Source: Bacillota bacterium (GTDB lineage Bacteria; Bacillota; Sulfobacillia; Sulfobacillales; Sulfobacillaceae). Taken from it: DNA of 60,514 bases. The stretch is from positions 1 through 60,514 of the forward strand of contig JAJYHT010000070.1 of assembly GCA_021784595.1 (NCBI GenBank), written 5' to 3'. The position numbers and the translations under genes are program-made. Positions within the stretch are counted from its first letter, which is position 1; each line of letters opens with the position of its first letter. A model generated the notes under the pieces. The model was not told where the DNA came from, ran no database searches, and was given only the letters and a program-made list of their open reading frames with translations. Below, piece by piece: positions 1-60,514 of the stretch.

Positions 1-713
1 GGGAAGTGCACCGTCCATTGCACTTGACCCGCTTTGTTCAACAACAGGGCATCATTGCCATCGATCTGGGTCACCAGCATCCCGCCCTGAGGTGCGGGAA
101 AATCTCCATTGGGTGCTGCATAGGTGGTGGGGGGATTAACCGCCATGACCCCGGTTTGCCCATATTGTTTGACAATGCGCTTGGTCTGCCGACTTATGAA
201 AAGGATACGCTGATTGCGGATGTCGGCAACCGTTATCATGTCTCCCGCAGGGGTTTGGTACAAAAATGCATCGTCTGGCGTGTTAAGATAGCCGGGGAGA
301 GATCCCGGCACGCCTGGGTGGCCATAACTCCAGACAATCTTTCTGGTCTTGAAATTCAAGATGGAGACCACGTTGTAGCCTTCTTGGTTCGTAATGATCT
401 CATCCCAGTGCGGCCCAAAAAAGACGTCATCGTCGTCATGCAACTGTGATGGATGTCCCGGTTGAGGATATTGCCAGATGATCTGTTTTTGCGGGTTGAC
501 CAAAAGAATCCGATTGTTGCGGGAATCCGCAATCAACACATCCCCTGGCAAAGCCGAGGTGGGTCCAGCACTGCGCCATAACTTCGGTTTGGACGCGGCT
601 GGCACATGATGGGTGGCAGGCGGTTTAGGAGAAGCTTGGGGTGGGATGCCACACCCCGCCGCAAAGGCGCCTAATCCTGCAATGCCCAACAGGTGCTTTA
701 ACGATCGCTTCAT
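1..713 (-). CDS. Lipoprotein with beta-propeller-like repeats (partial, runs off left edge)
   Basis: Reading the minus strand from the ATG at 713 gives an open frame to base 1 with no stop, so the 3' end lies outside the window. A second ATG at 716 is possible, but GGAG upstream is better spaced for 713. The N-terminus is a lipoprotein signal: KR, a hydrophobic stretch, then lipobox FAAGC near residue 21. A Pro/Ala-rich linker follows, then short repeats such as VLIADSRNNRILLV, ITVADIRNQRILFI and MLVTQIDGNDALLL. These resemble NHL or PQQ-like beta-propeller blades. I infer a surface-anchored beta-propeller protein of unknown ligand. No enzyme motif is visible in the part present. Confidence 0.75.
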   Translation of the reverse strand, partial: MKRSLKHLLGIAGLGAFAAGCGIPPQASPKPPATHHVPAASKPKLWRSAGPTSALPGDVLIADSRNNRILLVNPQKQIIWQYPQPGHPSQLHDDDDVFFGPHWDEIITNQEGYNVVSILNFKTRKIVWSYGHPGVPGSLPGYLNTPDDAFLYQTPAGDMITVADIRNQRILFISRQTKRIVKQYGQTGVMAVNPPTTYAAPNGDFPAPQGGMLVTQIDGNDALLLNKAGQVQWTVHF

Positions 714-716
714 CAT

Positions 717-1183
717 ATCGCTCCATTCTGTCGATGATAACAAGAAGGACGCTGCCCGTTGCCGGTAGCGTCTCCTATGATGCCAACTCGGGGTGTACAA
801 GCTATATTGTTCTATAGTGCCATAACGGTATCCCCATAAACGACAACTTAACACAATTAAAAATTATAATGCCTCGATTTAAGAATTTGCTAAGAATATG
901 ACATAAAACGACATATTGACATGCATGGCATTTTTACATGGACCGCTTGCGATATCCCAGATACTCCACGAATACGCCTGGCACACAGCAATTTTTCCCA
1001 AGTTCTGGACACTTGATGAGAAAGCTCAGTGCCAGACTGTGTGTGTCGAGGCTCTATGGCTCCTTTGGTGCGGTAAAGACGAAATCCGGTCTTCTCGGAC
1101 TAGACCTAGAAACAGCCGAAAGGTTGCTCGCCGTCACAAACTACTCCATAATTCAAGGAGATTCGACACCTCGGGGGTTATGG
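717..1183. other. Intergenic region between lipoprotein gene and Wadjet operon
   Basis: The middle part (about 840-935) is AT-rich and should hold the divergent promoters, but no -35/-10 pair is convincing. TATAAT at 865-870 lacks a good -35, and TTGACA at 916-921 lacks a good -10. From 938 the jetA frame is open upstream of the chosen start, but that stretch does not look like JetA sequence. Confidence 0.5.
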
Positions 1184-2641
1184 ATGAACACTTTATTTGA
1201 TATTGTACCGGAAACCTTTTTCTCCTTGTTAGCGGCTCCCAACCGACGCCTGTATGCCCGGGCGCTGATGGTGGTGCGCGACTGTTATCGCCGTGAAATG
1301 AAGTTTGTGCGGTCGGATTTGGTTTCCTACTTTCTCAATGACTTGCAGCCTGACTTGCTTCAACAGGTGGAACAGGAGGATGATGCGGGCGAGCTGAGGA
1401 ATTTATCGGACCGCGCTCACTTGCTAGTCCGCCGGCTGATTGAGACTGGATGGCTGGTCACCGACGTGGATGATCAGACACTGGAAGAGACCATCCTGAT
1501 ACCGGACTATGCCGCTCAAGTCTTAGCCACCCTCTACCAAATCGAAAATCCCTCGGCACCGACGTACAATACGTCTGTCTATGCGGCATACTCCGCACTC
1601 AGAACAGCCGATGCCGAACGCAATGAACTGGTCGCACAAGGACTTGAAGCGGCACAGGGACATATTGAAAGTCTGCAGGACAACCTTCGCATGTTAATGC
1701 ATAACCTGCGGCAATTTTATAAAGATGTTCACCAATTCACCGAGGTGCCCCAGGTGCTTACCCAGCATTTCGACCAATATCTAGAGGAATTGGGCACCAA
1801 AATCTATCATCCGTTAAAGACGAGTGACAGCTTTTACCGGTTTCAGGCGCCAATGCGGGCCATTTTGCAAAACTGGCTGCGAGATCTTGGCATGCAGGAG
1901 TTGTTGGTGCAATCGGTTCAGCGGCATGACCAGTCGCAGACGCCAGAATCAGCGCGCAGCGAGGTATTGAGCCGTCTCTACGGACTCTCTGAAAACCTGG
2001 AGCAAGTGGACCGCTTCCTGCAAGAAATCGATCGCCGCAACGCCGCCTACACCCGTTCGGCCACGGCCCGGGTGCGCTACTTGCTCAATACCAATCGCGA
2101 TATTAAAGGCGAATTGATTGAGTTGATGAAAGCCTTGCCGGCATTAGGCGAGGAGGCTTCCGAGGATTTTGACGATGTCTTGGATATCGCCGTAACCCGG
2201 GTCCGCTACGCCGATCCGGAGCGCCTCTATCGCGAACCCCGGTCACGTCAAGAAAAGGCGAGTCAGCCGCTCTCAAAACGTCATCCGCTGGCGGATCAGG
2301 CGTTGGCCAAAGAGGTCTTCGAACTCATGCAGCAGCGCCAGAGCCTTTATGCGGACCAAGCTCTGGTACGCTTTTTGGACAGCCAGCGCCCGGCCGGCTC
2401 GGATCGGGTCGGTGCCTCTGAGCTTAATTTGGGTAGTGTGGAAGACTTTTTGCGCACCCTGTTGGCCACGGTGAAAAGCGACGAACTGGAGTTTTTGTAC
2501 CAGGTGCAAGGTCCCGACGGAACCGCCGGGGTTCAGCGGGGTCAGTACCGGATTCCAGACATGACCTTTATCCTTAAAGATCCCACTCGAACGTCGGTCG
2601 ATGACGAGGGAAAGCAGGTCGCCGTTAATGGAGTGGAGTAA
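1184..2641 (+). CDS. jetA: Wadjet protein JetA (kleisin-like subunit)
   Basis: First gene of a JetABCD (Wadjet) operon. JetA is the MukF/kleisin-like subunit that bridges the JetC SMC ATPase heads and recruits JetB; the complex extrudes DNA loops and senses small circular DNA. About 485 residues. The start is placed at the ATG giving MNTLFDIVPETFFSLL, because JetA proteins I recall begin with LFD-x-x-PE-x-FFSLL. The open frame reaches back to 938, but those 82 codons are unlike the family; GGGGG sits six bases before the chosen ATG. The middle is helical and rich in Gln, Glu and Leu. The stop overlaps the start of jetB. The N-terminal motif suggests the type III-like branch; an HMM search would settle this. 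Confidence 0.85.
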   Translation: MNTLFDIVPETFFSLLAAPNRRLYARALMVVRDCYRREMKFVRSDLVSYFLNDLQPDLLQQVEQEDDAGELRNLSDRAHLLVRRLIETGWLVTDVDDQTLEETILIPDYAAQVLATLYQIENPSAPTYNTSVYAAYSALRTADAERNELVAQGLEAAQGHIESLQDNLRMLMHNLRQFYKDVHQFTEVPQVLTQHFDQYLEELGTKIYHPLKTSDSFYRFQAPMRAILQNWLRDLGMQELLVQSVQRHDQSQTPESARSEVLSRLYGLSENLEQVDRFLQEIDRRNAAYTRSATARVRYLLNTNRDIKGELIELMKALPALGEEASEDFDDVLDIAVTRVRYADPERLYREPRSRQEKASQPLSKRHPLADQALAKEVFELMQQRQSLYADQALVRFLDSQRPAGSDRVGASELNLGSVEDFLRTLLATVKSDELEFLYQVQGPDGTAGVQRGQYRIPDMTFILKDPTRTSVDDEGKQVAVNGVE

Positions 2642-3257
2642 AACTTGCCAGGACATGCGTGAAGACGATAGCGAACGATTTTCAGACATTGTGAGTCAGC
2701 TGTTTGACCGGACCTTTATCGTTCGCGAACTTTGGGACGCGCGAGCGCAGCGGATGGTGGCCAACCCCTCTTATCGTTTTGTGACACGATTTTTAGAGTG
2801 TCTCAGAACCTATCTGGACTTTGGGGGATTTGATCTTCAAGTCGATAACGACTTAGGTGTGGTCGCGCTATACAGCCGCTACGGGCGTAATCGGGAACCG
2901 CTGGACAAGGTCACGACCTATTTTCTCATGGCGCTCCGACTGTTATTTATTGAAAAAATGGAACAGGCCAAAATGCGCCAAGAACCCTTGGTGGCACTTT
3001 CTGAGGTATTTAACCGATTGCGGGTGTTGGATTTGACCATGGGCAAATTGCCAGTTAAAGCGGTGGAGAAAACCCTGGCGTCATTGCGCCGCCTTTCCAT
3101 TATCGAACTGGTGGATGGTGATGCCAGTGATCCGGAATCGCGCTGGCTAATCTATCCCAGCATTCGGATATTAGTCCCCGATGAGCGCATTCACGATGCA
3201 TTGGCAAGGATTCAGTCGCTTGAGGCTGCCGGCGCAGGGGAGGAGGAAGATCTGTGA
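2628..3257 (+). CDS. jetB: Wadjet protein JetB (MukE-like subunit)
   Basis: About 209 residues, the usual JetB size. JetB is the MukE/KITE-like winged-helix subunit that binds the JetA kleisin. Visible features are a helical N-terminus with FDRTFIVREL, a central stretch DKVTTYFLMALRLLF, and a C-terminal winged-helix-like segment ending in an acidic tail. The identification rests mainly on position, size and the unmistakable neighbours jetA and jetC. The start is uncertain: ATG at 2628 is preferred, with alternatives at 2601 and 2655 and no strong SD at any of them. The gene overlaps jetA by 14 bases, and its TGA is embedded in the GTGA that starts jetC, so translation is probably coupled. Confidence 0.8.
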   Translation: MEWSKTCQDMREDDSERFSDIVSQLFDRTFIVRELWDARAQRMVANPSYRFVTRFLECLRTYLDFGGFDLQVDNDLGVVALYSRYGRNREPLDKVTTYFLMALRLLFIEKMEQAKMRQEPLVALSEVFNRLRVLDLTMGKLPVKAVEKTLASLRRLSIIELVDGDASDPESRWLIYPSIRILVPDERIHDALARIQSLEAAGAGEEEDL

Positions 3258-6200
3258 AGACGCTGAATCGACTGCTCCTGATCAATTGGCACTATATCGT
3301 GCACGAGGTGCTGGAGTTTGCCCCGGTGACCTTTCTCACCGGGAAGAACGGATCCGGTAAATCCACCATTGTGGATGCCTTGCAAGTACTGATTCTGGGA
3401 GAAACCCAAGGCGCTTTTTTTAACAAGGCTGCCAACAACAGTGTGCGTACGGTCAAGGGATATCTGCGCGGTGAAGTGGCCGAAGACGAGGTGGGAGAGG
3501 CCGTAGCCCTACGAAATGGACCATTTTCCAGCTACATTGTGGGGGAGTTTTACGACCGTCCGCATCGAAAGACATTTTGTTTTGGGGTGGTCTTCGATGT
3601 GGCCAGTGACGGGACCTATCAGCATCGCTTTTTTAAGCTGGACGACGCGTTGCCCGACCATCACTTTATCGAGAACGACGTCCCGTTGAATATCAACGGG
3701 CTGACGCGGTGGCGCAACAACCGGGTGGAAATCTATTCCACCCACAGCAAGTACCAAGATGTGTTCCGGGGCAACATGGGCAATTTGCACAGGAAATTTT
3801 ACCAGTTGTTTCGGCGCGCGGTGCCATTTTCCCCCATGACCGACGTGGCACGCTTCATTTCGGAATTTGTCTGCGATGTCCAACACGAAGTGGATATTGA
3901 AGATATGCGGCAAAATATCCACCATTATCAAGATCTTGAGGAAGACCTGCTGCGTGTGAAGAGCGAAATTGCCGCGCTGGACGAGATCCGCTCGGCAAAT
4001 CAGGGACTAGAGCGCATAGCGCAGCGGCTGGCTGTGTATCAATATCTGACTGCCCGGGCCGAAGTGGACCAGGATCAGGATCGCGTGGCGCACGTCGAGG
4101 GTCAGATCACCCACCTGCAAGCAGAGCAAGAGCGTCTGGCTGCCCAATTGGAAGAGCTTGCAGGACAACAAGTGGAGCTGCACAGTCGCCGGGATCGCTT
4201 AGTTGCGCAAAAGACCAATTCAGGAGTTTTTATCCGTCAACAGGCTTTGGAACATGACCGTCAGTTGGGCGAACAGCAGTGGCGGCAGTTGGTCTACCAA
4301 AGCGACACTCAATCAAAGATCTTGCGCCGTTATCGCGATGCCTGGTGGGCTGCCGGACAAGCACTGTCTGCCATCGAGGATTGGTCGGGACTGGATGAGA
4401 TGGACGGCGCCAGCCGTGCCGTTTCACTCGTGAAAGAGGGCTGGCGAAAGGCCAGTGAAGGACTCATGACTTGGCCGAAATCGTCTGCGCTTCCCCATCG
4501 TCTGTCCGAGGTCGGAGATGGGCCCATTAAATCGGGGCTGTCAAGAGATCAGCTTCAGCAAGCCGTGCAGAGCTGGAGCGCCGCCCACGAGGACTTCAGT
4601 AAGGCACAGCATGTGTTGCACGGGGAGATGGAGGCCAAGACCCTTGATGAGGCGGACCTGACGCAAAGGATTGCCAATTTGCAACAGGGCATTAAGTCAT
4701 GGCCGGCCAATACCCTCAAATTGCGTGCTGTCTTGCAGAATGAACTCAAACGATTGGTCGGGCAGCCGGTGAATGTTGACATTTTTGCCGACGTGCTCGA
4801 GGTGCGAGACGACCAGTGGCAAAACGCCATTGAAGGATATCTCCATACCCAACGCTTCAATCTGCTTGTGGCTCCCGAATACTTTCCCCAGGCTCTGAGC
4901 ATCTACGACCGGGTAAAACAGGGCCAGCACATCTTTGACGTAGGCCTGGTCGACATTGGACGCATTGCCGAACAGAATCCCGCCGCGCAGCCAGGGTCTT
5001 TAGCGGAAGAAATTGTCACCGATAATCGGTACGCCGAGCTTTATGCGAAATATTTGCTGGGTCGGGTGATCAAATGCGCCCAGGTTGGCGATTTGCGCCA
5101 ACACCGGGTGGCCGTCACACCTGACGGGATGTTATACCAGGGCTATGTGGTGCGCCAAATGGATCCCAAGCGTTGGGAAAGTCTTTTCATCGGGCAACGG
5201 GCTTTGGATCAGTCATTGCAGCAAGCACACACCGCATTGGAGCGTGTTCAGCAATGGCTGGCAGTTTGGCAGCCCCGGAACCGTCAGGTAGGAGCATGGA
5301 AAGCGACGCCGGTTCCCGCTATTACAGAGGTGGAGACGATTGGCGATATCGCCCAACAGATTGACGATGAAGCCGAAAGCGTGGCCGCCCGCGTGCGCGA
5401 CGCGGTTCGTGAGCTGAGTCTGTTGGATCTCAGGGAAGTCATGGAAATTGGCCGTCGCATCCAGGTCCTCGATGAGGATTTGAAACGCAATGGAAGCCAA
5501 CGCGACCAAGTCGCTGCAGAACGCGGAGCCGGCGATAATCAGCTGCGGCATTTGCTCCAGGTTGGGCGGCCAGAAGCTCAAGCCCAGTGGGAGACGCACC
5601 AGGAACTTTTGCACAGCCAGTATCAGCCACAGTTTCGGCAAGACATTGGGGAGCCCCGGTATCAAAAAGAATTGGCGCGGCTAGGGTCGGCGGAGAGGGT
5701 GCGGGTTAACTTCGGCAAGGAATTGCTAAAACAAAGCACTCAGCGGGATGATGCCTGGAATGCCCTGATTACCCTGCGGGAAGCCTATAATCTTCAGTTT
5801 AGGGCAGGTCTGGATGTTCATGCAAAAAGCAATCACGAATACGACACTGCCTGGCAGCGGCTGATAAGCTCACAATTGCCGGAGTATGAGGAGAAAATCG
5901 AAGCGGCTCGGCTGCGGGCCCAACAGCAATTTCAAGAAGATTTTGTGGCCAAACTGCGCAACAACATTGAGACCGCGCGCAAGCAGATTGACGACTTGAA
6001 TGACGCTTTGAAAGATATTCGGTGGGGCTCTGACCGTTACCGTTTTCAAGTGGTGCCCAATCGGCATTACCAGAAGTTTTACGACATGATTATGGATGAT
6101 CTGTTACTGCAAGGATATAGCCTTTTCTCCCAGTCGTTTTTAGACCGGCATCAGGATACGGTCAATGAGTTATTTCGCGCTATCGTGACCCGAGATGACA

Positions 6201-6658
6201 ATGATGCCAATCGGCAAGCCCTGTTGGAGCAGAACCTGCATCAGTTTACCGATTACCGGACTTACTTGGATTTCGACCTGGTGGTCAAAGATAGCGAAGG
6301 GCGGGAGTCCCGGCTGTCTCGCGTGATGGCGAAGAAGTCTGGGGGTGAAACCCAGACCCCGTTTTACATTTCGGTCTTGGCGTCTTTTGTTCAGGTGTAC
6401 CGCATTAACCAGGCCGGTTATAACAACACGCTGCGGTTGATTGTCTTCGATGAAGCGTATAGCAAGATGGATCAGCAGCGCATTCGGGAAAGCATCCGCA
6501 TCATTCGGCGTTTGGGCTTGCAAGCCATTTTGGCGGCTCCGTCCGATAAAGTGGCCGATATTAGCCCCTTGGTGGACCGCACCTTATTAGTCGCGCGGGC
6601 GCATGATGTGACCAAAGTTTTCAGCCCGTTTGAGGTGGAGGGCGCGGGGCAGTCATGA
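3254..6658 (+). CDS. jetC: Wadjet protein JetC (SMC/MukB-like ATPase)
   Basis: 1134-residue SMC-type ATPase, the motor of the Wadjet loop-extrusion complex. Walker A is GKNGSGKST near residues 29-37. A long heptad-rich, Gln/Glu/Arg-rich coiled coil fills roughly residues 230-900, interrupted near 480-650 by a globular hinge-like region. The ABC signature KKSGGETQ lies near residue 1025 and Walker B LIVFDEA near 1061. The GTG start at 3254 has an ideal SD (AGGAGGAAG) and overlaps the jetB stop as GTGA; its own stop overlaps jetD as ATGA. All ATPase motifs are intact, so the protein should be active. Confidence 0.93.
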   Translation: MKTLNRLLLINWHYIVHEVLEFAPVTFLTGKNGSGKSTIVDALQVLILGETQGAFFNKAANNSVRTVKGYLRGEVAEDEVGEAVALRNGPFSSYIVGEFYDRPHRKTFCFGVVFDVASDGTYQHRFFKLDDALPDHHFIENDVPLNINGLTRWRNNRVEIYSTHSKYQDVFRGNMGNLHRKFYQLFRRAVPFSPMTDVARFISEFVCDVQHEVDIEDMRQNIHHYQDLEEDLLRVKSEIAALDEIRSANQGLERIAQRLAVYQYLTARAEVDQDQDRVAHVEGQITHLQAEQERLAAQLEELAGQQVELHSRRDRLVAQKTNSGVFIRQQALEHDRQLGEQQWRQLVYQSDTQSKILRRYRDAWWAAGQALSAIEDWSGLDEMDGASRAVSLVKEGWRKASEGLMTWPKSSALPHRLSEVGDGPIKSGLSRDQLQQAVQSWSAAHEDFSKAQHVLHGEMEAKTLDEADLTQRIANLQQGIKSWPANTLKLRAVLQNELKRLVGQPVNVDIFADVLEVRDDQWQNAIEGYLHTQRFNLLVAPEYFPQALSIYDRVKQGQHIFDVGLVDIGRIAEQNPAAQPGSLAEEIVTDNRYAELYAKYLLGRVIKCAQVGDLRQHRVAVTPDGMLYQGYVVRQMDPKRWESLFIGQRALDQSLQQAHTALERVQQWLAVWQPRNRQVGAWKATPVPAITEVETIGDIAQQIDDEAESVAARVRDAVRELSLLDLREVMEIGRRIQVLDEDLKRNGSQRDQVAAERGAGDNQLRHLLQVGRPEAQAQWETHQELLHSQYQPQFRQDIGEPRYQKELARLGSAERVRVNFGKELLKQSTQRDDAWNALITLREAYNLQFRAGLDVHAKSNHEYDTAWQRLISSQLPEYEEKIEAARLRAQQQFQEDFVAKLRNNIETARKQIDDLNDALKDIRWGSDRYRFQVVPNRHYQKFYDMIMDDLLLQGYSLFSQSFLDRHQDTVNELFRAIVTRDDNDANRQALLEQNLHQFTDYRTYLDFDLVVKDSEGRESRLSRVMAKKSGGETQTPFYISVLASFVQVYRINQAGYNNTLRLIVFDEAYSKMDQQRIRESIRIIRRLGLQAILAAPSDKVADISPLVDRTLLVARAHDVTKVFSPFEVEGAGQS

Positions 6659-7926
6659 GTCAGAGCCCATGGGCGGAGCAGATATTGAATGTTTTGTTGG
6701 ACCGCTTTGAGGGGAGTGAAGCGCACGTGCGGGGTACACCATCTAATCGGCGCCCGCAGGTGAGCCTTGAGGACAAAATCCTGCCTGGCTATCAAAGCGG
6801 TGACGCGGACCCTGAGGTGAGGCGCAGGTTTCATCAGACCTTGGAAGAATGGCAGCGCCTAGGTTTAGTGGAACTGAAGTGGATGCGGCACGAAGAAGGC
6901 AATATTTTAGAAAAGGTCTATCTGGAATGGCAGGGCTTGGACCAAGTTTACGCCATGTGTGGTCGCCAGCCATTATCGCAGCGGGCTGACGCGCTGAGAG
7001 AAGAACTTAATGCTTGGGCATCTCGCCTGGCGCTGCCGTGGATGCAGGAATGGCTATGGGATGTGCGCCGATATGTTGAGGAAAAGCGGGCTATCCCCAC
7101 GGCCCTCATCCCGGAAGATCCAGACAAACGAGCGGCTCTGCTGCGGTCGTTAGCTGGGATTGCCGACAAGGGCGAGGAAGAGATGCCGCGTCGGGTTTTC
7201 TCCAGCCGATATCTCGCGCATAGCAAGGAATTTGAGACGGTGGTGGAAAGGCGCCTCTTAGGTCTTCGGCGGCGCTATGGCAAAGGTCATGAATCGATCG
7301 AAGACCTAGACGATGAGGCGCTCTTAAATCAGTTGGGGATTACGTTGGGGGAAGGCAGGATCTCATTGGCAGGTCCACTCACGTTTTCCCTAAACGGCAG
7401 CCCTTCGATAAACGTAGAGTGGTTTCCCCACGGTCTGGCGATGGGATCCTCGGATGTGGCGTTGCTGGACATTGCCGCCATGCCGGTCCGCCGGGTCTTA
7501 ACCATAGAAAACTTGACCTCATACCGGTGGTACTTGGATTTCGAAAAAACATCCGATGAACTGGTGCTGTTCTTAAATGGGTTTCCCAGCCATGGCATGC
7601 GCCGGCTGCTGCAAAATCTGTGGGCATTCAGTCAATCCATGACGCACCCGCCTTGTTTTGAGCATTGGGGCGATATCGATTTCGGCGGTCTGCAGATTTT
7701 AAATCAGTTGCGCCGCACCGTGACGAGGAGTTTCACTCCATGGAGAATGGACGCCGCATTGCTGCAACGTTTTGCCGATGACCGCATCCCGATTGCGGCC
7801 CATTATCGCCAACGTCTGACCAGCTTGCTTGCAGACCCTGAATTTCAGGATCTTTATCCGGTTATTGAAACCATCCTTCGGACTGGGGGAACATTGGAGC
7901 AAGAGGCATTAGCAGGGCGGCTATAA
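6655..7926 (+). CDS. jetD: Wadjet protein JetD (Toprim nuclease subunit)
   Basis: 423 residues. JetD is the topoisomerase VI-like nuclease that cuts circular plasmid DNA after JetABC has extruded it. The C-terminal Toprim-type domain is visible: an acidic VLTIENLTSYRWYL stretch near residue 285, and GDIDFGG near 340, the D-x-D-x-x-G motif that binds the catalytic metal. The N-terminal half is basic and helical, consistent with a winged-helix DNA-binding arm. The ATG start overlaps the jetC stop by ATGA. Having all four subunits intact, in canonical order and coupled by overlaps, argues for a functional defence system. Confidence 0.88.
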   Translation: MSQSPWAEQILNVLLDRFEGSEAHVRGTPSNRRPQVSLEDKILPGYQSGDADPEVRRRFHQTLEEWQRLGLVELKWMRHEEGNILEKVYLEWQGLDQVYAMCGRQPLSQRADALREELNAWASRLALPWMQEWLWDVRRYVEEKRAIPTALIPEDPDKRAALLRSLAGIADKGEEEMPRRVFSSRYLAHSKEFETVVERRLLGLRRRYGKGHESIEDLDDEALLNQLGITLGEGRISLAGPLTFSLNGSPSINVEWFPHGLAMGSSDVALLDIAAMPVRRVLTIENLTSYRWYLDFEKTSDELVLFLNGFPSHGMRRLLQNLWAFSQSMTHPPCFEHWGDIDFGGLQILNQLRRTVTRSFTPWRMDAALLQRFADDRIPIAAHYRQRLTSLLADPEFQDLYPVIETILRTGGTLEQEALAGRL

Positions 7927-8126
7927 GGGCAAGAACACTTGGACGTAAACGACAGTAGCGGTCCCAATGGGCGATGACGCAGTCTTTAGAAAGATAGCGG
8001 CAACATCAGAGGGGTAAATAGTTACCCTGATATGATTGCGTAATAGGTTAAGCATGGAGGAAGAAGAGTACGTGACATGCGCTAAACGAGGACCCGACAG
8101 ACCGAGGCCCTGGATGAGCACTGTGT

Positions 8127-8555
8127 TTACGGTTCATCGATGGTGATGTTCTCGTCACGGAGCCACTCGCGAACCCGTTCCAGGTTGCGCTCGTACTCGA
8201 ACTGGAACCATTGGTCACGTTCTTGGGGGAAGTCCAACAACACGTCCTTAAAACGGCGAAACGGTCTGGGGCCGCTTAGTGCTTGTTGCAACTTGAACTG
8301 CAACAATGTTGAGCTAACCCGGTATGAAAAATCCTGCATATCTCGATAGGCCAGACCCGATTCAATTTGGGGAATGCGAAGATAGGTCACTCCGAAGTTT
8401 GCTTCTATCTCGTTATGCAGTTCATCGTCATCCTCGAAAGCGTCGTTTAGTAGGACGATAGTGCCGTCATGGAGGTTGAGGAAGTACTGATGGTCAAAGA
8501 AGTTGTCCATATACGCATCAACCAGTTCCATGATGTTAAGCCCCGGTATGGTCAT
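8127..8555 (-). CDS. UPF0158 family protein
   Basis: 142 residues. The order of conserved blocks matches the uncharacterised UPF0158 family: a beta-hairpin with YFLNLHDGTIVLL, an acidic patch DDDELH, YLRIPQIES, AYRDMQDF, and the C-terminal signature FRRFKDVLLDFPQERDQWF followed by an Arg/Glu-rich helix. The family has no known enzymatic activity. The ATG at 8555 has an AGGGGGG SD about ten bases upstream. It lies convergent to the Wadjet operon, about 200 bases from jetD, with no sign of co-transcription. No catalytic residues are apparent; cytosolic by sequence. Confidence 0.85.
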   Translation of the reverse strand: MTIPGLNIMELVDAYMDNFFDHQYFLNLHDGTIVLLNDAFEDDDELHNEIEANFGVTYLRIPQIESGLAYRDMQDFSYRVSSTLLQFKLQQALSGPRPFRRFKDVLLDFPQERDQWFQFEYERNLERVREWLRDENITIDEP

Positions 8556-9123
8556 GTACAGATCCCCCCTAAGGTTCCACTACATTATTATATCTCGGTG
8601 GCAATATGCGCGAAATATAGCTGACCATGATTGAAACAGGTTTTTCGCTAGAGCGTGATGGTACTTATAGTGGATGAAGCAGTAAATGGTGTTTGCATTT
8701 TCTTTTGGGGTTTGGTTACTTTTACTAGCGCATTCTCCAAATCTCACCTGCGGTGAATGCGGTTGCTTGAATGGTCGTTGCCGGCGTGCTACAACGCGGC
8801 CATCCAAATCGTCTTTAGGGACTCCTCATAATCAAACCCGGGTCCTCCCTTGTAGCTGGTCCTGCTCGATTCCCCAAAAAGAAGGAAATCTTGCACAAAT
8901 AGCGAAATACTCAATTGGTTAAAAATAACAGTGGAACAGATTGGGTTACTTTTGGTAAAAAGTTGCGGCCAGGGCAAGTATGTAAAAATAATTTCCATGA
9001 TAAACAGAGATGGTTGTAAACCTTGATGGGGGCTACGCCACGTATTGGTCGACATCGGCGTGGACTTACGGCAATGAATTGATAAACATACAATGCAACC
9101 AAAGTAGAAGGAGGTGAAAGTTA
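8556..9123. other. Non-coding region before glycosyltransferase gene
   Basis: Short overlapping open frames here have no SD sites or recognisable domains. GGAGG at 9110-9114 serves the TTG start of the following gene. I see no RNA gene or mobile element. Confidence 0.4.
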
Positions 9124-10224
9124 TTGGATTATGACCATAGCAGCAGTGGCCACGAGCATCCATTGGTGTCTATCATTATCAACAATTACAATTATGCGGC
9201 CTATGTGTCGCAGGCCATTCAAAGCGCATTGGACCAGACCTATGACCCGGTGGAAGTGATTGTGGTGGATGATGCTTCTATAGACAACTCGAGAGAGGTC
9301 ATCACAGCCTTTGGAGAACGTATCGGATACGTTGGATTGGCAGAAAACCGGGGACAAGGGGGCGCCATGAATGCGGGGTATGCCGCATCCCACGGAGAAG
9401 TCTTATTCTTTTTGGACGCAGATGACCTGTTGGATGCCGACATTGCGCAGAAGGTGGTTCAGAGGTTCGCAGCAAATCCTCAAGCAAGCAAAGTTCATTT
9501 TTATTTGCGCGTTATTGACCGCGAGGGAAGACCACGGGGAGATGCGGTGCCCGATCATGTGCTGCCTGGGGGCTGGGTGCCCTCGAAACCTCTCTGGAGA
9601 GAGCGAATTTGGTCGCCGACTTCGGGCAACGCCTATCGGCGTGACCGTGTGGCTCCGCTGTTTCCCATACCCGAGCAGCCTTTTCGCATTAGTGCGGATG
9701 TATGGTGCAACGTCCTTAGCCCTTACATCGGGGAAATTGAGGCCATCCAGGGCTTAGGAGGATCCTACCGTCTACATGGGTCCAACAATTATGCGGGCAC
9801 AATCACCTCGGCAGATATGTTGCAATCCGTTATATTGGTCAACACGGCGCGAACAGCGGCGCTTGTGAAGTGGTGTGAAAAAAATCTATCCCCATCGATA
9901 CAGCCAAGGGTGGGGCTGTGGACCCACGTCGTAAAGCAGCGGATGTTGTCGATGGCAATTTTACCTCAGACACATCCGATCGAAGGGGACACCCCTTGGA
10001 GAGTCTTTAAAGAAGGAATGTCCACATTACCCGGTTTGGCCATCACGGTTCGCCTGCGAACCGGTGCGTGGTTGTGTCTTTGGCTGGCCCTTTTTACTCT
10101 GGGCACAAAAAAGCTGAGAGAACAGGTTGCGGCCAAGTCCTTATCAGGACAGCGCGGACTCCTAATGAGTAAGATGAAGGTCATGTTTTATGGGATTAAA
10201 AAGATAGGCTTGCCCGGTCTATAA
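9124..10224 (+). CDS. Family 2 glycosyltransferase
   Basis: 366 residues. The N-terminal GT-A fold is clear: PLVSIIINNYNYAAYVSQAI, then VIVVDDASIDNS and the metal/nucleotide-binding FLDADD near residue 100. GT2 enzymes transfer a sugar from a nucleotide donor to a glycan or lipid acceptor. The C-terminal third is basic with one hydrophobic segment (AWLCLWLALFTLG), suggesting peripheral membrane attachment. The TTG start is supported by GGAGG nine bases upstream. It converges on the gmd-rmd pair, so a role in adding a GDP-deoxyhexose to a surface polymer is plausible but unproven; donor and acceptor cannot be read from sequence. Confidence 0.85.
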   Translation: MDYDHSSSGHEHPLVSIIINNYNYAAYVSQAIQSALDQTYDPVEVIVVDDASIDNSREVITAFGERIGYVGLAENRGQGGAMNAGYAASHGEVLFFLDADDLLDADIAQKVVQRFAANPQASKVHFYLRVIDREGRPRGDAVPDHVLPGGWVPSKPLWRERIWSPTSGNAYRRDRVAPLFPIPEQPFRISADVWCNVLSPYIGEIEAIQGLGGSYRLHGSNNYAGTITSADMLQSVILVNTARTAALVKWCEKNLSPSIQPRVGLWTHVVKQRMLSMAILPQTHPIEGDTPWRVFKEGMSTLPGLAITVRLRTGAWLCLWLALFTLGTKKLREQVAAKSLSGQRGLLMSKMKVMFYGIKKIGLPGL

Positions 10225-10335
10225 TGGCCCAACATCACCGAAGTCCCATGTGGTAAAGGGTCCCCGGGGAACGTTAGTCAACGGATATGAACCGGGGATG
10301 GTGTCATGTCATGGCGTTGCCTTTTGCTTGTTTAA

Positions 10336-11235
10336 CTAAGAAGAGGTGATGATGTTTGACAATGTCTGGTCCCATGAGATCATGGGCGCCCACTTTGTCA
10401 TTTCGATAAGGCGAGACGGATCGCCGACTAGTCTCGGAGTATCTACGGGACGGACTTTCTCGGGATCGATTTCGATGAGGGAAATGTCTAAGTGAGCCAA
10501 TTGCAATAGACGCATCACGACATCTTGTATTGAACGTGCCACACCTGAACAGAGATTATAGACTCCGGTCAGACCGGAGTTTTCGACAATTTTTACATAC
10601 GCGGCTGCAGCGTCACGAATATCGAGAAAGTCGCGAATGGGGGAGAGGTTGCCTACGCGTACAGATTGTGCTGTTCCACGGCGTATAGAAGCAATCTGAC
10701 GAGCAACGTCGGTTATTACAAACCCCGGCTGTTGACCTTGGCCTATGATGTTAAACGGGCGTATGATGGCGAGTTGGGTGTCGGCACGAGGCTGCAGCTG
10801 AGTGAGCAAACATTCCGTTGTGAGTTTCGATATCCCATAGGGATTAATCGGGCCGAACGGCGCGCTCTCACGCAACAATCCGACAGATTCATCAGGGCGA
10901 TAGATTTCTGCCGTACTGGCATACACAACACGGGGGACGCGGTTTATTTGAGCCGCCTGCCAAATGTTTAGCGAGCCGAGCACGTTAGTATCTAAGGTTT
11001 GCGTGGGTTCTAGCCATGATCGAGCGACCGAACTTTGGGCTGCTAGGTGGACCACGACGTCAGGGTGGGTGTGAGATATGACATCATACACGGCTGTTTG
11101 GTGGGTTAAATCGATGCTGTGCGGACCTTGACTAGTGGGGCCTGTCATGGGGACAACATCATGCCCGCGCGCAGTCAACAGAGCACTTACATGCCGGCCG
11201 ACAAACCCGTCAGCACCGGTAACAAGCACCCGCAT
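10336..11235 (-). CDS. rmd: GDP-6-deoxy-4-keto-mannose reductase (Rmd-like)
   Basis: 299-residue extended SDR. The NAD(P)-binding motif TGADGFVG is at residues 6-13 and the catalytic YGISK near 135-139. Downstream of GMD, Rmd reduces the 4-keto group to give GDP-D-rhamnose; the alternative would be a GDP-fucose synthase, which is usually longer and has different C-terminal motifs. The ATG overlaps the gmd stop by one base (TAATG), indicating translational coupling. Substrate assignment rests on this linkage to gmd. Other extended-SDR activities cannot be excluded from sequence alone. Confidence 0.75.
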   Translation of the reverse strand: MRVLVTGADGFVGRHVSALLTARGHDVVPMTGPTSQGPHSIDLTHQTAVYDVISHTHPDVVVHLAAQSSVARSWLEPTQTLDTNVLGSLNIWQAAQINRVPRVVYASTAEIYRPDESVGLLRESAPFGPINPYGISKLTTECLLTQLQPRADTQLAIIRPFNIIGQGQQPGFVITDVARQIASIRRGTAQSVRVGNLSPIRDFLDIRDAAAAYVKIVENSGLTGVYNLCSGVARSIQDVVMRLLQLAHLDISLIEIDPEKVRPVDTPRLVGDPSRLIEMTKWAPMISWDQTLSNIITSS

Positions 11236-12239
11236 TATTGGATTCCTCGAATTTGCGCTATGACGTGGCGAGCAGCTTCTTGTTCAGCAACCAGCTTGTG
11301 ATCTGCATCGACCATGATGTGAATTAACTGATCAAAGGTGACCGAAGGGGTCCACCCTAACATAGTGTGGGCCTTGGTGGCATCGCCCACCAATAGATCC
11401 ACTTCAGCGGGTCGTACAAATTTTTTGTCGGTCACCACATAATTGCGGTAATCGAGACCGGCTGCCTGAAAACTCTTGTCAACCCATTCCCGTACGCTAT
11501 GTGTCTGGCCGGTGGCCAGTATATAGTCGCCTGGCTCCTCGGCTTGCAGGATGCGCCACATTCCTTCGACATAGTCCGGAGCATATCCCCAGTCCCTTTG
11601 AGCATCCAAGTTGCCCATCCGCAATTCAGTCTGCAGGCCAGCAGCAATGCGGGCCGCCGCGTATGTCACCTTGCGGGTGACGAACTCCATTCCCCGGCGG
11701 GGTGATTCATGATTGAAGAGAATTCCTGACGAGGCAAACATGCCGTAGCTTTCGCGAAAATTAACGGTCATCCAATGGCCGTAAACCTTTGCAGCCCCAT
11801 AGGGACTGCGCGGATAAAAGGGAGTATGTTCGTTTTGGGGAACCGTTTGAGCTTTGCCAAACATTTCGCTGGTCGATGCTTGATAGAAGCGAATCTTAGG
11901 ACTGACGTCATAGATGGCGTTAAGTAAACGGGTTACCCCTAATCCCGTGACCTCGCCCGTCAATATCGCTTGAGTCCAACTTTCGGGTACGAACGATTGA
12001 GCAGCCAAGTTATAAACCTCATCGGGGTTGTAGGTTTCAAGAATATGGCGCAACGATTTCTCATCGAGCAAATCTCCGGAAACCAGCTCCAAACTCTCCC
12101 CCAAATGATAGATGCGTTCAGTGGGCACCGTACTGGTACGGCGGATGAGACCAATCACCCGGTAGCCTTTTTGCAACAGCAATTCGGCTAAATACGACCC
12201 GTCTTGACCAGTTACACCAGTAATGAGTGCGGTTTTCAT
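11235..12239 (-). CDS. gmd: GDP-mannose 4,6-dehydratase
   Basis: About 334 residues. It starts at the ATG giving [20 protein letters not shown], whose GxxGxxG segment with QDGSYL is diagnostic of GMD; AAAGGAG lies nine bases upstream. The catalytic YGAAK is near 150, with a typical TSEMFG just before it and NFRESYG after. The enzyme converts GDP-D-mannose to GDP-4-keto-6-deoxymannose using bound NADP. It heads a two-gene operon with rmd. The longer frame back to 12278 lacks a better SD and adds residues not found in GMD. Confidence 0.93.
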
Positions 12240-13269
12240 TGGAACATCTCCTTTGACGAGCAGTCCACATTTTCCCAAATTGGGGCTACACCCTTGTTGT
12301 CCTATACTTTGTGAGGACGATACAAACCATTCGACATGCCACAGAAAATTTCCTGCACCGCAACATGGTTGTCTTTTTCTACCGGTATGGGTGATTTTAA
12401 CTAATGCTCAGAGCAGGAGTTTTTCCTTCAACGGCGAAATGGTTATGGAGCAGGCAGGAGAATTTACTGACATCGTGAGGCGAATACCTTTATTTTAGGT
12501 CAAAACTATGAGATAGACAGAAAATGCCATGGTTCAGCCAGATGAAACAACACCGTGCGGTTCGAGATCTTCCTTCACGGTCGGCGATGCACGAAAAACC
12601 TGCGTGTCGGCGAACGACTTTTTTCTTTAGGGTGCCCCGCCCGTGTGCCTGATTTTGGCTGGGGGGTGATCGTCTTGAAGCCGAGGCCGTTCTAGCGTAT
12701 TCGACCCCAACGTGTTCAGCAAATTCACCTCGAAATGTCACATCGCAAAAAAGCTCGACTATGAGACGATAACGTCTAAATGATATATTTATTGGCAGAG
12801 GTATAAGCTGTAATGAAGCCCTCGCGTTACTAATATTAGCATTGATACCGATTCTGTTGTTAGGAGGTTACGGAATATCAAAGAATTTAGGATCTCCCGT
12901 CCGGGGAATTCGATTGCAAGACCTCATGCCACCAATAACAACGTCATCACTATATTCCCTATTGGGCGTCTAAATCAGAATAATCATTTTTTGATTTATT
13001 TTTCTGTTCAGAACCATTCATAGCATCTTGTCGTTTTTACCAATACCACCGTGGAATTATCGTGGACTCATAAGAGGCAAGCCTACAAAACGAGGGAACT
13101 ATTTAAGCGGGGTTTATGCAAAACAACACCATTGGCGGGACAATCCCATTCCAAGTAGAACAAAGCACCTTGCAAACCGTAATCGGGGACTTCCCTCAGC
13201 TTACTAACATACCTGATTCTGGTAGTGCCGCTCTGATACTTGTGTTGCCGACTCACTCTTATCAATCGG
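12240..13269. other. 1 kb stretch without an intact gene
   Basis: No intact gene is convincing. An in-frame stretch at about 12810-12973 reads as a strongly hydrophobic segment (ALLILALIPILLLGGYGIS) followed by a polar tail and a stop. It has no in-frame ATG, so it may be the remnant of a membrane protein. A minus-strand open frame at 12490-12741 has no SD and no recognisable motif. Confidence 0.35.
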
Positions 13270-13814
13270 CGTCATACAGCTGCACAGTAACGAAAGCATT
13301 GATCTCGCCCGCCGTGAAGAAGAGAAGGCTGGAGAAAAGACATTGTCGGGTATGCATCTGCGGTAGAAGGTGATATCCAGCAGTCGGCGGGTCTTTACCG
13401 ACATTGCAGAAAGACTTGCAGCAGACCTCGGCCGATTTGCAGACAGAAGAAAAGGATCTAAATACTACCTATCAGGATGAGCAGGCAACGGTGGTGCTGG
13501 CGGCTCAGCATCCAAACGGGGAAAATGGGCAAGCGGGTAGCGATGCGGGACAAGTAGGGGCTGATCAAGGGCAAGTTGGAAGTGATCAAGGACAACTGAG
13601 CGCAGACATGGCTTCCGTGCAAAACAATATCTCTCAATTGCAAAGCGACTATCCCGACTCTCCAATCTCCAGAACAAAAATTACCGAATTATCAAACCGT
13701 CAGGAGGATTACCGGGAGCCAACACGACAGTCAGCTATTGCCCAGGCAAGCAGTGCAATGTCATCCGGGGATCAACAGATGAAGCACGACTTAGCACAGG
13801 CAATGGTCAACTAA
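13270..13814 (+). pseudogene. Decayed gene for a Gln/Asp-rich coiled-coil protein
   Basis: The longest intact piece (TTG at 13404 to 13814, 136 residues) is a low-complexity helical sequence with DLQQTSADLQTEEKDLNTTY and the repeat AGQVGADQGQVGSDQGQL. It has no SD. Upstream, two other frames carry matching composition: SIDLARREEEKAGEK, then VGYASAVEGDIQQSAG. Joining the pieces requires frame changes near 13338 and 13391. I read this as one coiled-coil gene broken by two frameshifts. A sequencing error could mimic this. Function unknown. Confidence 0.45.
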
Positions 13815-14138
13815 GCCTACCAATACTGTAGAGTAGTGGGGAATGCTCCGTGAAGATGGGGTCGGTTGCAGAGTTGGGATGGAGAAACTTTCGGAAAGTG
13901 TTGGGACGACGTGAAAGTATGGAAATGGTGCCATGACAGTTAGACAGGATGACGGAGTGCTTTCGAACTTGAACGGTAGGCAGGAAGTGAGCCGTTGTAT
14001 TATCACATCACCTGATTGTTAATACGTTATATAGGATTCTTCCCGTAGAAGACACGGACATAAGTTGTTTAGGTTAAATTTCTTGAAATATCCATACCTG
14101 CGGTTAATGAGCGTAAATATTTCTAATGGAGGTATTCA
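13815..14138. other. Intergenic region before AddB-like gene
   Basis: No coding signal is seen. The 3' end holds a clear SD (GGAGG, 14128-14132) for the gene starting at 14139. The -10/-35 elements are not obvious. Confidence 0.4.
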
Positions 14139-16802
14139 ATGAATATGGACGGGCTAACAGGTCTTCATGTCATAGTGGGTCAGTTTTTCGATTCAGGTGC
14201 CTATCCTCCAGGCATTGGAGAATGCCCCGCCCGGTTGGGAAGGGTGGTGTTGGGCCCGCAAGGGTTTTTAGATCTGATGGAAACAAGGCTAGGATTGGTG
14301 GGCCCTCAAGTACCGGAAGCACTCCGCATTGGCCAATATTATCGCGCAGTGGTTGCTGTCGACGATAGTCACCGTTTCTATTCCCGGTCGTTCGCCTCCG
14401 ATGGGTGGACTACTGCACGAGAACTATTACGGTGGCGCGATAGCTTAGTTCTGGGTGGATGGTCGGGAAATCCATTGGTTGGCAGCCATCGCCTGGAGTC
14501 CATCAGTGCCCTTGAGAAAGCCGTGCGAGGACAATTATCGCAGGGCTTTTCTGATAGGTTTTCTGCGTTGCAAAAACGTCTGGGTGAGCGGCAGATTGAT
14601 TTAATAATTGAGCTGGTCGAGCCTTTGGCTGACTGGCCGCTCTGGTGGCAAACGCTGTTTAGCCGTTTGACGAAGAGTGGCGTTACGCTAGAAGTACGTG
14701 GCCGTCCTGCTACGCAGCTATCAGGAGATTTGGGCCGTGCCCAAAATCACTTGTTAGGTCGCACTTTTGCACCCTATGAGGAAGATGACACGCTAATCTT
14801 GGTGGACGGGGCCAATGAGTCGGAACTGGCGGAGGTGCTCACCGCATGGTTGGCGGCCGACCATTTAGAGAAGACGGTGGTCATTGCTGAGCGTCAATCC
14901 GAGCTTTTGGACCGTGTCCTCAAACGGTCCGGCTTGCCAGGCTTTGGCGTGACGGCGGCCGTGCCGTATCGCACCACCTTGGAAATCTTGCCTGCGGCCT
15001 GCGATACTTTTTGGCAGCCCTTCGATGCCCGATCATTGCTCAACTGGCTGAGCTTGCCCCAGTCACCCTTGCCTGGGCGGCTTCGCTATGCCCTGGCCCA
15101 TACCGTGGCTGAAGTTCCTGGTGTGGGTGGCAAAGCCTGGCATGAGGCGATCTCGCGGGCTCGCGGCCGCGAGTTGGCACGGCTAGACGAGAATGAAGCC
15201 GACAAGACCGTGCGGGATCGCCAGATGGCCCAATGGGATGATGATGTGCAGTTCTGGCTCCAGCATACGTATTATGACCCCATTGAGGGGATGCCTACTC
15301 CAGTGGCCCGCGCCATAGCGGGTCGGCTGCGTCAGTGGGCGGTCAAACGTAATGGGGCAATAGCGGACCCGTTGCTGGCTCTTTTGGGCCGATATGCCGG
15401 TGAATTAATGGACACCATGGAGGTTTCAGGATTGGAGTCCATCTCCAGAACTCAGTTAGATCGGATGTGGGACTCTGTGGTGGGTCCAGGCGGCACCCGT
15501 TTTGACGCATGCGAAGAAGCGTCTCCTTGGGGTTTGGTCAAGCATCCTGGGGCTATTTATCAAAACGTGGATACCGTGGTATGGTGGGGTTTTTACCAAA
15601 CCGATCGCCAGAGTAATCCGCGCACACCATGGAATGCGGAAGAAGAAAAAATTTTGCAAGAGGCTGGCATTATTGTCGAATCTCCCACCGAGATGGTGCT
15701 GCGAGAGGCCAAGGCATGGGCGCAACCCCTCTTCTGGGCTACGAAGCATGTACTGTTGCTTAGTGCTCATGAACCAGCCGGAAAAACCGCATCAGTTCAT
15801 CCGCTCTGGGATGAATTAAAGATAGGGAGTACGATGCCAAAGCGGGTAGCCGCGGCGGCATTGCTTCATAACGAGGAGAACTTTTTAGCCGGACGGCGAT
15901 TGCTAAGGTATGCATCGCAACCTTTAAGAATTCCCGACCGGGTCGCGCTGTGGCCACTCGGCCAGAGCGGGCTCAGACGCCGAACGGTGGAGTCGGCCAC
16001 TAGTATCGAGACGCTCCTCGGGTGCTCTCTGAGCTGGGTATTTCAGTATGGGGCGGGGCTTCGTCCCGCAGCCGCCTTGCAAGTTCCCCCAGAGCCTTTG
16101 ATGGTGGGCTCCTTGGTTCATGCCATTGTGCATGATCTGATTGGTGTTAAACCCGAGTGGGATCCCAAGGAAGCTGCCGAAGCGTCCTATAGGGTGTATG
16201 AGCGGTTAGTGCCGCAAATGGCCTCGCCCCTTTTGCAGCCAGAACGGCGCTTGGATTATGAGAAGTATCGCTTAAACATAACGCGTGCCATGTTGGCATT
16301 GTTCGAACTATTGCGTAAAGAGGGCCTTAGAGTGCCTTCATCAGAAGCCAGCGAATTTGCCGTAGAGCGTGCCTGGCAGGGAGAACAACGCATCCGTGGA
16401 ACTCTAGACCTCATTGCGGAAGATCCCAAGGGAGACAAAGTCATCCTGGATCTTAAGTGGTCCGCTGCCAAACGTTATCAAGACTTAGTAGACAACGGCA
16501 CCGCGGTACAGTTGGCTACCTATCAGTGGCTGTTGCAAGAACATCATACGGTATCACGAACCGGTTACTTTCTTCTAAAGAACGGGCAGGTAATCTGGAT
16601 GGCGGACAGTGAAGATGGGGCCAATGTGTGGCGCCGCACCCAAGATGCCTATCAAACGCAATTGTTCCAGCTTGAGGACCATGCCGTAGCCACCGGACTG
16701 CTGCGGGAAGAGGCTGTGGTCGATGGTGGAGGGTTTTCTATAGAGCCCCCCTGTACCTATTGCCAATATGGGACCTTATGCGGCATGAGGAGGATCCAAT
16801 GA
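14139..16802 (+). CDS. AddB-like PD-(D/E)XK nuclease with Fe-S cysteines
   Basis: 887 residues. The C-terminal third is a RecB-family nuclease: GSLVHAIVHDL, then GTLDLI near 753, ILDLKW near 768 and QLATYQ, which form the D...DxK...QxxxY core. Four cysteines fit the AddB/Cas4 iron-sulphur pattern: C629 in LLGCSLSW, and C872, C875 and C881 in CTYCQYGTLCG. The N-terminal two thirds lack a Walker A, as expected for the inactivated helicase-like part of AddB. It is shorter than typical AddB (about 1100 residues). The start has a good SD, and the stop overlaps the next gene as ATGA. Probably half of a DNA-end resection complex; a defence role is possible because of the context. Confidence 0.8.
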   Translation: MNMDGLTGLHVIVGQFFDSGAYPPGIGECPARLGRVVLGPQGFLDLMETRLGLVGPQVPEALRIGQYYRAVVAVDDSHRFYSRSFASDGWTTARELLRWRDSLVLGGWSGNPLVGSHRLESISALEKAVRGQLSQGFSDRFSALQKRLGERQIDLIIELVEPLADWPLWWQTLFSRLTKSGVTLEVRGRPATQLSGDLGRAQNHLLGRTFAPYEEDDTLILVDGANESELAEVLTAWLAADHLEKTVVIAERQSELLDRVLKRSGLPGFGVTAAVPYRTTLEILPAACDTFWQPFDARSLLNWLSLPQSPLPGRLRYALAHTVAEVPGVGGKAWHEAISRARGRELARLDENEADKTVRDRQMAQWDDDVQFWLQHTYYDPIEGMPTPVARAIAGRLRQWAVKRNGAIADPLLALLGRYAGELMDTMEVSGLESISRTQLDRMWDSVVGPGGTRFDACEEASPWGLVKHPGAIYQNVDTVVWWGFYQTDRQSNPRTPWNAEEEKILQEAGIIVESPTEMVLREAKAWAQPLFWATKHVLLLSAHEPAGKTASVHPLWDELKIGSTMPKRVAAAALLHNEENFLAGRRLLRYASQPLRIPDRVALWPLGQSGLRRRTVESATSIETLLGCSLSWVFQYGAGLRPAAALQVPPEPLMVGSLVHAIVHDLIGVKPEWDPKEAAEASYRVYERLVPQMASPLLQPERRLDYEKYRLNITRAMLALFELLRKEGLRVPSSEASEFAVERAWQGEQRIRGTLDLIAEDPKGDKVILDLKWSAAKRYQDLVDNGTAVQLATYQWLLQEHHTVSRTGYFLLKNGQVIWMADSEDGANVWRRTQDAYQTQLFQLEDHAVATGLLREEAVVDGGGFSIEPPCTYCQYGTLCGMRRIQ

Positions 16803-19800
16803 ATCTGGAAATCGTCAGCGCAGGGGCAGGTTCAGGCAAGACGTATGACTTGACGATGAAAGTTGCCCAAGCCATCCAAGAGGGCTTGGCGCCCGACCAC
16901 ATCATGGCCACCACATTTACGAATGTGGCGGCCGATGAGCTTTTGCATCGCGTGCGGGAGAAGCTTCTCTCAGTGGGGCGCCGTGATGCGGCCGAAGGCA
17001 TTTTGGGTGGGTTGGTAGGGACGATAAATAGCACAATGGGGAACTTGTTAACGCTTTTTTGCTGGAACGCGGGACTTCCACCGACGTTGCAGGTGGTCGA
17101 ACCTGACGATGCCAAAGTGCTTTTTCGGAGCGCTCTCGCCGCGGTACAAGACAACATCCTGACGGATCGCTTTAGGCAGGCGGTGGAACGACTAAGCCTT
17201 TCAGATGACTGGGAAGCGGCCGCCAAAAATATTGCCGACCAAGCCCGGACCAACGCCATCTCACCGGATGAGTTGCGCCATCACGCAGACCGCTCATGGG
17301 AGGCGTTACAGGGATACTTTTCCTCTAGTCCGATGAGTCGGGAGGAAAGCATCCATTGGGAGCGGCAAACCAAGATGGCGTTGGAAGCGGTTATCAATGG
17401 CCTTCATCGGCGGACCCTGACCCAGAAAAATGAAACCGATGGTCTTGGCACACTGGAGTCCATTGACCGAAAAGCCCGCTATCAAGGACATATCACATGG
17501 TGGGATTGGATGCGATTGGCCGGTGCTAATGCAGGAGCTAAAAACAAGGATTTGGTAGAGCCCTTAAAGAATTTGGCCAGCGCTGCTTTTCGCCATCCGC
17601 TGTTAGTGGACGATATGAAAGTAGCCATTAAGAGCATCTTCGAAATGGCGGCGGGAGCGTTGGAAATATTTCAAACCATGAAAAAGGATCGCGGACTAAT
17701 TGATTTTGTAGACCAAGAATCCATCCTTTATGGTCTCATGGAATACCCGGAAGTCAGATCAGAATTCAGTCGGAGAATCCACGCGCTATGGGTGGACGAA
17801 TTTCAAGATTGCAGTCCGCTACAACTGGCCCTTTTAACCGAGATTTCTTTGCTGATTAATCAGGCATCCTGGGTGGGGGATCCTAAACAAGCCATCTATG
17901 GCTTTCGGGGCGCCGATCCGGAACTGATGGACTGGGCAATCCGCGAACTGGGACACGGACAGTATAGAATTTTGGGTGACTCACATCGATCTCGGCCGGA
18001 ACTGGTGTCCTTGGTGAATGATCTTTTTACGCCGGTATTTCAAAGACAAGATATACCTCGTGACCGGGTCCAACTGCGCCCTCATCGCAAACGCATGGAA
18101 GAACTTTCCCCGCCTTTTGAACTGTGGCGCCTTCAAGCCAAACACCAAGGTCAACAGTACCGGGCCATTGCGTCGGGCATCAACGATATTCTAAACGACT
18201 CCTCACGATATCTGGTGGATGATCATGGTAGGTTGCGGCCCATTCGCGGGTCTGATATTGCTGTGCTCTGTCGCAAGAATGACAGTTGCACCGCTATCGC
18301 GGCGGCGCTGAGCCAATTTGGCATACGGGCCATCGTTGGTCGCGAAGGCTTGTTCGATGTACCAGAGACGCATCTGACATTGGCGGCCTTGCGCTACCTT
18401 TGGGACAAGGAAGATAGTCTGGCGGTGGCGGAGCTGCTTCACTTGGGATCACCGCTCGGAGAGGATAGAGAGTGGCTTTCGCAGTGGCTAGACCCTGAGT
18501 GCAAAGAACAATTGCTCCAGAATCCCCGCATCGTTGCCCTGAATCAGGCGCGGCAAAGCACGGAACTTACCTTGAGCGAACTGCTTGACCGCGCGATGGT
18601 TGCCATCGACATATTCGATGTGGTGGCGGGATGGGGGGAGAGCGACGTAAGACGGGGCAATTTGGAAAAGTTGCGAGGTTTGGCCCAAGGATTCGAAAGC
18701 CGGACCCAGGGCCTGGGCCTGGCGCCGACCGTGCCTGCGTTTTTAGGGTATATCGAGGATATTCGGTCCGATAAGAAGAATGATGGGAACAAACAGTCCA
18801 AAAGCCAGGATATTAAAGCTGTAAACGTGCTGACCTATCATGGGGCAAAGGGCTTGGAGTGGCCCATGGTGATTTTGACATTTCAATCGCGACCCCCGGA
18901 GGCGACGCCCTTTGAGGTGCGGGTGCTGTCGCCCATCGAGCGGACACTTAAGCGCCCACTCGATGGACGATGGATCCGTTACTGGCCATGGCCTTTTGGA
19001 CTAAAACGCCATGACGTAGGCCTCGATGCCACTATGGCTGGGGCACCCGCCATCATGGAAGCCGAGCAGAGGCTAGTGAGTGAGAACAGTCGTCTGCTCT
19101 ATGTGGGTATGACCCGGGCACGGGATTACCTGGTTTGGGCCTTTGCAGGGAAATCCGTCAAAGATTTAGATGTACTCAGTGATGGTGACGGAGTACCGGT
19201 GTTTCAATGGCCAACTTTAGGGGCCACGGAAATGGTTGTCGGAGGTGCGCGTCATTCGGTGGTTCAAAAGGACTTGGTGTATGAGGAAGTCGTCGGTCAA
19301 ACCCAAGACATGCCGTCAACGATCTGGGTGCTGCCAAAAAGCAAAGAGGCATGGAGCCGGGTTCCTCGTCATATCGCTCCTAGCCATTCGGTATCAGACA
19401 AAATCCATGGCAGCATCGAAGAAACGGTGGCGTTGGGAGACCGAATTCCTTTAGTAGGAACTACCGACATGGAGCGCTTGGGGTTAATGGTGCATGGCTT
19501 TATTGCGGCCGCACACAACACGCCCCAAGAACAGTGGCCCTCCCTGGCCCAAGAACTTATCGATCGCTGGGGCATTTCCTATTTTCAGCCCAGTTATCTC
19601 ATTGAAGCCAAGAGGAGGTATCAGCAATTCCTGCAAAGCCGATGGCCAGGATTTAAAGAACAAGTGGAGTGGCCAGTGCAAATGAAAGAGGGCAATCAAT
19701 TAGTGTCAGGGTGGATTGATAGTCTCTGGGAAGGTCCGCAAGGCTACATCATTGTCGACCATAAAACATTTCCCGGCAGGGAGGAGCAATGGGACCAAAA

Positions 19801-19930
19801 GGCGTTGGGATATGTTGGCCAGCTTGAGCGATATCACACCATGGTGACACAAGCTTCTAGCAAGCCGGTGTTGGAGATGTGGATACACTTTCCGGTGGTT
19901 AGCCGGATGTTGAGGATAGGGGTGATTTAA
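16799..19930 (+). CDS. AddA-like UvrD/RecB helicase-nuclease
   Basis: About 1043 residues with a full superfamily 1A helicase set: Walker A GAGSGKT (8-14), motif Ia FTNVAADEL, motif II DEFQD near 333, motif III GDPKQAIYGFRGAD near 360, motif IV DSHRSRPEL, motif V TYHGAKGLEW and motif VI LLYVGMTRA near 770. A C-terminal PD-(D/E)XK nuclease follows (GWIDSL, IVDHKT near 985, GQLERYH). That order is the AddA architecture. The ATG at 16799 overlaps the upstream stop and has GAGGAGG before it; the frame to 16760 is an unneeded extension. With its partner it should unwind and degrade DNA ends. Whether this is the housekeeping AddAB or an accessory copy cannot be told here. Confidence 0.87.
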   Translation: MNLEIVSAGAGSGKTYDLTMKVAQAIQEGLAPDHIMATTFTNVAADELLHRVREKLLSVGRRDAAEGILGGLVGTINSTMGNLLTLFCWNAGLPPTLQVVEPDDAKVLFRSALAAVQDNILTDRFRQAVERLSLSDDWEAAAKNIADQARTNAISPDELRHHADRSWEALQGYFSSSPMSREESIHWERQTKMALEAVINGLHRRTLTQKNETDGLGTLESIDRKARYQGHITWWDWMRLAGANAGAKNKDLVEPLKNLASAAFRHPLLVDDMKVAIKSIFEMAAGALEIFQTMKKDRGLIDFVDQESILYGLMEYPEVRSEFSRRIHALWVDEFQDCSPLQLALLTEISLLINQASWVGDPKQAIYGFRGADPELMDWAIRELGHGQYRILGDSHRSRPELVSLVNDLFTPVFQRQDIPRDRVQLRPHRKRMEELSPPFELWRLQAKHQGQQYRAIASGINDILNDSSRYLVDDHGRLRPIRGSDIAVLCRKNDSCTAIAAALSQFGIRAIVGREGLFDVPETHLTLAALRYLWDKEDSLAVAELLHLGSPLGEDREWLSQWLDPECKEQLLQNPRIVALNQARQSTELTLSELLDRAMVAIDIFDVVAGWGESDVRRGNLEKLRGLAQGFESRTQGLGLAPTVPAFLGYIEDIRSDKKNDGNKQSKSQDIKAVNVLTYHGAKGLEWPMVILTFQSRPPEATPFEVRVLSPIERTLKRPLDGRWIRYWPWPFGLKRHDVGLDATMAGAPAIMEAEQRLVSENSRLLYVGMTRARDYLVWAFAGKSVKDLDVLSDGDGVPVFQWPTLGATEMVVGGARHSVVQKDLVYEEVVGQTQDMPSTIWVLPKSKEAWSRVPRHIAPSHSVSDKIHGSIEETVALGDRIPLVGTTDMERLGLMVHGFIAAAHNTPQEQWPSLAQELIDRWGISYFQPSYLIEAKRRYQQFLQSRWPGFKEQVEWPVQMKEGNQLVSGWIDSLWEGPQGYIIVDHKTFPGREEQWDQKALGYVGQLERYHTMVTQASSKPVLEMWIHFPVVSRMLRIGVI

Positions 19931-20437
19931 TCCGGTGGGAAAGTTATTGGTCCTTATTCGAAAACCACTACGTGATAAGATGCCATTTGTGAAACTCTCA
20001 GGTTGGGCATCCACTCCATGAATGAAGGCAACGGTCCGGCACCGAGCTGTGGCGTGGACACTTCATGTGGGCATTGGCGATTACATTTACGCGAGCGTCG
20101 GGGAGTAATCAATGGTGGCTGCAGTGCGGGAGGACAATTCCTCTGGGAAATTCGTAGGTGCTTGTCTTTGATTAAGGGGGACAGAGTCAGGGCGAGATTG
20201 TTCCGTTCTTCGCGCAACGTGGTCACGCCGCAAGGTCAACATCCACGCCGCGCTCCGGGATCTCAAAATTCAGCTCCGTGGCATGCATTCCCCCAACTTG
20301 GATAAAGCACCTGGTGCCATCATCAGATTCGCCAAGAACCAAGATGAGTAAACATCTAGGTGGATAAGGGAAGATTGCTTTAGTGCCCAGCCAGAGATAT
20401 CGGTGACTCGCTGTCTCTCGCTGGGCGGTAATCGATT
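19931..20437. other. Intergenic region with imperfect hairpin
   Basis: Open frames here are short, without SD. A 13-base imperfect inverted repeat (20385-20397 with 20414-20426, one C-C mismatch) lies between the convergent AddA-like and SolA-like genes. It may end transcription from one side, though no T-run follows on either strand. Confidence 0.4.
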
Positions 20438-21571
20438 TTACGAGGTTTTAATGGCGTCGCGATGAGGAGAAAACAGCGGGAGTTCGGAGAAAGTGGGATC
20501 CGCAGCCAGATCTACCAAGTGTCTCCCTATGGTCGGCGCGAATTTAAAGCCATGTCCGGAAAATCCTGCACCCACGATGACATTGCCCGGATAGTTTGAA
20601 TGGCGCCCGATGATGAAATGATAATCTGGGGTATTTGTGTAAAGGCAAACTTCCGCGTGTCGGATAGGAGATTCCAAAGCATCAGGAAGGAATTCCAGAG
20701 TGTCCTTAAGATCTCGTTCGTCGTCTTTCGTCACCGTGCGTTCCACTAAATCGGGAGTGGTCAACACGCCGCCATGATGACGGGCAATTTTAAGCCCTTG
20801 TCCTGCAATGAAAGGAAACCCATAGGTATGCTGACCTCGCCGGTTTTCGTGAATATAAATGGGGTAACTGGTCATGGATTCTAAACCGGGGGAATCAAAC
20901 CAAAATGGCGCTTGGCGTTCTACCGACAAGGACCATTGGGAAAACCACTGGGAACCCCATGGACCAACCGTTACAATGGCGCTGCGTGCCGTGAAGCGGT
21001 TATTGTTTGTGGTGACTTCCACCAGATGAGGGGACCGGGCCGTGACCGTCTGAACGGTCTCCCCAGTCTGAATGACAGCACCGAGCGCGGCGGAGTAATC
21101 AGCCATGGCGAGCAATGACGACTCGGCTTTGATATACCCCGCCATGGGCTCCCACACGGCTACTTCATCCGGTGCTAAGTGAAAGGCCGGGAAACGTTTG
21201 CTCACCTGATCAGACTCCCATATTTCATATGGCAAGTGGTGGTCAATGGCTGCGGTTTTGGCCCCGGCCACCACTTCAGAGGTCGGCAACCCCATCATGA
21301 GGCCGCCGGTTTGCACCAACAGGGACTGTCTCGTGAGCCGTTCCAATTCCTGCCACTGGTTCCAGGCGTCCTGCACTAGGGGAACGTAGTCGGGATGCTC
21401 AAAATAGGCTTGCCGTATCACACGGGTTTGGCCATGAGACGATCCCAAGGAATGACCTAGCTGGCCAAACTGCTCTAGTCCTAATGTTTTGAGACCTCTT
21501 CGCGCAGCATGATATATCGCTGCGGATCCCATGATACCTACTCCAACTACGATGACATCATAATCTGCCAT
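20438..21571 (-). CDS. SolA/monomeric sarcosine oxidase-type FAD amine oxidase
   Basis: About 377 residues, typical of the MSOX/SolA family. The N-terminal Rossmann motif is VVVGVGIMGSAAIYHAARRG, and SLGSSHGQTRVIRQAY is the family signature after it. CLYTNTPDYHF carries the cysteine that binds FAD covalently in this family. The C-terminus has GAGFSGHGFKFAPTIG. These enzymes oxidise N-methyl amino acids or related secondary amines to imines with production of hydrogen peroxide. The start at 21571 has AGGAGG upstream. It lies ten bases after an APC permease gene on the same strand, so the two are probably one operon importing and oxidising an amine. The exact substrate is unknown. Confidence 0.87.
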   Translation of the reverse strand: MADYDVIVVGVGIMGSAAIYHAARRGLKTLGLEQFGQLGHSLGSSHGQTRVIRQAYFEHPDYVPLVQDAWNQWQELERLTRQSLLVQTGGLMMGLPTSEVVAGAKTAAIDHHLPYEIWESDQVSKRFPAFHLAPDEVAVWEPMAGYIKAESSLLAMADYSAALGAVIQTGETVQTVTARSPHLVEVTTNNNRFTARSAIVTVGPWGSQWFSQWSLSVERQAPFWFDSPGLESMTSYPIYIHENRRGQHTYGFPFIAGQGLKIARHHGGVLTTPDLVERTVTKDDERDLKDTLEFLPDALESPIRHAEVCLYTNTPDYHFIIGRHSNYPGNVIVGAGFSGHGFKFAPTIGRHLVDLAADPTFSELPLFSPHRDAIKTS

Positions 21572-21581
21572 CCGTCGCCTC

Positions 21582-22988
21582 CTAAATGTCCACTTCTCTC
21601 GCATGTGCTTCTAAAGCATGTCCAATGTCGTTCCGCAAAGAGGGTTGACGATACAACAACCATACCCCCAATAAAATCCATGCCGCGGTTAAGTAGGGAA
21701 ATACGGCGTAAGGCATTGGTGGAACCGGGTAAACGTTAGCATACAGGGTATATAAGATGATAGCCATCGCCAGCAATCCCAGGAGGATGGACAACGCCTT
21801 ATTGCGACCGACCCGGGCCTCGTTGACGATGTCCGCCAAAGCCGTCAAGCCATAGGAAACTAAGAATCCCAGCACACCAACGGTTCCTGCATAACCAAAC
21901 ATGTCGGCGGCAGTATTGCCCCAGATGGATGGTATAAGCATGACACAAAGCCCGAAGACTACCACGACGGTTGTGGTTCTTACCGGGGCCCCTGACTTGT
22001 CACTGACTTTGGCCAGGGAGGGGAGAAGCACCTTGTCGCGACTTAAAGCAAAGAGGATGCGGGAAGCCGCCTGAGTGGCCGCCATGGTAGCGGCGAATCC
22101 GCTCAGAAAAGCCCCAATATCAATTGCTACTGCCATTCCACTCCCCATGTACCGGGCTGCCAGGACGCCCAAAGGAGCTCCTGTACTGGAAAACTGTTTG
22201 ATATCGGAGGCAGAAAGTCCAAATCCGACGGTTTGCGCATAGGAAACGAAGACGTATAGCACACCCGCAATCAAGAGATTGGCGATAATGGCGATGGGGA
22301 TATTCTTGCGTGGGTTGTTGGTTTCTTCTCCAATGGTGGCTGCCACATCAAAACCAAAGTATGAGAGAAAACCAAACACCATCGCGAACGCAACTCCAGA
22401 AAGACTGTGGTGGGCTGGAACAAAGGGTGCGAGGGTCAAATGGTGGCTGGCCCCGCCATGACCCAATATCACAAAAGAGAGAATAATCATGGCCAAAACG
22501 GAGAGACCTTCCAGTGTGAGCGCAACGGTGGTGGAAATTCTAATTTCACGAATAATCATTAGGTAGACCAAAAAGGTTCCTATTAGGGCAATGGGTGGCC
22601 ATGGCACTTGCAGACCCAATTGCGCCAAAAGCGCTTGACCAAAGTCGCCAATGAGTCCAATGCCGCCGAGCGCAAAGCCAAGATAAGACAACAGGAGAAC
22701 CCATCCTGAAATAAAGCCTACCGAGGTACCCAATACTTTGCTGTTAAAGTTGTATATGGAGCCAGCGTGAACGAATTTCCGAGTGAACTTGATAAAAGGT
22801 ATGGCCATTAGAACTACCCCGATCAGCGAGCCCAACATGACTAAGGGGACGGCCCGTCCAGCCATGCTGGCGGCGAGCGAGGTATTAAGAGCCATTGAGG
22901 CAGTGGGTGCCAGGAGGGCAATAGAATAGCCTATGGCCTGTATGACAGAAATCTTATGGCCTGTCTTCCCTAAAAAATTGGACGCCAC
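21582..22988 (-). CDS. APC-family amino acid/amine permease
   Basis: 468 residues with about twelve hydrophobic segments. The N-terminus has the APC hallmark GYSIALLAPTASMALN, and GFLSYFGFDVAATIGEETNN carries the family's FxGFD-like and E-x-NP-like elements in TM6-7. It is a plasma-membrane secondary transporter for amino acids or amines. The GTG start has AGGAGG nine bases upstream. It is the first gene of an operon with the SolA-type oxidase, whose substrate it probably imports. It is divergent from an RpiR-type regulator about 320 bases away, the likely local controller. Confidence 0.85.
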   Translation of the reverse strand: MASNFLGKTGHKISVIQAIGYSIALLAPTASMALNTSLAASMAGRAVPLVMLGSLIGVVLMAIPFIKFTRKFVHAGSIYNFNSKVLGTSVGFISGWVLLLSYLGFALGGIGLIGDFGQALLAQLGLQVPWPPIALIGTFLVYLMIIREIRISTTVALTLEGLSVLAMIILSFVILGHGGASHHLTLAPFVPAHHSLSGVAFAMVFGFLSYFGFDVAATIGEETNNPRKNIPIAIIANLLIAGVLYVFVSYAQTVGFGLSASDIKQFSSTGAPLGVLAARYMGSGMAVAIDIGAFLSGFAATMAATQAASRILFALSRDKVLLPSLAKVSDKSGAPVRTTTVVVVFGLCVMLIPSIWGNTAADMFGYAGTVGVLGFLVSYGLTALADIVNEARVGRNKALSILLGLLAMAIILYTLYANVYPVPPMPYAVFPYLTAAWILLGVWLLYRQPSLRNDIGHALEAHAREVDI

Positions 22989-23226
22989 GTTGGATAACCT
23001 CCTTTTGAGTTTGGATTGTCGTTAGTCTACCTGACGATACTTCATGCCCAACCAATCAAAGACCGAGGATGGACTGTCCGCTACTACACTACTGTAGGAA
23101 AGACTTCGGGCAAATGAATAGAGTCATTCTTAAAATCGGGAAACTGGCGATATCGTATCATCTTACTCGGAGAATATCAATGATTTTTTATCTATCCAAT
23201 CCGCAAAAATCGCGTGCCAATAAGTA

Positions 23227-23256
23227 TTGTAATAAACCGTATTTAAATTCTATACT
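23227..23256 (+). promoter_or_regulatory. Candidate sigma-A promoter of the rpiR-type gene
   Basis: TTGTAA (23227-23232) and TATACT (23251-23256) are separated by 18 bases, about 50 bases before the GTG of the regulator. The surrounding 318-base divergent spacer is AT-rich and otherwise holds nothing I recognise; an operator for autoregulation would be expected here. Confidence 0.5.
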
Positions 23257-23306
23257 TTCAGTTAGATGCATAAGATCATACAGTATTGCTCTGAAAGGAG
23301 TAACCC

Positions 23307-24203
23307 GTGAACGATAATGAATTGACAGCAGAGGTGTTGCAAAGGAGGGTGGCAGATGCCGCAAAAGTATCCAAGACCCATAAAGAGATCGCCAAGTACG
23401 TGACTCAACATCTTCGGGAGGTTTCGCTTATGACGGCCAGTGGCCTTGCCCAAACGATCCATGTTAGCCAAGCATCCATCACGCGGTTTTGTTCCGCGAT
23501 GGGTTTCTCCGGTTACGCCGATTTCGTCCGCAATTTGCAAAATCTAGTGCGAGAAGAATGGCAGGCTCCCGACCGACTAACCTATTTGTCCTCTGATCAT
23601 GCCGCGCATGCAGATACTCTCCTAACTCAGGAAGTTGAAAACCTTAAGAGTTTGCAGCGATTGTCCCGAGACGTGGTGATAGACCAGTTGGCGGATCTAA
23701 TCCAACAGGCTGGCCAGCTCGTTTTGGTTGGCTCCCGGGCGTCATCAACTCTCATCCCTTATGCGGAGTACTTTCTCTCGAAAATTCGTGACCATGTCGT
23801 GGTTGCGACCCCAGGGACTCCATTGTGGGACACCATTCCGGCGACGGCAGAGACGGGTACGGCGGTGTTAGCTTGGGTCTTTCCGCGATATCCGACCGCC
23901 GTGGTGGAGTGGCTTCGGGCCGTTCACCAGCGTGGCTTGTCGATTGGAGTGTTTACTGACCGAGCCTCATCGCCCGTCCTTAATCTAGCCGATGTGGGGG
24001 TAGTAGTCCCGGTCGCTAGTTCCTCGTTGTTTGATTCGTATGCGGCGCCGATGGTGCTCATGAACCTTGTGGTGCGGCGGGTAGCACGTAAACTTCCCGA
24101 CATGGCTGCCCGTCTCCATGCGCTTGAGACGTGGGACCAAACCCACCAAACCTACTTCAACAACTCCGCGATCAGGACCTTGACCGAAGACCCCGCCGAG
24201 TAG
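23307..24203 (+). CDS. MurR/RpiR-family transcriptional regulator
   Basis: 298 residues. The N-terminal HTH of the RpiR family (about 1-80) has IAKYVTQHLREVSLMTASG and the recognition region SQASITRFCSAMGFSGYADF. The C-terminal SIS domain (about 125-260), with LVLVGSRASSTLIPYAEY, usually binds a phosphosugar, but in some members an amino acid-derived ligand. The GTG start has AAAGGAG nine bases upstream. Its divergent placement next to the permease/oxidase operon suggests control of that operon; the ligand is then more likely tied to amine catabolism than to sugar. This is inference from position only. Confidence 0.88.
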   Translation: MNDNELTAEVLQRRVADAAKVSKTHKEIAKYVTQHLREVSLMTASGLAQTIHVSQASITRFCSAMGFSGYADFVRNLQNLVREEWQAPDRLTYLSSDHAAHADTLLTQEVENLKSLQRLSRDVVIDQLADLIQQAGQLVLVGSRASSTLIPYAEYFLSKIRDHVVVATPGTPLWDTIPATAETGTAVLAWVFPRYPTAVVEWLRAVHQRGLSIGVFTDRASSPVLNLADVGVVVPVASSSLFDSYAAPMVLMNLVVRRVARKLPDMAARLHALETWDQTHQTYFNNSAIRTLTEDPAE

Positions 24204-24666
24204 CACCACCATGCATCTGCATGAATGCACCTCAAGGCGCCTTCAGTCGCCTTAGGCAAGTTTTGGGTTGCAATGACCTCCGCTCCTCATCAAGAGAGCG
24301 CGTTCGGGGGGTGGTTGATGGTAAAGGAAGGGTCACGTCTTCTGCATAATCCATCCACCGCGCCGTGTGCAACTGCTTGACGTCATTTTTCGGTTTATCG
24401 AACAGAAGAATGCCTTGGCATGTAAAGCATGGGTTAACACGGCGAACAATAGTGGGGGCGTCAACCTGGCAATGCAGTGGAGCTCTGATAGTCGAACTGG
24501 CCGAGATGTACGTGTCGCTGCTCCGTCACGCTATTGCAGATTTTGTCTCAATGTTGCTGATCAATCGGACCAGGCTTGGATGGTCCACACAGTCCGACCG
24601 TTTGAAGGGGTCCGATCTTATGGCTATCTGCTGCATTGCCTAGGTCCGGCAAGAAATGCCGATGCC
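24204..24666. other. Intergenic region, no recognisable gene
   Basis: Overlapping plus-strand frames (24365-24687) have no SD and no recognisable domain. A weak inverted repeat (AAGGCG 24234-24239 with CGCCTT 24248-24253) follows the regulator gene and may help end its transcript. Confidence 0.35.
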
Positions 24667-25452
24667 TTATCGTGCACCCGATGTTAATTGACCTAACAAA
24701 TTGTTGAGGATTAAGGTCGCCAACCCGTGTTCGCCCGGAGCCAAGACAATTTGGCTCTGGCGAAACAGGACTCGGCTTTGCGCATTGAGTACGAACGGCG
24801 CAAAAGCCACTCCATTGGCCCGCAGCCCAGACGGTGTGGAGGATTCATAATAGCGCAGATCTGGACTCGCCGCATATCCCGATACGGTTGGTCCGCTATA
24901 GGTACCCCAGCCAGCTGATGCGTAGTGCTGTCTTACCCACGCGAAATAGGGAGCCGCTTCGCTCCATGCGCATCCGACACATTGGCTGGCCGTCAGAATT
25001 GTCAGGCGCGGCCCATGCGTGGAAGAACCTCCACTGGGATAGAGCGCAATACTACGGGACCCGTCAGCGCCTTCCAATGCTGTCCCAGTCCATCCTTTGG
25101 GGACGATGACCACGAATCCCACCGTACCAATGGCCTGAAGTCTCGATGCCCACTCTACGGGGACGGTAACCGTGAGGCTGGTGGGATAATGGAATGCGAC
25201 CTGTCCACCTCCGAAAGTTGGCGTCAGGACGGATACCGGTAAGCTGACCGTTTCCGATGCGGGTGTCGAAGGTGAGTTGGCTGATGAGGTAGAGGGTGCT
25301 GTAGATGACAAATCAGATGGCTGTGTGGAGGAGGATGTAGACGAAAGCGTGCTGGATGGCAGCGACGCCCGCGGTGAAGTGGACGAGGCGACCCCGCATC
25401 CGGCTAGTAAAACGGACAACCCGATCCCTTGCAACAATCGTGTGATATGCAT
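24667..25452 (-). CDS. Hypothetical lipoprotein
   Basis: About 261 residues, starting at the ATG giving MHITRLLQG; AAAGGAC is upstream, and the longer frame to 25467 is not needed. The signal peptide ends in the lipobox LLAGC, so the protein is predicted to be lipid-anchored outside the membrane. A Ser/Thr/Pro-rich linker of about 45 residues follows, then a globular domain of about 190 residues with many beta-prone stretches (FVVIVPKGW, SIALYPSGG) and two close cysteines (SQCVGCAW). I do not recognise the family. Confidence 0.7.
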   Translation of the reverse strand: MHITRLLQGIGLSVLLAGCGVASSTSPRASLPSSTLSSTSSSTQPSDLSSTAPSTSSANSPSTPASETVSLPVSVLTPTFGGGQVAFHYPTSLTVTVPVEWASRLQAIGTVGFVVIVPKGWTGTALEGADGSRSIALYPSGGSSTHGPRLTILTASQCVGCAWSEAAPYFAWVRQHYASAGWGTYSGPTVSGYAASPDLRYYESSTPSGLRANGVAFAPFVLNAQSRVLFRQSQIVLAPGEHGLATLILNNLLGQLTSGAR

Positions 25453-26019
25453 GAGCAGTCCTTTCAATGAAATAATTATGGTTGCACCAGATTCAAATTT
25501 CAGCTTATCTATAGGCGTCCGAGATTTATTTGGGGTCCTTGTTCATGAAATACGTGCGCGGCGTCTTGATCATGATCGTTTTGCGAAAGAGACCTGAAGG
25601 CTGTGAAAATGACAATGACACCGTCTGCTTTAACCAGGACCGACAACGGTTGTAACCGTGGCTTTCGGAAAATATTATACCAAACTTATTCGCCCACAAC
25701 CGACGGACCCAATAATCGGATTACATGCTAGAAACGATGAAGAAGAAGGGGAGAATTTCCGAACAGTTCCGGCTCACCGAATCGGCTTTGTCTGATAGGG
25801 GTGGTGGGCTAACCCCAGGAAATAGAGCCGATAGACTTATCGGGCGTCCCCAGCAATAGATCTCGTTTCCAAAAAGTGCACGGTTCCCAACGCATCAAAT
25901 CCGAAGGCTCTAGATGGTCGGTGCAGTAGTGGTCCATTATTGCCCCGACCGGGATCCCCATCCACCCCCACCGAATGCCGAACATATCGAGAATGTGGAT
26001 GGGGATGCGTTCACTGATC
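25453..26019. other. Intergenic region, nothing recognised
   Basis: It separates two minus-strand genes. A minus-strand frame at 25809-26099 overlaps the end of the permease gene and has no family features. The promoter of the lipoprotein gene must lie here but is not clear. Confidence 0.35.
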
Positions 26020-27390
26020 CTACTTTGGCAAGGCGCGTGATGGACCAGCCGCTGCCATCCAAACGCGGTAAACGATTGCAGTAATAGCAAACCCCACAAA
26101 GTAGCCTAGTGATGATGTGCGAAATATGCCGATCGCCAATGGCCCATTAAATATCACCGTTGATGTTGTGGCTAGACCCAATAGCGCGCCAATCGCCCAC
26201 GAAATGAGTGCAGCGCTGCCGGATAATCGGTCCGAAGTGCGCACATTAAAGAGGGCGATAGCCACCCACGGTGCCAGCAGAGCGGCCACTAGACTGAGAA
26301 AGCCTTCAAAGTTCGCGATAAAGCCCTGCGATACCAGCAATACATAGAGGCTGGCAGCCACTGAGAGGACGGCGTCAATGAAAATGGTGCGCGAGCGGGG
26401 GACCTTGATGCCTGCGGCTAAAAGGCTGAGACCCGAGGAATAGGCGCAGAGCACACCGCCGGACAGAATACCGACTAACGTAATCAGCAAGTAGGGAATT
26501 TGCGCCCAACTGGGCAGCCAGTGAAGAAGAAGCTCGACAGGATTGGTGGCGCTGGCCAGCAAAGGCACACTCTGACCAAGTAAAAGGCCAACCACCATCA
26601 GCAGTGCGGTAGGTAGAATAGCACCCCAGGCGGCCGCCGAGACAATACGGCGCGGAGCAATTCCGGAAGGCAGATATCGGGTGTAATCGGACGCCGTCGT
26701 CACCCAAGAAAGGGCACTAACGGCGACCACCACGGTTATGGCTGGCACCACGCCTGAAAGCCAGGGACCGGAAGGATGGGACCAGACGGCATGCCAATCT
26801 ACATGAGGCAGTAAGGAGAGCAGGATGATCACCGTAAGAAAACCGAAAATATAGGAGACCCACTTTTGCAGATATTCGATAGTTGCGTGCCCAAGAAATG
26901 CGATAAAAAGCTCCAATATGCCGGAAACAGCCAACGAGCTGACCAGCCAAAAGGCAGAAGAGCCCACCCCAAACATCAGGTGCAAGATTGTGGCTACCGT
27001 ATAACTGGCGATAATCAAGACAACGGTTTCCCAGCCGACCATGTTGAGCCACGACACGGAAGCCATGAGCCGGTTGCCCCGTTTTCCGAAATAACGGGCG
27101 GAATATGCCATGGTGGGCAGGCCCGTGGCGAGTCCGGGCAGGCCAAGATATCCGATCAGGACAAATGAAGCAAGTCCCACACCTAATGCCAATAAAGATT
27201 GCCATAGCGAGAGACCGTAACTCCAGACCACGGCGCCAATCACAATATAGGTAAATGACAGGTTGCCGGCAAACCAAACCCAAAACAGATCCCGGGTATT
27301 GCCGTGCCGAGTTGAGGGCCCAATAGGGTTTATGCCATTTTTCTCGACTTTCCACAACGTGTCGCTGGTAGGTAACTGGGGTGAGTGCAA
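26020..27390 (-). CDS. cytX: NCS1-family permease, probable thiamine-precursor (HMP) importer, CytX-like
   Basis: 456 residues, about twelve membrane segments. The N-terminus RDLFWVWFAGNLSFTYIVIG matches the NCS1 (purine/cytosine/hydantoin) signature W-x-W-x-x-x-N. NCS1 members import nucleobases, hydantoins or thiamine and its pyrimidine moiety. A TPP riboswitch and terminator lie just upstream on the same strand. That points to CytX, the hydroxymethylpyrimidine transporter that is typically TPP-controlled. The start is a TTG with GAGAGG ten bases upstream; an ATG at 27400 is in another frame. No thiamine biosynthesis gene lies alongside, so it would serve salvage. Confidence 0.8.
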   Translation of the reverse strand: MHSPQLPTSDTLWKVEKNGINPIGPSTRHGNTRDLFWVWFAGNLSFTYIVIGAVVWSYGLSLWQSLLALGVGLASFVLIGYLGLPGLATGLPTMAYSARYFGKRGNRLMASVSWLNMVGWETVVLIIASYTVATILHLMFGVGSSAFWLVSSLAVSGILELFIAFLGHATIEYLQKWVSYIFGFLTVIILLSLLPHVDWHAVWSHPSGPWLSGVVPAITVVVAVSALSWVTTASDYTRYLPSGIAPRRIVSAAAWGAILPTALLMVVGLLLGQSVPLLASATNPVELLLHWLPSWAQIPYLLITLVGILSGGVLCAYSSGLSLLAAGIKVPRSRTIFIDAVLSVAASLYVLLVSQGFIANFEGFLSLVAALLAPWVAIALFNVRTSDRLSGSAALISWAIGALLGLATTSTVIFNGPLAIGIFRTSSLGYFVGFAITAIVYRVWMAAAGPSRALPK

Positions 27391-27487
27391 ACCGATTCAT
27401 CCTCTCTTCCTGGGCTATCGCCGATGCATTGGCGATTTAGACTCAGACACGAGGACGGCCTTACACACAATAGAGGATAGGTCAGGT

Positions 27488-27514
27488 AAAAAATAAACGA
27501 CCCGTTCGGGTCGT
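27488..27514 (-). terminator. Rho-independent terminator of the TPP riboswitch
   Basis: On the minus strand an 8-bp perfect stem (27514-27507 with 27504-27497, two-base loop) is followed by a U-rich tract, TTTATTTTTT. It sits directly after the aptamer and about 100 bases before the permease start. This fits an expression platform in which bound TPP lets this hairpin form and stops transcription. Confidence 0.85.
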
Positions 27515-27520
27515 CGCCGA

Positions 27521-27600
27521 ACATTGTCCTTTGCCAGAATTACCTGGCCAAGTTCAAGGGTTGGCAAAAAGCCTCTCAGCGCGTTGGGCACCCCTCATGT
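27521..27600 (-). promoter_or_regulatory. TPP riboswitch aptamer (THI element)
   Basis: Minus-strand sequence holds the conserved THI-box blocks in order: GGGGTGCCC (5' of P2), GCTGAGAGG (J3-2), ACCCTTGAAC, then a P4/P5 region CCAGGTAATTCTGGC and AAAGGACA. The ends ACAT and ATGT can close P1. Thiamine pyrophosphate is the ligand in all characterised members. The weakest point is the upstream promoter: TATACT at 27616-27611 has no clear -35. Confidence 0.92.
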
Positions 27601-28924
27601 CACTGCCGTTAGTATACGCGAAGCACTGTCCAAAGAATAGGTGATCAGAAATACTATTTTTTATATGTTGAAATCGACATCCCAGGTGTGCAGGTCCATG
27701 GGAATTTAGACACCGAAAAATCTTGAGTGAACTCATTGTTGGTTTGTATGAATTTCCATCCAACAATTCGGCGAACCTTGGTGTTGTTTGTCGAAATCAC
27801 TAGAGGGGTCCATAAAAGAGAGATGCAGGGTTTCGTTACCCTGAGATTTAATTGACGAGACATGTCGCGGCTGGCGTTGTAGCCCCATGTTGGCTAGGAC
27901 ATACATTCACCCACATATGTCTAATCACTCATGCTGTCTAGAGTCACGAGATAGCTGACGTGCTCAAGGTTTACATCAATATGGCCCAGCGTTGGGATCC
28001 GAGCAGCGATTCAAGCCAGTGGGTCGTATGGCGACGGGCGGCTGGTATTCTACCGACCCCAAGATCTGTGTATGTCGGTCCCAACAACCCGATTTGACGG
28101 GTTTGAGAAGCGGAACAACCGTGGATCGAAAGGTCCATATCGTTTTACTATTCCGGGATGCCTGAGGCAACGGTGAGGATCCCCACCATTCGGCCATGTG
28201 TGCGCTGCTTCGCACCGAGCCACACGGACCCTGCCCGCAAGATTCTGATCCGCTCGCCTGACCCACGAAACGGCATCAGTCTGAAATTGGGGCATAGACG
28301 CGACAACCCATTGGTAGGTTTCGTGAGGTCGTTCATGCCGTGTCTACGGTCGCAGAGGTCCTTGGATTTCACAAAAATCTATGAGAATAACAGGGTTCTC
28401 ACAAAAAACTAGGGTACTTACGTCCAGTCACTTTGCTGAATACGCAATGGGTATTGTCGAAAAATATTTGGGATCGACAGCTAAAATCAAAGCGTTGTTG
28501 AATGGCTGATTTAACATCTGCCGGACCTGCGGTTGCCCGCGCTTGGCCCGTGGGTCTTTCCCCGATGCCTGCCGGAATTGTCGGACACCATGTTCAGCTC
28601 CGCCATCCGGACCGCGCCTGCTGCGGATGGAAATAATCCGCCAAGTTCCCAAATTCGCCCAACAGCGTTGCAATGTCCACATTCAATTCAGTCTACGGAC
28701 GCGGACTCCCCAGTGTTCGGAATCCGGAGGGCTCTTTCCGCCTGGGGAGCGGTCCTCGAACCCGGCAAGTTAGGCAGTGTCCAGAGCGATCTCCATCTCC
28801 TGAATCGTGGAACGCCACGAACGGGAAAACAGCAAAATCCGCAGATACATCCCGCAGGCGAGCGTGCATATGGTAACAACTGGGGATTGCTCAGCTCTGA
28901 CCCTGGGGGATGGGTACTAAACGC
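27601..28924. other. 1.3 kb stretch without an intact gene
   Basis: Several short frames on both strands lack SD sites and recognisable domains. Base composition is normal. No complete insertion sequence, terminal repeats or RNA gene are visible. I treat it as decayed sequence; the only recognisable remnant is at its 3' end. Confidence 0.4.
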
Positions 28925-29036
28925 CGTGTATCGCCGCAATCAGTGGCTAGTGCCCTCTACTGTAGCCCATGCGAGTTTTAATGCTTGGTCGGTGATTCTT
29001 GCGGTATTTGTCTTTGAGCGCGTCTGCTTTGGATAG
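28925..29036 (+). pseudogene. C-terminal remnant of a CPBP (CAAX-type) membrane protease
   Basis: The last about 35 codons of an open frame read VYRRNQWLVPSTVAHASFNA followed by a hydrophobic tail and stop. An H-x-x-x-N motif (HASFN) inside a hydrophobic helix after a YRRTGSLW-like segment is the third conserved motif of CPBP intramembrane proteases. The upstream motifs (EExxxR) are absent, so only a fragment survives. The match is short, and chance similarity is possible. Confidence 0.35.
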
Positions 29037-29086
29037 GAAAATCACCGGGATCTGACGAATATGCTTCCAAAAGGGGGCACGACATT

Positions 29087-30676
29087 ATGAAAATCTATGA
29101 CTCTGAGCAAGAAAACCAGCGTCGCATTCGACGCAATACTTTAGGAGACCTACTACGTCGGGATGCACGACGGGACCAGGGAAAAACCGCGGTGATCTAT
29201 CGAGATCAGAAGATTACTTATCGCGAGTGGAATGTGATGGTCAATCAAGTCTCAGAGGGGCTGTCTTGGCGCGGCGTGAGACCCCAAATGCATTTAGGGA
29301 TTATCGGCAAGAACTCGCTAAATTTCCTTACTTACGCCATCGCGGTGGCCAAATTAGGTTCCGTGTTTGTGCCAATCAATCCGGCACTAACAACCAAGGA
29401 GATGGCGTATATAATGCGCCATGCCGATGTCGCCGCTGTTGCAGCAGATAGCAGTCTCATTAGGCATGTGGATAAAGCTGGCAGGGAAGCGTCGTTGCGT
29501 TCTTTGGTGCAAGTGGCCTTGGATATCGATAGTACGCAGGATTCGTGGATTTCCTGGGACAGAGTGGGCAAAGGACATGGTGAAGAGTGGTGGGGGCCTG
29601 TGGTTGATGACGATGTTGCGCAAATTCTGTATACCAGTGGCACGGAATCGAATCCCAAAGGGGTGTTGTTAACACACCGAAGTCTTTTAGACCAATTTTT
29701 TAGCATTATTGTGGCAGGAGACTTTCGACCGAATGATGTGGTGTTGCATGCTTTGCCATTATTTCATAGTGCGCAACTCAATGCCTTTTTTGGGCCTTTT
29801 TTGGAACTCGGAGCAACTCATGTCGTACTGGAACGTCCGGAACCTGAGCGTATTATGCAAGCAATAGAGCACCACCAAGTCACGGTGTTTTTCGCCCCTC
29901 CCACTGTGTGGATAGCAATATTGCGATCTCCCTCCTTCTCGCCCTCTCGTTTGTCGTCCTTAAAGAAAGCAGTATATGGAGCGTCGGCGATGCCGGTAGA
30001 GATTTTACGCGAGTTGGCCCGGGTTCTGCCTCAAACCCGGTTTAGCAATATGTACGGCATGACTGAAATGGGACCCTTTGCCACAGCCTTGCCTCCGGAA
30101 GAACAGTTAACGCGCTCGGGATCTGTTGGCAAGCCCGGGGTTAATGTGGAAATGACGGTATTGCGTGACGATGGCAGTGAGGCTTCAGTCAATGTACCGG
30201 GTGAAGTGTGTTTCCGCAGCAGCCATGCGTTGCTAGGGTACTACAAAGATTCAGAAAAGACCCGCGAGGCATTTCGCCATGGATGGTATCATACTGGGGA
30301 CATTGGGGTGATTGACCCGGAGGGATACCTGTCCATTGTTGACCGTAAGAAAGATATGATTAAAACTGGTGGCGAAAATGTTGCCAGTCGAGAAGTGGAG
30401 GAAGTGCTGTATACCCATTTCGCAGTCCAAGAATGCGCGGTTATCGGCGTGCCGCATCCTTTTTGGGGTGAAGCAGTCATTGCTGTGGTAGTGAAACGTC
30501 AAGGTATGGACGTAAGCGAGAGCGAACTGATTGCTCATGTGCGGGAAACCCTGGCAGGATTCAAAACGCCGAAACGGGTCGTGTTTCGGGACAGTTTGCC
30601 GAAAAATGCTAGCGGAAAGATCGTCAAGCGGTTAATTACTACGGAAGTATCTTGGCACGATGATGAAGAACCATGA
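29087..30676 (+). CDS. Acyl-CoA synthetase (AMP-dependent ligase)
   Basis: 529-residue member of the ANL adenylate-forming superfamily. The P-loop YTSGTESNPKGVLLTH is near residue 182, the mid motif MYGMTEMGP near 325, GWYHTGDIG with DRKKDMIKTGGENV near 410-430, and the catalytic lysine in NASGKIVK near 508. It activates a carboxylic acid with ATP and CoA; the length and motifs fit a medium/long-chain fatty acid or aryl acid ligase, not acetate. The ATG has GGGGG eleven bases upstream. It stands alone. The last codons form the left arm of a perfect 23-bp hairpin. Confidence 0.9.
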   Translation: MKIYDSEQENQRRIRRNTLGDLLRRDARRDQGKTAVIYRDQKITYREWNVMVNQVSEGLSWRGVRPQMHLGIIGKNSLNFLTYAIAVAKLGSVFVPINPALTTKEMAYIMRHADVAAVAADSSLIRHVDKAGREASLRSLVQVALDIDSTQDSWISWDRVGKGHGEEWWGPVVDDDVAQILYTSGTESNPKGVLLTHRSLLDQFFSIIVAGDFRPNDVVLHALPLFHSAQLNAFFGPFLELGATHVVLERPEPERIMQAIEHHQVTVFFAPPTVWIAILRSPSFSPSRLSSLKKAVYGASAMPVEILRELARVLPQTRFSNMYGMTEMGPFATALPPEEQLTRSGSVGKPGVNVEMTVLRDDGSEASVNVPGEVCFRSSHALLGYYKDSEKTREAFRHGWYHTGDIGVIDPEGYLSIVDRKKDMIKTGGENVASREVEEVLYTHFAVQECAVIGVPHPFWGEAVIAVVVKRQGMDVSESELIAHVRETLAGFKTPKRVVFRDSLPKNASGKIVKRLITTEVSWHDDEEP

Positions 30677-30718
30677 AGTGGTAGGGGCGTCTTTAGACGC
30701 CCCTACCACTTCATGGTT
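30669..30718 (+). terminator. Perfect 23-bp hairpin overlapping the acyl-CoA synthetase stop codon
   Basis: Bases 30669-30691 and 30696-30718 are exact reverse complements with a TTTA loop. The TGA stop (30674-30676) lies in the left arm. No long T-run follows (only TTTAT overlapping the right-arm end), so simple Rho-independent termination is doubtful. An mRNA 3'-end stabilising structure or bidirectional terminator is possible. Confidence 0.6.
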
Positions 30719-31074
30719 TATGCCCAATTGGGGCGCCGCTACCGCACTCATCTCTTACTATTAGGAACGCTCTAGTGGTCGACGGATCAAATGAAAACAG
30801 CTCGATTACGTTTTCCATAGCGCTGACGAACATGAAAAATGTCACGTGACTGAAGTGTTCTTTATCCGATAACGACCGACAAAATAGAAGTTTTCAGAGG
30901 CGCGTGGGCCCCCGTCGGAACAAAATTGTCTATTAACCCAACACCCTGCAATTCATACCCACTTTCTCTTGAATACGAATAACTGGGGAAGTGAGCGAAA
31001 AACGGCGCCCATGAGACACAGGTGGATCAGGACTTTTTGCCAGTATAATACTTTCTCGCATTTAGACGCGGCCG
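30719..31074. other. Intergenic region, nothing coding recognised
   Basis: It holds a TATAAT at 31044-31049 with no good -35. A short frame from 30969 has no SD. No repeats or RNA genes seen. Confidence 0.35.
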
Positions 31075-31434
31075 ATGCGGTGGATTCCGCTGATGTTTCT
31101 GGTCATGGGCATTGCGTGGTTGATTTTGTCGTGGGGCGTGAATTTTCCCGTTTTTGTAATTCTGGCAGGGGTCGAAGGGTGTGCCGGGTGGATGGTGCAA
31201 GATTTGGCTACCGCATTTATCTTGTCTGAAGCGCCGTCGGGTCGCGCAGGACAGGCTCGAGCACGCCTAGGGGCATTTGACGAAGTGGGGTCAATACTCG
31301 GCACGGCGGCGATTTTAGTTGTTCCAGTCGCTTGGTTGGTACTCCCCTTGTATGCCGCTTTGGGAGTCGCGGGCGTATGGTTTCTGGTTGCTCGCCACAA
31401 GTTGATGCCTTTCCATGACGCAAGAGCGATGTAA
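31075..31434 (+). pseudogene. C-terminal remnant of an MFS transporter
   Basis: 119 codons with three or four hydrophobic helices. GRAGQARARLGAFDEVGSIL, followed by LVVPVAWLVLPLYAALG, resembles the MFS helix 10-12 region. The frame is closed by a TAG only four codons upstream of the ATG, and no other MFS helices are found in the preceding 350 bases. There is no SD. I take it as the tail of a deleted transporter gene. Confidence 0.5.
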
Positions 31435-31490
31435 ACGGGGGATCAACATGCCAGGAAATCGCGGTCAAGATCAATCCCGCGCTGGACTAT

Positions 31491-31982
31491 TCAGGAAAAT
31501 GGCTGCGCAAAACGTGTCGCTCCTACAATGGTGCGCAATTCCTGGCGAAATTGCACACCTTTGGAACCGTCCGCCGTCCAATAGGTACGGTTTTGGTAGG
31601 TCACACCTTGACATCCCGTTGCATCATAACTTGCACGCAGGACAACCTGATGACCTTCATGAAAGACCATGGTGTAATGGATCCCCATGTCGGCGGGGCA
31701 ACTAATGGCTCCGCTGGGAAAGGGGGCGAGTTGCAGTATGTCATGATATAGTGCAGTGACAGCTCGCGAATTGGATACGACAAGGGTAAAGTCCTGATTA
31801 CGGCGTGAGTTGTAAAGATGGGCCATGCCAGAGCGGGCAATGATAACCCAGGTAGGGTTCGCAGTTTGCAACGGGTATAACGTCCCCAAAATGACGTTTC
31901 GCGTTGCTGGCAAAACAGCTGTCAATGTGGCCGCCAACACGACGCCAAACATAGTGCTGACAAACGCTTTTGGCAATACCAT
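31491..31982 (-). CDS. Hypothetical exported protein
   Basis: About 163 residues. The start is placed at the ATG giving MVLPKAFVSTMFG because GGAGG lies eight bases upstream; the ATG at 31997 lacks an SD. The N-terminus is a signal peptide or single membrane anchor (VVLAATLTAVLPATRNVIL). The rest is a small, probably extracytoplasmic domain with two cysteines (ISCPADMG and ATGCQGV) that could form a disulphide. No family is recognised. It is convergent to the MFS remnant. Confidence 0.6.
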   Translation of the reverse strand: MVLPKAFVSTMFGVVLAATLTAVLPATRNVILGTLYPLQTANPTWVIIARSGMAHLYNSRRNQDFTLVVSNSRAVTALYHDILQLAPFPSGAISCPADMGIHYTMVFHEGHQVVLRASYDATGCQGVTYQNRTYWTADGSKGVQFRQELRTIVGATRFAQPFS

Positions 31983-32357
31983 AAGTGTTGCCTCCATTAG
32001 TAGAAAGGGTTGTGTCCACGCTTATCCGATAGCAACAAAGGCGTGGAGATTGGTCAGCATCGTCGTCTCGTTTCTACGTATAACGCCTCCAAACGCGCTA
32101 CGGTGACGGGCCGCATTAGTATCTTTTCTATTTACCGGGGTATCTGCGAAATCAAACAATATGCTTATAGCGGTTTCCATAGTGGAAATTAGCCGAACCC
32201 GCCCACAAGAACAATTGATCAGAACAACGCGACATGATTCATTCCAAACCTCTGCTCCATCCTCGAATACGCCGTGTACGGTTAAGGACCCATTTTATGG
32301 GACGAAATGCATCGCCGAGTGAGCATGAACATTTTAGAAAAAACCCTTGGTTAATTA
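31983..32357. other. Divergent intergenic region
   Basis: It lies between the exported protein gene and the DeoR-led operon. Two plus-strand frames (31825-32192) lack SD and are judged non-coding. It probably carries operators for the downstream DeoR protein, but no clear palindrome was found. Confidence 0.35.
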
Positions 32358-32386
32358 TTGAAATGTGGCAATTTACGATCTATATT
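32358..32386 (+). promoter_or_regulatory. Sigma-A-type promoter of the seven-gene operon
   Basis: TTGAAA (32358-32363) and TATATT (32381-32386) are 17 bases apart, 43 bases before the GTG of the DeoR-type gene. The spacing is ideal and both boxes are one or two bases from consensus. This is the best promoter seen in the window. Confidence 0.65.
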
Positions 32387-32428
32387 ATGATTGTCCGTGA
32401 GTGATAAATGATTGGATGTGATCGTTAA

Positions 32429-33211
32429 GTGCTCAATAAACGGAGAAAAGAATTATTGGAGTTGCTTCAGTCCGAGCCTGAAATGTCTATTGCGGACATG
32501 ACGGACCGTCTTGGAGTATCTGCTGCCACAGTGCGGCGGGACTTGAATAACCTCTCAAACCAAGGTCTTATACAGAGGTTGCGTGGTGGCGCCACAATAA
32601 GCCATCCCTTAGGAATCGAACCCTCCTGGGGTGAGCGCAATCGTGAAAATATCGATAAAAAGCGGGCTATTGTCCGGATGGCATTAGATGCTGTGGAAGA
32701 TGGCCAAGTGGTGGCGTTGGACGTAGGCACCACCACACTGGAACTGGCTCGGCTTTTGCAAATGCGATCAGACTTGATGGTGTTTACGGCATCAGTACCC
32801 ATTTCCGAAACACTCGCCATGGGACGGCCCACCGTCTATTTGGTAGGGGGAAGAGTAAGGCCGCGGGAAATGGGTGTAGTCGGGCCCTTAGCGCGCGACA
32901 TCATTGGACGGTTTCACTATGATGTGTTTTTTCTGGCGGCTGCTGGGTGGTCGTTAGAACAAGGTCTGATGGATTTCTCGATAGAGGATGTAGAGATTAA
33001 ACAAGCCTTTATGAATTCCTCCAACCAAGTGATTGCGCTCGTGGACTCCACCAAATACGGCAAAACCTCATTGATGTCGATCGCTCCCTTAGAAGAAATT
33101 GACATGGTGATCACGGATGATCAGTTGCCCAATGCGGTGCGGGATCAGGTGAGTGAGGTCACCACGTTGCGAGTGGCCGAGTTAGGAAACGGCGAAAGGG
33201 GATTAGGATGA
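32429..33211 (+). CDS. DeoR-family transcriptional repressor
   Basis: 260 residues. The N-terminal winged HTH is textbook DeoR: RRKELLELL at the start, MTDRLGVSAATVRRDLNNL as the HTH, then GLIQRLRGGA. The C-terminal sensor domain (VALDVGTTTLELARLL, TASVPISETL, TDDQL near the end) normally binds a phosphorylated sugar or polyol intermediate. It is the first gene of the operon, so it probably represses its own promoter until the pathway intermediate appears. The GTG start has only a weak SD (GGATGTG). The stop overlaps the next start as ATGA. Confidence 0.92.
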   Translation: MLNKRRKELLELLQSEPEMSIADMTDRLGVSAATVRRDLNNLSNQGLIQRLRGGATISHPLGIEPSWGERNRENIDKKRAIVRMALDAVEDGQVVALDVGTTTLELARLLQMRSDLMVFTASVPISETLAMGRPTVYLVGGRVRPREMGVVGPLARDIIGRFHYDVFFLAAAGWSLEQGLMDFSIEDVEIKQAFMNSSNQVIALVDSTKYGKTSLMSIAPLEEIDMVITDDQLPNAVRDQVSEVTTLRVAELGNGERGLG

Positions 33212-34035
33212 AGACCGCGTGGATTTCTCAAGTGTTTGACACAGTGAAGCCCGTTATCGCAATGGTCCATTTTCCGGCGTTGCCGGGCGCGCCTTTGTAT
33301 CAACTGAATAAAGGCATGGAGCCTATTGTCGATCACGTCAAGCGGGATTTAGAGGCTCTACAGAAGGCTGGGGTCGATGGCCTGATGTTTTGCAACGAAA
33401 ACGATCGTCCCTACCAGTTTACCGCGCAAGCCAGCACCATTGCTGCGATGGCTTATGCCATCGGTCGGGTCAAGTCCGAGATTTCCATCCCCTATGGGGT
33501 TGACATTTTATGGGATCCGGTCTCCGCAGTGGCGCTAGCCCATTCTGTGGGTGCATGTTTTGTGCGTGAAGTCTTTACCGGGCTTTACGAAAGCGATATG
33601 GGATTATGGCAAAGCCGAGCGGCTGAGGCGCTCAGGCTGCGCGCGCAATTGGGCGAGGCAGAAAGTATTCGACTGCTGTTTAATGTCTCGGCAGAGTTTG
33701 CTTCGCCCTTTGGCCGCCGCTCGATAGCCGAAATCGCACAGTCGGTCGCTTTTTCCAGTTTGCCTGACGGCATTTGCGTATCCGGGCCGATGACCGGAAG
33801 CCCCGTAGCATCCAGTGAATTAGAACGCGTGACAAGCCTTCTTGAGGACATGCCCGTGTTTGTCAACACAGGGGTGCGACAAGATAACGTGGCGAAATAT
33901 TTGAGCGTGGCAGATGGAGCAATTATCGGTACCGCGTTGAAATACGAGGGCAAGACATTTAATGCGGTGGATGCAGAGCGCGCAAGGCAGTTAATGAACA
34001 CGGTTAAAAATCTCCGGCTTCAGTTGGCGACCTAA
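33208..34035 (+). CDS. BtpA/SgcQ-family TIM-barrel protein
   Basis: 275 residues. The N-terminal KPVIAMVHFPALPGAPLY is the BtpA/SgcQ signature (MVHxxPLPGSP), followed by GVDGLMFCNENDRPYQF, which corresponds to the conserved EN-x-x-D-x-P segment. The C-terminus VFVNTGVRQDNVAKYL and GAIIGTALK fits a phosphate-binding end of a TIM barrel. The family includes cyanobacterial BtpA (photosystem I biogenesis) and E. coli SgcQ in a putative sugar operon; its biochemical activity is not established to my knowledge. Translationally coupled to the DeoR gene. Its place between a regulator and a permease suggests a catabolic enzyme such as an aldolase or epimerase-like role. Confidence 0.88.
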   Translation: MKTAWISQVFDTVKPVIAMVHFPALPGAPLYQLNKGMEPIVDHVKRDLEALQKAGVDGLMFCNENDRPYQFTAQASTIAAMAYAIGRVKSEISIPYGVDILWDPVSAVALAHSVGACFVREVFTGLYESDMGLWQSRAAEALRLRAQLGEAESIRLLFNVSAEFASPFGRRSIAEIAQSVAFSSLPDGICVSGPMTGSPVASSELERVTSLLEDMPVFVNTGVRQDNVAKYLSVADGAIIGTALKYEGKTFNAVDAERARQLMNTVKNLRLQLAT

Positions 34036-34065
34036 TTCCCTAATTAGAAAGGAGAATCGAAGTAT

Positions 34066-35646
34066 ATGGCGCAGTCTAAAGAGTTGTTTGTGCGAAATGC
34101 CACCGGTTTAGTGCGGGAGTTGTCCCCTTTTGACGCGTTTAACTTGGTGTTTTCCGCGGTCCTGATTCCGGTTGGCATTTCGGAAGCCTTGGGTTTTTCG
34201 CCGGCAGTGTTTGCCGGGGCAAATGTGGCGGTCTCTTTTATTATTGCCGCCATATTGATGGTGGCCTTTGGTGCAGTGTATCTCTACTTTACCAATTTGA
34301 TGCCGCGTTCGGGCGGCGACTACGTCTGGGTCAGCCGTACCTTGAACCCAGGCGTTGGATTTGTAACGAATGCCGCGCTTACCTTCGTGTTCTTGACTTG
34401 GGTGTCGTTCAACTTCACAACCATGATTAGCTACTTCGGTCCGGCCGTCTTTTATTTGTGGGGTCTGCCTAGTGGTGTCATTACCACAATGTCTCAGCCG
34501 GGCTGGGAATTCGGTATTGCCACCGTTCTGACAATTTTGTTCACACTGCTCATGATTACGGGCGTGCGACGCGTGGCGCGATACATGCGATGGATGTTCT
34601 GGCTGGTGTGGATTGGCATGGGCGTTTGGCTTGTGGGCATGGCGATGACCCCGGCGTCTGCTTTTCAATCTCGTCTTGCTGCGGCGACTGGCCACAGTGC
34701 TGCCAGTATTATCGCCATCGCGCACCACATGGGACAAACTCAAGGGAGCGGCATCAACTGGATGATGACGCTTTTTGCCATGGTCTATGCCTTTCAAGTG
34801 TATACCGGGTTTCAATGGACAGGATATTTCGCCGGAGAAGTCAAGAATGTGCGCAAGACCGCAGTCACCTCAATAATGGGGGGGCTGTTTGTGTCCGCTG
34901 TATTGTACACAGTGGGCACACTGCTTGTGTTCCATTCCACTGGGTACAACCTTTATAACGCTCTGGCGTACATCGGGTTCAACGATGCGGCCAAATTGCC
35001 AGCCAACGTGCCTTATGTATTGCCGGCATTGGCGCGGTTCTTTTCGATGCCAGCGTTCTTGCGCGATTATATTGGACTCAGCTTCATTTTGGCGATATTT
35101 TGGTGGACACCTACGGGGTTCATGCTGGGTACTCGCAATCTCTTCGCCTGGGCGTTCGACCGTTTGATGCCCGAATCATTGGCTGAGGTTTCGGAGCGAT
35201 TCCACACTCCGGTCAAAGCCACCATTGTAATCGGGGTAGTGGTTGAACTCATTAACGTAGCCAACGTTTACATGGGACTTTCAGAATTCTTGATTAACAT
35301 CATTGCTGTCATGGCTGCAGCATTTATTGTGGTCAGCATTAGCGCCATTGTATTTCCTTATCGCCGACGCGATCTCTATGACGAGGCCTCGCAGATGGTG
35401 CAGCGAAAGATGTTTGGCATACCGGTCTTGACCTTAGCGGGCGTCATTGGCCTTCTGATTTGGGTTGCGGTGTTGCTTATTGCCTTGACCACGCCATATT
35501 TTGGACTCAGCACCAAACCGATGCCCATGGTGGAAGCTTTTATCGTGCCAATTCTAGCCATCGTTTACTATTTCGTGATGTCGACCTACCGAAAACGCGA
35601 AGGGTTTGACTTGTCAGTCTCGTTTAAGGCGATTCCGCCCGAATAG
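34066..35646 (+). CDS. APC-superfamily permease
   Basis: 526 residues, twelve or more hydrophobic segments. The N-terminal helix has the APC feature SAVLIPVGISEALGFSPAVF, and NLMPRSGGDYVWVSRTLNPG matches the P-x-SGG-x-Y-x-x-x-x-R loop after TM2. These carriers usually import amino acids or amines, so its pairing with a sugar-type kinase is unusual. The SD (AAAGGAG) lies eleven bases before the ATG. It lies 30 bases downstream of the BtpA gene and 27 bases before the next gene, so clearly in the same operon. Substrate unknown. Confidence 0.87.
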   Translation: MAQSKELFVRNATGLVRELSPFDAFNLVFSAVLIPVGISEALGFSPAVFAGANVAVSFIIAAILMVAFGAVYLYFTNLMPRSGGDYVWVSRTLNPGVGFVTNAALTFVFLTWVSFNFTTMISYFGPAVFYLWGLPSGVITTMSQPGWEFGIATVLTILFTLLMITGVRRVARYMRWMFWLVWIGMGVWLVGMAMTPASAFQSRLAAATGHSAASIIAIAHHMGQTQGSGINWMMTLFAMVYAFQVYTGFQWTGYFAGEVKNVRKTAVTSIMGGLFVSAVLYTVGTLLVFHSTGYNLYNALAYIGFNDAAKLPANVPYVLPALARFFSMPAFLRDYIGLSFILAIFWWTPTGFMLGTRNLFAWAFDRLMPESLAEVSERFHTPVKATIVIGVVVELINVANVYMGLSEFLINIIAVMAAAFIVVSISAIVFPYRRRDLYDEASQMVQRKMFGIPVLTLAGVIGLLIWVAVLLIALTTPYFGLSTKPMPMVEAFIVPILAIVYYFVMSTYRKREGFDLSVSFKAIPPE

Positions 35647-35673
35647 AGCTCAGGCAGGGAAGGGAGAGGGCCT

Positions 35674-36411
35674 ATGGATTTAGCGGAACGGGGAAAGCAG
35701 ATTGTGAACAGTGCCCAATCAAAAGGCATTCATACCAGGTTGCTCGGAGGATTGGCCCTCTATTTGCTGGCTCCATCAGCCCAAAATCATTCTGTGCTGC
35801 AGCGTGCATACAAGGATATCGATCTCGTTGTGCGTCGCAAGGATGGGGGAAAGCTTACCCCCATCCTCGTCGATGCGGGTTTTGAGCCCGATCGCCGCTT
35901 TAATGCATTGCACGGAGAAACTCGGTTGCTGTACACAGATCGCGATGACCCTGGACTTCAAGTGGATGTCTTTGTGGGAGTCTTTGAGCAATGTCATAAA
36001 CTGGACTTATTGGTGGGTGCAGAACGCATGCAATATACCATAACTCCCAGTCAGTTATTGCTCACAAAATTGCAGATTGTGCAATTAAACGAAAAAGACG
36101 TCAAAGATTTGGTCACTATGTTTCTCGATTGGTCGATCGGCGACGATGACAGCGGATTGAATCGGGCAACGTTAGCCCAACTGTTTGGCAATGACTGGGG
36201 ACTCTTTACCACATCTTCCGATACTTTAGCCCAGGTTGGCCAACACGCTGTCGAATATGTGTCGGACAAAGAATTGGACGTGGTGTCCCAACACATCCAA
36301 GCCTTGCGCGAATTAATGACAACGTCTCCTAAGTCTCTGCGCTTTCGCATGCGGGAAAAAATTGGACGCAAAATGCCGTGGTATGAGACTCCCGAGGAGG
36401 TTAAAAGATGA
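35674..36411 (+). CDS. Nucleotidyltransferase-fold protein
   Basis: 245 residues. The N-terminal half has the core of the DNA polymerase beta-like nucleotidyltransferase superfamily: LLGGLALYLL (the GG element), YKDIDLVV with the D-x-D pair near residues 50-52, and a third acidic strand LQVDVFVG near 95. The arrangement resembles AbiEii/MNT-type proteins. The C-terminal half is helical and ends very basic (RFRMREKIGRKMPWY). Such enzymes transfer NMP to a protein, RNA or small molecule. The SD is good (AAGGGAG). Its stop overlaps the metallophosphoesterase start as ATGA. The target cannot be told. Confidence 0.72.
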   Translation: MDLAERGKQIVNSAQSKGIHTRLLGGLALYLLAPSAQNHSVLQRAYKDIDLVVRRKDGGKLTPILVDAGFEPDRRFNALHGETRLLYTDRDDPGLQVDVFVGVFEQCHKLDLLVGAERMQYTITPSQLLLTKLQIVQLNEKDVKDLVTMFLDWSIGDDDSGLNRATLAQLFGNDWGLFTTSSDTLAQVGQHAVEYVSDKELDVVSQHIQALRELMTTSPKSLRFRMREKIGRKMPWYETPEEVKR

Positions 36412-37388
36412 GATTGTTTCAAAAGCGTTCAGCTGGCAAAACCCTTAAAATTTTTTTTGCTACCGACATTCATGGATCTGATCGGTGTTTTAGAAAGTTT
36501 ATCAATGCCGCCCAGTTTTATGGCGCCAATGTTCTTATCTTAGGAGGCGACATAACCGGCAAAGTGGTGGTGCCGGTGACTAAAATATCGAGTAGCACGT
36601 ATCGTGCTACGGTGCATCACCAGGTGCAAGAGGTGTCCGAAAGCGAATTGCCTCAGTTATTTAAGGAAATTCGGAGCAATGGCTTTTATTATTACGTGAC
36701 CACGGCCGACGAGACCGAGTTTCTCACTCAAAATCCTGAGGCGCGCGAAGAAATGTTTCACCGTGTAATACGTGAGAGTCTCACGACGTGGTTTGAATTG
36801 GCCGAGGAGCGGTTAAAGGGGACCGGGGTGCAAGTCTTTGTCTCGCCGGGCAAGGATTATGACGACACGGTGGTGTCGGCAATCAACCAAGGACCCTTTG
36901 TGATCAATCCGGATGAAACTGTGCGGGAAATTGAGGACGGTGTCTGGATGCTCTCATTTGGCTGGAGCAATCGCACACCGTGGGACTCTCCGCGCGAATT
37001 GGATGATAGCGAAATCGGCAGCAGACTAGAGCGTTTAGCACTCCAAGTTCCTCAGTTCGATCAGGCGGTGTTCAATATTCATGTGCCCCCGTTTAATACA
37101 CCTTTGGATAAAGCACCGCAATTGACCGCTGATTTAAAACCGATCGTGGAGGCTGGCGAGGTACAAATGGCTAGCGTGGGCAGTGCTGCCGTCAGGGATT
37201 TCATCCTCAAATATCAACCCCTTCTGGGATTGCACGGACACATCCACGAATCGGCGGGCATTACCAAACTGGGACGTTCCACCTGCATCAACCCCGGATC
37301 CGAATATTCAGATGGCACCCTAAAAGGTGCACTGGTGACCATCGATACTGGCAAAGGCAGCTTGATGCGCCAATTGATTGCGGGATAG
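36408..37388 (+). CDS. Calcineurin-like metallophosphoesterase
   Basis: 326 residues. Metal-binding motifs are in order: ATDIHGSDR near 19-27, LGGDITGK near 48-55, the position of the usual GNH/D motif as SPGKDYDD near 145, NIHVPP near 227 and LHGHIHE near 275. A shift of the third motif from GN to GKDYDD is seen. The enzyme would hydrolyse a phosphomono- or diester. The tight coupling to the nucleotidyltransferase gene suggests the two act on the same substrate, perhaps adding and removing a nucleotidyl or phosphate group. Cytosolic by sequence. Confidence 0.85.
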   Translation: MRLFQKRSAGKTLKIFFATDIHGSDRCFRKFINAAQFYGANVLILGGDITGKVVVPVTKISSSTYRATVHHQVQEVSESELPQLFKEIRSNGFYYYVTTADETEFLTQNPEAREEMFHRVIRESLTTWFELAEERLKGTGVQVFVSPGKDYDDTVVSAINQGPFVINPDETVREIEDGVWMLSFGWSNRTPWDSPRELDDSEIGSRLERLALQVPQFDQAVFNIHVPPFNTPLDKAPQLTADLKPIVEAGEVQMASVGSAAVRDFILKYQPLLGLHGHIHESAGITKLGRSTCINPGSEYSDGTLKGALVTIDTGKGSLMRQLIAG

Positions 37389-37393
37389 GACGG

Positions 37394-38875
37394 ATGCAGA
37401 TGAATTGGGTGATGGGGATTGATATTGGCACCACTGCAGTCAAGGCATTAATCCTTGATGTGGAATCCGGGCGCTACATGGCGGCCAGTAGCGAAGAATA
37501 TCCACTGTACAGCGAGTATGCCGGTTGGGCCGAGGCCAATCCGGATGATTGGATCCAGGGTATGAACGAAGCCGTAGGGAGTCTCTTATCGGCATATCCA
37601 CAAGAGGTTAAATCGGTTAGTTCAGTGGCGGTGTGCGGGATGGTACCGGCATTGGTATTGTTGGACAAGGATAATCGGCCAGTGCGGCGATCAATTCAGC
37701 AAAGTGACGGGCGGACTGCCCAAGAATTAAATGATGTGCGCGAACTGATGGACGTCGAGGCACTCTATCGTCGGACTGGAAGCATGCTAAACCAGCAACA
37801 CGTGGTGCCCAAATTGCTTTGGATCAAAAAGCATGAACCACAGAATTGGCGTCGCACTCGGAGAATTGTTGGCAGTTACGATTACATTCGTGGCCTATTG
37901 GTCGGAAAATTTGCTGTGGAATCGAATTGGGCGGTGGAAAGCGGTTGTTTTGATATTCTGGACAAGACATGGATGGATGGATACCTTCAGAAATTGGGAA
38001 TTCCCACTGAATGGTTTGGCCACGTTGGCGAATCGTTAGACGTAGCGGGATATCTGAACCACCAGGTAGCAGAACATTGGGGCATGCAGGCAGAGATTCC
38101 GGTGATGTATGGCAGCGCGGACCATGTCGCTTCGGCGTTGGCCGCTGGCGTGGAAAAACCGGGGGATTTGCTGATTAAGTTTGGTGGGGCAGGCGACATT
38201 TTATATTGCACGGACGATCCGGTTTTTCATCCCCAATTATATTTTGATAAGCACGACTTACCCGAAAAATACTTGCTAAACGGGTGCATGGCCGCAAGCG
38301 GTTCATTGGTGCGATGGTTTTTGGAGCGCATCAAAGCCGACGACTCTCTATTGCCGCAATTGGATCATGAGGCATCCAAAGTTTCACCCGGGAGCGACGG
38401 CATTGTGATTCTTCCCTACTTTTTGGGTGAGAAAACGCCTATCTTGAATCCATCAGCACGCGGCATCGTATTCGGGTTGATGCTCCATCACACAGATGCC
38501 CATTTATTTCGGGCGGTATTAGAAAGTGTGATTTATGGTTTTCGCCATCACATAGACGTGATCACCGAGGCGGGGCACTCCATCAACCGGGTGTTTGCCA
38601 CTAACGGAGGTGCAAAATCTGCCTTGTGGCGGCAAATTGCTGCCGATACACTGCAACGTCCCATTCTAGCGTTTCCCCATCATCCTGGCAGTGCCATGGG
38701 GGCGGCCATCGTAGCCGCTATGGGTGCAGGACAGTTTCCTCATCAGTCGGTGTTGGAGGTATTGGAGACCGAACGGGTATGGCATGAGCCCAATCCAGCC
38801 ACAAAAGAGATTTACGATAGGGGATATTTCAAGTATCGAACGCTTTATGAACGAACCAAAGATTTGTTGGATTAA
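37394..38875 (+). CDS. FGGY-family carbohydrate kinase
   Basis: 493 residues. The N-terminal phosphate-binding motif is MGIDIGTTAVKALILDVESG; EYPLYSEYAGWAEANPDDW is typical of xylulokinase-like members; SVAVCGMVPALVLLD follows. The C-terminal ATPase lobe has GEKTPILNPSARG and FATNGGAKSALWRQIAADTL, corresponding to the second FGGY signature. It phosphorylates a pentulose, tetritol or similar sugar/polyol; substrate not predictable from motifs. It starts six bases after the phosphoesterase stop. The product is a likely ligand of the DeoR protein. Confidence 0.9.
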   Translation: MQMNWVMGIDIGTTAVKALILDVESGRYMAASSEEYPLYSEYAGWAEANPDDWIQGMNEAVGSLLSAYPQEVKSVSSVAVCGMVPALVLLDKDNRPVRRSIQQSDGRTAQELNDVRELMDVEALYRRTGSMLNQQHVVPKLLWIKKHEPQNWRRTRRIVGSYDYIRGLLVGKFAVESNWAVESGCFDILDKTWMDGYLQKLGIPTEWFGHVGESLDVAGYLNHQVAEHWGMQAEIPVMYGSADHVASALAAGVEKPGDLLIKFGGAGDILYCTDDPVFHPQLYFDKHDLPEKYLLNGCMAASGSLVRWFLERIKADDSLLPQLDHEASKVSPGSDGIVILPYFLGEKTPILNPSARGIVFGLMLHHTDAHLFRAVLESVIYGFRHHIDVITEAGHSINRVFATNGGAKSALWRQIAADTLQRPILAFPHHPGSAMGAAIVAAMGAGQFPHQSVLEVLETERVWHEPNPATKEIYDRGYFKYRTLYERTKDLLD

Positions 38876-38905
38876 TGCTGTATAGAGATAGGGGGATACT
38901 ATAAA

Positions 38906-39664
38906 GTGGCAGATAACAGCCGCGGTATAGCAATGGTCACCGGGGGCTCACGAGGCATCGGGGAGGCAATCAGCCGGCGTTTACATCATGACGGGTACAC
39001 GGTAACCGTGTTGGATCTTGCCGCGCCCGAACAACTGATGACTGATGGCGTGGTAGAGCGTTTTATTCAGACCGACGTTACATCAGCAGATAGTATAAAA
39101 ACGGCAGTAGAGCAAGTTCTGTCCGCTTACGGCGTGATTGACGTGTTATGCAATAACGCGGGGGTGTCAACTATGCAACGGGTGGTTGACATGACAGAGG
39201 ACGAATGGGATTTCAATTTTGATGTGAATGCCAAAGGGGTATTTTTGATGACGCGAGCCGTATTGCCATCCATGATAAGGCAAAACCGGGGAATCATCGT
39301 CAATACGGCATCAATGGCGGGGGTCAAGGGGGTCCCCTTGTTGGCACATTACGCAGCCTCCAAGTGGGCGGTGATTGGATTTACCAAAAGTGTGGCCTTG
39401 GAGGTGGCGCAATATGGCATTCGCGTTAACGCGGTTTGTCCCGGATTCGTCCAAACATCAATGCAAGAACGAGAATTGGGATGGGAGGGACAGCTAAGAG
39501 GAATGACACCAAGCGAGGTCTTCCAGGACTATATTCGTCTGACTCCTATGCAACGCATAGAGGAACCGGAAGATGTCGCTAAAGTGGTGGGGTTTTTAGT
39601 GGGAGAAGATGCGGCTTTCATCACCGGTGAAGCCATCAATGTCACAGGCGGGGCTAATCTTTAA
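38906..39664 (+). CDS. SDR-family dehydrogenase
   Basis: 252 residues, classical SDR. TGGSRGIGEA is near 12-21, NNAG near 80, the catalytic serine in NTASMAGV, YAASK near 150, and a C-terminal FITGEAINVTGG. It oxidises a secondary alcohol or reduces a ketone with NAD(P). The GTG start has GGGGGA upstream. It is the last gene of the operon, 30 bases after the kinase; SDR plus FGGY kinase is the usual pair in polyol catabolism (oxidise to ketose, then phosphorylate). No clear terminator follows. The 275 bases to the next gene hold only a possible minus-strand remnant (MFAKWLSNGKIKYQ) recalling the tail of a zinc-free alcohol dehydrogenase. Confidence 0.9.
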   Translation: MADNSRGIAMVTGGSRGIGEAISRRLHHDGYTVTVLDLAAPEQLMTDGVVERFIQTDVTSADSIKTAVEQVLSAYGVIDVLCNNAGVSTMQRVVDMTEDEWDFNFDVNAKGVFLMTRAVLPSMIRQNRGIIVNTASMAGVKGVPLLAHYAASKWAVIGFTKSVALEVAQYGIRVNAVCPGFVQTSMQERELGWEGQLRGMTPSEVFQDYIRLTPMQRIEEPEDVAKVVGFLVGEDAAFITGEAINVTGGANL

Positions 39665-39939
39665 AGGATGGCCGGAGATCAGCCCGCTCTACCGCAATAC
39701 GAGAAACGCGATGGATTGGCCCTGCGCTCTGCGCGACTTGAAACCCACTGGACAGCGGACTCTGATATTTAATCTTGCCGTTAGACAACCATTTCGCGAA
39801 CATTTCCGGGTGGGACCGAGGTGGATAGCACGTGTGCGGGGGCAAAAAGATTTATTCCTCTGCCGAATTGCGGTGGAACAGACGCATCATCGTGGCGACA
39901 TGTGCCGCGCCCCTCAAATCGAGTCATCAGGGCATCTCC

Positions 39940-40836
39940 TTACTGTTTACTCGAGGCAGGATGCGGGCGCGGCCATTTCAGGGGCACATTGATGACCAGG
40001 GCAACACTAAGCAGGATGACCGCCATACCCAGCACTAGGTTCGAAGTAACCGCCTCTCTGAGAAACCACCAGCCCCACAACACCCCAAAAACCGGAACCA
40101 AAAAAGTGACACTGAGTGTTCTGACTGGACCCACGCGGCGCATGAGGTAAAAGTAGAGGAGGTACCCCAGCGATGTGGATAAGACCGCCAGGCCCAAGAG
40201 GGCCCATATCGCGTCGGCACTTGGCATTCGGTGCGGGACAAAAAACGCCGCGACCGGCAACAAGATGACACCGGCCGCCAGTTGTTGACCAATGGCTAAA
40301 TTGAGAGGGTTCTCCCCGCGAAATGCCCTGGAAGAAAACACGCCGCCTACCGCGTAGAACAAGGCCGCCCCGAGGGACATGCTCATTGAAAGCCAAGACC
40401 TTGGCGTGTCGTGATGAAAATTCCAGCCGACTAGGATAGTGACTCCGAGGATCCCCAAGAGAACACCTAGAAACTTCTTGATCGTAAAGCGATCCTGAAT
40501 CCAAACGCGTGCGACCAACGCGGTGAAGAGCGGAGTTGTGGCGTTTAAAATTGCAGCCACGGAAGCGTTCAGCCGAAGTTCGGCCGTCGCTATCAGACAA
40601 AAGGGGATTGCCGCATTTAATGCGCCCAACACGAGATATGCTTTCCACTTGTGCAACAATTTGGGAGGTTGCCTGAGAGCGATGGCGTAAGCAACCAGGA
40701 CGACGCCTGCGATCAACACACGCATGTCGATCAATACCACGGGACCTAGCACGGGAGATGCCACCCTCATGAACAAGAAGGAGCCTCCCCACAGCGCCGC
40801 CAGCAGAAATAAAATACCTACATCTCTTCGTGTCAC
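39940..40836 (-). CDS. EamA/DMT-family transporter
   Basis: About 298 residues with ten hydrophobic helices in two repeats; each repeat carries EamA features (ALWGGSFLFMRVASP, RLNASVAAILNATTPLFTAL; second repeat LSTSLGYLLYFYLMRRVGP). The GTG start at 40836 is chosen because GGAGG lies eight bases upstream; the TTG at 40851 has no SD. DMT carriers export metabolites, amino acids or drugs. It is divergent from a LysR-type gene about 110 bases away, the standard arrangement for a regulator and its target. Substrate unknown. Confidence 0.88.
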   Translation of the reverse strand: MTRRDVGILFLLAALWGGSFLFMRVASPVLGPVVLIDMRVLIAGVVLVAYAIALRQPPKLLHKWKAYLVLGALNAAIPFCLIATAELRLNASVAAILNATTPLFTALVARVWIQDRFTIKKFLGVLLGILGVTILVGWNFHHDTPRSWLSMSMSLGAALFYAVGGVFSSRAFRGENPLNLAIGQQLAAGVILLPVAAFFVPHRMPSADAIWALLGLAVLSTSLGYLLYFYLMRRVGPVRTLSVTFLVPVFGVLWGWWFLREAVTSNLVLGMAVILLSVALVINVPLKWPRPHPASSKQ

Positions 40837-40946
40837 GCCGACTTCCTCCAATGGCTTGTTCCCGGCTGTTCTTCTTGTTTAGCATAAAGGTTGGATATAA
40901 AATGAAGCAAATTGATTGTACTCATCTATTGCATGAGGTGATGATC

Positions 40947-41828
40947 ATGACGTTCACCCAACTTCAGGTGTTCGCCAAAGTCGTGGACACGCGCAGCTTT
41001 ACGAAAACCGGTGAGTTGCTGAACATGACGCAATCTGCAGTGAGTCATGCAGTGGCAAGTTTAGAAGCTGAACTGGGCGTGCAGATGCTGATTCGTGACC
41101 GAAAGAACGGCATTATGGTTTCAGAATTCGGAAACCGTGTTCTAGAACCAGTGCGAGACATCTTGGGTCGCATGGCGCAGATTGAACAAGAAGCCTCGGC
41201 AGCGAAAGGGCTGGAGACTGGCATCATTCGCATCGGAAGTTTTCCTAGCGCCGCCGCGCGCTTGCTTCCCAAAATGATCGCAACCTTCAAGAGCCTTCAT
41301 CCTAAGATAGAAGTCGTCTTCTTTGAGGGGACGGACCGCGAAGTGTTGGATTGGCTCGATGCGCGCATAATTGACGTCGGCTTTGTGGCACTAAAAGGTT
41401 GGGACAGCCAAACGATTCCACTGACCCGTGACCAAATGGTGGTCGTCATGCCCCAAGGCCACCCGCTGCGAGATGCCCCCACGATTGCCGTGCCAGCCCT
41501 GATGGATAGTCCCTTTATCATGTCGCACGGTGGGTGCGAACCGCTAATTCGGGAAATATTTAGTCGTAGCAGTCTGGTGCCTAACATTCGCTTTGAGGTA
41601 GCGGATACCACGACCATTTTAAACATGGTGAAAGAAGGTCTCGGGATTACGGTCGTCCCGCAACTGTCGTTGCCCGACTTTCCGCTGGGCATTGAGATTC
41701 GAGAATTGAACCCGCCGTTTTGGAGACATGTGGGCCTGCGCTACCTTTTTGAGAAGGAAACGCCCCGTATCGTGAAGGCCTTCGTGGACACGGCGCAGCT
41801 TTTGTTTCGATCAGAGCCTATTTTTTAA
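40947..41828 (+). CDS. LysR-family transcriptional regulator
   Basis: About 293 residues. It starts at the ATG giving MTFTQLQVFAKVVDTRSFTK, which is the conserved first residues of LysR proteins; GAGGTG lies seven bases upstream, and the frame to 40830 is not needed. The HTH contains LNMTQSAVSHAVASLEAELG. The C-terminal two thirds form the periplasmic-binding-like sensor domain (GIIRIGSFPSAAARLLPKMI onward). It probably activates the divergent EamA transporter gene. The ligand is not known. Confidence 0.9.
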   Translation: MTFTQLQVFAKVVDTRSFTKTGELLNMTQSAVSHAVASLEAELGVQMLIRDRKNGIMVSEFGNRVLEPVRDILGRMAQIEQEASAAKGLETGIIRIGSFPSAAARLLPKMIATFKSLHPKIEVVFFEGTDREVLDWLDARIIDVGFVALKGWDSQTIPLTRDQMVVVMPQGHPLRDAPTIAVPALMDSPFIMSHGGCEPLIREIFSRSSLVPNIRFEVADTTTILNMVKEGLGITVVPQLSLPDFPLGIEIRELNPPFWRHVGLRYLFEKETPRIVKAFVDTAQLLFRSEPIF

Positions 41829-42112
41829 TCGCATGCAGATGATTCTCTGCCCAAGTCTGCATTTGGGATATGGAGCTGACAAATCCAAGAACCTGAAGCG
41901 GTGGGCCAACGGTGACCGAGTCCTCCGCTTACTCCCCGTGGCAAGCTTCTCATTAACGCCCGGTTACTTGCCCCCTGGTGCCCGTGTGACTGAGGACAAT
42001 GGGTTTATTCGTGCCGACTTTGTTAGCCAGCCTAGGTGACCCGTCAGGAATCCCCAAGAAGGTTATACGAACGGTATGCGTGGTCGTCTGGTGATAATCC
42101 TTTGGTGTATGG

Positions 42113-42118
42113 TACAAT
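42113..42118 (+). promoter_or_regulatory. Possible -10 box of the MFS leader transcript
   Basis: TACAAT in an AT-rich stretch, about 35 bases before the leader ORF. No good -35 is seen at 16-18 bases. The preceding 280 bases after the LysR gene hold nothing I recognise. Confidence 0.3.
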
Positions 42119-42152
42119 TCAAATCAATTATCCGCCGAAAGGGGGTCTCGGA

Positions 42153-42290
42153 GTGGTCTTATTACCCGGCAATATTGCTTTTCCTTATGACCAAGGACAT
42201 GTCGTAGAGCCCGCCCAGGGGGCAGTATGCCCTTTTCCGGGTTTGGGCTCGTCAGACCGCAAGAGGCCTCCTCGCATCCGCATGCGATAG
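42153..42290 (+). CDS. Candidate leader peptide (uORF) of the MFS gene
   Basis: A 45-codon frame from GTG at 42153 to TAG at 42290, with AAAGGGGG seven bases upstream. It begins MVLLPGNIAFPYDQG and ends in a basic RKRPPRIRMR. It overlaps a strong 44-base hairpin (GAGCCC 42207-42212 with GGGCTC 42245-42250; inner GGGCA/TGCCC), and its stop lies 11 bases before a terminator. This layout fits ribosome-dependent attenuation, as known for some Firmicute efflux genes. Expression is unproven. Confidence 0.4.
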   Translation: MVLLPGNIAFPYDQGHVVEPAQGAVCPFPGLGSSDRKRPPRIRMR

Positions 42291-42301
42291 ATCCTCGATC
42301 G

Positions 42302-42339
42302 GAATCTTGGGCGACCTCGGCCCGAGATTCTTTCATTTT
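42302..42339 (+). terminator. Terminator/attenuator before the MFS gene
   Basis: Stem 42302-42312 with 42320-42330 (11 pairs, one G-T) is followed by TTTCATTTT. It ends two bases before the SD (GAGGAGG, 42341-42347) of the MFS gene, so transcripts must pass it to express the gene. Upstream GCCCAGG (42214-42220) can pair with CTTGGGC in the left arm, giving a possible antiterminator. Confidence 0.65.
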
Positions 42340-42353
42340 AGAGGAGGATTATC

Positions 42354-43568
42354 GTGTCAATTCGGTTAAAACACTCCCTTGCCGCCTTTTACGCCTTTAC
42401 CGGCCTCTGGTCATTTAATGCGACCAGCGGATTATGGATCCTATATTTGCTCCACTGTCATTGGTCGCTATTCCAAGTCGGGCTCGCCGAAGCGGGATTT
42501 CATATCGTGTCCTTTGTATCGGACGTCCCAACCGGAATGTTTGCCGACCGATTTGGTCGGCGCCGGAGCCTAGTGGTTGGTCTTTTGATAGGTGCTTTGA
42601 CTCCTGCGATGACGTTTATATGGGCCCCAGTGAGTGTTGTTCTTGGCATTCTTAGTGTATCGGTTGGGGCTCTCAGTTGGACCTTTATTGGCGGTGCGGA
42701 TCAGGCACTACTCTACGGATTAACCGCTTCGCAACCTAATGGTCTAGGTTATGCCCGGACGTATGGACGAATGGCTGGGCTGTCCTTAAGTGTTACCGCC
42801 ATCGCGATTGTCACAGGAGGGCTGCTCGTCAGTTATGATGGCTGGATGTGGCCCTATCTGATTACAGCGGGATCCAACCTCATCGCCGTGATACCGGTGC
42901 TGTTGATACCACAGCAACAGAAAACTGTCCAAACTGATCAGGCGACCCAAGCAACCTTCTTGCAAATGCTATGGCGAGCCACTAAAGCAGTTGGCCAAGA
43001 TACCAATTTGCTTCTGTTAGTAGCAGTGGGTGCCGTCGTCGCCACATTAAGCACTACCAACAACTTATATGCCCAGGCAATGTTGATGCATAAAGGGGCT
43101 TCTTTAGCCCGCATTGGTTGGATCATTGCGATGGCGAATGGGTTCACGGCGGTGGGAAGCCTAATCGGTGGCCGAGTGGCGCAGGGTCGTCGGCGTCGGA
43201 GGTTCGGTTGGGGACTGGGGGTGTATGGGGCGGCGCTTGCCGTCGTTGGGGTTCTTCCTTTGCCGGGCGCGGTGTCAGGATATTTGCTAGCCCAGGGCGT
43301 GGATGGAGTGATTGATCCGATTTATGCAGCGGTGTTGAATGAGGGAGCGCCGGAAGAGTACCGCGCGACCGTCTTGTCATTACCGGGAACGGGCTTCAGT
43401 TTGGGCATGATCATTCTATTTCCCATTGTCGGTTGGCTGATGGGCCGAGGTTACTGGATTGCTGTATATGGGACCATGGGTACGGTATTGATTTTGATCG
43501 GAATGATGGTTCTGCACAGTGGTCGGCGGTCAAAATCTCAAAAGACCACTGCCATGGCAAGCAAATAA
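42354..43568 (+). CDS. MFS transporter, probable drug/metabolite efflux
   Basis: 404 residues, twelve predicted helices. The MFS loop 2-3 signature is clear: PTGMFADRFGRRRSLVVGLL (D-x-x-GRR). TGMFADR and two six-helix halves fit the drug:H+ antiporter-type group. The GTG start has a perfect SD. It sits behind a structured leader with uORF and terminator, so expression is probably induced, plausibly by a ribosome-stalling compound that the pump removes. Substrate not identified. Confidence 0.87.
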   Translation: MSIRLKHSLAAFYAFTGLWSFNATSGLWILYLLHCHWSLFQVGLAEAGFHIVSFVSDVPTGMFADRFGRRRSLVVGLLIGALTPAMTFIWAPVSVVLGILSVSVGALSWTFIGGADQALLYGLTASQPNGLGYARTYGRMAGLSLSVTAIAIVTGGLLVSYDGWMWPYLITAGSNLIAVIPVLLIPQQQKTVQTDQATQATFLQMLWRATKAVGQDTNLLLLVAVGAVVATLSTTNNLYAQAMLMHKGASLARIGWIIAMANGFTAVGSLIGGRVAQGRRRRRFGWGLGVYGAALAVVGVLPLPGAVSGYLLAQGVDGVIDPIYAAVLNEGAPEEYRATVLSLPGTGFSLGMIILFPIVGWLMGRGYWIAVYGTMGTVLILIGMMVLHSGRRSKSQKTTAMASK

Positions 43569-44383
43569 GGCAGCGTAGCGTGACGGCCGCGACCTTAGAG
43601 ACCATGCAAGGGGACCGTGAACTGCGGCGTCGCTCGATGCGATAGCAGGAAAGTGCCCATAGTCCCCAATAGGGTGTAGGAGAACCGGGTCGTGAGACGG
43701 AATCGATGCAGAGGATAAGGTCACCCAGTTGAGGCAGGTTTTGGTTTTTTGCCGTTCGGCAGGAACCGCCCCTGAGCGTCGCTTTGGCCTTTGGGCATTT
43801 GGTCATGTTAAAAATTGAGGGTCGTCAGAGGTCACGAGGGGCTTGGCGGCGACGCGGTCCCCGCCGAGCATCCGCGCGGCGAGCTGTTCAGCAGAGAGAA
43901 AGGCGCAACTCTACGGCGGTCCGTTTCACCGTCGCATCTGTATCCTGCGCGGGAAGCGGGGTGCCTGCATCTATTGCTATTTCCGTGCAGTTCAGGATAT
44001 TGTTGGTCCTAGGATTTTTATGGCTGGTGTTATGGACTAGTTTTCATGGCATCAGCCGCAGACAACAACTCCACGACGTAAAAGATGATGGACTGAGGTG
44101 GTGAAGGAAATGGTGTGCACGGCGTGTCTTCTGTGGATGGATCGCGGGAACGCTTAATGGAGCTAGGGCACGGTTTTAAAGCACGGATACCGGATGCAAA
44201 ACGGACCCCTATACGTACTCTTGGTGCTGGCGCGATTCGTGCAGAGCACCACATCCTAAAAAGGAGACTGGCTGCCCTGTGACCGATGTAATCACCGTTT
44301 TGCAAGGCATGCTGTCATAATACATTGGGAGCTGTGGGCTTTGTGGCGGTACCGTGCGCGCCTGGAAAGAGGGGTTAACCTAC
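43569..44383. other. 0.8 kb stretch without a clear gene
   Basis: Short GC-rich frames lack SD. A plus-strand stretch at about 44135-44281 reads RERLMELGHGFKARI and continues to a stop as a small basic peptide; no family recognised. TTTTGGTTTTTT near 43740 might be the T-tract of a terminator for the MFS gene, but no stable stem precedes it. Confidence 0.35.
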
Positions 44384-45043
44384 GTGCATTACGCCTTGTT
44401 GGGCATCATGCTGGGATTGGCTGCTGGATTTTCGCCAGGACCATTGCAAACCTTGGTAATTTCCCATGCCGTTCGCTTTGGCTGGCGGGCCGGCGCATCA
44501 ACCGCCTTTGCACCTTTGGTGTCGGACATTGTGATTGTCGCCCTTACGGTGGGTGTCATCGGGTTGGTGCCCCATTTAGTATTGAGTGTGATAAGTGTTG
44601 TCGGTGCGGCGGTCGTGACCTATTTGGCATGGGATACATGGAAAGCGTACCATGTGCCAAGTCAACTGGTTCAGGCGGTTGGCGATGCTGGTTCTGGGTT
44701 GAACTTGAGGACAAGTGGAGAGGATCAATTTCCGGGCACGACCCTTTGGCGTGCTGTGGTGGTAAATTTTTTTAATCCCCATGCTTGGTTGTTTTGGGCG
44801 GTGGTAGGGGCGCCCATGACCATTCGTGCCAGCAGTGGCCATCTCGTTGAGGGCATTATTTTTGTCGCTGTATTTTACATTTCGTTGGTGGGGTCCAAAG
44901 TCCTACTCAGTATATTAGCGGCACATGGCGTAAAGTGGCTTGGGAGCATATTCCAAAAGTGGGTTTTGCGTGGGTCGGCGATTGGGCTGGCTGTGGTGGC
45001 CATGGTGCTTCTGGTTAATGGGGTGTTGGGCTTGATACGGTGA
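44384..45043 (+). CDS. LysE-family amino acid exporter
   Basis: About 219 residues, six hydrophobic helices. The N-terminus MHYALLGIMLGLAAGFSPGP matches the LysE/RhtB signature (G-x-x-PGP), followed by VISHAVRFGWRAGASTAFAP. FFNPHAWLFWAVVGAP in the middle matches the family NP-x-x-x-x-F-x-x-x motif. These permeases export amino acids or related compounds by proton exchange. The GTG at 44384 is chosen over 44354 because GAGGGG lies about nine bases before it. Monocistronic. Confidence 0.87.
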   Translation: MHYALLGIMLGLAAGFSPGPLQTLVISHAVRFGWRAGASTAFAPLVSDIVIVALTVGVIGLVPHLVLSVISVVGAAVVTYLAWDTWKAYHVPSQLVQAVGDAGSGLNLRTSGEDQFPGTTLWRAVVVNFFNPHAWLFWAVVGAPMTIRASSGHLVEGIIFVAVFYISLVGSKVLLSILAAHGVKWLGSIFQKWVLRGSAIGLAVVAMVLLVNGVLGLIR

Positions 45044-45288
45044 AAGGGTAGGGAAGATAGTTCGCTCAGCAGGGAACAAAAGGTTGAACAAATTGTTGCC
45101 CCGTTCAGAGAAGTAGGCTACCTGAGTAATGGCCGTCTTCATTCTCCTGGCATGTGGCTGCATGGCAACACAATGAACTGTAATCGGTACAGGTTGGGGT
45201 GCTGTGGGTCCCATAAAGGGAGCAACGTTTTATCGAATTGGCCCCTACCTTGTTGAACACAAAGTCCACCCGATCACTATCTCGCCGG

Positions 45289-46182
45289 TTATTGCACCGC
45301 GCGTGGACGTAGCGTACTCCATGAGGCAATCATCTGGCAGGCTGAAATCGGGTTATCCACTGTCGCGACCGTATCAGTGACTTGCATCATCATCAAATAG
45401 TTAGGCGCCATCCAGTCGATTTGGGTGGTCGCTGCTGCGGGTTGGGGGGATGCGGTCAAATGTATGGCAATGACCCCAGCCACGGTTTTGGGCAAGTGAT
45501 GTGAAACGATATACGTGATGAGTTGGTCAGCCCGCAGATCTTCTTGACCCGTGGTACCGCCCAAAATTTCCATGGTCCACGGCCCTTGCTGCCAAGTCAA
45601 TACAGAAATGGGCTGTACCGGATTGCCGATGGCCTCGGTCGTGCTGAACGCGTAACGATGTCCGCGAACGTGGTCTGCCAAAGTGATCGTGGTAAACACA
45701 GCGGCTGGTCGGCGCCAATAGGAATTCAACCCCATCACATACTGAGGAATATTTGCACCTAATCCCTCCAGATTGACTTGCCAGGCAATGGTGCCCATCG
45801 AGCGTTGCTCATCCGTCTCTAATAGCGGGCTATTCAGAGGCAGCGCATGGCTGACAACCTGCAGTTGAATAGCGAACCCATTGGGCGTCAAACGGGCTTG
45901 TTCTGCAAAATATCTTGTAGGAGAACGAGGAATTACTAGGGGACCAGCAGGTTGGGGCAATCCGGTAGGACCTGGCGGTTGATGGCTTTGAACCCAGGAT
46001 AACGCGGTTGAAACGGCAGATGGAAATTGGGCCAAATCCCTCACTGAAGCACTTTGAGACACCCCCGGACTGGTTGCGTTCACCGTAGACGTGGAGTGGT
46101 GTTTTGTTGTCGGTCCGCACCCTGTGATGGATACTAAACCAAAGAATACGCCCGCTAACAAAAAATCATACCGCAGTTCCAA
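45289..46182 (-). CDS. Hypothetical lipoprotein
   Basis: 297 residues. The N-terminus MELRYDFLLAGVFFGLV ends in the lipobox SITGC near residue 22, so it is predicted lipid-anchored and extracytoplasmic. A Thr/Ser-rich linker follows, then a domain with WVQSHQPPGPTGLPQPAGP and beta-rich segments (TITLADHVRGHRYAFS, WTMEILGGTTGQEDL). The TTG start has GGAGG ten bases upstream. No family is recognised. It is divergent from the beta-helix/SGNH gene. Confidence 0.7.
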   Translation of the reverse strand: MELRYDFLLAGVFFGLVSITGCGPTTKHHSTSTVNATSPGVSQSASVRDLAQFPSAVSTALSWVQSHQPPGPTGLPQPAGPLVIPRSPTRYFAEQARLTPNGFAIQLQVVSHALPLNSPLLETDEQRSMGTIAWQVNLEGLGANIPQYVMGLNSYWRRPAAVFTTITLADHVRGHRYAFSTTEAIGNPVQPISVLTWQQGPWTMEILGGTTGQEDLRADQLITYIVSHHLPKTVAGVIAIHLTASPQPAAATTQIDWMAPNYLMMMQVTDTVATVDNPISACQMIASWSTLRPRAVQ

Positions 46183-46518
46183 TTACAACAAACCTCCTGC
46201 CCCGCATACCTAGGCATTTTTCCCTTTAACAACGCTTCCTGATGCCTAAACGTTACAAGTGTCAAGAATGACCAACTCTGTCTTGCGAAGGAATAATCAC
46301 GCATGTCGAATGGATCCTGAGGCGATTCCTAATATATCTATGAGGAATGTCCAGGAAACCAGAGGCTTACCGCGATCTTTCAACCCAACTTTTTTAATTT
46401 TTCATCATCTAGCATGTTACCTTGTCTTGCCCATCTGTAAATTAAATGAAATACTGGAAAAAGCATCCTTTGAATGAGGGATAGCCGGTTTGTTGAATGT
46501 CAACGAGATTATGTTAAT
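46183..46518. other. Divergent intergenic region
   Basis: It should contain promoters for the divergent lipoprotein and beta-helix genes. Sequence from about 46390 is AT-rich, but I could not fix a -35/-10 pair. No repeat or RNA gene seen. Confidence 0.35.
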
Positions 46519-46531
46519 AGGAGATGGTGAT

Positions 46532-48892
46532 TTGAAGCAAATGACACGGACGTTGCCTGTGCTGGCGATGGCAGCACTGACGACGTTGTTGATGAGTGGG
46601 GCTTTTGCGTATGCGGCGACATCGAATCCAATTATCCTGTATGTGAGTCCCCAGGGCAGCAATCAAACGGGACAGGGCAGCCAGCAAGCCCCTTATCAAA
46701 CAATTGGCTACGCTCTCAGCATTGCGCCTTCCGGCAGCACTGTTGTCGTTATGCCAGGCACTTACCAAGAAAGCCCGATTATCGCGCAAACCGTGACGCT
46801 GACCGGTGAACCTGGGCAAGCTTATGACACGGTGATTGATGCGAAAGGATACAACAACGTCATATTGGTTAGTGGACCGGCTGCGAGCGGAACCGAAATT
46901 GCCAACTTAACCTTGCAGGCGAGCAACAATCAGGCAATTTTGGGTGTAGATGCCTCCCATCTGAATATTGCTCACAACATTATTACCGATAACGGGCAGA
47001 AGATCACGCCGTCTATTTTTCAAGACAAAGCGATCACGCTGATGGGGTCCTCTTACAGTACCATTAGCCATAACTTGATTACTGCCAACGATGGCGGCGG
47101 CATCGCTTTAACCGATGACGGCGTCTTTTCTCCGGGATTGGCTGATCCGATTTCATATCATCCCAGTCTGCCGTCGGCAGACAACGTCATTGTCGACAAT
47201 ACCGTATCCAACAACACGGGTGGATGTGGGATTGTGGTGGGCTCTTTCGACCAAGCAGGGTCCATGGACAACCAAGTGATCAATAACAAAGTCATGAATA
47301 ATCCTCAAGGGGTCGATATCGGGGTGGCACCGATGGGCAGTGGATCGGTAGGCAACGTGGTATCGGGAAATGTGATCACCGGCAACGACATTCCTGGAGT
47401 ATTGGTGCATTTGACTGGCCCCAATCAGACCATGACGGGAACGGTGGTGGTCGACAACACGATTTCTAACAATGGTCCTGACCCGGAATTTCAACTGTTC
47501 AAGCCTACTGGTGTCGTGGTAATGGGAACCGGATCGCCCATTACCAATACCGATATCGCTAATAACGCCATTAGTCAGGAATATTATGGGACATGGATTA
47601 ATAATGCAACGGGCATCTCCGGCTTAAGCCAAAATGCCACCACAGGAGTTATGGTACCCGCGTACACGGTGGTTACGGGACCCACCATAAATCTGAGCGG
47701 GCCTACTGGATTTGTCACGCCGGGTACCTCACTTCAATACACCTTGTCCTCCTCGGTGCCGATGCGGTACCAATTTTGGTTGCAAAACGCCCAAGGCGTA
47801 TGGCGAATGGTACAGAACTACTCTTCTGACACATCTCTTAAATTGGGAACATTGGCACCGGGCACCTACACCGTGGCAGGTTACGCCATGACTGCGGGCG
47901 ATCTTGCCAATCACGATTGGAGCGCCGCGACGGTCAGAACGGCAATCATTGAGGTGGGCGGGTCGGTGGCGGTCACGTCTACCGGCAACGCGACCGTAGG
48001 CAGTCCACAAACATTTGATGCGACCTCCCAAAACGTCCTGCAACCGCAATATCAATATTGGTTGAAAACTCCCCAGGGACAGTGGATCCAAAGCGGAGCG
48101 TATCAAAACGGCATGTTTCAATTTACGCCGCAAGAGCCCGGCACATATGAGGTAGTCGCTTATGCCAAGCCCCAAAATGCCTTGTCTAATGCGACCGAAG
48201 CTGTGATGACCACCAATACGGTAACGATTTCACCGGCGGCTCACGGGCTAGTGGCACTAGGGGATTCTATCAGTTTTGGCTTCAACCTGGGACCCAACCT
48301 ACAGCCATCACCCTTAGCATTTCCTTATTTGATGGGACAACAGGAAAATCTGCCAGTCAACGACCTAGCAGTACCAGGCTGGACTTCGGGCGATCTCTTA
48401 ACCGCGCTGCCGACGGCGCCATTTGCAGAGGCACTGAGCTCTGCCAAAGTGGTGACTATCGACATTGGAAGCAACGACTTGTTGTCGATTGGATTGAAAG
48501 ACGGCATCCTATTTAGTGGACAGTCGAGCCTGACCCCAGCCGAGCTGCAAGCCATTACCGCAGCTATTCAGGGTTTTGGAACCAACCTGGCTGCCATCGT
48601 AGGGATGGTGCAAAAAGAGGCGCCACAGGCAAAAGTCGTCCTGTATAATCTCTATAACCCCATTCCTTCGCAGATGGTGGTGTTAAGTACTTTGGTGAAC
48701 AGCCCAATTATGGCCATGAACCAAATTGTTGGCCAAGTGGCGGCGCAATACCATCTGACAGTGGCCAATGCCTATCAGGCTTTTGCAGGTCAACAGCAAA
48801 TCGATGTGCTAACAGAAGACGTCCATCCATCGCCAGTTGGACAGCTCGTGTTAGCCAAGCTCGGAGAGCAAGCGCTCGTCTCCGAAAATTAA
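46532..48892 (+). CDS. Secreted beta-helix protein with C-terminal SGNH/GDSL hydrolase
   Basis: About 786 residues. The TTG start is chosen because AGGAG lies eight bases upstream; a signal peptide ending in AYAA follows. Residues about 35-390 form a right-handed parallel beta-helix: DUF1565-like start (YVSPQGSNQTGQGS, APYQTIGYALS), then many N-rich turns such as NVIVDNTVSNNTGGCGIVVG. Two related beta-sandwich repeats come next (YQFWLQNAQGVW... and YQYWLKTPQGQW...), each ending GTYTVAGYA/GTYEVVAYA. The C-terminal 210 residues are an SGNH hydrolase: GDSIS near 577, GSND, and DVHPS near 762. Beta-helix domains often bind or cleave polysaccharide, and SGNH domains deacylate; an extracellular glycan-ester hydrolase is likely. 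Confidence 0.85.
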   Translation: MKQMTRTLPVLAMAALTTLLMSGAFAYAATSNPIILYVSPQGSNQTGQGSQQAPYQTIGYALSIAPSGSTVVVMPGTYQESPIIAQTVTLTGEPGQAYDTVIDAKGYNNVILVSGPAASGTEIANLTLQASNNQAILGVDASHLNIAHNIITDNGQKITPSIFQDKAITLMGSSYSTISHNLITANDGGGIALTDDGVFSPGLADPISYHPSLPSADNVIVDNTVSNNTGGCGIVVGSFDQAGSMDNQVINNKVMNNPQGVDIGVAPMGSGSVGNVVSGNVITGNDIPGVLVHLTGPNQTMTGTVVVDNTISNNGPDPEFQLFKPTGVVVMGTGSPITNTDIANNAISQEYYGTWINNATGISGLSQNATTGVMVPAYTVVTGPTINLSGPTGFVTPGTSLQYTLSSSVPMRYQFWLQNAQGVWRMVQNYSSDTSLKLGTLAPGTYTVAGYAMTAGDLANHDWSAATVRTAIIEVGGSVAVTSTGNATVGSPQTFDATSQNVLQPQYQYWLKTPQGQWIQSGAYQNGMFQFTPQEPGTYEVVAYAKPQNALSNATEAVMTTNTVTISPAAHGLVALGDSISFGFNLGPNLQPSPLAFPYLMGQQENLPVNDLAVPGWTSGDLLTALPTAPFAEALSSAKVVTIDIGSNDLLSIGLKDGILFSGQSSLTPAELQAITAAIQGFGTNLAAIVGMVQKEAPQAKVVLYNLYNPIPSQMVVLSTLVNSPIMAMNQIVGQVAAQYHLTVANAYQAFAGQQQIDVLTEDVHPSPVGQLVLAKLGEQALVSEN

Positions 48893-48901
48893 CCATGTCC
48901 G

Positions 48902-48941
48902 GCACCCGACTTTCCATCGTCATCGGAAGTCGGGTGCTTTA
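48902..48941 (+). terminator. Rho-independent-type terminator of the beta-helix/SGNH gene
   Basis: An 11-bp perfect stem (48902-48912 with 48927-48937) is followed by TTTAT, ten bases after the stop codon. Confidence 0.75.
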
Positions 48942-48964
48942 TGCCCGTTAGTGGATTGAGATCG

Positions 48965-48993
48965 ATAAGGCCGAGGCTTCGACTCGGCCTTAT
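48965..48993. repeat. Second hairpin, 11-bp perfect inverted repeat
   Basis: Arms 48965-48975 and 48983-48993 with loop GCTTCGA. It lies 27 bases after the terminator; a back-up terminator or RNA structure is possible. Confidence 0.6.
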
Positions 48994-49109
48994 GCGCTGA
49001 GGCCGCCAACCCTGAAAATGGACATAGCGTGTACCGAAGGGAAAACTGCCTGAGAAACGAGGAGCCCATCGTCCTTGGGGTGATGTCAGGGATGCTAATG
49101 CCCGGTGAA

Positions 49110-49139
49110 ATGGTTCAATGGTCGACGCGTTTGAACCAT
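49110..49139. repeat. 9-bp inverted repeat, possible operator
   Basis: ATGGTTCAA (49110-49118) and TTGAACCAT (49131-49139) around a 12-base centre. The 535-base stretch 48893-49427 otherwise holds only the two hairpins and no gene I can support. As a palindrome upstream of the Ycf48-like gene it could bind a dimeric regulator; this is only a suggestion. Confidence 0.35.
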
Positions 49140-49427
49140 ATGTGTAGAAACGCGAGGGAAGCAAACCAGAATCGAACATAATACACTTTGGGTCCACGTA
49201 CGAATGGCAACACATGGGTATCACGGAGAAGTTTTTGCCCTCGGCAGGCCATTTAGCAAACTGAGGCGACTTGGGCAAGTTAGAAGTCTGCAGCAGGCAG
49301 CCGACCCGAGGATCATCCAGGAACGCCGCAGGATCGAAATTCCGAGCATGTCATCGGCTCACAACCCTGAGTAACCTTGCCCATCCGTCCGACGTTGTCT
49401 CTAGGAAGGCCGCCAGGAGGGGTTCTA

Positions 49428-51281
49428 GTGCAGAAGAGGGTTCTCTACGCAGTATGTTTGGCTGTTCTCTTGTCCGCTGTGACGGGATGCGGACCCGTGG
49501 CATCACCTGTATTGCGTCACCATGCGGGCAGGCCATTCACATCAGCAAAAGCCCAAACTGTTGCAAAGGTTCATACCAAAGTCGTGACCATCCCGGGCAC
49601 TCCGCTAAGCTTGTCCACCCTCGCATTTCCCACTACATCCGATGGTTGGGCAGGGGGCAACGGAATCATTATGGGTACAGACAATAGCGGACAGACATGG
49701 AAAACTCAGTATCGGGGCGGACAATATATTCAACAACTGGACTTTTCAAATTCTCAAACCGGGTGGGCGTTAGGTACCAACGAACTTTTGGAAACCACTA
49801 ACGGCGGTCGGCAATGGGTTAAGGTATCCTCCGTCAACAATCCAAATCAAATGGATGCCATCGACTTTGTCAGCAACACCAAAGGATATGGGTTAATTGG
49901 CCGCATCCAGTCATCCGGTGCCATGCCGCTAATGGTTACTACCAATGGCGGTAAAGACTGGATGCGGTCGCCATCTCATTTATTGGCCAGCGCCATTACC
50001 TTTGCCAATTCCTTGCGGGGATGGGCGGTAGTGCCTAAGCCTAATAATAACGAGACTCTATATTATACAGTCAATGGCGGATCCTCGTGGACACCTCAAC
50101 TCCAACTGAGTAACACCGGCAATCCGATGGGCGCCGCCAAACTGGTAGCGGTCAGCCCAGAAAATGTATGGGCCTTAGTGTATGGGGGCGTGGGCATGTC
50201 GCAGGGATCATATTCCTTATTTCATACTACCAACGCGGGTGCCACTTGGAATCCCGTCATGTCCGTCTCCACGGGTGACGGCCCTGGACCCGGCAATCCG
50301 CAAAATGTGCCCAGGGGTCCTGGCAGCAGCCCGGGGCCGTGGTCGGTGGTCAACGGCCAAAGCGCCTATGTTTTGGGAAGATGTGAGGCCTGTGGTATGG
50401 GAACCGCCACGCTGGGAAGCACCATTAACGGAGGCATCTGGTCTAACCAGGCCCATGCCCTGGCGGGCATCACAGGAAATGTGATGGCCATGTCGTTTCC
50501 TAGCGTGCAACAGGGCTGGATTGTGGGATCTCCCCAATCCGGAGTGACTCAAATATTGGCAACATCCAATGGCGGTATCTCCTGGCATGCGCAATTTCAA
50601 TATACTAGGCCGGGACCTACCAATGCCGTATCTTTTGTCACTCCCCAACTAGGTTATGGAACAGGTTCGGTCACCAACCCATACGCCGTGCTGCAGACCG
50701 AAAACGGTGGACTCGATTGGACAACAGTGGGAACCCTTCCTAGTCTACCCGACCAAGGTACCTATAGCGGCCTATCGTTTGCGAACAAAAATGTAGGGTT
50801 TGCCATTTCTTTGCAAGGGCAACTGGAAAAAACTGACGATGCGGGACGGAACTGGGTTTCGTTGCCGTCCTTGCCACTGCATGAACCCTATATCGCGGTG
50901 TATTTCCGCAACCCTGAATTAGGGTTTATCTATTCAACCACAATAAACCTAACAACCGACGACGGCGGACTAAACTGGCATATGGACAACAGCCCGCTAG
51001 CGACCCTGCTGCCTCCCGCAACAGCTGCTGAGCAACCGCAAATGGTAGCGCAATGGGGTCCCGAGAATGTGTGGATTATGACACCAATCGGACCCGATCC
51101 GAATGGTGATCTGTGGCATACTGCCAATGGAGGCAAGACCTGGACCCGTTATGACTGGAATACCCCCATCGGTGTGCAATCAGCTTCTTTTACCAGTCCT
51201 CGAGATGGATACATTCTGGCGTATGGGAACCAACTTTTTAAAACCACTGATGGCGGGTTGACCTGGGTGCAGTTGCCTTAG
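49428..51281 (+). CDS. Ycf48-like/BNR-repeat beta-propeller lipoprotein
   Basis: About 617 residues. The GTG start has AGGAGGGG upstream; a signal peptide with lipobox AVTGC follows, so the protein is lipid-anchored outside the cell. About ten copies of the T-x-x-GG-x-x-W motif run through the protein: TTNGGRQW, TTNGGKDW, TVNGGSSW, TTNAGATW, TSNGGISW, TENGGLDW, TDDAGRNW, DDGGLNW, TANGGKTW and TTDGGLTW at the C-terminus. These are BNR/Ycf48 propeller blades. Ycf48 proteins assemble photosystem II in cyanobacteria; in heterotrophs the role is unknown, probably binding or assembling extracellular protein or glycan. No catalytic site is evident. Confidence 0.88.
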   Translation: MQKRVLYAVCLAVLLSAVTGCGPVASPVLRHHAGRPFTSAKAQTVAKVHTKVVTIPGTPLSLSTLAFPTTSDGWAGGNGIIMGTDNSGQTWKTQYRGGQYIQQLDFSNSQTGWALGTNELLETTNGGRQWVKVSSVNNPNQMDAIDFVSNTKGYGLIGRIQSSGAMPLMVTTNGGKDWMRSPSHLLASAITFANSLRGWAVVPKPNNNETLYYTVNGGSSWTPQLQLSNTGNPMGAAKLVAVSPENVWALVYGGVGMSQGSYSLFHTTNAGATWNPVMSVSTGDGPGPGNPQNVPRGPGSSPGPWSVVNGQSAYVLGRCEACGMGTATLGSTINGGIWSNQAHALAGITGNVMAMSFPSVQQGWIVGSPQSGVTQILATSNGGISWHAQFQYTRPGPTNAVSFVTPQLGYGTGSVTNPYAVLQTENGGLDWTTVGTLPSLPDQGTYSGLSFANKNVGFAISLQGQLEKTDDAGRNWVSLPSLPLHEPYIAVYFRNPELGFIYSTTINLTTDDGGLNWHMDNSPLATLLPPATAAEQPQMVAQWGPENVWIMTPIGPDPNGDLWHTANGGKTWTRYDWNTPIGVQSASFTSPRDGYILAYGNQLFKTTDGGLTWVQLP

Positions 51282-51608
51282 TGAAAAAATATCTTTCACG
51301 GTCATGAGGTCCGAGTCCGTTGTGCGAAGAGTGTGGGCGCATGAGCCAAACTTCTTGACGCGCGGTCTAAGTTCTCTTCGAGGACGACGGTTCTTATAGA
51401 CTGCCCGCTTGTCGCCATGAGGACATAACCACATCGGTAGCGCAGGGACGACATCTGTCGGTGACGGACTTAGCCCGAGGTGATGCCCGCTACATGTTTC
51501 GTTCCGTTCTCTATGTAGTACAAAGTTCGATAATCCCCATGCATTGAACGGGCACTTAGCTGGACACCACGTTAGGAAACATGCTCAGGGAAAATGTGAT
51601 CCATCAAT
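51282..51608. other. Convergent intergenic region, nothing recognised
   Basis: It lies between the convergent propeller and MFS genes. No coding or RNA signal found. Confidence 0.35.
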
Positions 51609-51614
51609 GAGAAA

Positions 51615-51639
51615 GGCTCCCGCCATCCCGACGGGAGCC
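51615..51639 (-). terminator. Terminator of the minus-strand MFS gene
   Basis: 8-bp perfect stem (51615-51622 with 51632-51639). Read on the minus strand it is followed by TTTCTCATT. It lies about 30 bases after the MFS stop. Confidence 0.65.
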
Positions 51640-51668
51640 ATACGGTATGTTGTAGATTTGCCGTGACG

Positions 51669-52937
51669 TCACTGACTGGAATCGTAAGAGGTGAAATTCG
51701 CCATCCGAGCGATCAACGGAGTGCTCCTTATGGTGAGGATTGCCACGACCAGGCGAACGCCCACCCCTACGAACAGGGTGGCGCGCAGGCCCACATGCTC
51801 GGCCAGTTGGCCTCCGAGCAGTATCCCACATAACGTTCCTAGCGAGGTGACAACGAGCCAAGCCGAGCGTACGCGCCCTAAGGCAGCGTTGTCGGTATGC
51901 TGCTGCCTCAGGCTTGATAGTCCTACAGCAACAAGGGTGTCACCAGCATCGCCTACGACTTGTTGCCCGAGTACAAAGAAGATCAAAAGCCAGATGGGAC
52001 CAAAGGCTAGGGGCAAAAACGCCGTGCCTGCCGCCGCTACGACGGTGCCTGTGGTCAAGGCGCGGGCATGGCCGAGTTTGGATATGACGCGGGTGGTTAA
52101 TCCGGCGCTGATGAATGACGCGACCCCACCCACGGCGTATAGAATGCCCTGCCAAGCCGGGGCCAGATGTAGACCACGACTGATGTATAGCATGTAGACC
52201 GCTGACGACAAACCGAAGTATAGACTATTGCCGGAATCTATCAACGCGACCCGCCGTAACAGCGAATGCTTGCATAGACTACTCAGACCCTGAAAGAGAT
52301 CCGAAACGAGAAGGTGTTCATTGTCAGGTGCCGCTGGTGCAGGTTCGGAGCGCTGGATGGCCCACAGAGTTAACGCGGAGACAACAAAAGACAGCATATC
52401 CACAGAAAAGGCAAGCGCTCCTCCGAGCCACTGGAACAACACTCCGGCGATGCCAAACCCGGTCACTTCTGCCACGGCACTCAGAGCGGACATTTTGGCG
52501 TTGGCATCGACCAATTGCTGGACTGGCACCAGTGTCGGGAGATAGGCATCATAGGCGCTATCGAATACGATTTGGGACATCGATAAGAGCACCACGAGCC
52601 CAATTACCAGTCCCAGCGTGAGCCGATGCAACAAGAAGAGTAGGGGGATTAATCCCACGAGGATTGCGCGGAGGCTATCGGTCATGATCATAATCCGACG
52701 CCGGCGCCATCGGTCAGCGACAACCCCCGCTAAGAGACCCACGACTAGACCCGGCACGACCTCGGCAACACGGACCCAGGCCACTTCCATGGGAGTGGCC
52801 GACAACGTATAGATTACAAAGAACGGCAAAACCAAGCGACTGACCAACGAGCCAAACAAGGATGCTCCTTGGCCAGCCCACAGTTTTCGAAAATCACGGT
52901 TATTCAACACATTGGCTGACAATGCGGTTCGCTCCAT
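51669..52937 (-). CDS. MFS transporter (MefA/EntS-type)
   Basis: About 422 residues from the ATG giving MERTALSANVLNNRDFRKLW. That F-R-x-LW-x-G-x-x-x-S start is typical of the DHA3 group (macrolide efflux MefA, enterobactin exporter EntS), supported by GVVADRWRRRRIMIMTDSLR in loop 2-3. The frame continues upstream to 53240, but those 101 codons have no membrane or MFS character. Twelve helices. SD is weak. Probably an exporter of drugs or siderophore-like compounds. It stands alone. Confidence 0.87.
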   Translation of the reverse strand: MERTALSANVLNNRDFRKLWAGQGASLFGSLVSRLVLPFFVIYTLSATPMEVAWVRVAEVVPGLVVGLLAGVVADRWRRRRIMIMTDSLRAILVGLIPLLFLLHRLTLGLVIGLVVLLSMSQIVFDSAYDAYLPTLVPVQQLVDANAKMSALSAVAEVTGFGIAGVLFQWLGGALAFSVDMLSFVVSALTLWAIQRSEPAPAAPDNEHLLVSDLFQGLSSLCKHSLLRRVALIDSGNSLYFGLSSAVYMLYISRGLHLAPAWQGILYAVGGVASFISAGLTTRVISKLGHARALTTGTVVAAAGTAFLPLAFGPIWLLIFFVLGQQVVGDAGDTLVAVGLSSLRQQHTDNAALGRVRSAWLVVTSLGTLCGILLGGQLAEHVGLRATLFVGVGVRLVVAILTIRSTPLIARMANFTSYDSSQ

Positions 52938-53541
52938 TCGTTCGAGGCCGCGCACTCGTCCAAGACACCAAAAAATCTGGCCGCTACTGAGAAACGCCAG
53001 TCCTGTGGCGGTCAGGGTCGGGCACGCACAATAATTAGGGATGCGAATAGCGCATCCATCGTGACAAGACCTCGATGAAATATGGGACAGCGCAATTAGC
53101 GCGGGATAATGAGCGTTCCGCAGACTGGCAAGATGAAAACAACTCCTTAATCTCAGTACGGCCATTATATCGTCCCCAGTCTCCCAGTTCAAGTCTTGGT
53201 CTTGGAAGAGATTGCCTAAGAGGATGCGGCTATTGGCCAACTATACTTGCCAATGAGGATGCAAGTCGCAACAAGAAAGAGCCATCCAAGGACCGGGGTG
53301 TAGAGGGGAATATCATGGGTGGACTTTTGATGGTTGTCACTATCACATCTAGTTCCTTTGCCAACCAGATAGCCCAACCGTAGAGGTCTGTGTCCGACGG
53401 GTTTTAAAGTGGCGAAGGATTTCATGACAGTTGGATTTGGGTGGGATTTGCAAAATTAACCTTTTTTTACAGTGTTTGTCCCGAGTTTTTCCTGTGCAGA
53501 TGTGTTAGGCTTAGACAAACAACTAAAGGGGCCAAAGTCTC
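52938..53541. other. 0.6 kb divergent intergenic region
   Basis: No gene supported. A minus-strand frame (53216-53425) ends in one hydrophobic segment but lacks an SD. T-rich sequence around 53461-53495 probably belongs to the promoter of the desaturase gene; boxes not fixed. Confidence 0.35.
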
Positions 53542-54417
53542 GTGAGCCATTTGACCGAAAAGCTCGATACCCTTTACCAACGGCACCGAGCGCTTTCCAC
53601 CAATATTGACTGGGGTTATCATCGACTTTTGCCATGGGAACGCGGGCGAAATTTTAATGATCATCCATGGGCACCCGACCAAGGCACCTTGTCTCCCGAG
53701 TTAACGTTGGCGGTTGAGACCGCCATGTTGACCGAGGTCAATCTGCCTTGGTTCACGCATGGATTAAGTACCATTTTTGAATCTGGCCCCTCAGCCCTCA
53801 AACAATTTGTACACACTTGGACGCGTGAAGAAGATCAGCACGCCCGCATCCTGGATGTGTATCTTTTGCTAAGCCGGAATGGGGATCCCGATGCTCGCGA
53901 TCAGGTAAGAAAAACGGTTGTGGAGACTGGCTGGCAGGCAGAAGACACGGATCCCTTCGCCTTAATGGTGTACACTAGCTTGCAAGAACTGGCGACACGG
54001 GTCTTTTATTTGAATCTAGCCCGTTCCGTTGAAGACGGAGATGCTGTCCTAGCCAACATTTTGCGGGCCTTAGCCAAGGATGAAACTCTTCATTACACGT
54101 TTTACCGGGATGCTACTAAAGCGTACATCGAAGAGGATCCCAGCCGCTTGGCCACAGTCTGCCGTGTTATCCCCAAATTTGTGATGCCAGGTTTTGGGAT
54201 GCCAGACTTTACTCGCCGGATCCGAGTGATTGGATCACATGCGGGCTATGGCCTTCCTGCCTACTACGAACAGGTGCTAAAAACCGTGCAGAGATTTTGG
54301 GGCGTGTTAGAGCATGAGATGTCCTCGACGACACGGGACGCTCGCTTAGCGCTCGACAAATATCTTTACCGGATGCGGCGTGTCATCTCCCGAACTTCGT
54401 CCCCGGTTTCTGGTTGA
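53542..54417 (+). CDS. Soluble acyl-ACP desaturase
   Basis: 291 residues. The di-iron ligands of the FA_desaturase_2 family are visible: TEVNLPWFTHG (first Glu), TREEDQHARILDVYLLLS near 95 (E-E-x-x-H), a second Glu in LQELATRVFYL, and KDETLHYTFYRD near 180 (DE-x-x-H). The enzyme inserts a double bond into an acyl chain on acyl carrier protein using oxygen and ferredoxin. WGYHRLLPWERGRNF at the N-terminus is family-typical. The GTG start has AAAGGGG upstream. Soluble acyl-ACP desaturases are best known from plants and actinobacteria and are uncommon in Firmicutes. It is monocistronic with no fatty-acid genes around. Confidence 0.9.
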   Translation: MSHLTEKLDTLYQRHRALSTNIDWGYHRLLPWERGRNFNDHPWAPDQGTLSPELTLAVETAMLTEVNLPWFTHGLSTIFESGPSALKQFVHTWTREEDQHARILDVYLLLSRNGDPDARDQVRKTVVETGWQAEDTDPFALMVYTSLQELATRVFYLNLARSVEDGDAVLANILRALAKDETLHYTFYRDATKAYIEEDPSRLATVCRVIPKFVMPGFGMPDFTRRIRVIGSHAGYGLPAYYEQVLKTVQRFWGVLEHEMSSTTRDARLALDKYLYRMRRVISRTSSPVSG

Positions 54418-54486
54418 TATTAAGCTGACATTTGAGTTGTGCTTAGGTTTAACTTTCCACCGTTTGGTCCCGTCCTTTTCAAAACC

Positions 54487-54521
54487 CGTGAGGTATGCCA
54501 CATTGTATGGCATACCTCACG
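54487..54521. repeat. 14-bp perfect inverted repeat
   Basis: Arms 54487-54500 and 54508-54521 around a 7-base loop, 70 bases after the desaturase stop. There is no T-run, so it is not a classical terminator. The rest of 54418-54944 contains an open stretch (about 54485-54700) with no SD; no family recognised. Confidence 0.6.
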
Positions 54522-54944
54522 AGGTTATCGTGTTGCAGACCGACCCAGACTGCCTGACTCGCCTTGCATTTAGCTGTGCAAGCAGTGGGTGCCAAGATGC
54601 CCTGGAGACATTAATTTTAGCGCGGATGAGTGATGCAAGAAACTTGGTACTGGGATTCGCAATCCATGCGGACTGCATGTGCAAATGGTTTACCTGTTAG
54701 CCAATGGCCGAGGTGCATTATAGAGGTAATCGGTAGCGTGTGGGCGTGCTCGTCCGCATCGTATTCTAAGGAACTGTCCTGCTATATCAGCAGATTGGGT
54801 TAGACAAGAGCCAATCTATCTAGCCAAAGAAGAATTTTACGAGCAACTAGCCCACTGTGATGCAATTCATAACCCATTTGGGGCGGACAGGCCGTTCCAA
54901 TGATAGCCCTACAAAGCATTTGTCTTAAACGGAGGTGGCCATGT

Positions 54945-55844
54945 GTGTTGACGGATAATAGAACCGAGCGGATGCCACAGAGGGTGGCCGTAATTGGAGG
55001 CGGTGCAGTGGGGTGCTATATTGCATCGCAGTCATACGCCGCGGGACACGAGGTCATTCTTTGTCTGCGAACATCTTTTGACCGGCTCATTGTGGACTCC
55101 TCCAACATTTCGGAGGAAGTGCCAGTGACAATTACCACGGAGCCTGACCGTCAGACTATTGCAGATTGGGTGTTGATTACCACAAAAGCCCAAGACACGC
55201 TAAGCACGATGCCGTGGTTGGCTCACTTAGTGGGCAGCCACACCGTAGTGGTTCTACTCCAGAACGGCATCAACCACCAGGAGCGACTGCACCAAGTTGT
55301 GCCAAAGGAATCCATTTTACCAGGCTTAGTGTACGTCGCCGTGGAACGGATCGCGCCTGGTCACATTGTTCATCGAGGCGGCAGCAGAATTCTAGTTCCC
55401 GACACGGAGCACGGTGAAAGTTTTCGCAGGCTGCTCTTAGGCTCGAACACTCAAGTTTTGCTGGAATCGGATTTTCGCACAGCTGCATGGAAAAAGTTGC
55501 TGAGCAATCTCGCTGCTAATCCCATCACAGCACTCACTCTGCAACGAATTGGCATCCTGCAGCACCCGGAGGTCGAGGCGCTAGCCCGAGGACTGCTTCA
55601 GGAGGGCGTCGCCGTGGGTCGAGCCGCAGGTGCCATCCTCGGACCAGACGATATCGATCAGACACTAGCCCTTTATGCTCAGTTCGAGCCAAACAGTGGA
55701 ACCTCCATGCTTTATGACCGCCTAGCCGGACGTCCCTTAGAACACGAGTACATTGGTGGCGCAGTGGTAAGGGCGGGAGAGAAATATGGTGTTCCAACAC
55801 CGCTAAACCGAGTTCTGCTCACTCTTCTGAGAGAGCTGACGTGA
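54945..55844 (+). CDS. 2-dehydropantoate 2-reductase family protein
   Basis: About 299 residues. The GTG start has GGAGG nine bases upstream; the ATG at 54900 lacks an SD. The Rossmann motif RVAVIGGGAVGCYIASQ is near 11-27, VLLQNGINHQERL matches the conserved QNG, and AWKKLLSNLAANPITAL carries the catalytic lysine of PanE/ApbA. RPLEHEYIGGAV near the end fits the pantoate-binding segment. PanE reduces ketopantoate to pantoate with NADPH for CoA synthesis. No other pan gene is adjacent, and many PanE paralogues use other 2-keto acids, so the substrate is probable rather than certain. Confidence 0.83.
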   Translation: MLTDNRTERMPQRVAVIGGGAVGCYIASQSYAAGHEVILCLRTSFDRLIVDSSNISEEVPVTITTEPDRQTIADWVLITTKAQDTLSTMPWLAHLVGSHTVVVLLQNGINHQERLHQVVPKESILPGLVYVAVERIAPGHIVHRGGSRILVPDTEHGESFRRLLLGSNTQVLLESDFRTAAWKKLLSNLAANPITALTLQRIGILQHPEVEALARGLLQEGVAVGRAAGAILGPDDIDQTLALYAQFEPNSGTSMLYDRLAGRPLEHEYIGGAVVRAGEKYGVPTPLNRVLLTLLRELT

Positions 55845-56062
55845 AGCCGGAAGGGAAAGGGAAATCACGGCACCCGGACATTATATGTACCATAAAACAG
55901 ATGATCATTGGTTGACTCGGCAACTCCGATTGCAGTGGGAATTTGTCATTTGAGTCTGTACACTGGAGCACAACAGAATAGCCCACCAACTTGCGCATTC
56001 TTGCGAGCGGCTTTCTAGTCGCTCATAATGATAAAAACCGTAAATGAAGAGAGGATTCGGCG

Positions 56063-56605
56063 ATGGGTGAGAACAGAAGTGCTGGCATTGAACTGGCGAC
56101 ATTTGCGGGCGGATGTTTTTGGTGTATGGTCCACCCTTTTGACCAATGGCCCGGTGTTTTGCGGGTGGAGTCTGGATACACTGGAGGGCACACTGCCAAT
56201 CCAACCTATGAAGAAGTGTGCAGCCACACCACGGGACATCGGGAAGCGGTGCAAATCACTTTTGATCCCGACCAGATCAGTTACGCACAGTTGTTGGACA
56301 TTTTTTGGCGGCAGATTGATCCGACCGACGCCCATGGCCAATTCTATGACCGAGGTTCTTCATACCAGACCGCCATTTATTATCATTCGGAAACACAGCA
56401 TCAAGTGGCTCTAGACTCAAAAGCACGGCTGGCGGCTAGTGGACGGTTTCGCCAACCCATTGTAACCGAGATTTTGCCTGCGGCGCCATTTTATGCGGCA
56501 GAGGACTATCATCAGGACTTTTATAAAACCAATCCCACTCATTACACTCGATATCGCAAGGGATCGGGGAGGGATACTTTTCTCTTGACACATTGGAAAG
56601 TGTAA
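56063..56605 (+). CDS. msrA: Peptide methionine-S-sulfoxide reductase
   Basis: 180 residues. [13 protein letters not shown] holds the catalytic Cys18 of MsrA in [27 protein letters not shown] and [20 protein letters not shown] are further invariant blocks, and AEDYHQDFY near the C-terminus completes the substrate pocket. It reduces the S-epimer of methionine sulfoxide in proteins using thioredoxin. The ATG has AGAGGA eight bases upstream. Single gene with no MsrB partner in the window. A repair enzyme suits an oxidising habitat. Confidence 0.95.
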
Positions 56606-57004
56606 GAGGGCTATCTTTAACGATTTTGCCGGGAGTCCACAAGCAGGGCCAATCCTCATGCCCAAACGAATCTCAGCGCAACGGGGTTGGCTGGCGGGAG
56701 ACTACACTTGTTGCAGCACGCATGTTTGGATTGTTTATCCTGACCTCACGCTGGGATATCGGTTTTTATAAGGACTCAGTGTCTATCCAAAATCCGCCTA
56801 TGAATAGAAAGCAAATGATAAAGCGTTTGAAACCGGTTAGCGTGACGGAACTGTTACGATTGTAGAAGACCGTTTTTACCACGACGCTTATTCATTGGAG
56901 GAAGACACTTGCCGGCCGGAATTTAAACAGATCATTGGTCGCGAATTTTTCCGCAGTTCGAGTTGAGCTTTTACGTGAAGGGATTGGATGATTGAACCTT
57001 AATA
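56606..57004. other. Intergenic region, possible unidentified remnant
   Basis: A frame at about 56849-56970 reads TVTIVEDRFYHDAYSLEEDT and continues to a stop; it has no start or SD and I cannot assign it. Nothing else is recognised. Confidence 0.3.
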
Positions 57005-57096
57005 CCCCGGCTCGGGGAATGACACTACGGGGGGCTCCATGGAGTACGCGACAAACCGAACGGCCGTCCGCTCGGTAGCGATTCCCATGGAGCCCC
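57005..57096. repeat. Cluster of nested inverted repeats
   Basis: CCCCG/CGGGG (57005-57009, 57013-57017) is followed by a 12-bp perfect repeat (57031-57042 with 57085-57096). Inside the 42-base centre, ACCGA (57055-57059) pairs with TCGGT (57072-57076) around the palindrome ACGGCCGT. It lies just downstream of a minus-strand pseudogene. Mobile-element end or structured RNA are both possible. Confidence 0.5.
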
Positions 57097-57107
57097 ATCT
57101 CATGCTG

Positions 57108-57362
57108 TTATCTGGCAATGCGGCCAGACACTTTGTCATGATACTGCCTTGCGGCCTCGACGAACTGTCAAAGAGATTTTGAGCTGCTTTTTGAGATGAG
57201 GCTAAATCCTCCGGGTGTCATTGCACGCCCATTTTAAACGGCGCCAACGGGTCTTCTATAGCCTCGATAGTCCCATCGTCGGCCCGTGCTGCCATGTTAT
57301 ACCCGCGAGGAACCTTTGCTGCCGCTTGATGGTCAATCCTCTAAGCGCATGATAGATTGACC
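57108..57362 (-). pseudogene. C-terminal remnant of a PuuD-type class I glutamine amidotransferase
   Basis: Minus-strand translation gives DHQAAAKVPRGYNMAARADD, then GTIEAIEDP, FKMGVQ, a TGA, HPEDLASSQKAAQNLFD, and after a one-base shift FVEAARQYHDKVSGRIAR with a TAA at 57110-57108. FKMGVQ-W-HPE is the catalytic His/Glu signature of gamma-glutamyl-GABA hydrolases (PuuD/peptidase C26), so the TGA replaces the Trp codon TGG. A stop and a frame change also disrupt the part before DHQ. The N-terminal half with the nucleophilic cysteine is missing. Hence a dead gene fragment of polyamine/gamma-glutamyl catabolism. Confidence 0.75.
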
Positions 57363-57420
57363 AAGGTGCCGTACGGGAATAATACCTTCGATTCCTACAC
57401 TCAAGAGGGGGGCATGTCGA

Positions 57421-57654
57421 TTGGACCATTCACGTATTCTCGAGAAAAATGTCGGTTCGATAGACCGCATAGTGCGCGTCGTTATTGTTGCAATGCTCTG
57501 GGGGTGGCCCTTGATAGCGGGGCTTGGAGTATTAAGAACGGAAATCATGGGAGCCCTGGGAGGCATTATATTTTCCACCGTGATCACCCGTTATTGTCCC
57601 ATTTGGGCACTGTTCGGCATCTCGACGGTAAGCAATCGATTGCACAGCACCTAG
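57421..57654 (+). CDS. DUF2892-family small membrane protein
   Basis: 77 residues. NVGSIDRIVRVVIVAMLWGW is the DUF2892 start, followed by a second helix and ITRYCPIWALFGIST, the conserved C-P-x-x-x-x-x-GI end. Two membrane helices. The family often accompanies or is fused to rhodanese domains (YgaP), but no rhodanese is here. The TTG start has AGAGGGGGG nine bases upstream. Function unknown. Confidence 0.75.
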   Translation: MDHSRILEKNVGSIDRIVRVVIVAMLWGWPLIAGLGVLRTEIMGALGGIIFSTVITRYCPIWALFGISTVSNRLHST

Positions 57655-57906
57655 CAACAGCGCCTTCTTATAGAGTAGGCCCGAGGTCTTCATGGTTGTC
57701 TTCTCTAAGATGGTGGGGACAACTGGATGAAGGATGGTGCAAAATATCCAACACACCTCGTGACTGAACATTTGCCGTATGGCTTTAGGCATTGGCGACC
57801 TCCTGGATACCGCGACAGACGGTCTGGATTGGCGTATGATCTCATTCATATGCAACCAGCGACAACTCTGAAATTGGGGCGTCGTATTGAGGGGGGGTGG
57901 CTGACA

Positions 57907-58704
57907 GTGAGAACCATCAAGGGCCAACGAATCCTAATTACGGGCGCCTCTAGCGGTATTGGCGAAGCCTTGGCCCGTGGTTTGGCGCGCCAAGGCGCAC
58001 GCGTGGCATTAGCTGCTCGGCGCATGGACCGTCTGAAAGACATCGCGGATGAATTGCAGGCAGAAGGTCATTTTGCCTTTGCAGCACCTATGGACGTGAG
58101 AGATGCCCATTCGGTGGCGAGTGGCATTGCGCAGGCAGTGAAGGTCTTAGGGGGACTCGATATCTTAATCAACAATGCCGGGATTGCCTATTTTGGCGAA
58201 GTGGTCCGGATGTCCCGTGAGGCGTTGGATGCCGTCATTGAGACTAATATCTACGGGGTCATCTATGCCATCCAAAAAGCCGCTCCGCACCTAGCTGCCC
58301 AACACGGGATGGTCGTCAACGTGACTTCGGGCCTATCGAAACGGGCACTGCCGCTGCTGACGGTCTATGCCGGTACCAAGAGTATGTTGAACGCCTTGTC
58401 GGATGGCATGCGCCTGGAATTGCGAAGACATCAGATACATGTCCTTAATTACAGTGCCCCTGAGACGGCCACCGAATTGTCGAGCCACACTCTTCACGAA
58501 GAAGGCCGAAGTTTGCCTCCGATCCGCCGTCGGTTGGCCGAACCTGAACGCGTCGCCAACGCCATTATTGGCGCTATCAGACGAGAGCGGCGCCAGGTCT
58601 TTGCCGGAGCTGGGCTCTTATGGCTTGCGCTCTTGATGCCACGAGTCGTCGACCACGTGTTTTATCGCGCCTTGGTGTTGCGTTATGGTCGTGACACGCT
58701 CTAG
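57907..58704 (+). CDS. SDR-family oxidoreductase
   Basis: About 265 residues from a GTG with GAGGGGGGG nine bases upstream. TGASSGIGEALARGLARQGA, DILINNAGIAYFG, VTSGLSKRA (catalytic Ser) and YAGTK (catalytic Tyr/Lys) define a classical SDR. The C-terminus has a hydrophobic LLWLALLMPRVVDHVFYRAL segment, suggesting membrane association and a lipid-like substrate. The frame extends upstream to 57727 without SDR character. Substrate unknown. Monocistronic. Confidence 0.88.
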   Translation: MRTIKGQRILITGASSGIGEALARGLARQGARVALAARRMDRLKDIADELQAEGHFAFAAPMDVRDAHSVASGIAQAVKVLGGLDILINNAGIAYFGEVVRMSREALDAVIETNIYGVIYAIQKAAPHLAAQHGMVVNVTSGLSKRALPLLTVYAGTKSMLNALSDGMRLELRRHQIHVLNYSAPETATELSSHTLHEEGRSLPPIRRRLAEPERVANAIIGAIRRERRQVFAGAGLLWLALLMPRVVDHVFYRALVLRYGRDTL

Positions 58705-58832
58705 ATGATGACAAGCCTGGCTGGTCAAAGGCCTAAACGCGGCAGTTGTGAACCTCAAACGGCATCATGCGAATGTGAGGCCGCCCGATATGGTGGTGAG
58801 CGCTATGGGGAGCGGTGTGCCGCATAAATAAG

Positions 58833-58870
58833 CCACGACCTCGGAGCAGCACTGTGCAACGAGATCGTGG
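58833..58870 (-). terminator. Terminator between convergent SDR and PfpI genes
   Basis: 11-bp stem (58833-58843 with 58860-58870) with one G-T pair on the minus strand, followed there by CTTATTTAT. It starts eight bases after the PfpI-type stop codon. Confidence 0.6.
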
Positions 58871-58877
58871 TGATCGA

Positions 58878-59438
58878 TTAATTTGGCGCGTGTTCCTTTA
58901 AAAGAGTTATGAAAGCGCGCATCCATTCGGGATGGTCCGGCCATGCTCTAGCAGATACCATATTGCCGTCCACGACCGCGGCACCATCCACAAATGTGGC
59001 ACCTGCCGCCGAAATGTCGGGTGCTAGCGCGGGATAACCCGAGATGGTGCGGCCTTGGAGAACGCCGGCCGCTGCCAAGGCGAGGGGAGCGTGACAAATT
59101 TGCGCGATCGGAGCGCTGTGGTCAAAGAAGAAGCGCACAATGCGGGAAAAGTCCGGGTCATTGCGAATCCATTCGGGAGCGCGTCCTCCGGGAATCACTA
59201 CCGCTTGATAATCGCTAGGGTTGACGTCCTTAAATGCGATGTCGACTGGCACCCGGTAGCCCAATTTTTCGGTATAGGTATCGAATCCGGGCTCAAAGTC
59301 ATGGACCACGGTTTGAATCGCCTTTTTGGTGGGGGCTGCAATATGTACCTCGTATCCTTCTTCACGCAGGCGTTGGTAGGGATACATTACTTCCAGCGAC
59401 TCTCCACCGTCACCAGTTAAAATCAGAATTCGCGTCAT
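58878..59438 (-). CDS. DJ-1/PfpI-family protein
   Basis: About 186 residues from the ATG giving MTRILILTGDGGESLEVMYP, with AGAGGAG upstream. The nucleophile elbow AQICHAPLALAAAGVL holds the cysteine (near 106), with the acidic partner in GDGGESLE. YQAVVIPGGRAPEWIRNDPD is the family's glycine loop. Members act as glyoxalases/deglycases, chaperones or proteases; the biochemical role here cannot be fixed. Single gene, convergent to the SDR gene. Confidence 0.9.
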   Translation of the reverse strand: MTRILILTGDGGESLEVMYPYQRLREEGYEVHIAAPTKKAIQTVVHDFEPGFDTYTEKLGYRVPVDIAFKDVNPSDYQAVVIPGGRAPEWIRNDPDFSRIVRFFFDHSAPIAQICHAPLALAAAGVLQGRTISGYPALAPDISAAGATFVDGAAVVDGNMVSARAWPDHPEWMRAFITLLKEHAPN

Positions 59439-60200
59439 GCTGTTCTCACTCCTCTTTGTACAGATGAAAAAGCCAGGACTGTATCTTGGAACATTATACC
59501 AGATACCGAGGCATTCTAATGCCGGAAAGATTTGCAATTGTTGACCAGCGTATGACGGCATCATGCTCCCATGGTAGGCGCTCTTTCATGATTGCTGATT
59601 TGCACTAGGCCGTAGTCTCTTCATGCGTTGTTGGTGACAACTTTGGGAATGGAACACGGCCGCGATCCGTAAATGCTGCGTGAGATAATGTTAAATTGGT
59701 AGGTTCTGGGGATTGGTCAGAGAGGGAGACTTCAACCCAACGGCAGGTTAGGGGTAATGGCCATAAGGTCGCGCTTTGACAACCGGAAACAGTCGTGTGG
59801 TTGTCTCCCGCAATCGTGGGAGACGTTCAGACCTTCGGGCGACCGGATAGGGGGCTTTTGGCAAACCCCTTGCGAGTAAAGCTGACGTCAAAGTGGGTTT
59901 CTCGCAAGAATCCCCTTCCTTCAGGGAGGAGAATGTCAAAGAGCTCGCAGTAGAGCGTGATGGCCGTATCGGGAAGAATCCCTTTCACAGCGGTGCCTAA
60001 AGCGGGCAAAAGGAGTACTAGCGGCCATACCCACGACACAATGACCACCTTGACTCGCATTAGGCTGTCGGCGGTTCCTTAACCGTCTTCCAAGCCTTTT
60101 GGGTCAGTGCCTAATCGACCCGTCTCAACCCGATGAGAAGCAAAGCGCAGCTCTGATTTCTAAGAAAGACATAGCGCTCCTTGCCGGACGTCGGCTTACT
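59439..60200. other. 0.76 kb stretch, one doubtful small minus-strand frame
   Basis: A 77-codon minus-strand frame (60060-59827) begins MRVKVVIVSWVWPLVLLLPA, which could be a signal peptide or anchor, but there is no well-placed SD and the rest is unlike any family I know. Nothing else is recognised. Confidence 0.3.
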
Positions 60201-60401
60201 TCAAGGCGCAGTGACCCATATGAGTGCAATGTAGGCCAAAAACGACGCCAGCCATCCTACAGCCATAATGAACGAATCGTTGTTATGCTGTCCGTCCATT
60301 AAAAATGTCACGCCGCCGTAGCCGGCAAATAGGATGAAGAGCAGTCCGGCCACAGCCCAGAGGGTGGCGGGAGAACGGCCAATTTTGAGGCTCTTGGTCA
60401 C
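60201..60401 (-). CDS. Small membrane protein, two helices
   Basis: 66 residues. Two hydrophobic segments (LWAVAGLLFILFAGYGGVTF and AVGWLASFLAYIALIWV) are joined by a polar DGQHNNDS loop, with a basic N-terminus, consistent with a small inner-membrane protein. The GTG at 60401 has no good SD, so the true start may differ. Family not recognised. Confidence 0.45.
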   Translation of the reverse strand: MTKSLKIGRSPATLWAVAGLLFILFAGYGGVTFLMDGQHNNDSFIMAVGWLASFLAYIALIWVTAP

Positions 60402-60436
60402 TTTTGGTGCAGGGAGGAATTATGGTAATTAATGTC

Positions 60437-60480
60437 AAATAGACATGGAAACCCTGTAGGAGGTATGTCCATGTCTATTT
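60437..60480 (+). promoter_or_regulatory. Hairpin enclosing the SD and start codon of the right-edge gene
   Basis: A 13-bp perfect inverted repeat (60437-60449 with 60468-60480) has an 18-base loop that contains AGGAGGT (60458-60464). The start ATG (60471) lies in the right arm. If transcribed from upstream, the mRNA would lock the initiation region. Confidence 0.6.
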
Positions 60481-60514
60481 CCATTTTACCCGATTATCCG
60501 AACATGACGATTGA
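60471..60514 (+). CDS. 5' end of an unidentified gene (partial)
   Basis: ATG with an ideal AGGAGG seven bases upstream, open to the window edge: MSISILPDYPNMTI. Too short to identify. The self-paired start region recalls transposase genes, which often hide their start in read-through transcripts; this is a guess. Confidence 0.45.
   Translation, partial: MSISILPDYPNMTI

What the first reader, a model, noticed from the sequence alone, without database searches (positions are those of the whole stretch)
1184..7926. Complete, translationally coupled Wadjet (JetABCD) plasmid-defence operon
All four subunits are present with intact ATPase and Toprim motifs. Three successive overlaps (jetA/jetB, GTGA, ATGA) imply stoichiometric synthesis. 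JetA begins with an LFD-PE-FFSLL motif that I associate with the less studied type III branch.
Basis: partly seen in the sequence, partly recalled or inferred. Interest (0 to 1): 0.65.

Follow-up and report, generated by a model that had tools for sequence, protein, structure and literature searches.

The report
Type I Wadjet plasmid-defence operon

Summary
In detail: jetA-jetB-jetC-jetD run on the + strand at 1184-7926, all open, with SMC ATPase motifs in JetC and an intact E...DxD Toprim core in JetD. Every gene hits type I Jet models best, over nearly its full length. The type III suggestion is refuted: a JetA3 model finds nothing in this genome, and the LFD-x-PE-FFSLL start is the usual type I JetA N-terminus (27 of 30 type I match a strict pattern, 0 of 6 type III). 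Short overlaps are usual in type I operons and do not show stoichiometry. It is the only JetD locus in the genome. A 90.6% identical 7.7-kb segment lies in Sulfobacillus benefaciens with different flanks; other genus and family genomes searched lack a close relative. This suggests a horizontally moved cassette under purifying selection. In the S. benefaciens MAG, jetA has a 5-base frameshift. A UPF0158 gene travels with the cassette but not with Wadjet elsewhere. Verdict: an ordinary new member of Wadjet type I; plasmid cleavage is inferred from the family, not shown here.

The parts
1184..2641 (+). jetA, kleisin-like subunit (485 aa), N-terminus MNTLFDIVPETFFSLL
   Evidence: PDLC00449 JetA1 E=8e-132 over residues 3-466; PF18982 JetA 1e-94; start ATG shared with L009
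2628..3257 (+). jetB, MukE-like KITE subunit; start uncertain (2601, 2628 or 2655)
   Evidence: PDLC00502 JetB1 6e-53; PF13835 DUF4194 1e-22; start codons
3254..6658 (+). jetC, SMC ATPase (1134 aa); GTG start in a GTGA overlap with jetB
   Evidence: PDLC00519 JetC1 E=0, residues 1-1120; SbcC_Walker_B 9e-26 and AAA_29 3e-16; Walker A, signature and Walker B conserved
6655..7926 (+). jetD, Toprim nuclease (423 aa); ATGA overlap with jetC; E285, D340, D342
   Evidence: PDLC00533 JetD1 2e-111; PF09983 JetD_C 5e-22; E285 in all aligned sequences, D340-x-D342 in 19 of 20, the other (L088) being masked with N there
964..8681 (.). Segment shared with S. benefaciens AMDSBA4 (90.6% DNA identity); flanks not shared: probable mobile cassette
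   Evidence: blastn against L009; only G000 and G004 of nine genomes searched hold it
8127..8555 (-). UPF0158-family gene inside the shared segment; likely passenger
   Evidence: PF03682 6e-15; shared with L009 at 85% aa identity; not beside jetA in other Wadjet I genomes searched

Best explanation
This is a complete Wadjet type I (JetABCD) operon in a Sulfobacillus-group bacterium. JetA (kleisin), JetB (KITE) and JetC (SMC ATPase) would form a dimeric DNA loop-extruding motor. JetD, a Toprim nuclease, would be switched on when the motor has fully extruded a small closed circle and would cut it. Shown here: gene content, order, subtype, intact catalytic residues, purifying selection, patchy distribution. 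Inferred from the family: complex formation, extrusion and plasmid cleavage.
For: Type I models for all four genes, near full length; matching Pfam families. Same gene order in 19 other type I operons taken from the phylum and class, JetD being detected in 18 of them. ATPase and Toprim residues conserved. dN/dS about 0.06 (first 398 codons of jetA), 0.12 (jetB), 0.19 (jetC) and 0.20 (jetD) against the S. benefaciens copy. One JetD locus in the genome. Mechanism from PMC10586767 and PMC12647877; a native clostridial Wadjet blocks plasmid transfer, PMC12287153.
Against: No functional data for this operon. The close relative's jetA is frameshifted in its MAG, so the system may be dispensable, or the MAG may hold an error. 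No sigma-70-like promoter above chance was found.
Confidence: 0.95

Rival explanations
1. Wadjet type III, as the first reader suggested from the JetA N-terminus.
Against: JetA3 model PDLC00562 has no match in the genome. All best hits are JetA1/B1/C1/D1. The motif occurs in type I and in none of six type III N-termini.
Confidence: 0.01
2. A housekeeping MukBEF/MksBEF condensin that organises the chromosome rather than cutting plasmids.
For: JetB has a sub-threshold MksE match (22.7 bits against a cut-off of 27) and JetC a weak MukB one.
Against: JetD with intact E...DxD is present. A close JetD is missing from most relatives, unlike a housekeeping complex. Jet models score far higher.
Confidence: 0.02
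3. A decaying, non-functional Wadjet cassette.
For: The S. benefaciens copy has a frameshift in jetA.
Against: The window copy is open throughout, keeps all catalytic residues, and dN/dS is well below 1 in all four genes.
Confidence: 0.05

Closest known systems
Wadjet type I (Bacillus cereus Q1, E. coli GF4-3 JetABCD)
   Same: Gene order, families and catalytic motifs; type I models hit best
   Different: Sequence is diverged: phmmer against solved structures finds only PA14 JetC, weakly
S. benefaciens AMDSBA4 jetABCD (L009, PXYW01000033.1)
   Same: 90.6% DNA identity over 7.7 kb, including UPF0158
   Different: Different flanks; jetA frameshift in the MAG
Other type I operons of the same phylum (e.g. 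G130, G415)
   Same: Order and domains; JetC 42-43% identical
   Different: No UPF0158 gene beside them

Membership tests
Wadjet (any type) | Four genes: kleisin JetA, KITE JetB, SMC JetC, Toprim JetD | tested here: met
Wadjet type I | All four subunits match type I profiles best | tested here: met
   JetA1/B1/C1/D1 top hits, E from 6e-53 to 0
Wadjet type I | ATPase motifs in JetC and E...DxD Toprim core in JetD | tested here: met
   alignment A1
Wadjet type I | ATP-dependent cleavage of small circular plasmids | not testable with these tools
   needs an experiment
Wadjet type III | JetA3-type JetA | tested here: not met
   no PDLC00562 match in G000; N-terminal motif is type I
MukBEF/MksBEF without nuclease | No JetD/MksG gene in the operon | tested here: not met
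   JetD present at 6655-7926

The most novel reading that the evidence does not exclude
The UPF0158 gene carried in the same cassette is a lineage-specific accessory or regulator of this Wadjet system rather than a passenger.
Probability: 0.06. Interest if true: 0.35.

Novelty: new member of a known kind. Interest (0 to 1): 0.12.

Why it matters
It adds an intact type I Wadjet in acidophilic Sulfobacillus relatives and could be one reason why small plasmid vectors fail in such strains (inference). No paper in the searched open-access library holds both 'Sulfobacillus' and 'Wadjet'. It does not change the understanding of Wadjet.

Tried and rejected
Type III assignment: rejected. Defence island: of six neighbours at 9-22 kb tested against PADLOC, only a UvrD/AddA-like helicase gave hits (GajB models, through the helicase domain); it lies next to an AddB-like gene, so probably ordinary recombination genes. 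Empty site: the upstream lipoprotein gene occurs in relatives, but no relative was found to join both flanks, so no clean empty site was shown. Single-sequence AlphaFold of JetD gave mean pLDDT 41.5 and was not used. A viral-contig scan with the JetD alignment found no relative. Rolling-circle Rep family PF01719 was not found in the genome, but one family in a draft genome says little about plasmids. misread minus-strand loci and was replaced.

Full report
What is there. Four genes run on the + strand from 1184 to 7926. PADLOC models assign them to JetA1, JetB1, JetC1 and JetD1 over nearly their full lengths, with E-values of 8e-132, 6e-53, 0 and 2e-111. Pfam agrees: JetA (PF18982), DUF4194, SbcC_Walker_B with AAA_29, and JetD_C. 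JetC carries GKNGSGKST, KSGGETQ and FDEA; JetD carries E285 and D340-x-D342. These are conserved in the roughly 20 type I operons aligned (alignment A1).

Subtype. All best hits are type I. The JetA3 model PDLC00562 finds nothing in the genome, though it finds clear JetA3 genes elsewhere in the phylum. The LFD-x-PE-FFSLL start is the normal type I JetA N-terminus: 27 of 30 type I JetA match the pattern F..[IVFY]P..[LFIVM]F and the other three show a close variant by eye, while 0 of 6 type III JetA match.

Coupling. jetB/jetC (GTGA) and jetC/jetD (ATGA) overlap by four bases. jetB's start is ambiguous, so the jetA/jetB junction may be a 41- or 14-base overlap or a 13-base gap. In other type I operons the same junctions range from overlaps to gaps of a few tens of bases, and in two of them jetB and jetC lie 0.6-2 kb apart. 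The overlaps fit translational coupling but do not show equal synthesis of the subunits.

Genomic setting. The window is a whole contig of a 3.8-Mb draft and begins 1.2 kb before jetA, so the upstream side is barely visible. There is one JetD locus in the genome. Among 60 relatives, a close JetD occurs only in G004 (90% identity); the other three genus members (two of them incomplete drafts) and 29 family members have none, apart from one marginal hit. G004's contig has the same length as PXYW01000033.1 of Sulfobacillus benefaciens AMDSBA4, where the named relative was found, which is the basis for calling the host Sulfobacillus-group. The shared segment is 964-8681 at 90.6% DNA identity, with unrelated sequence on both sides. 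In G004 the upstream lipoprotein gene lies about 15 kb beyond the cassette on the same contig. This fits movement as a cassette, but no empty site was shown.

Selection. Against the S. benefaciens copy, dN/dS is about 0.06 for the first 398 codons of jetA, 0.12 for jetB, 0.19 for jetC, 0.20 for jetD and 0.39 for UPF0158 (NG86). The S. benefaciens jetA has a 5-base deletion near window position 2394 that breaks the frame; it is a MAG, so an assembly error is possible.

Mechanism. From published work on type I Wadjet, JetABC extrudes DNA, and JetD cuts once a small circle has been fully extruded (PMC10586767; PMC12647877). A native clostridial Wadjet was shown to block plasmid transfer (PMC12287153). 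For this operon these steps are inferred.

Conclusion. This is an ordinary, intact member of Wadjet type I. JetC relatives of 42-43% identity occur elsewhere in the phylum, and 53 of 398 phylum genomes have a JetA over the Pfam cut-off. Interest is low.

Noticed in passing
window 8127-8555 (-): UPF0158-family gene conserved with the Wadjet cassette in two Sulfobacillus-group genomes but not near Wadjet elsewhere.
   Followed up: partly
L009 about 5755 (window about 2394): A 5-base deletion breaks jetA in the S. benefaciens AMDSBA4 MAG.
   Followed up: partly
L009 13877-14041 versus window 8867-8910 and 8065-8128: Short pieces of the cassette's downstream region match about 2 kb further on in S. 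benefaciens, suggesting rearrangement at this edge.
   Followed up: partly
window 14139-19930: Probable AddB/AddA-like helicase-nuclease pair; the second protein hits GajB models through its UvrD-type helicase domain.
   Followed up: partly
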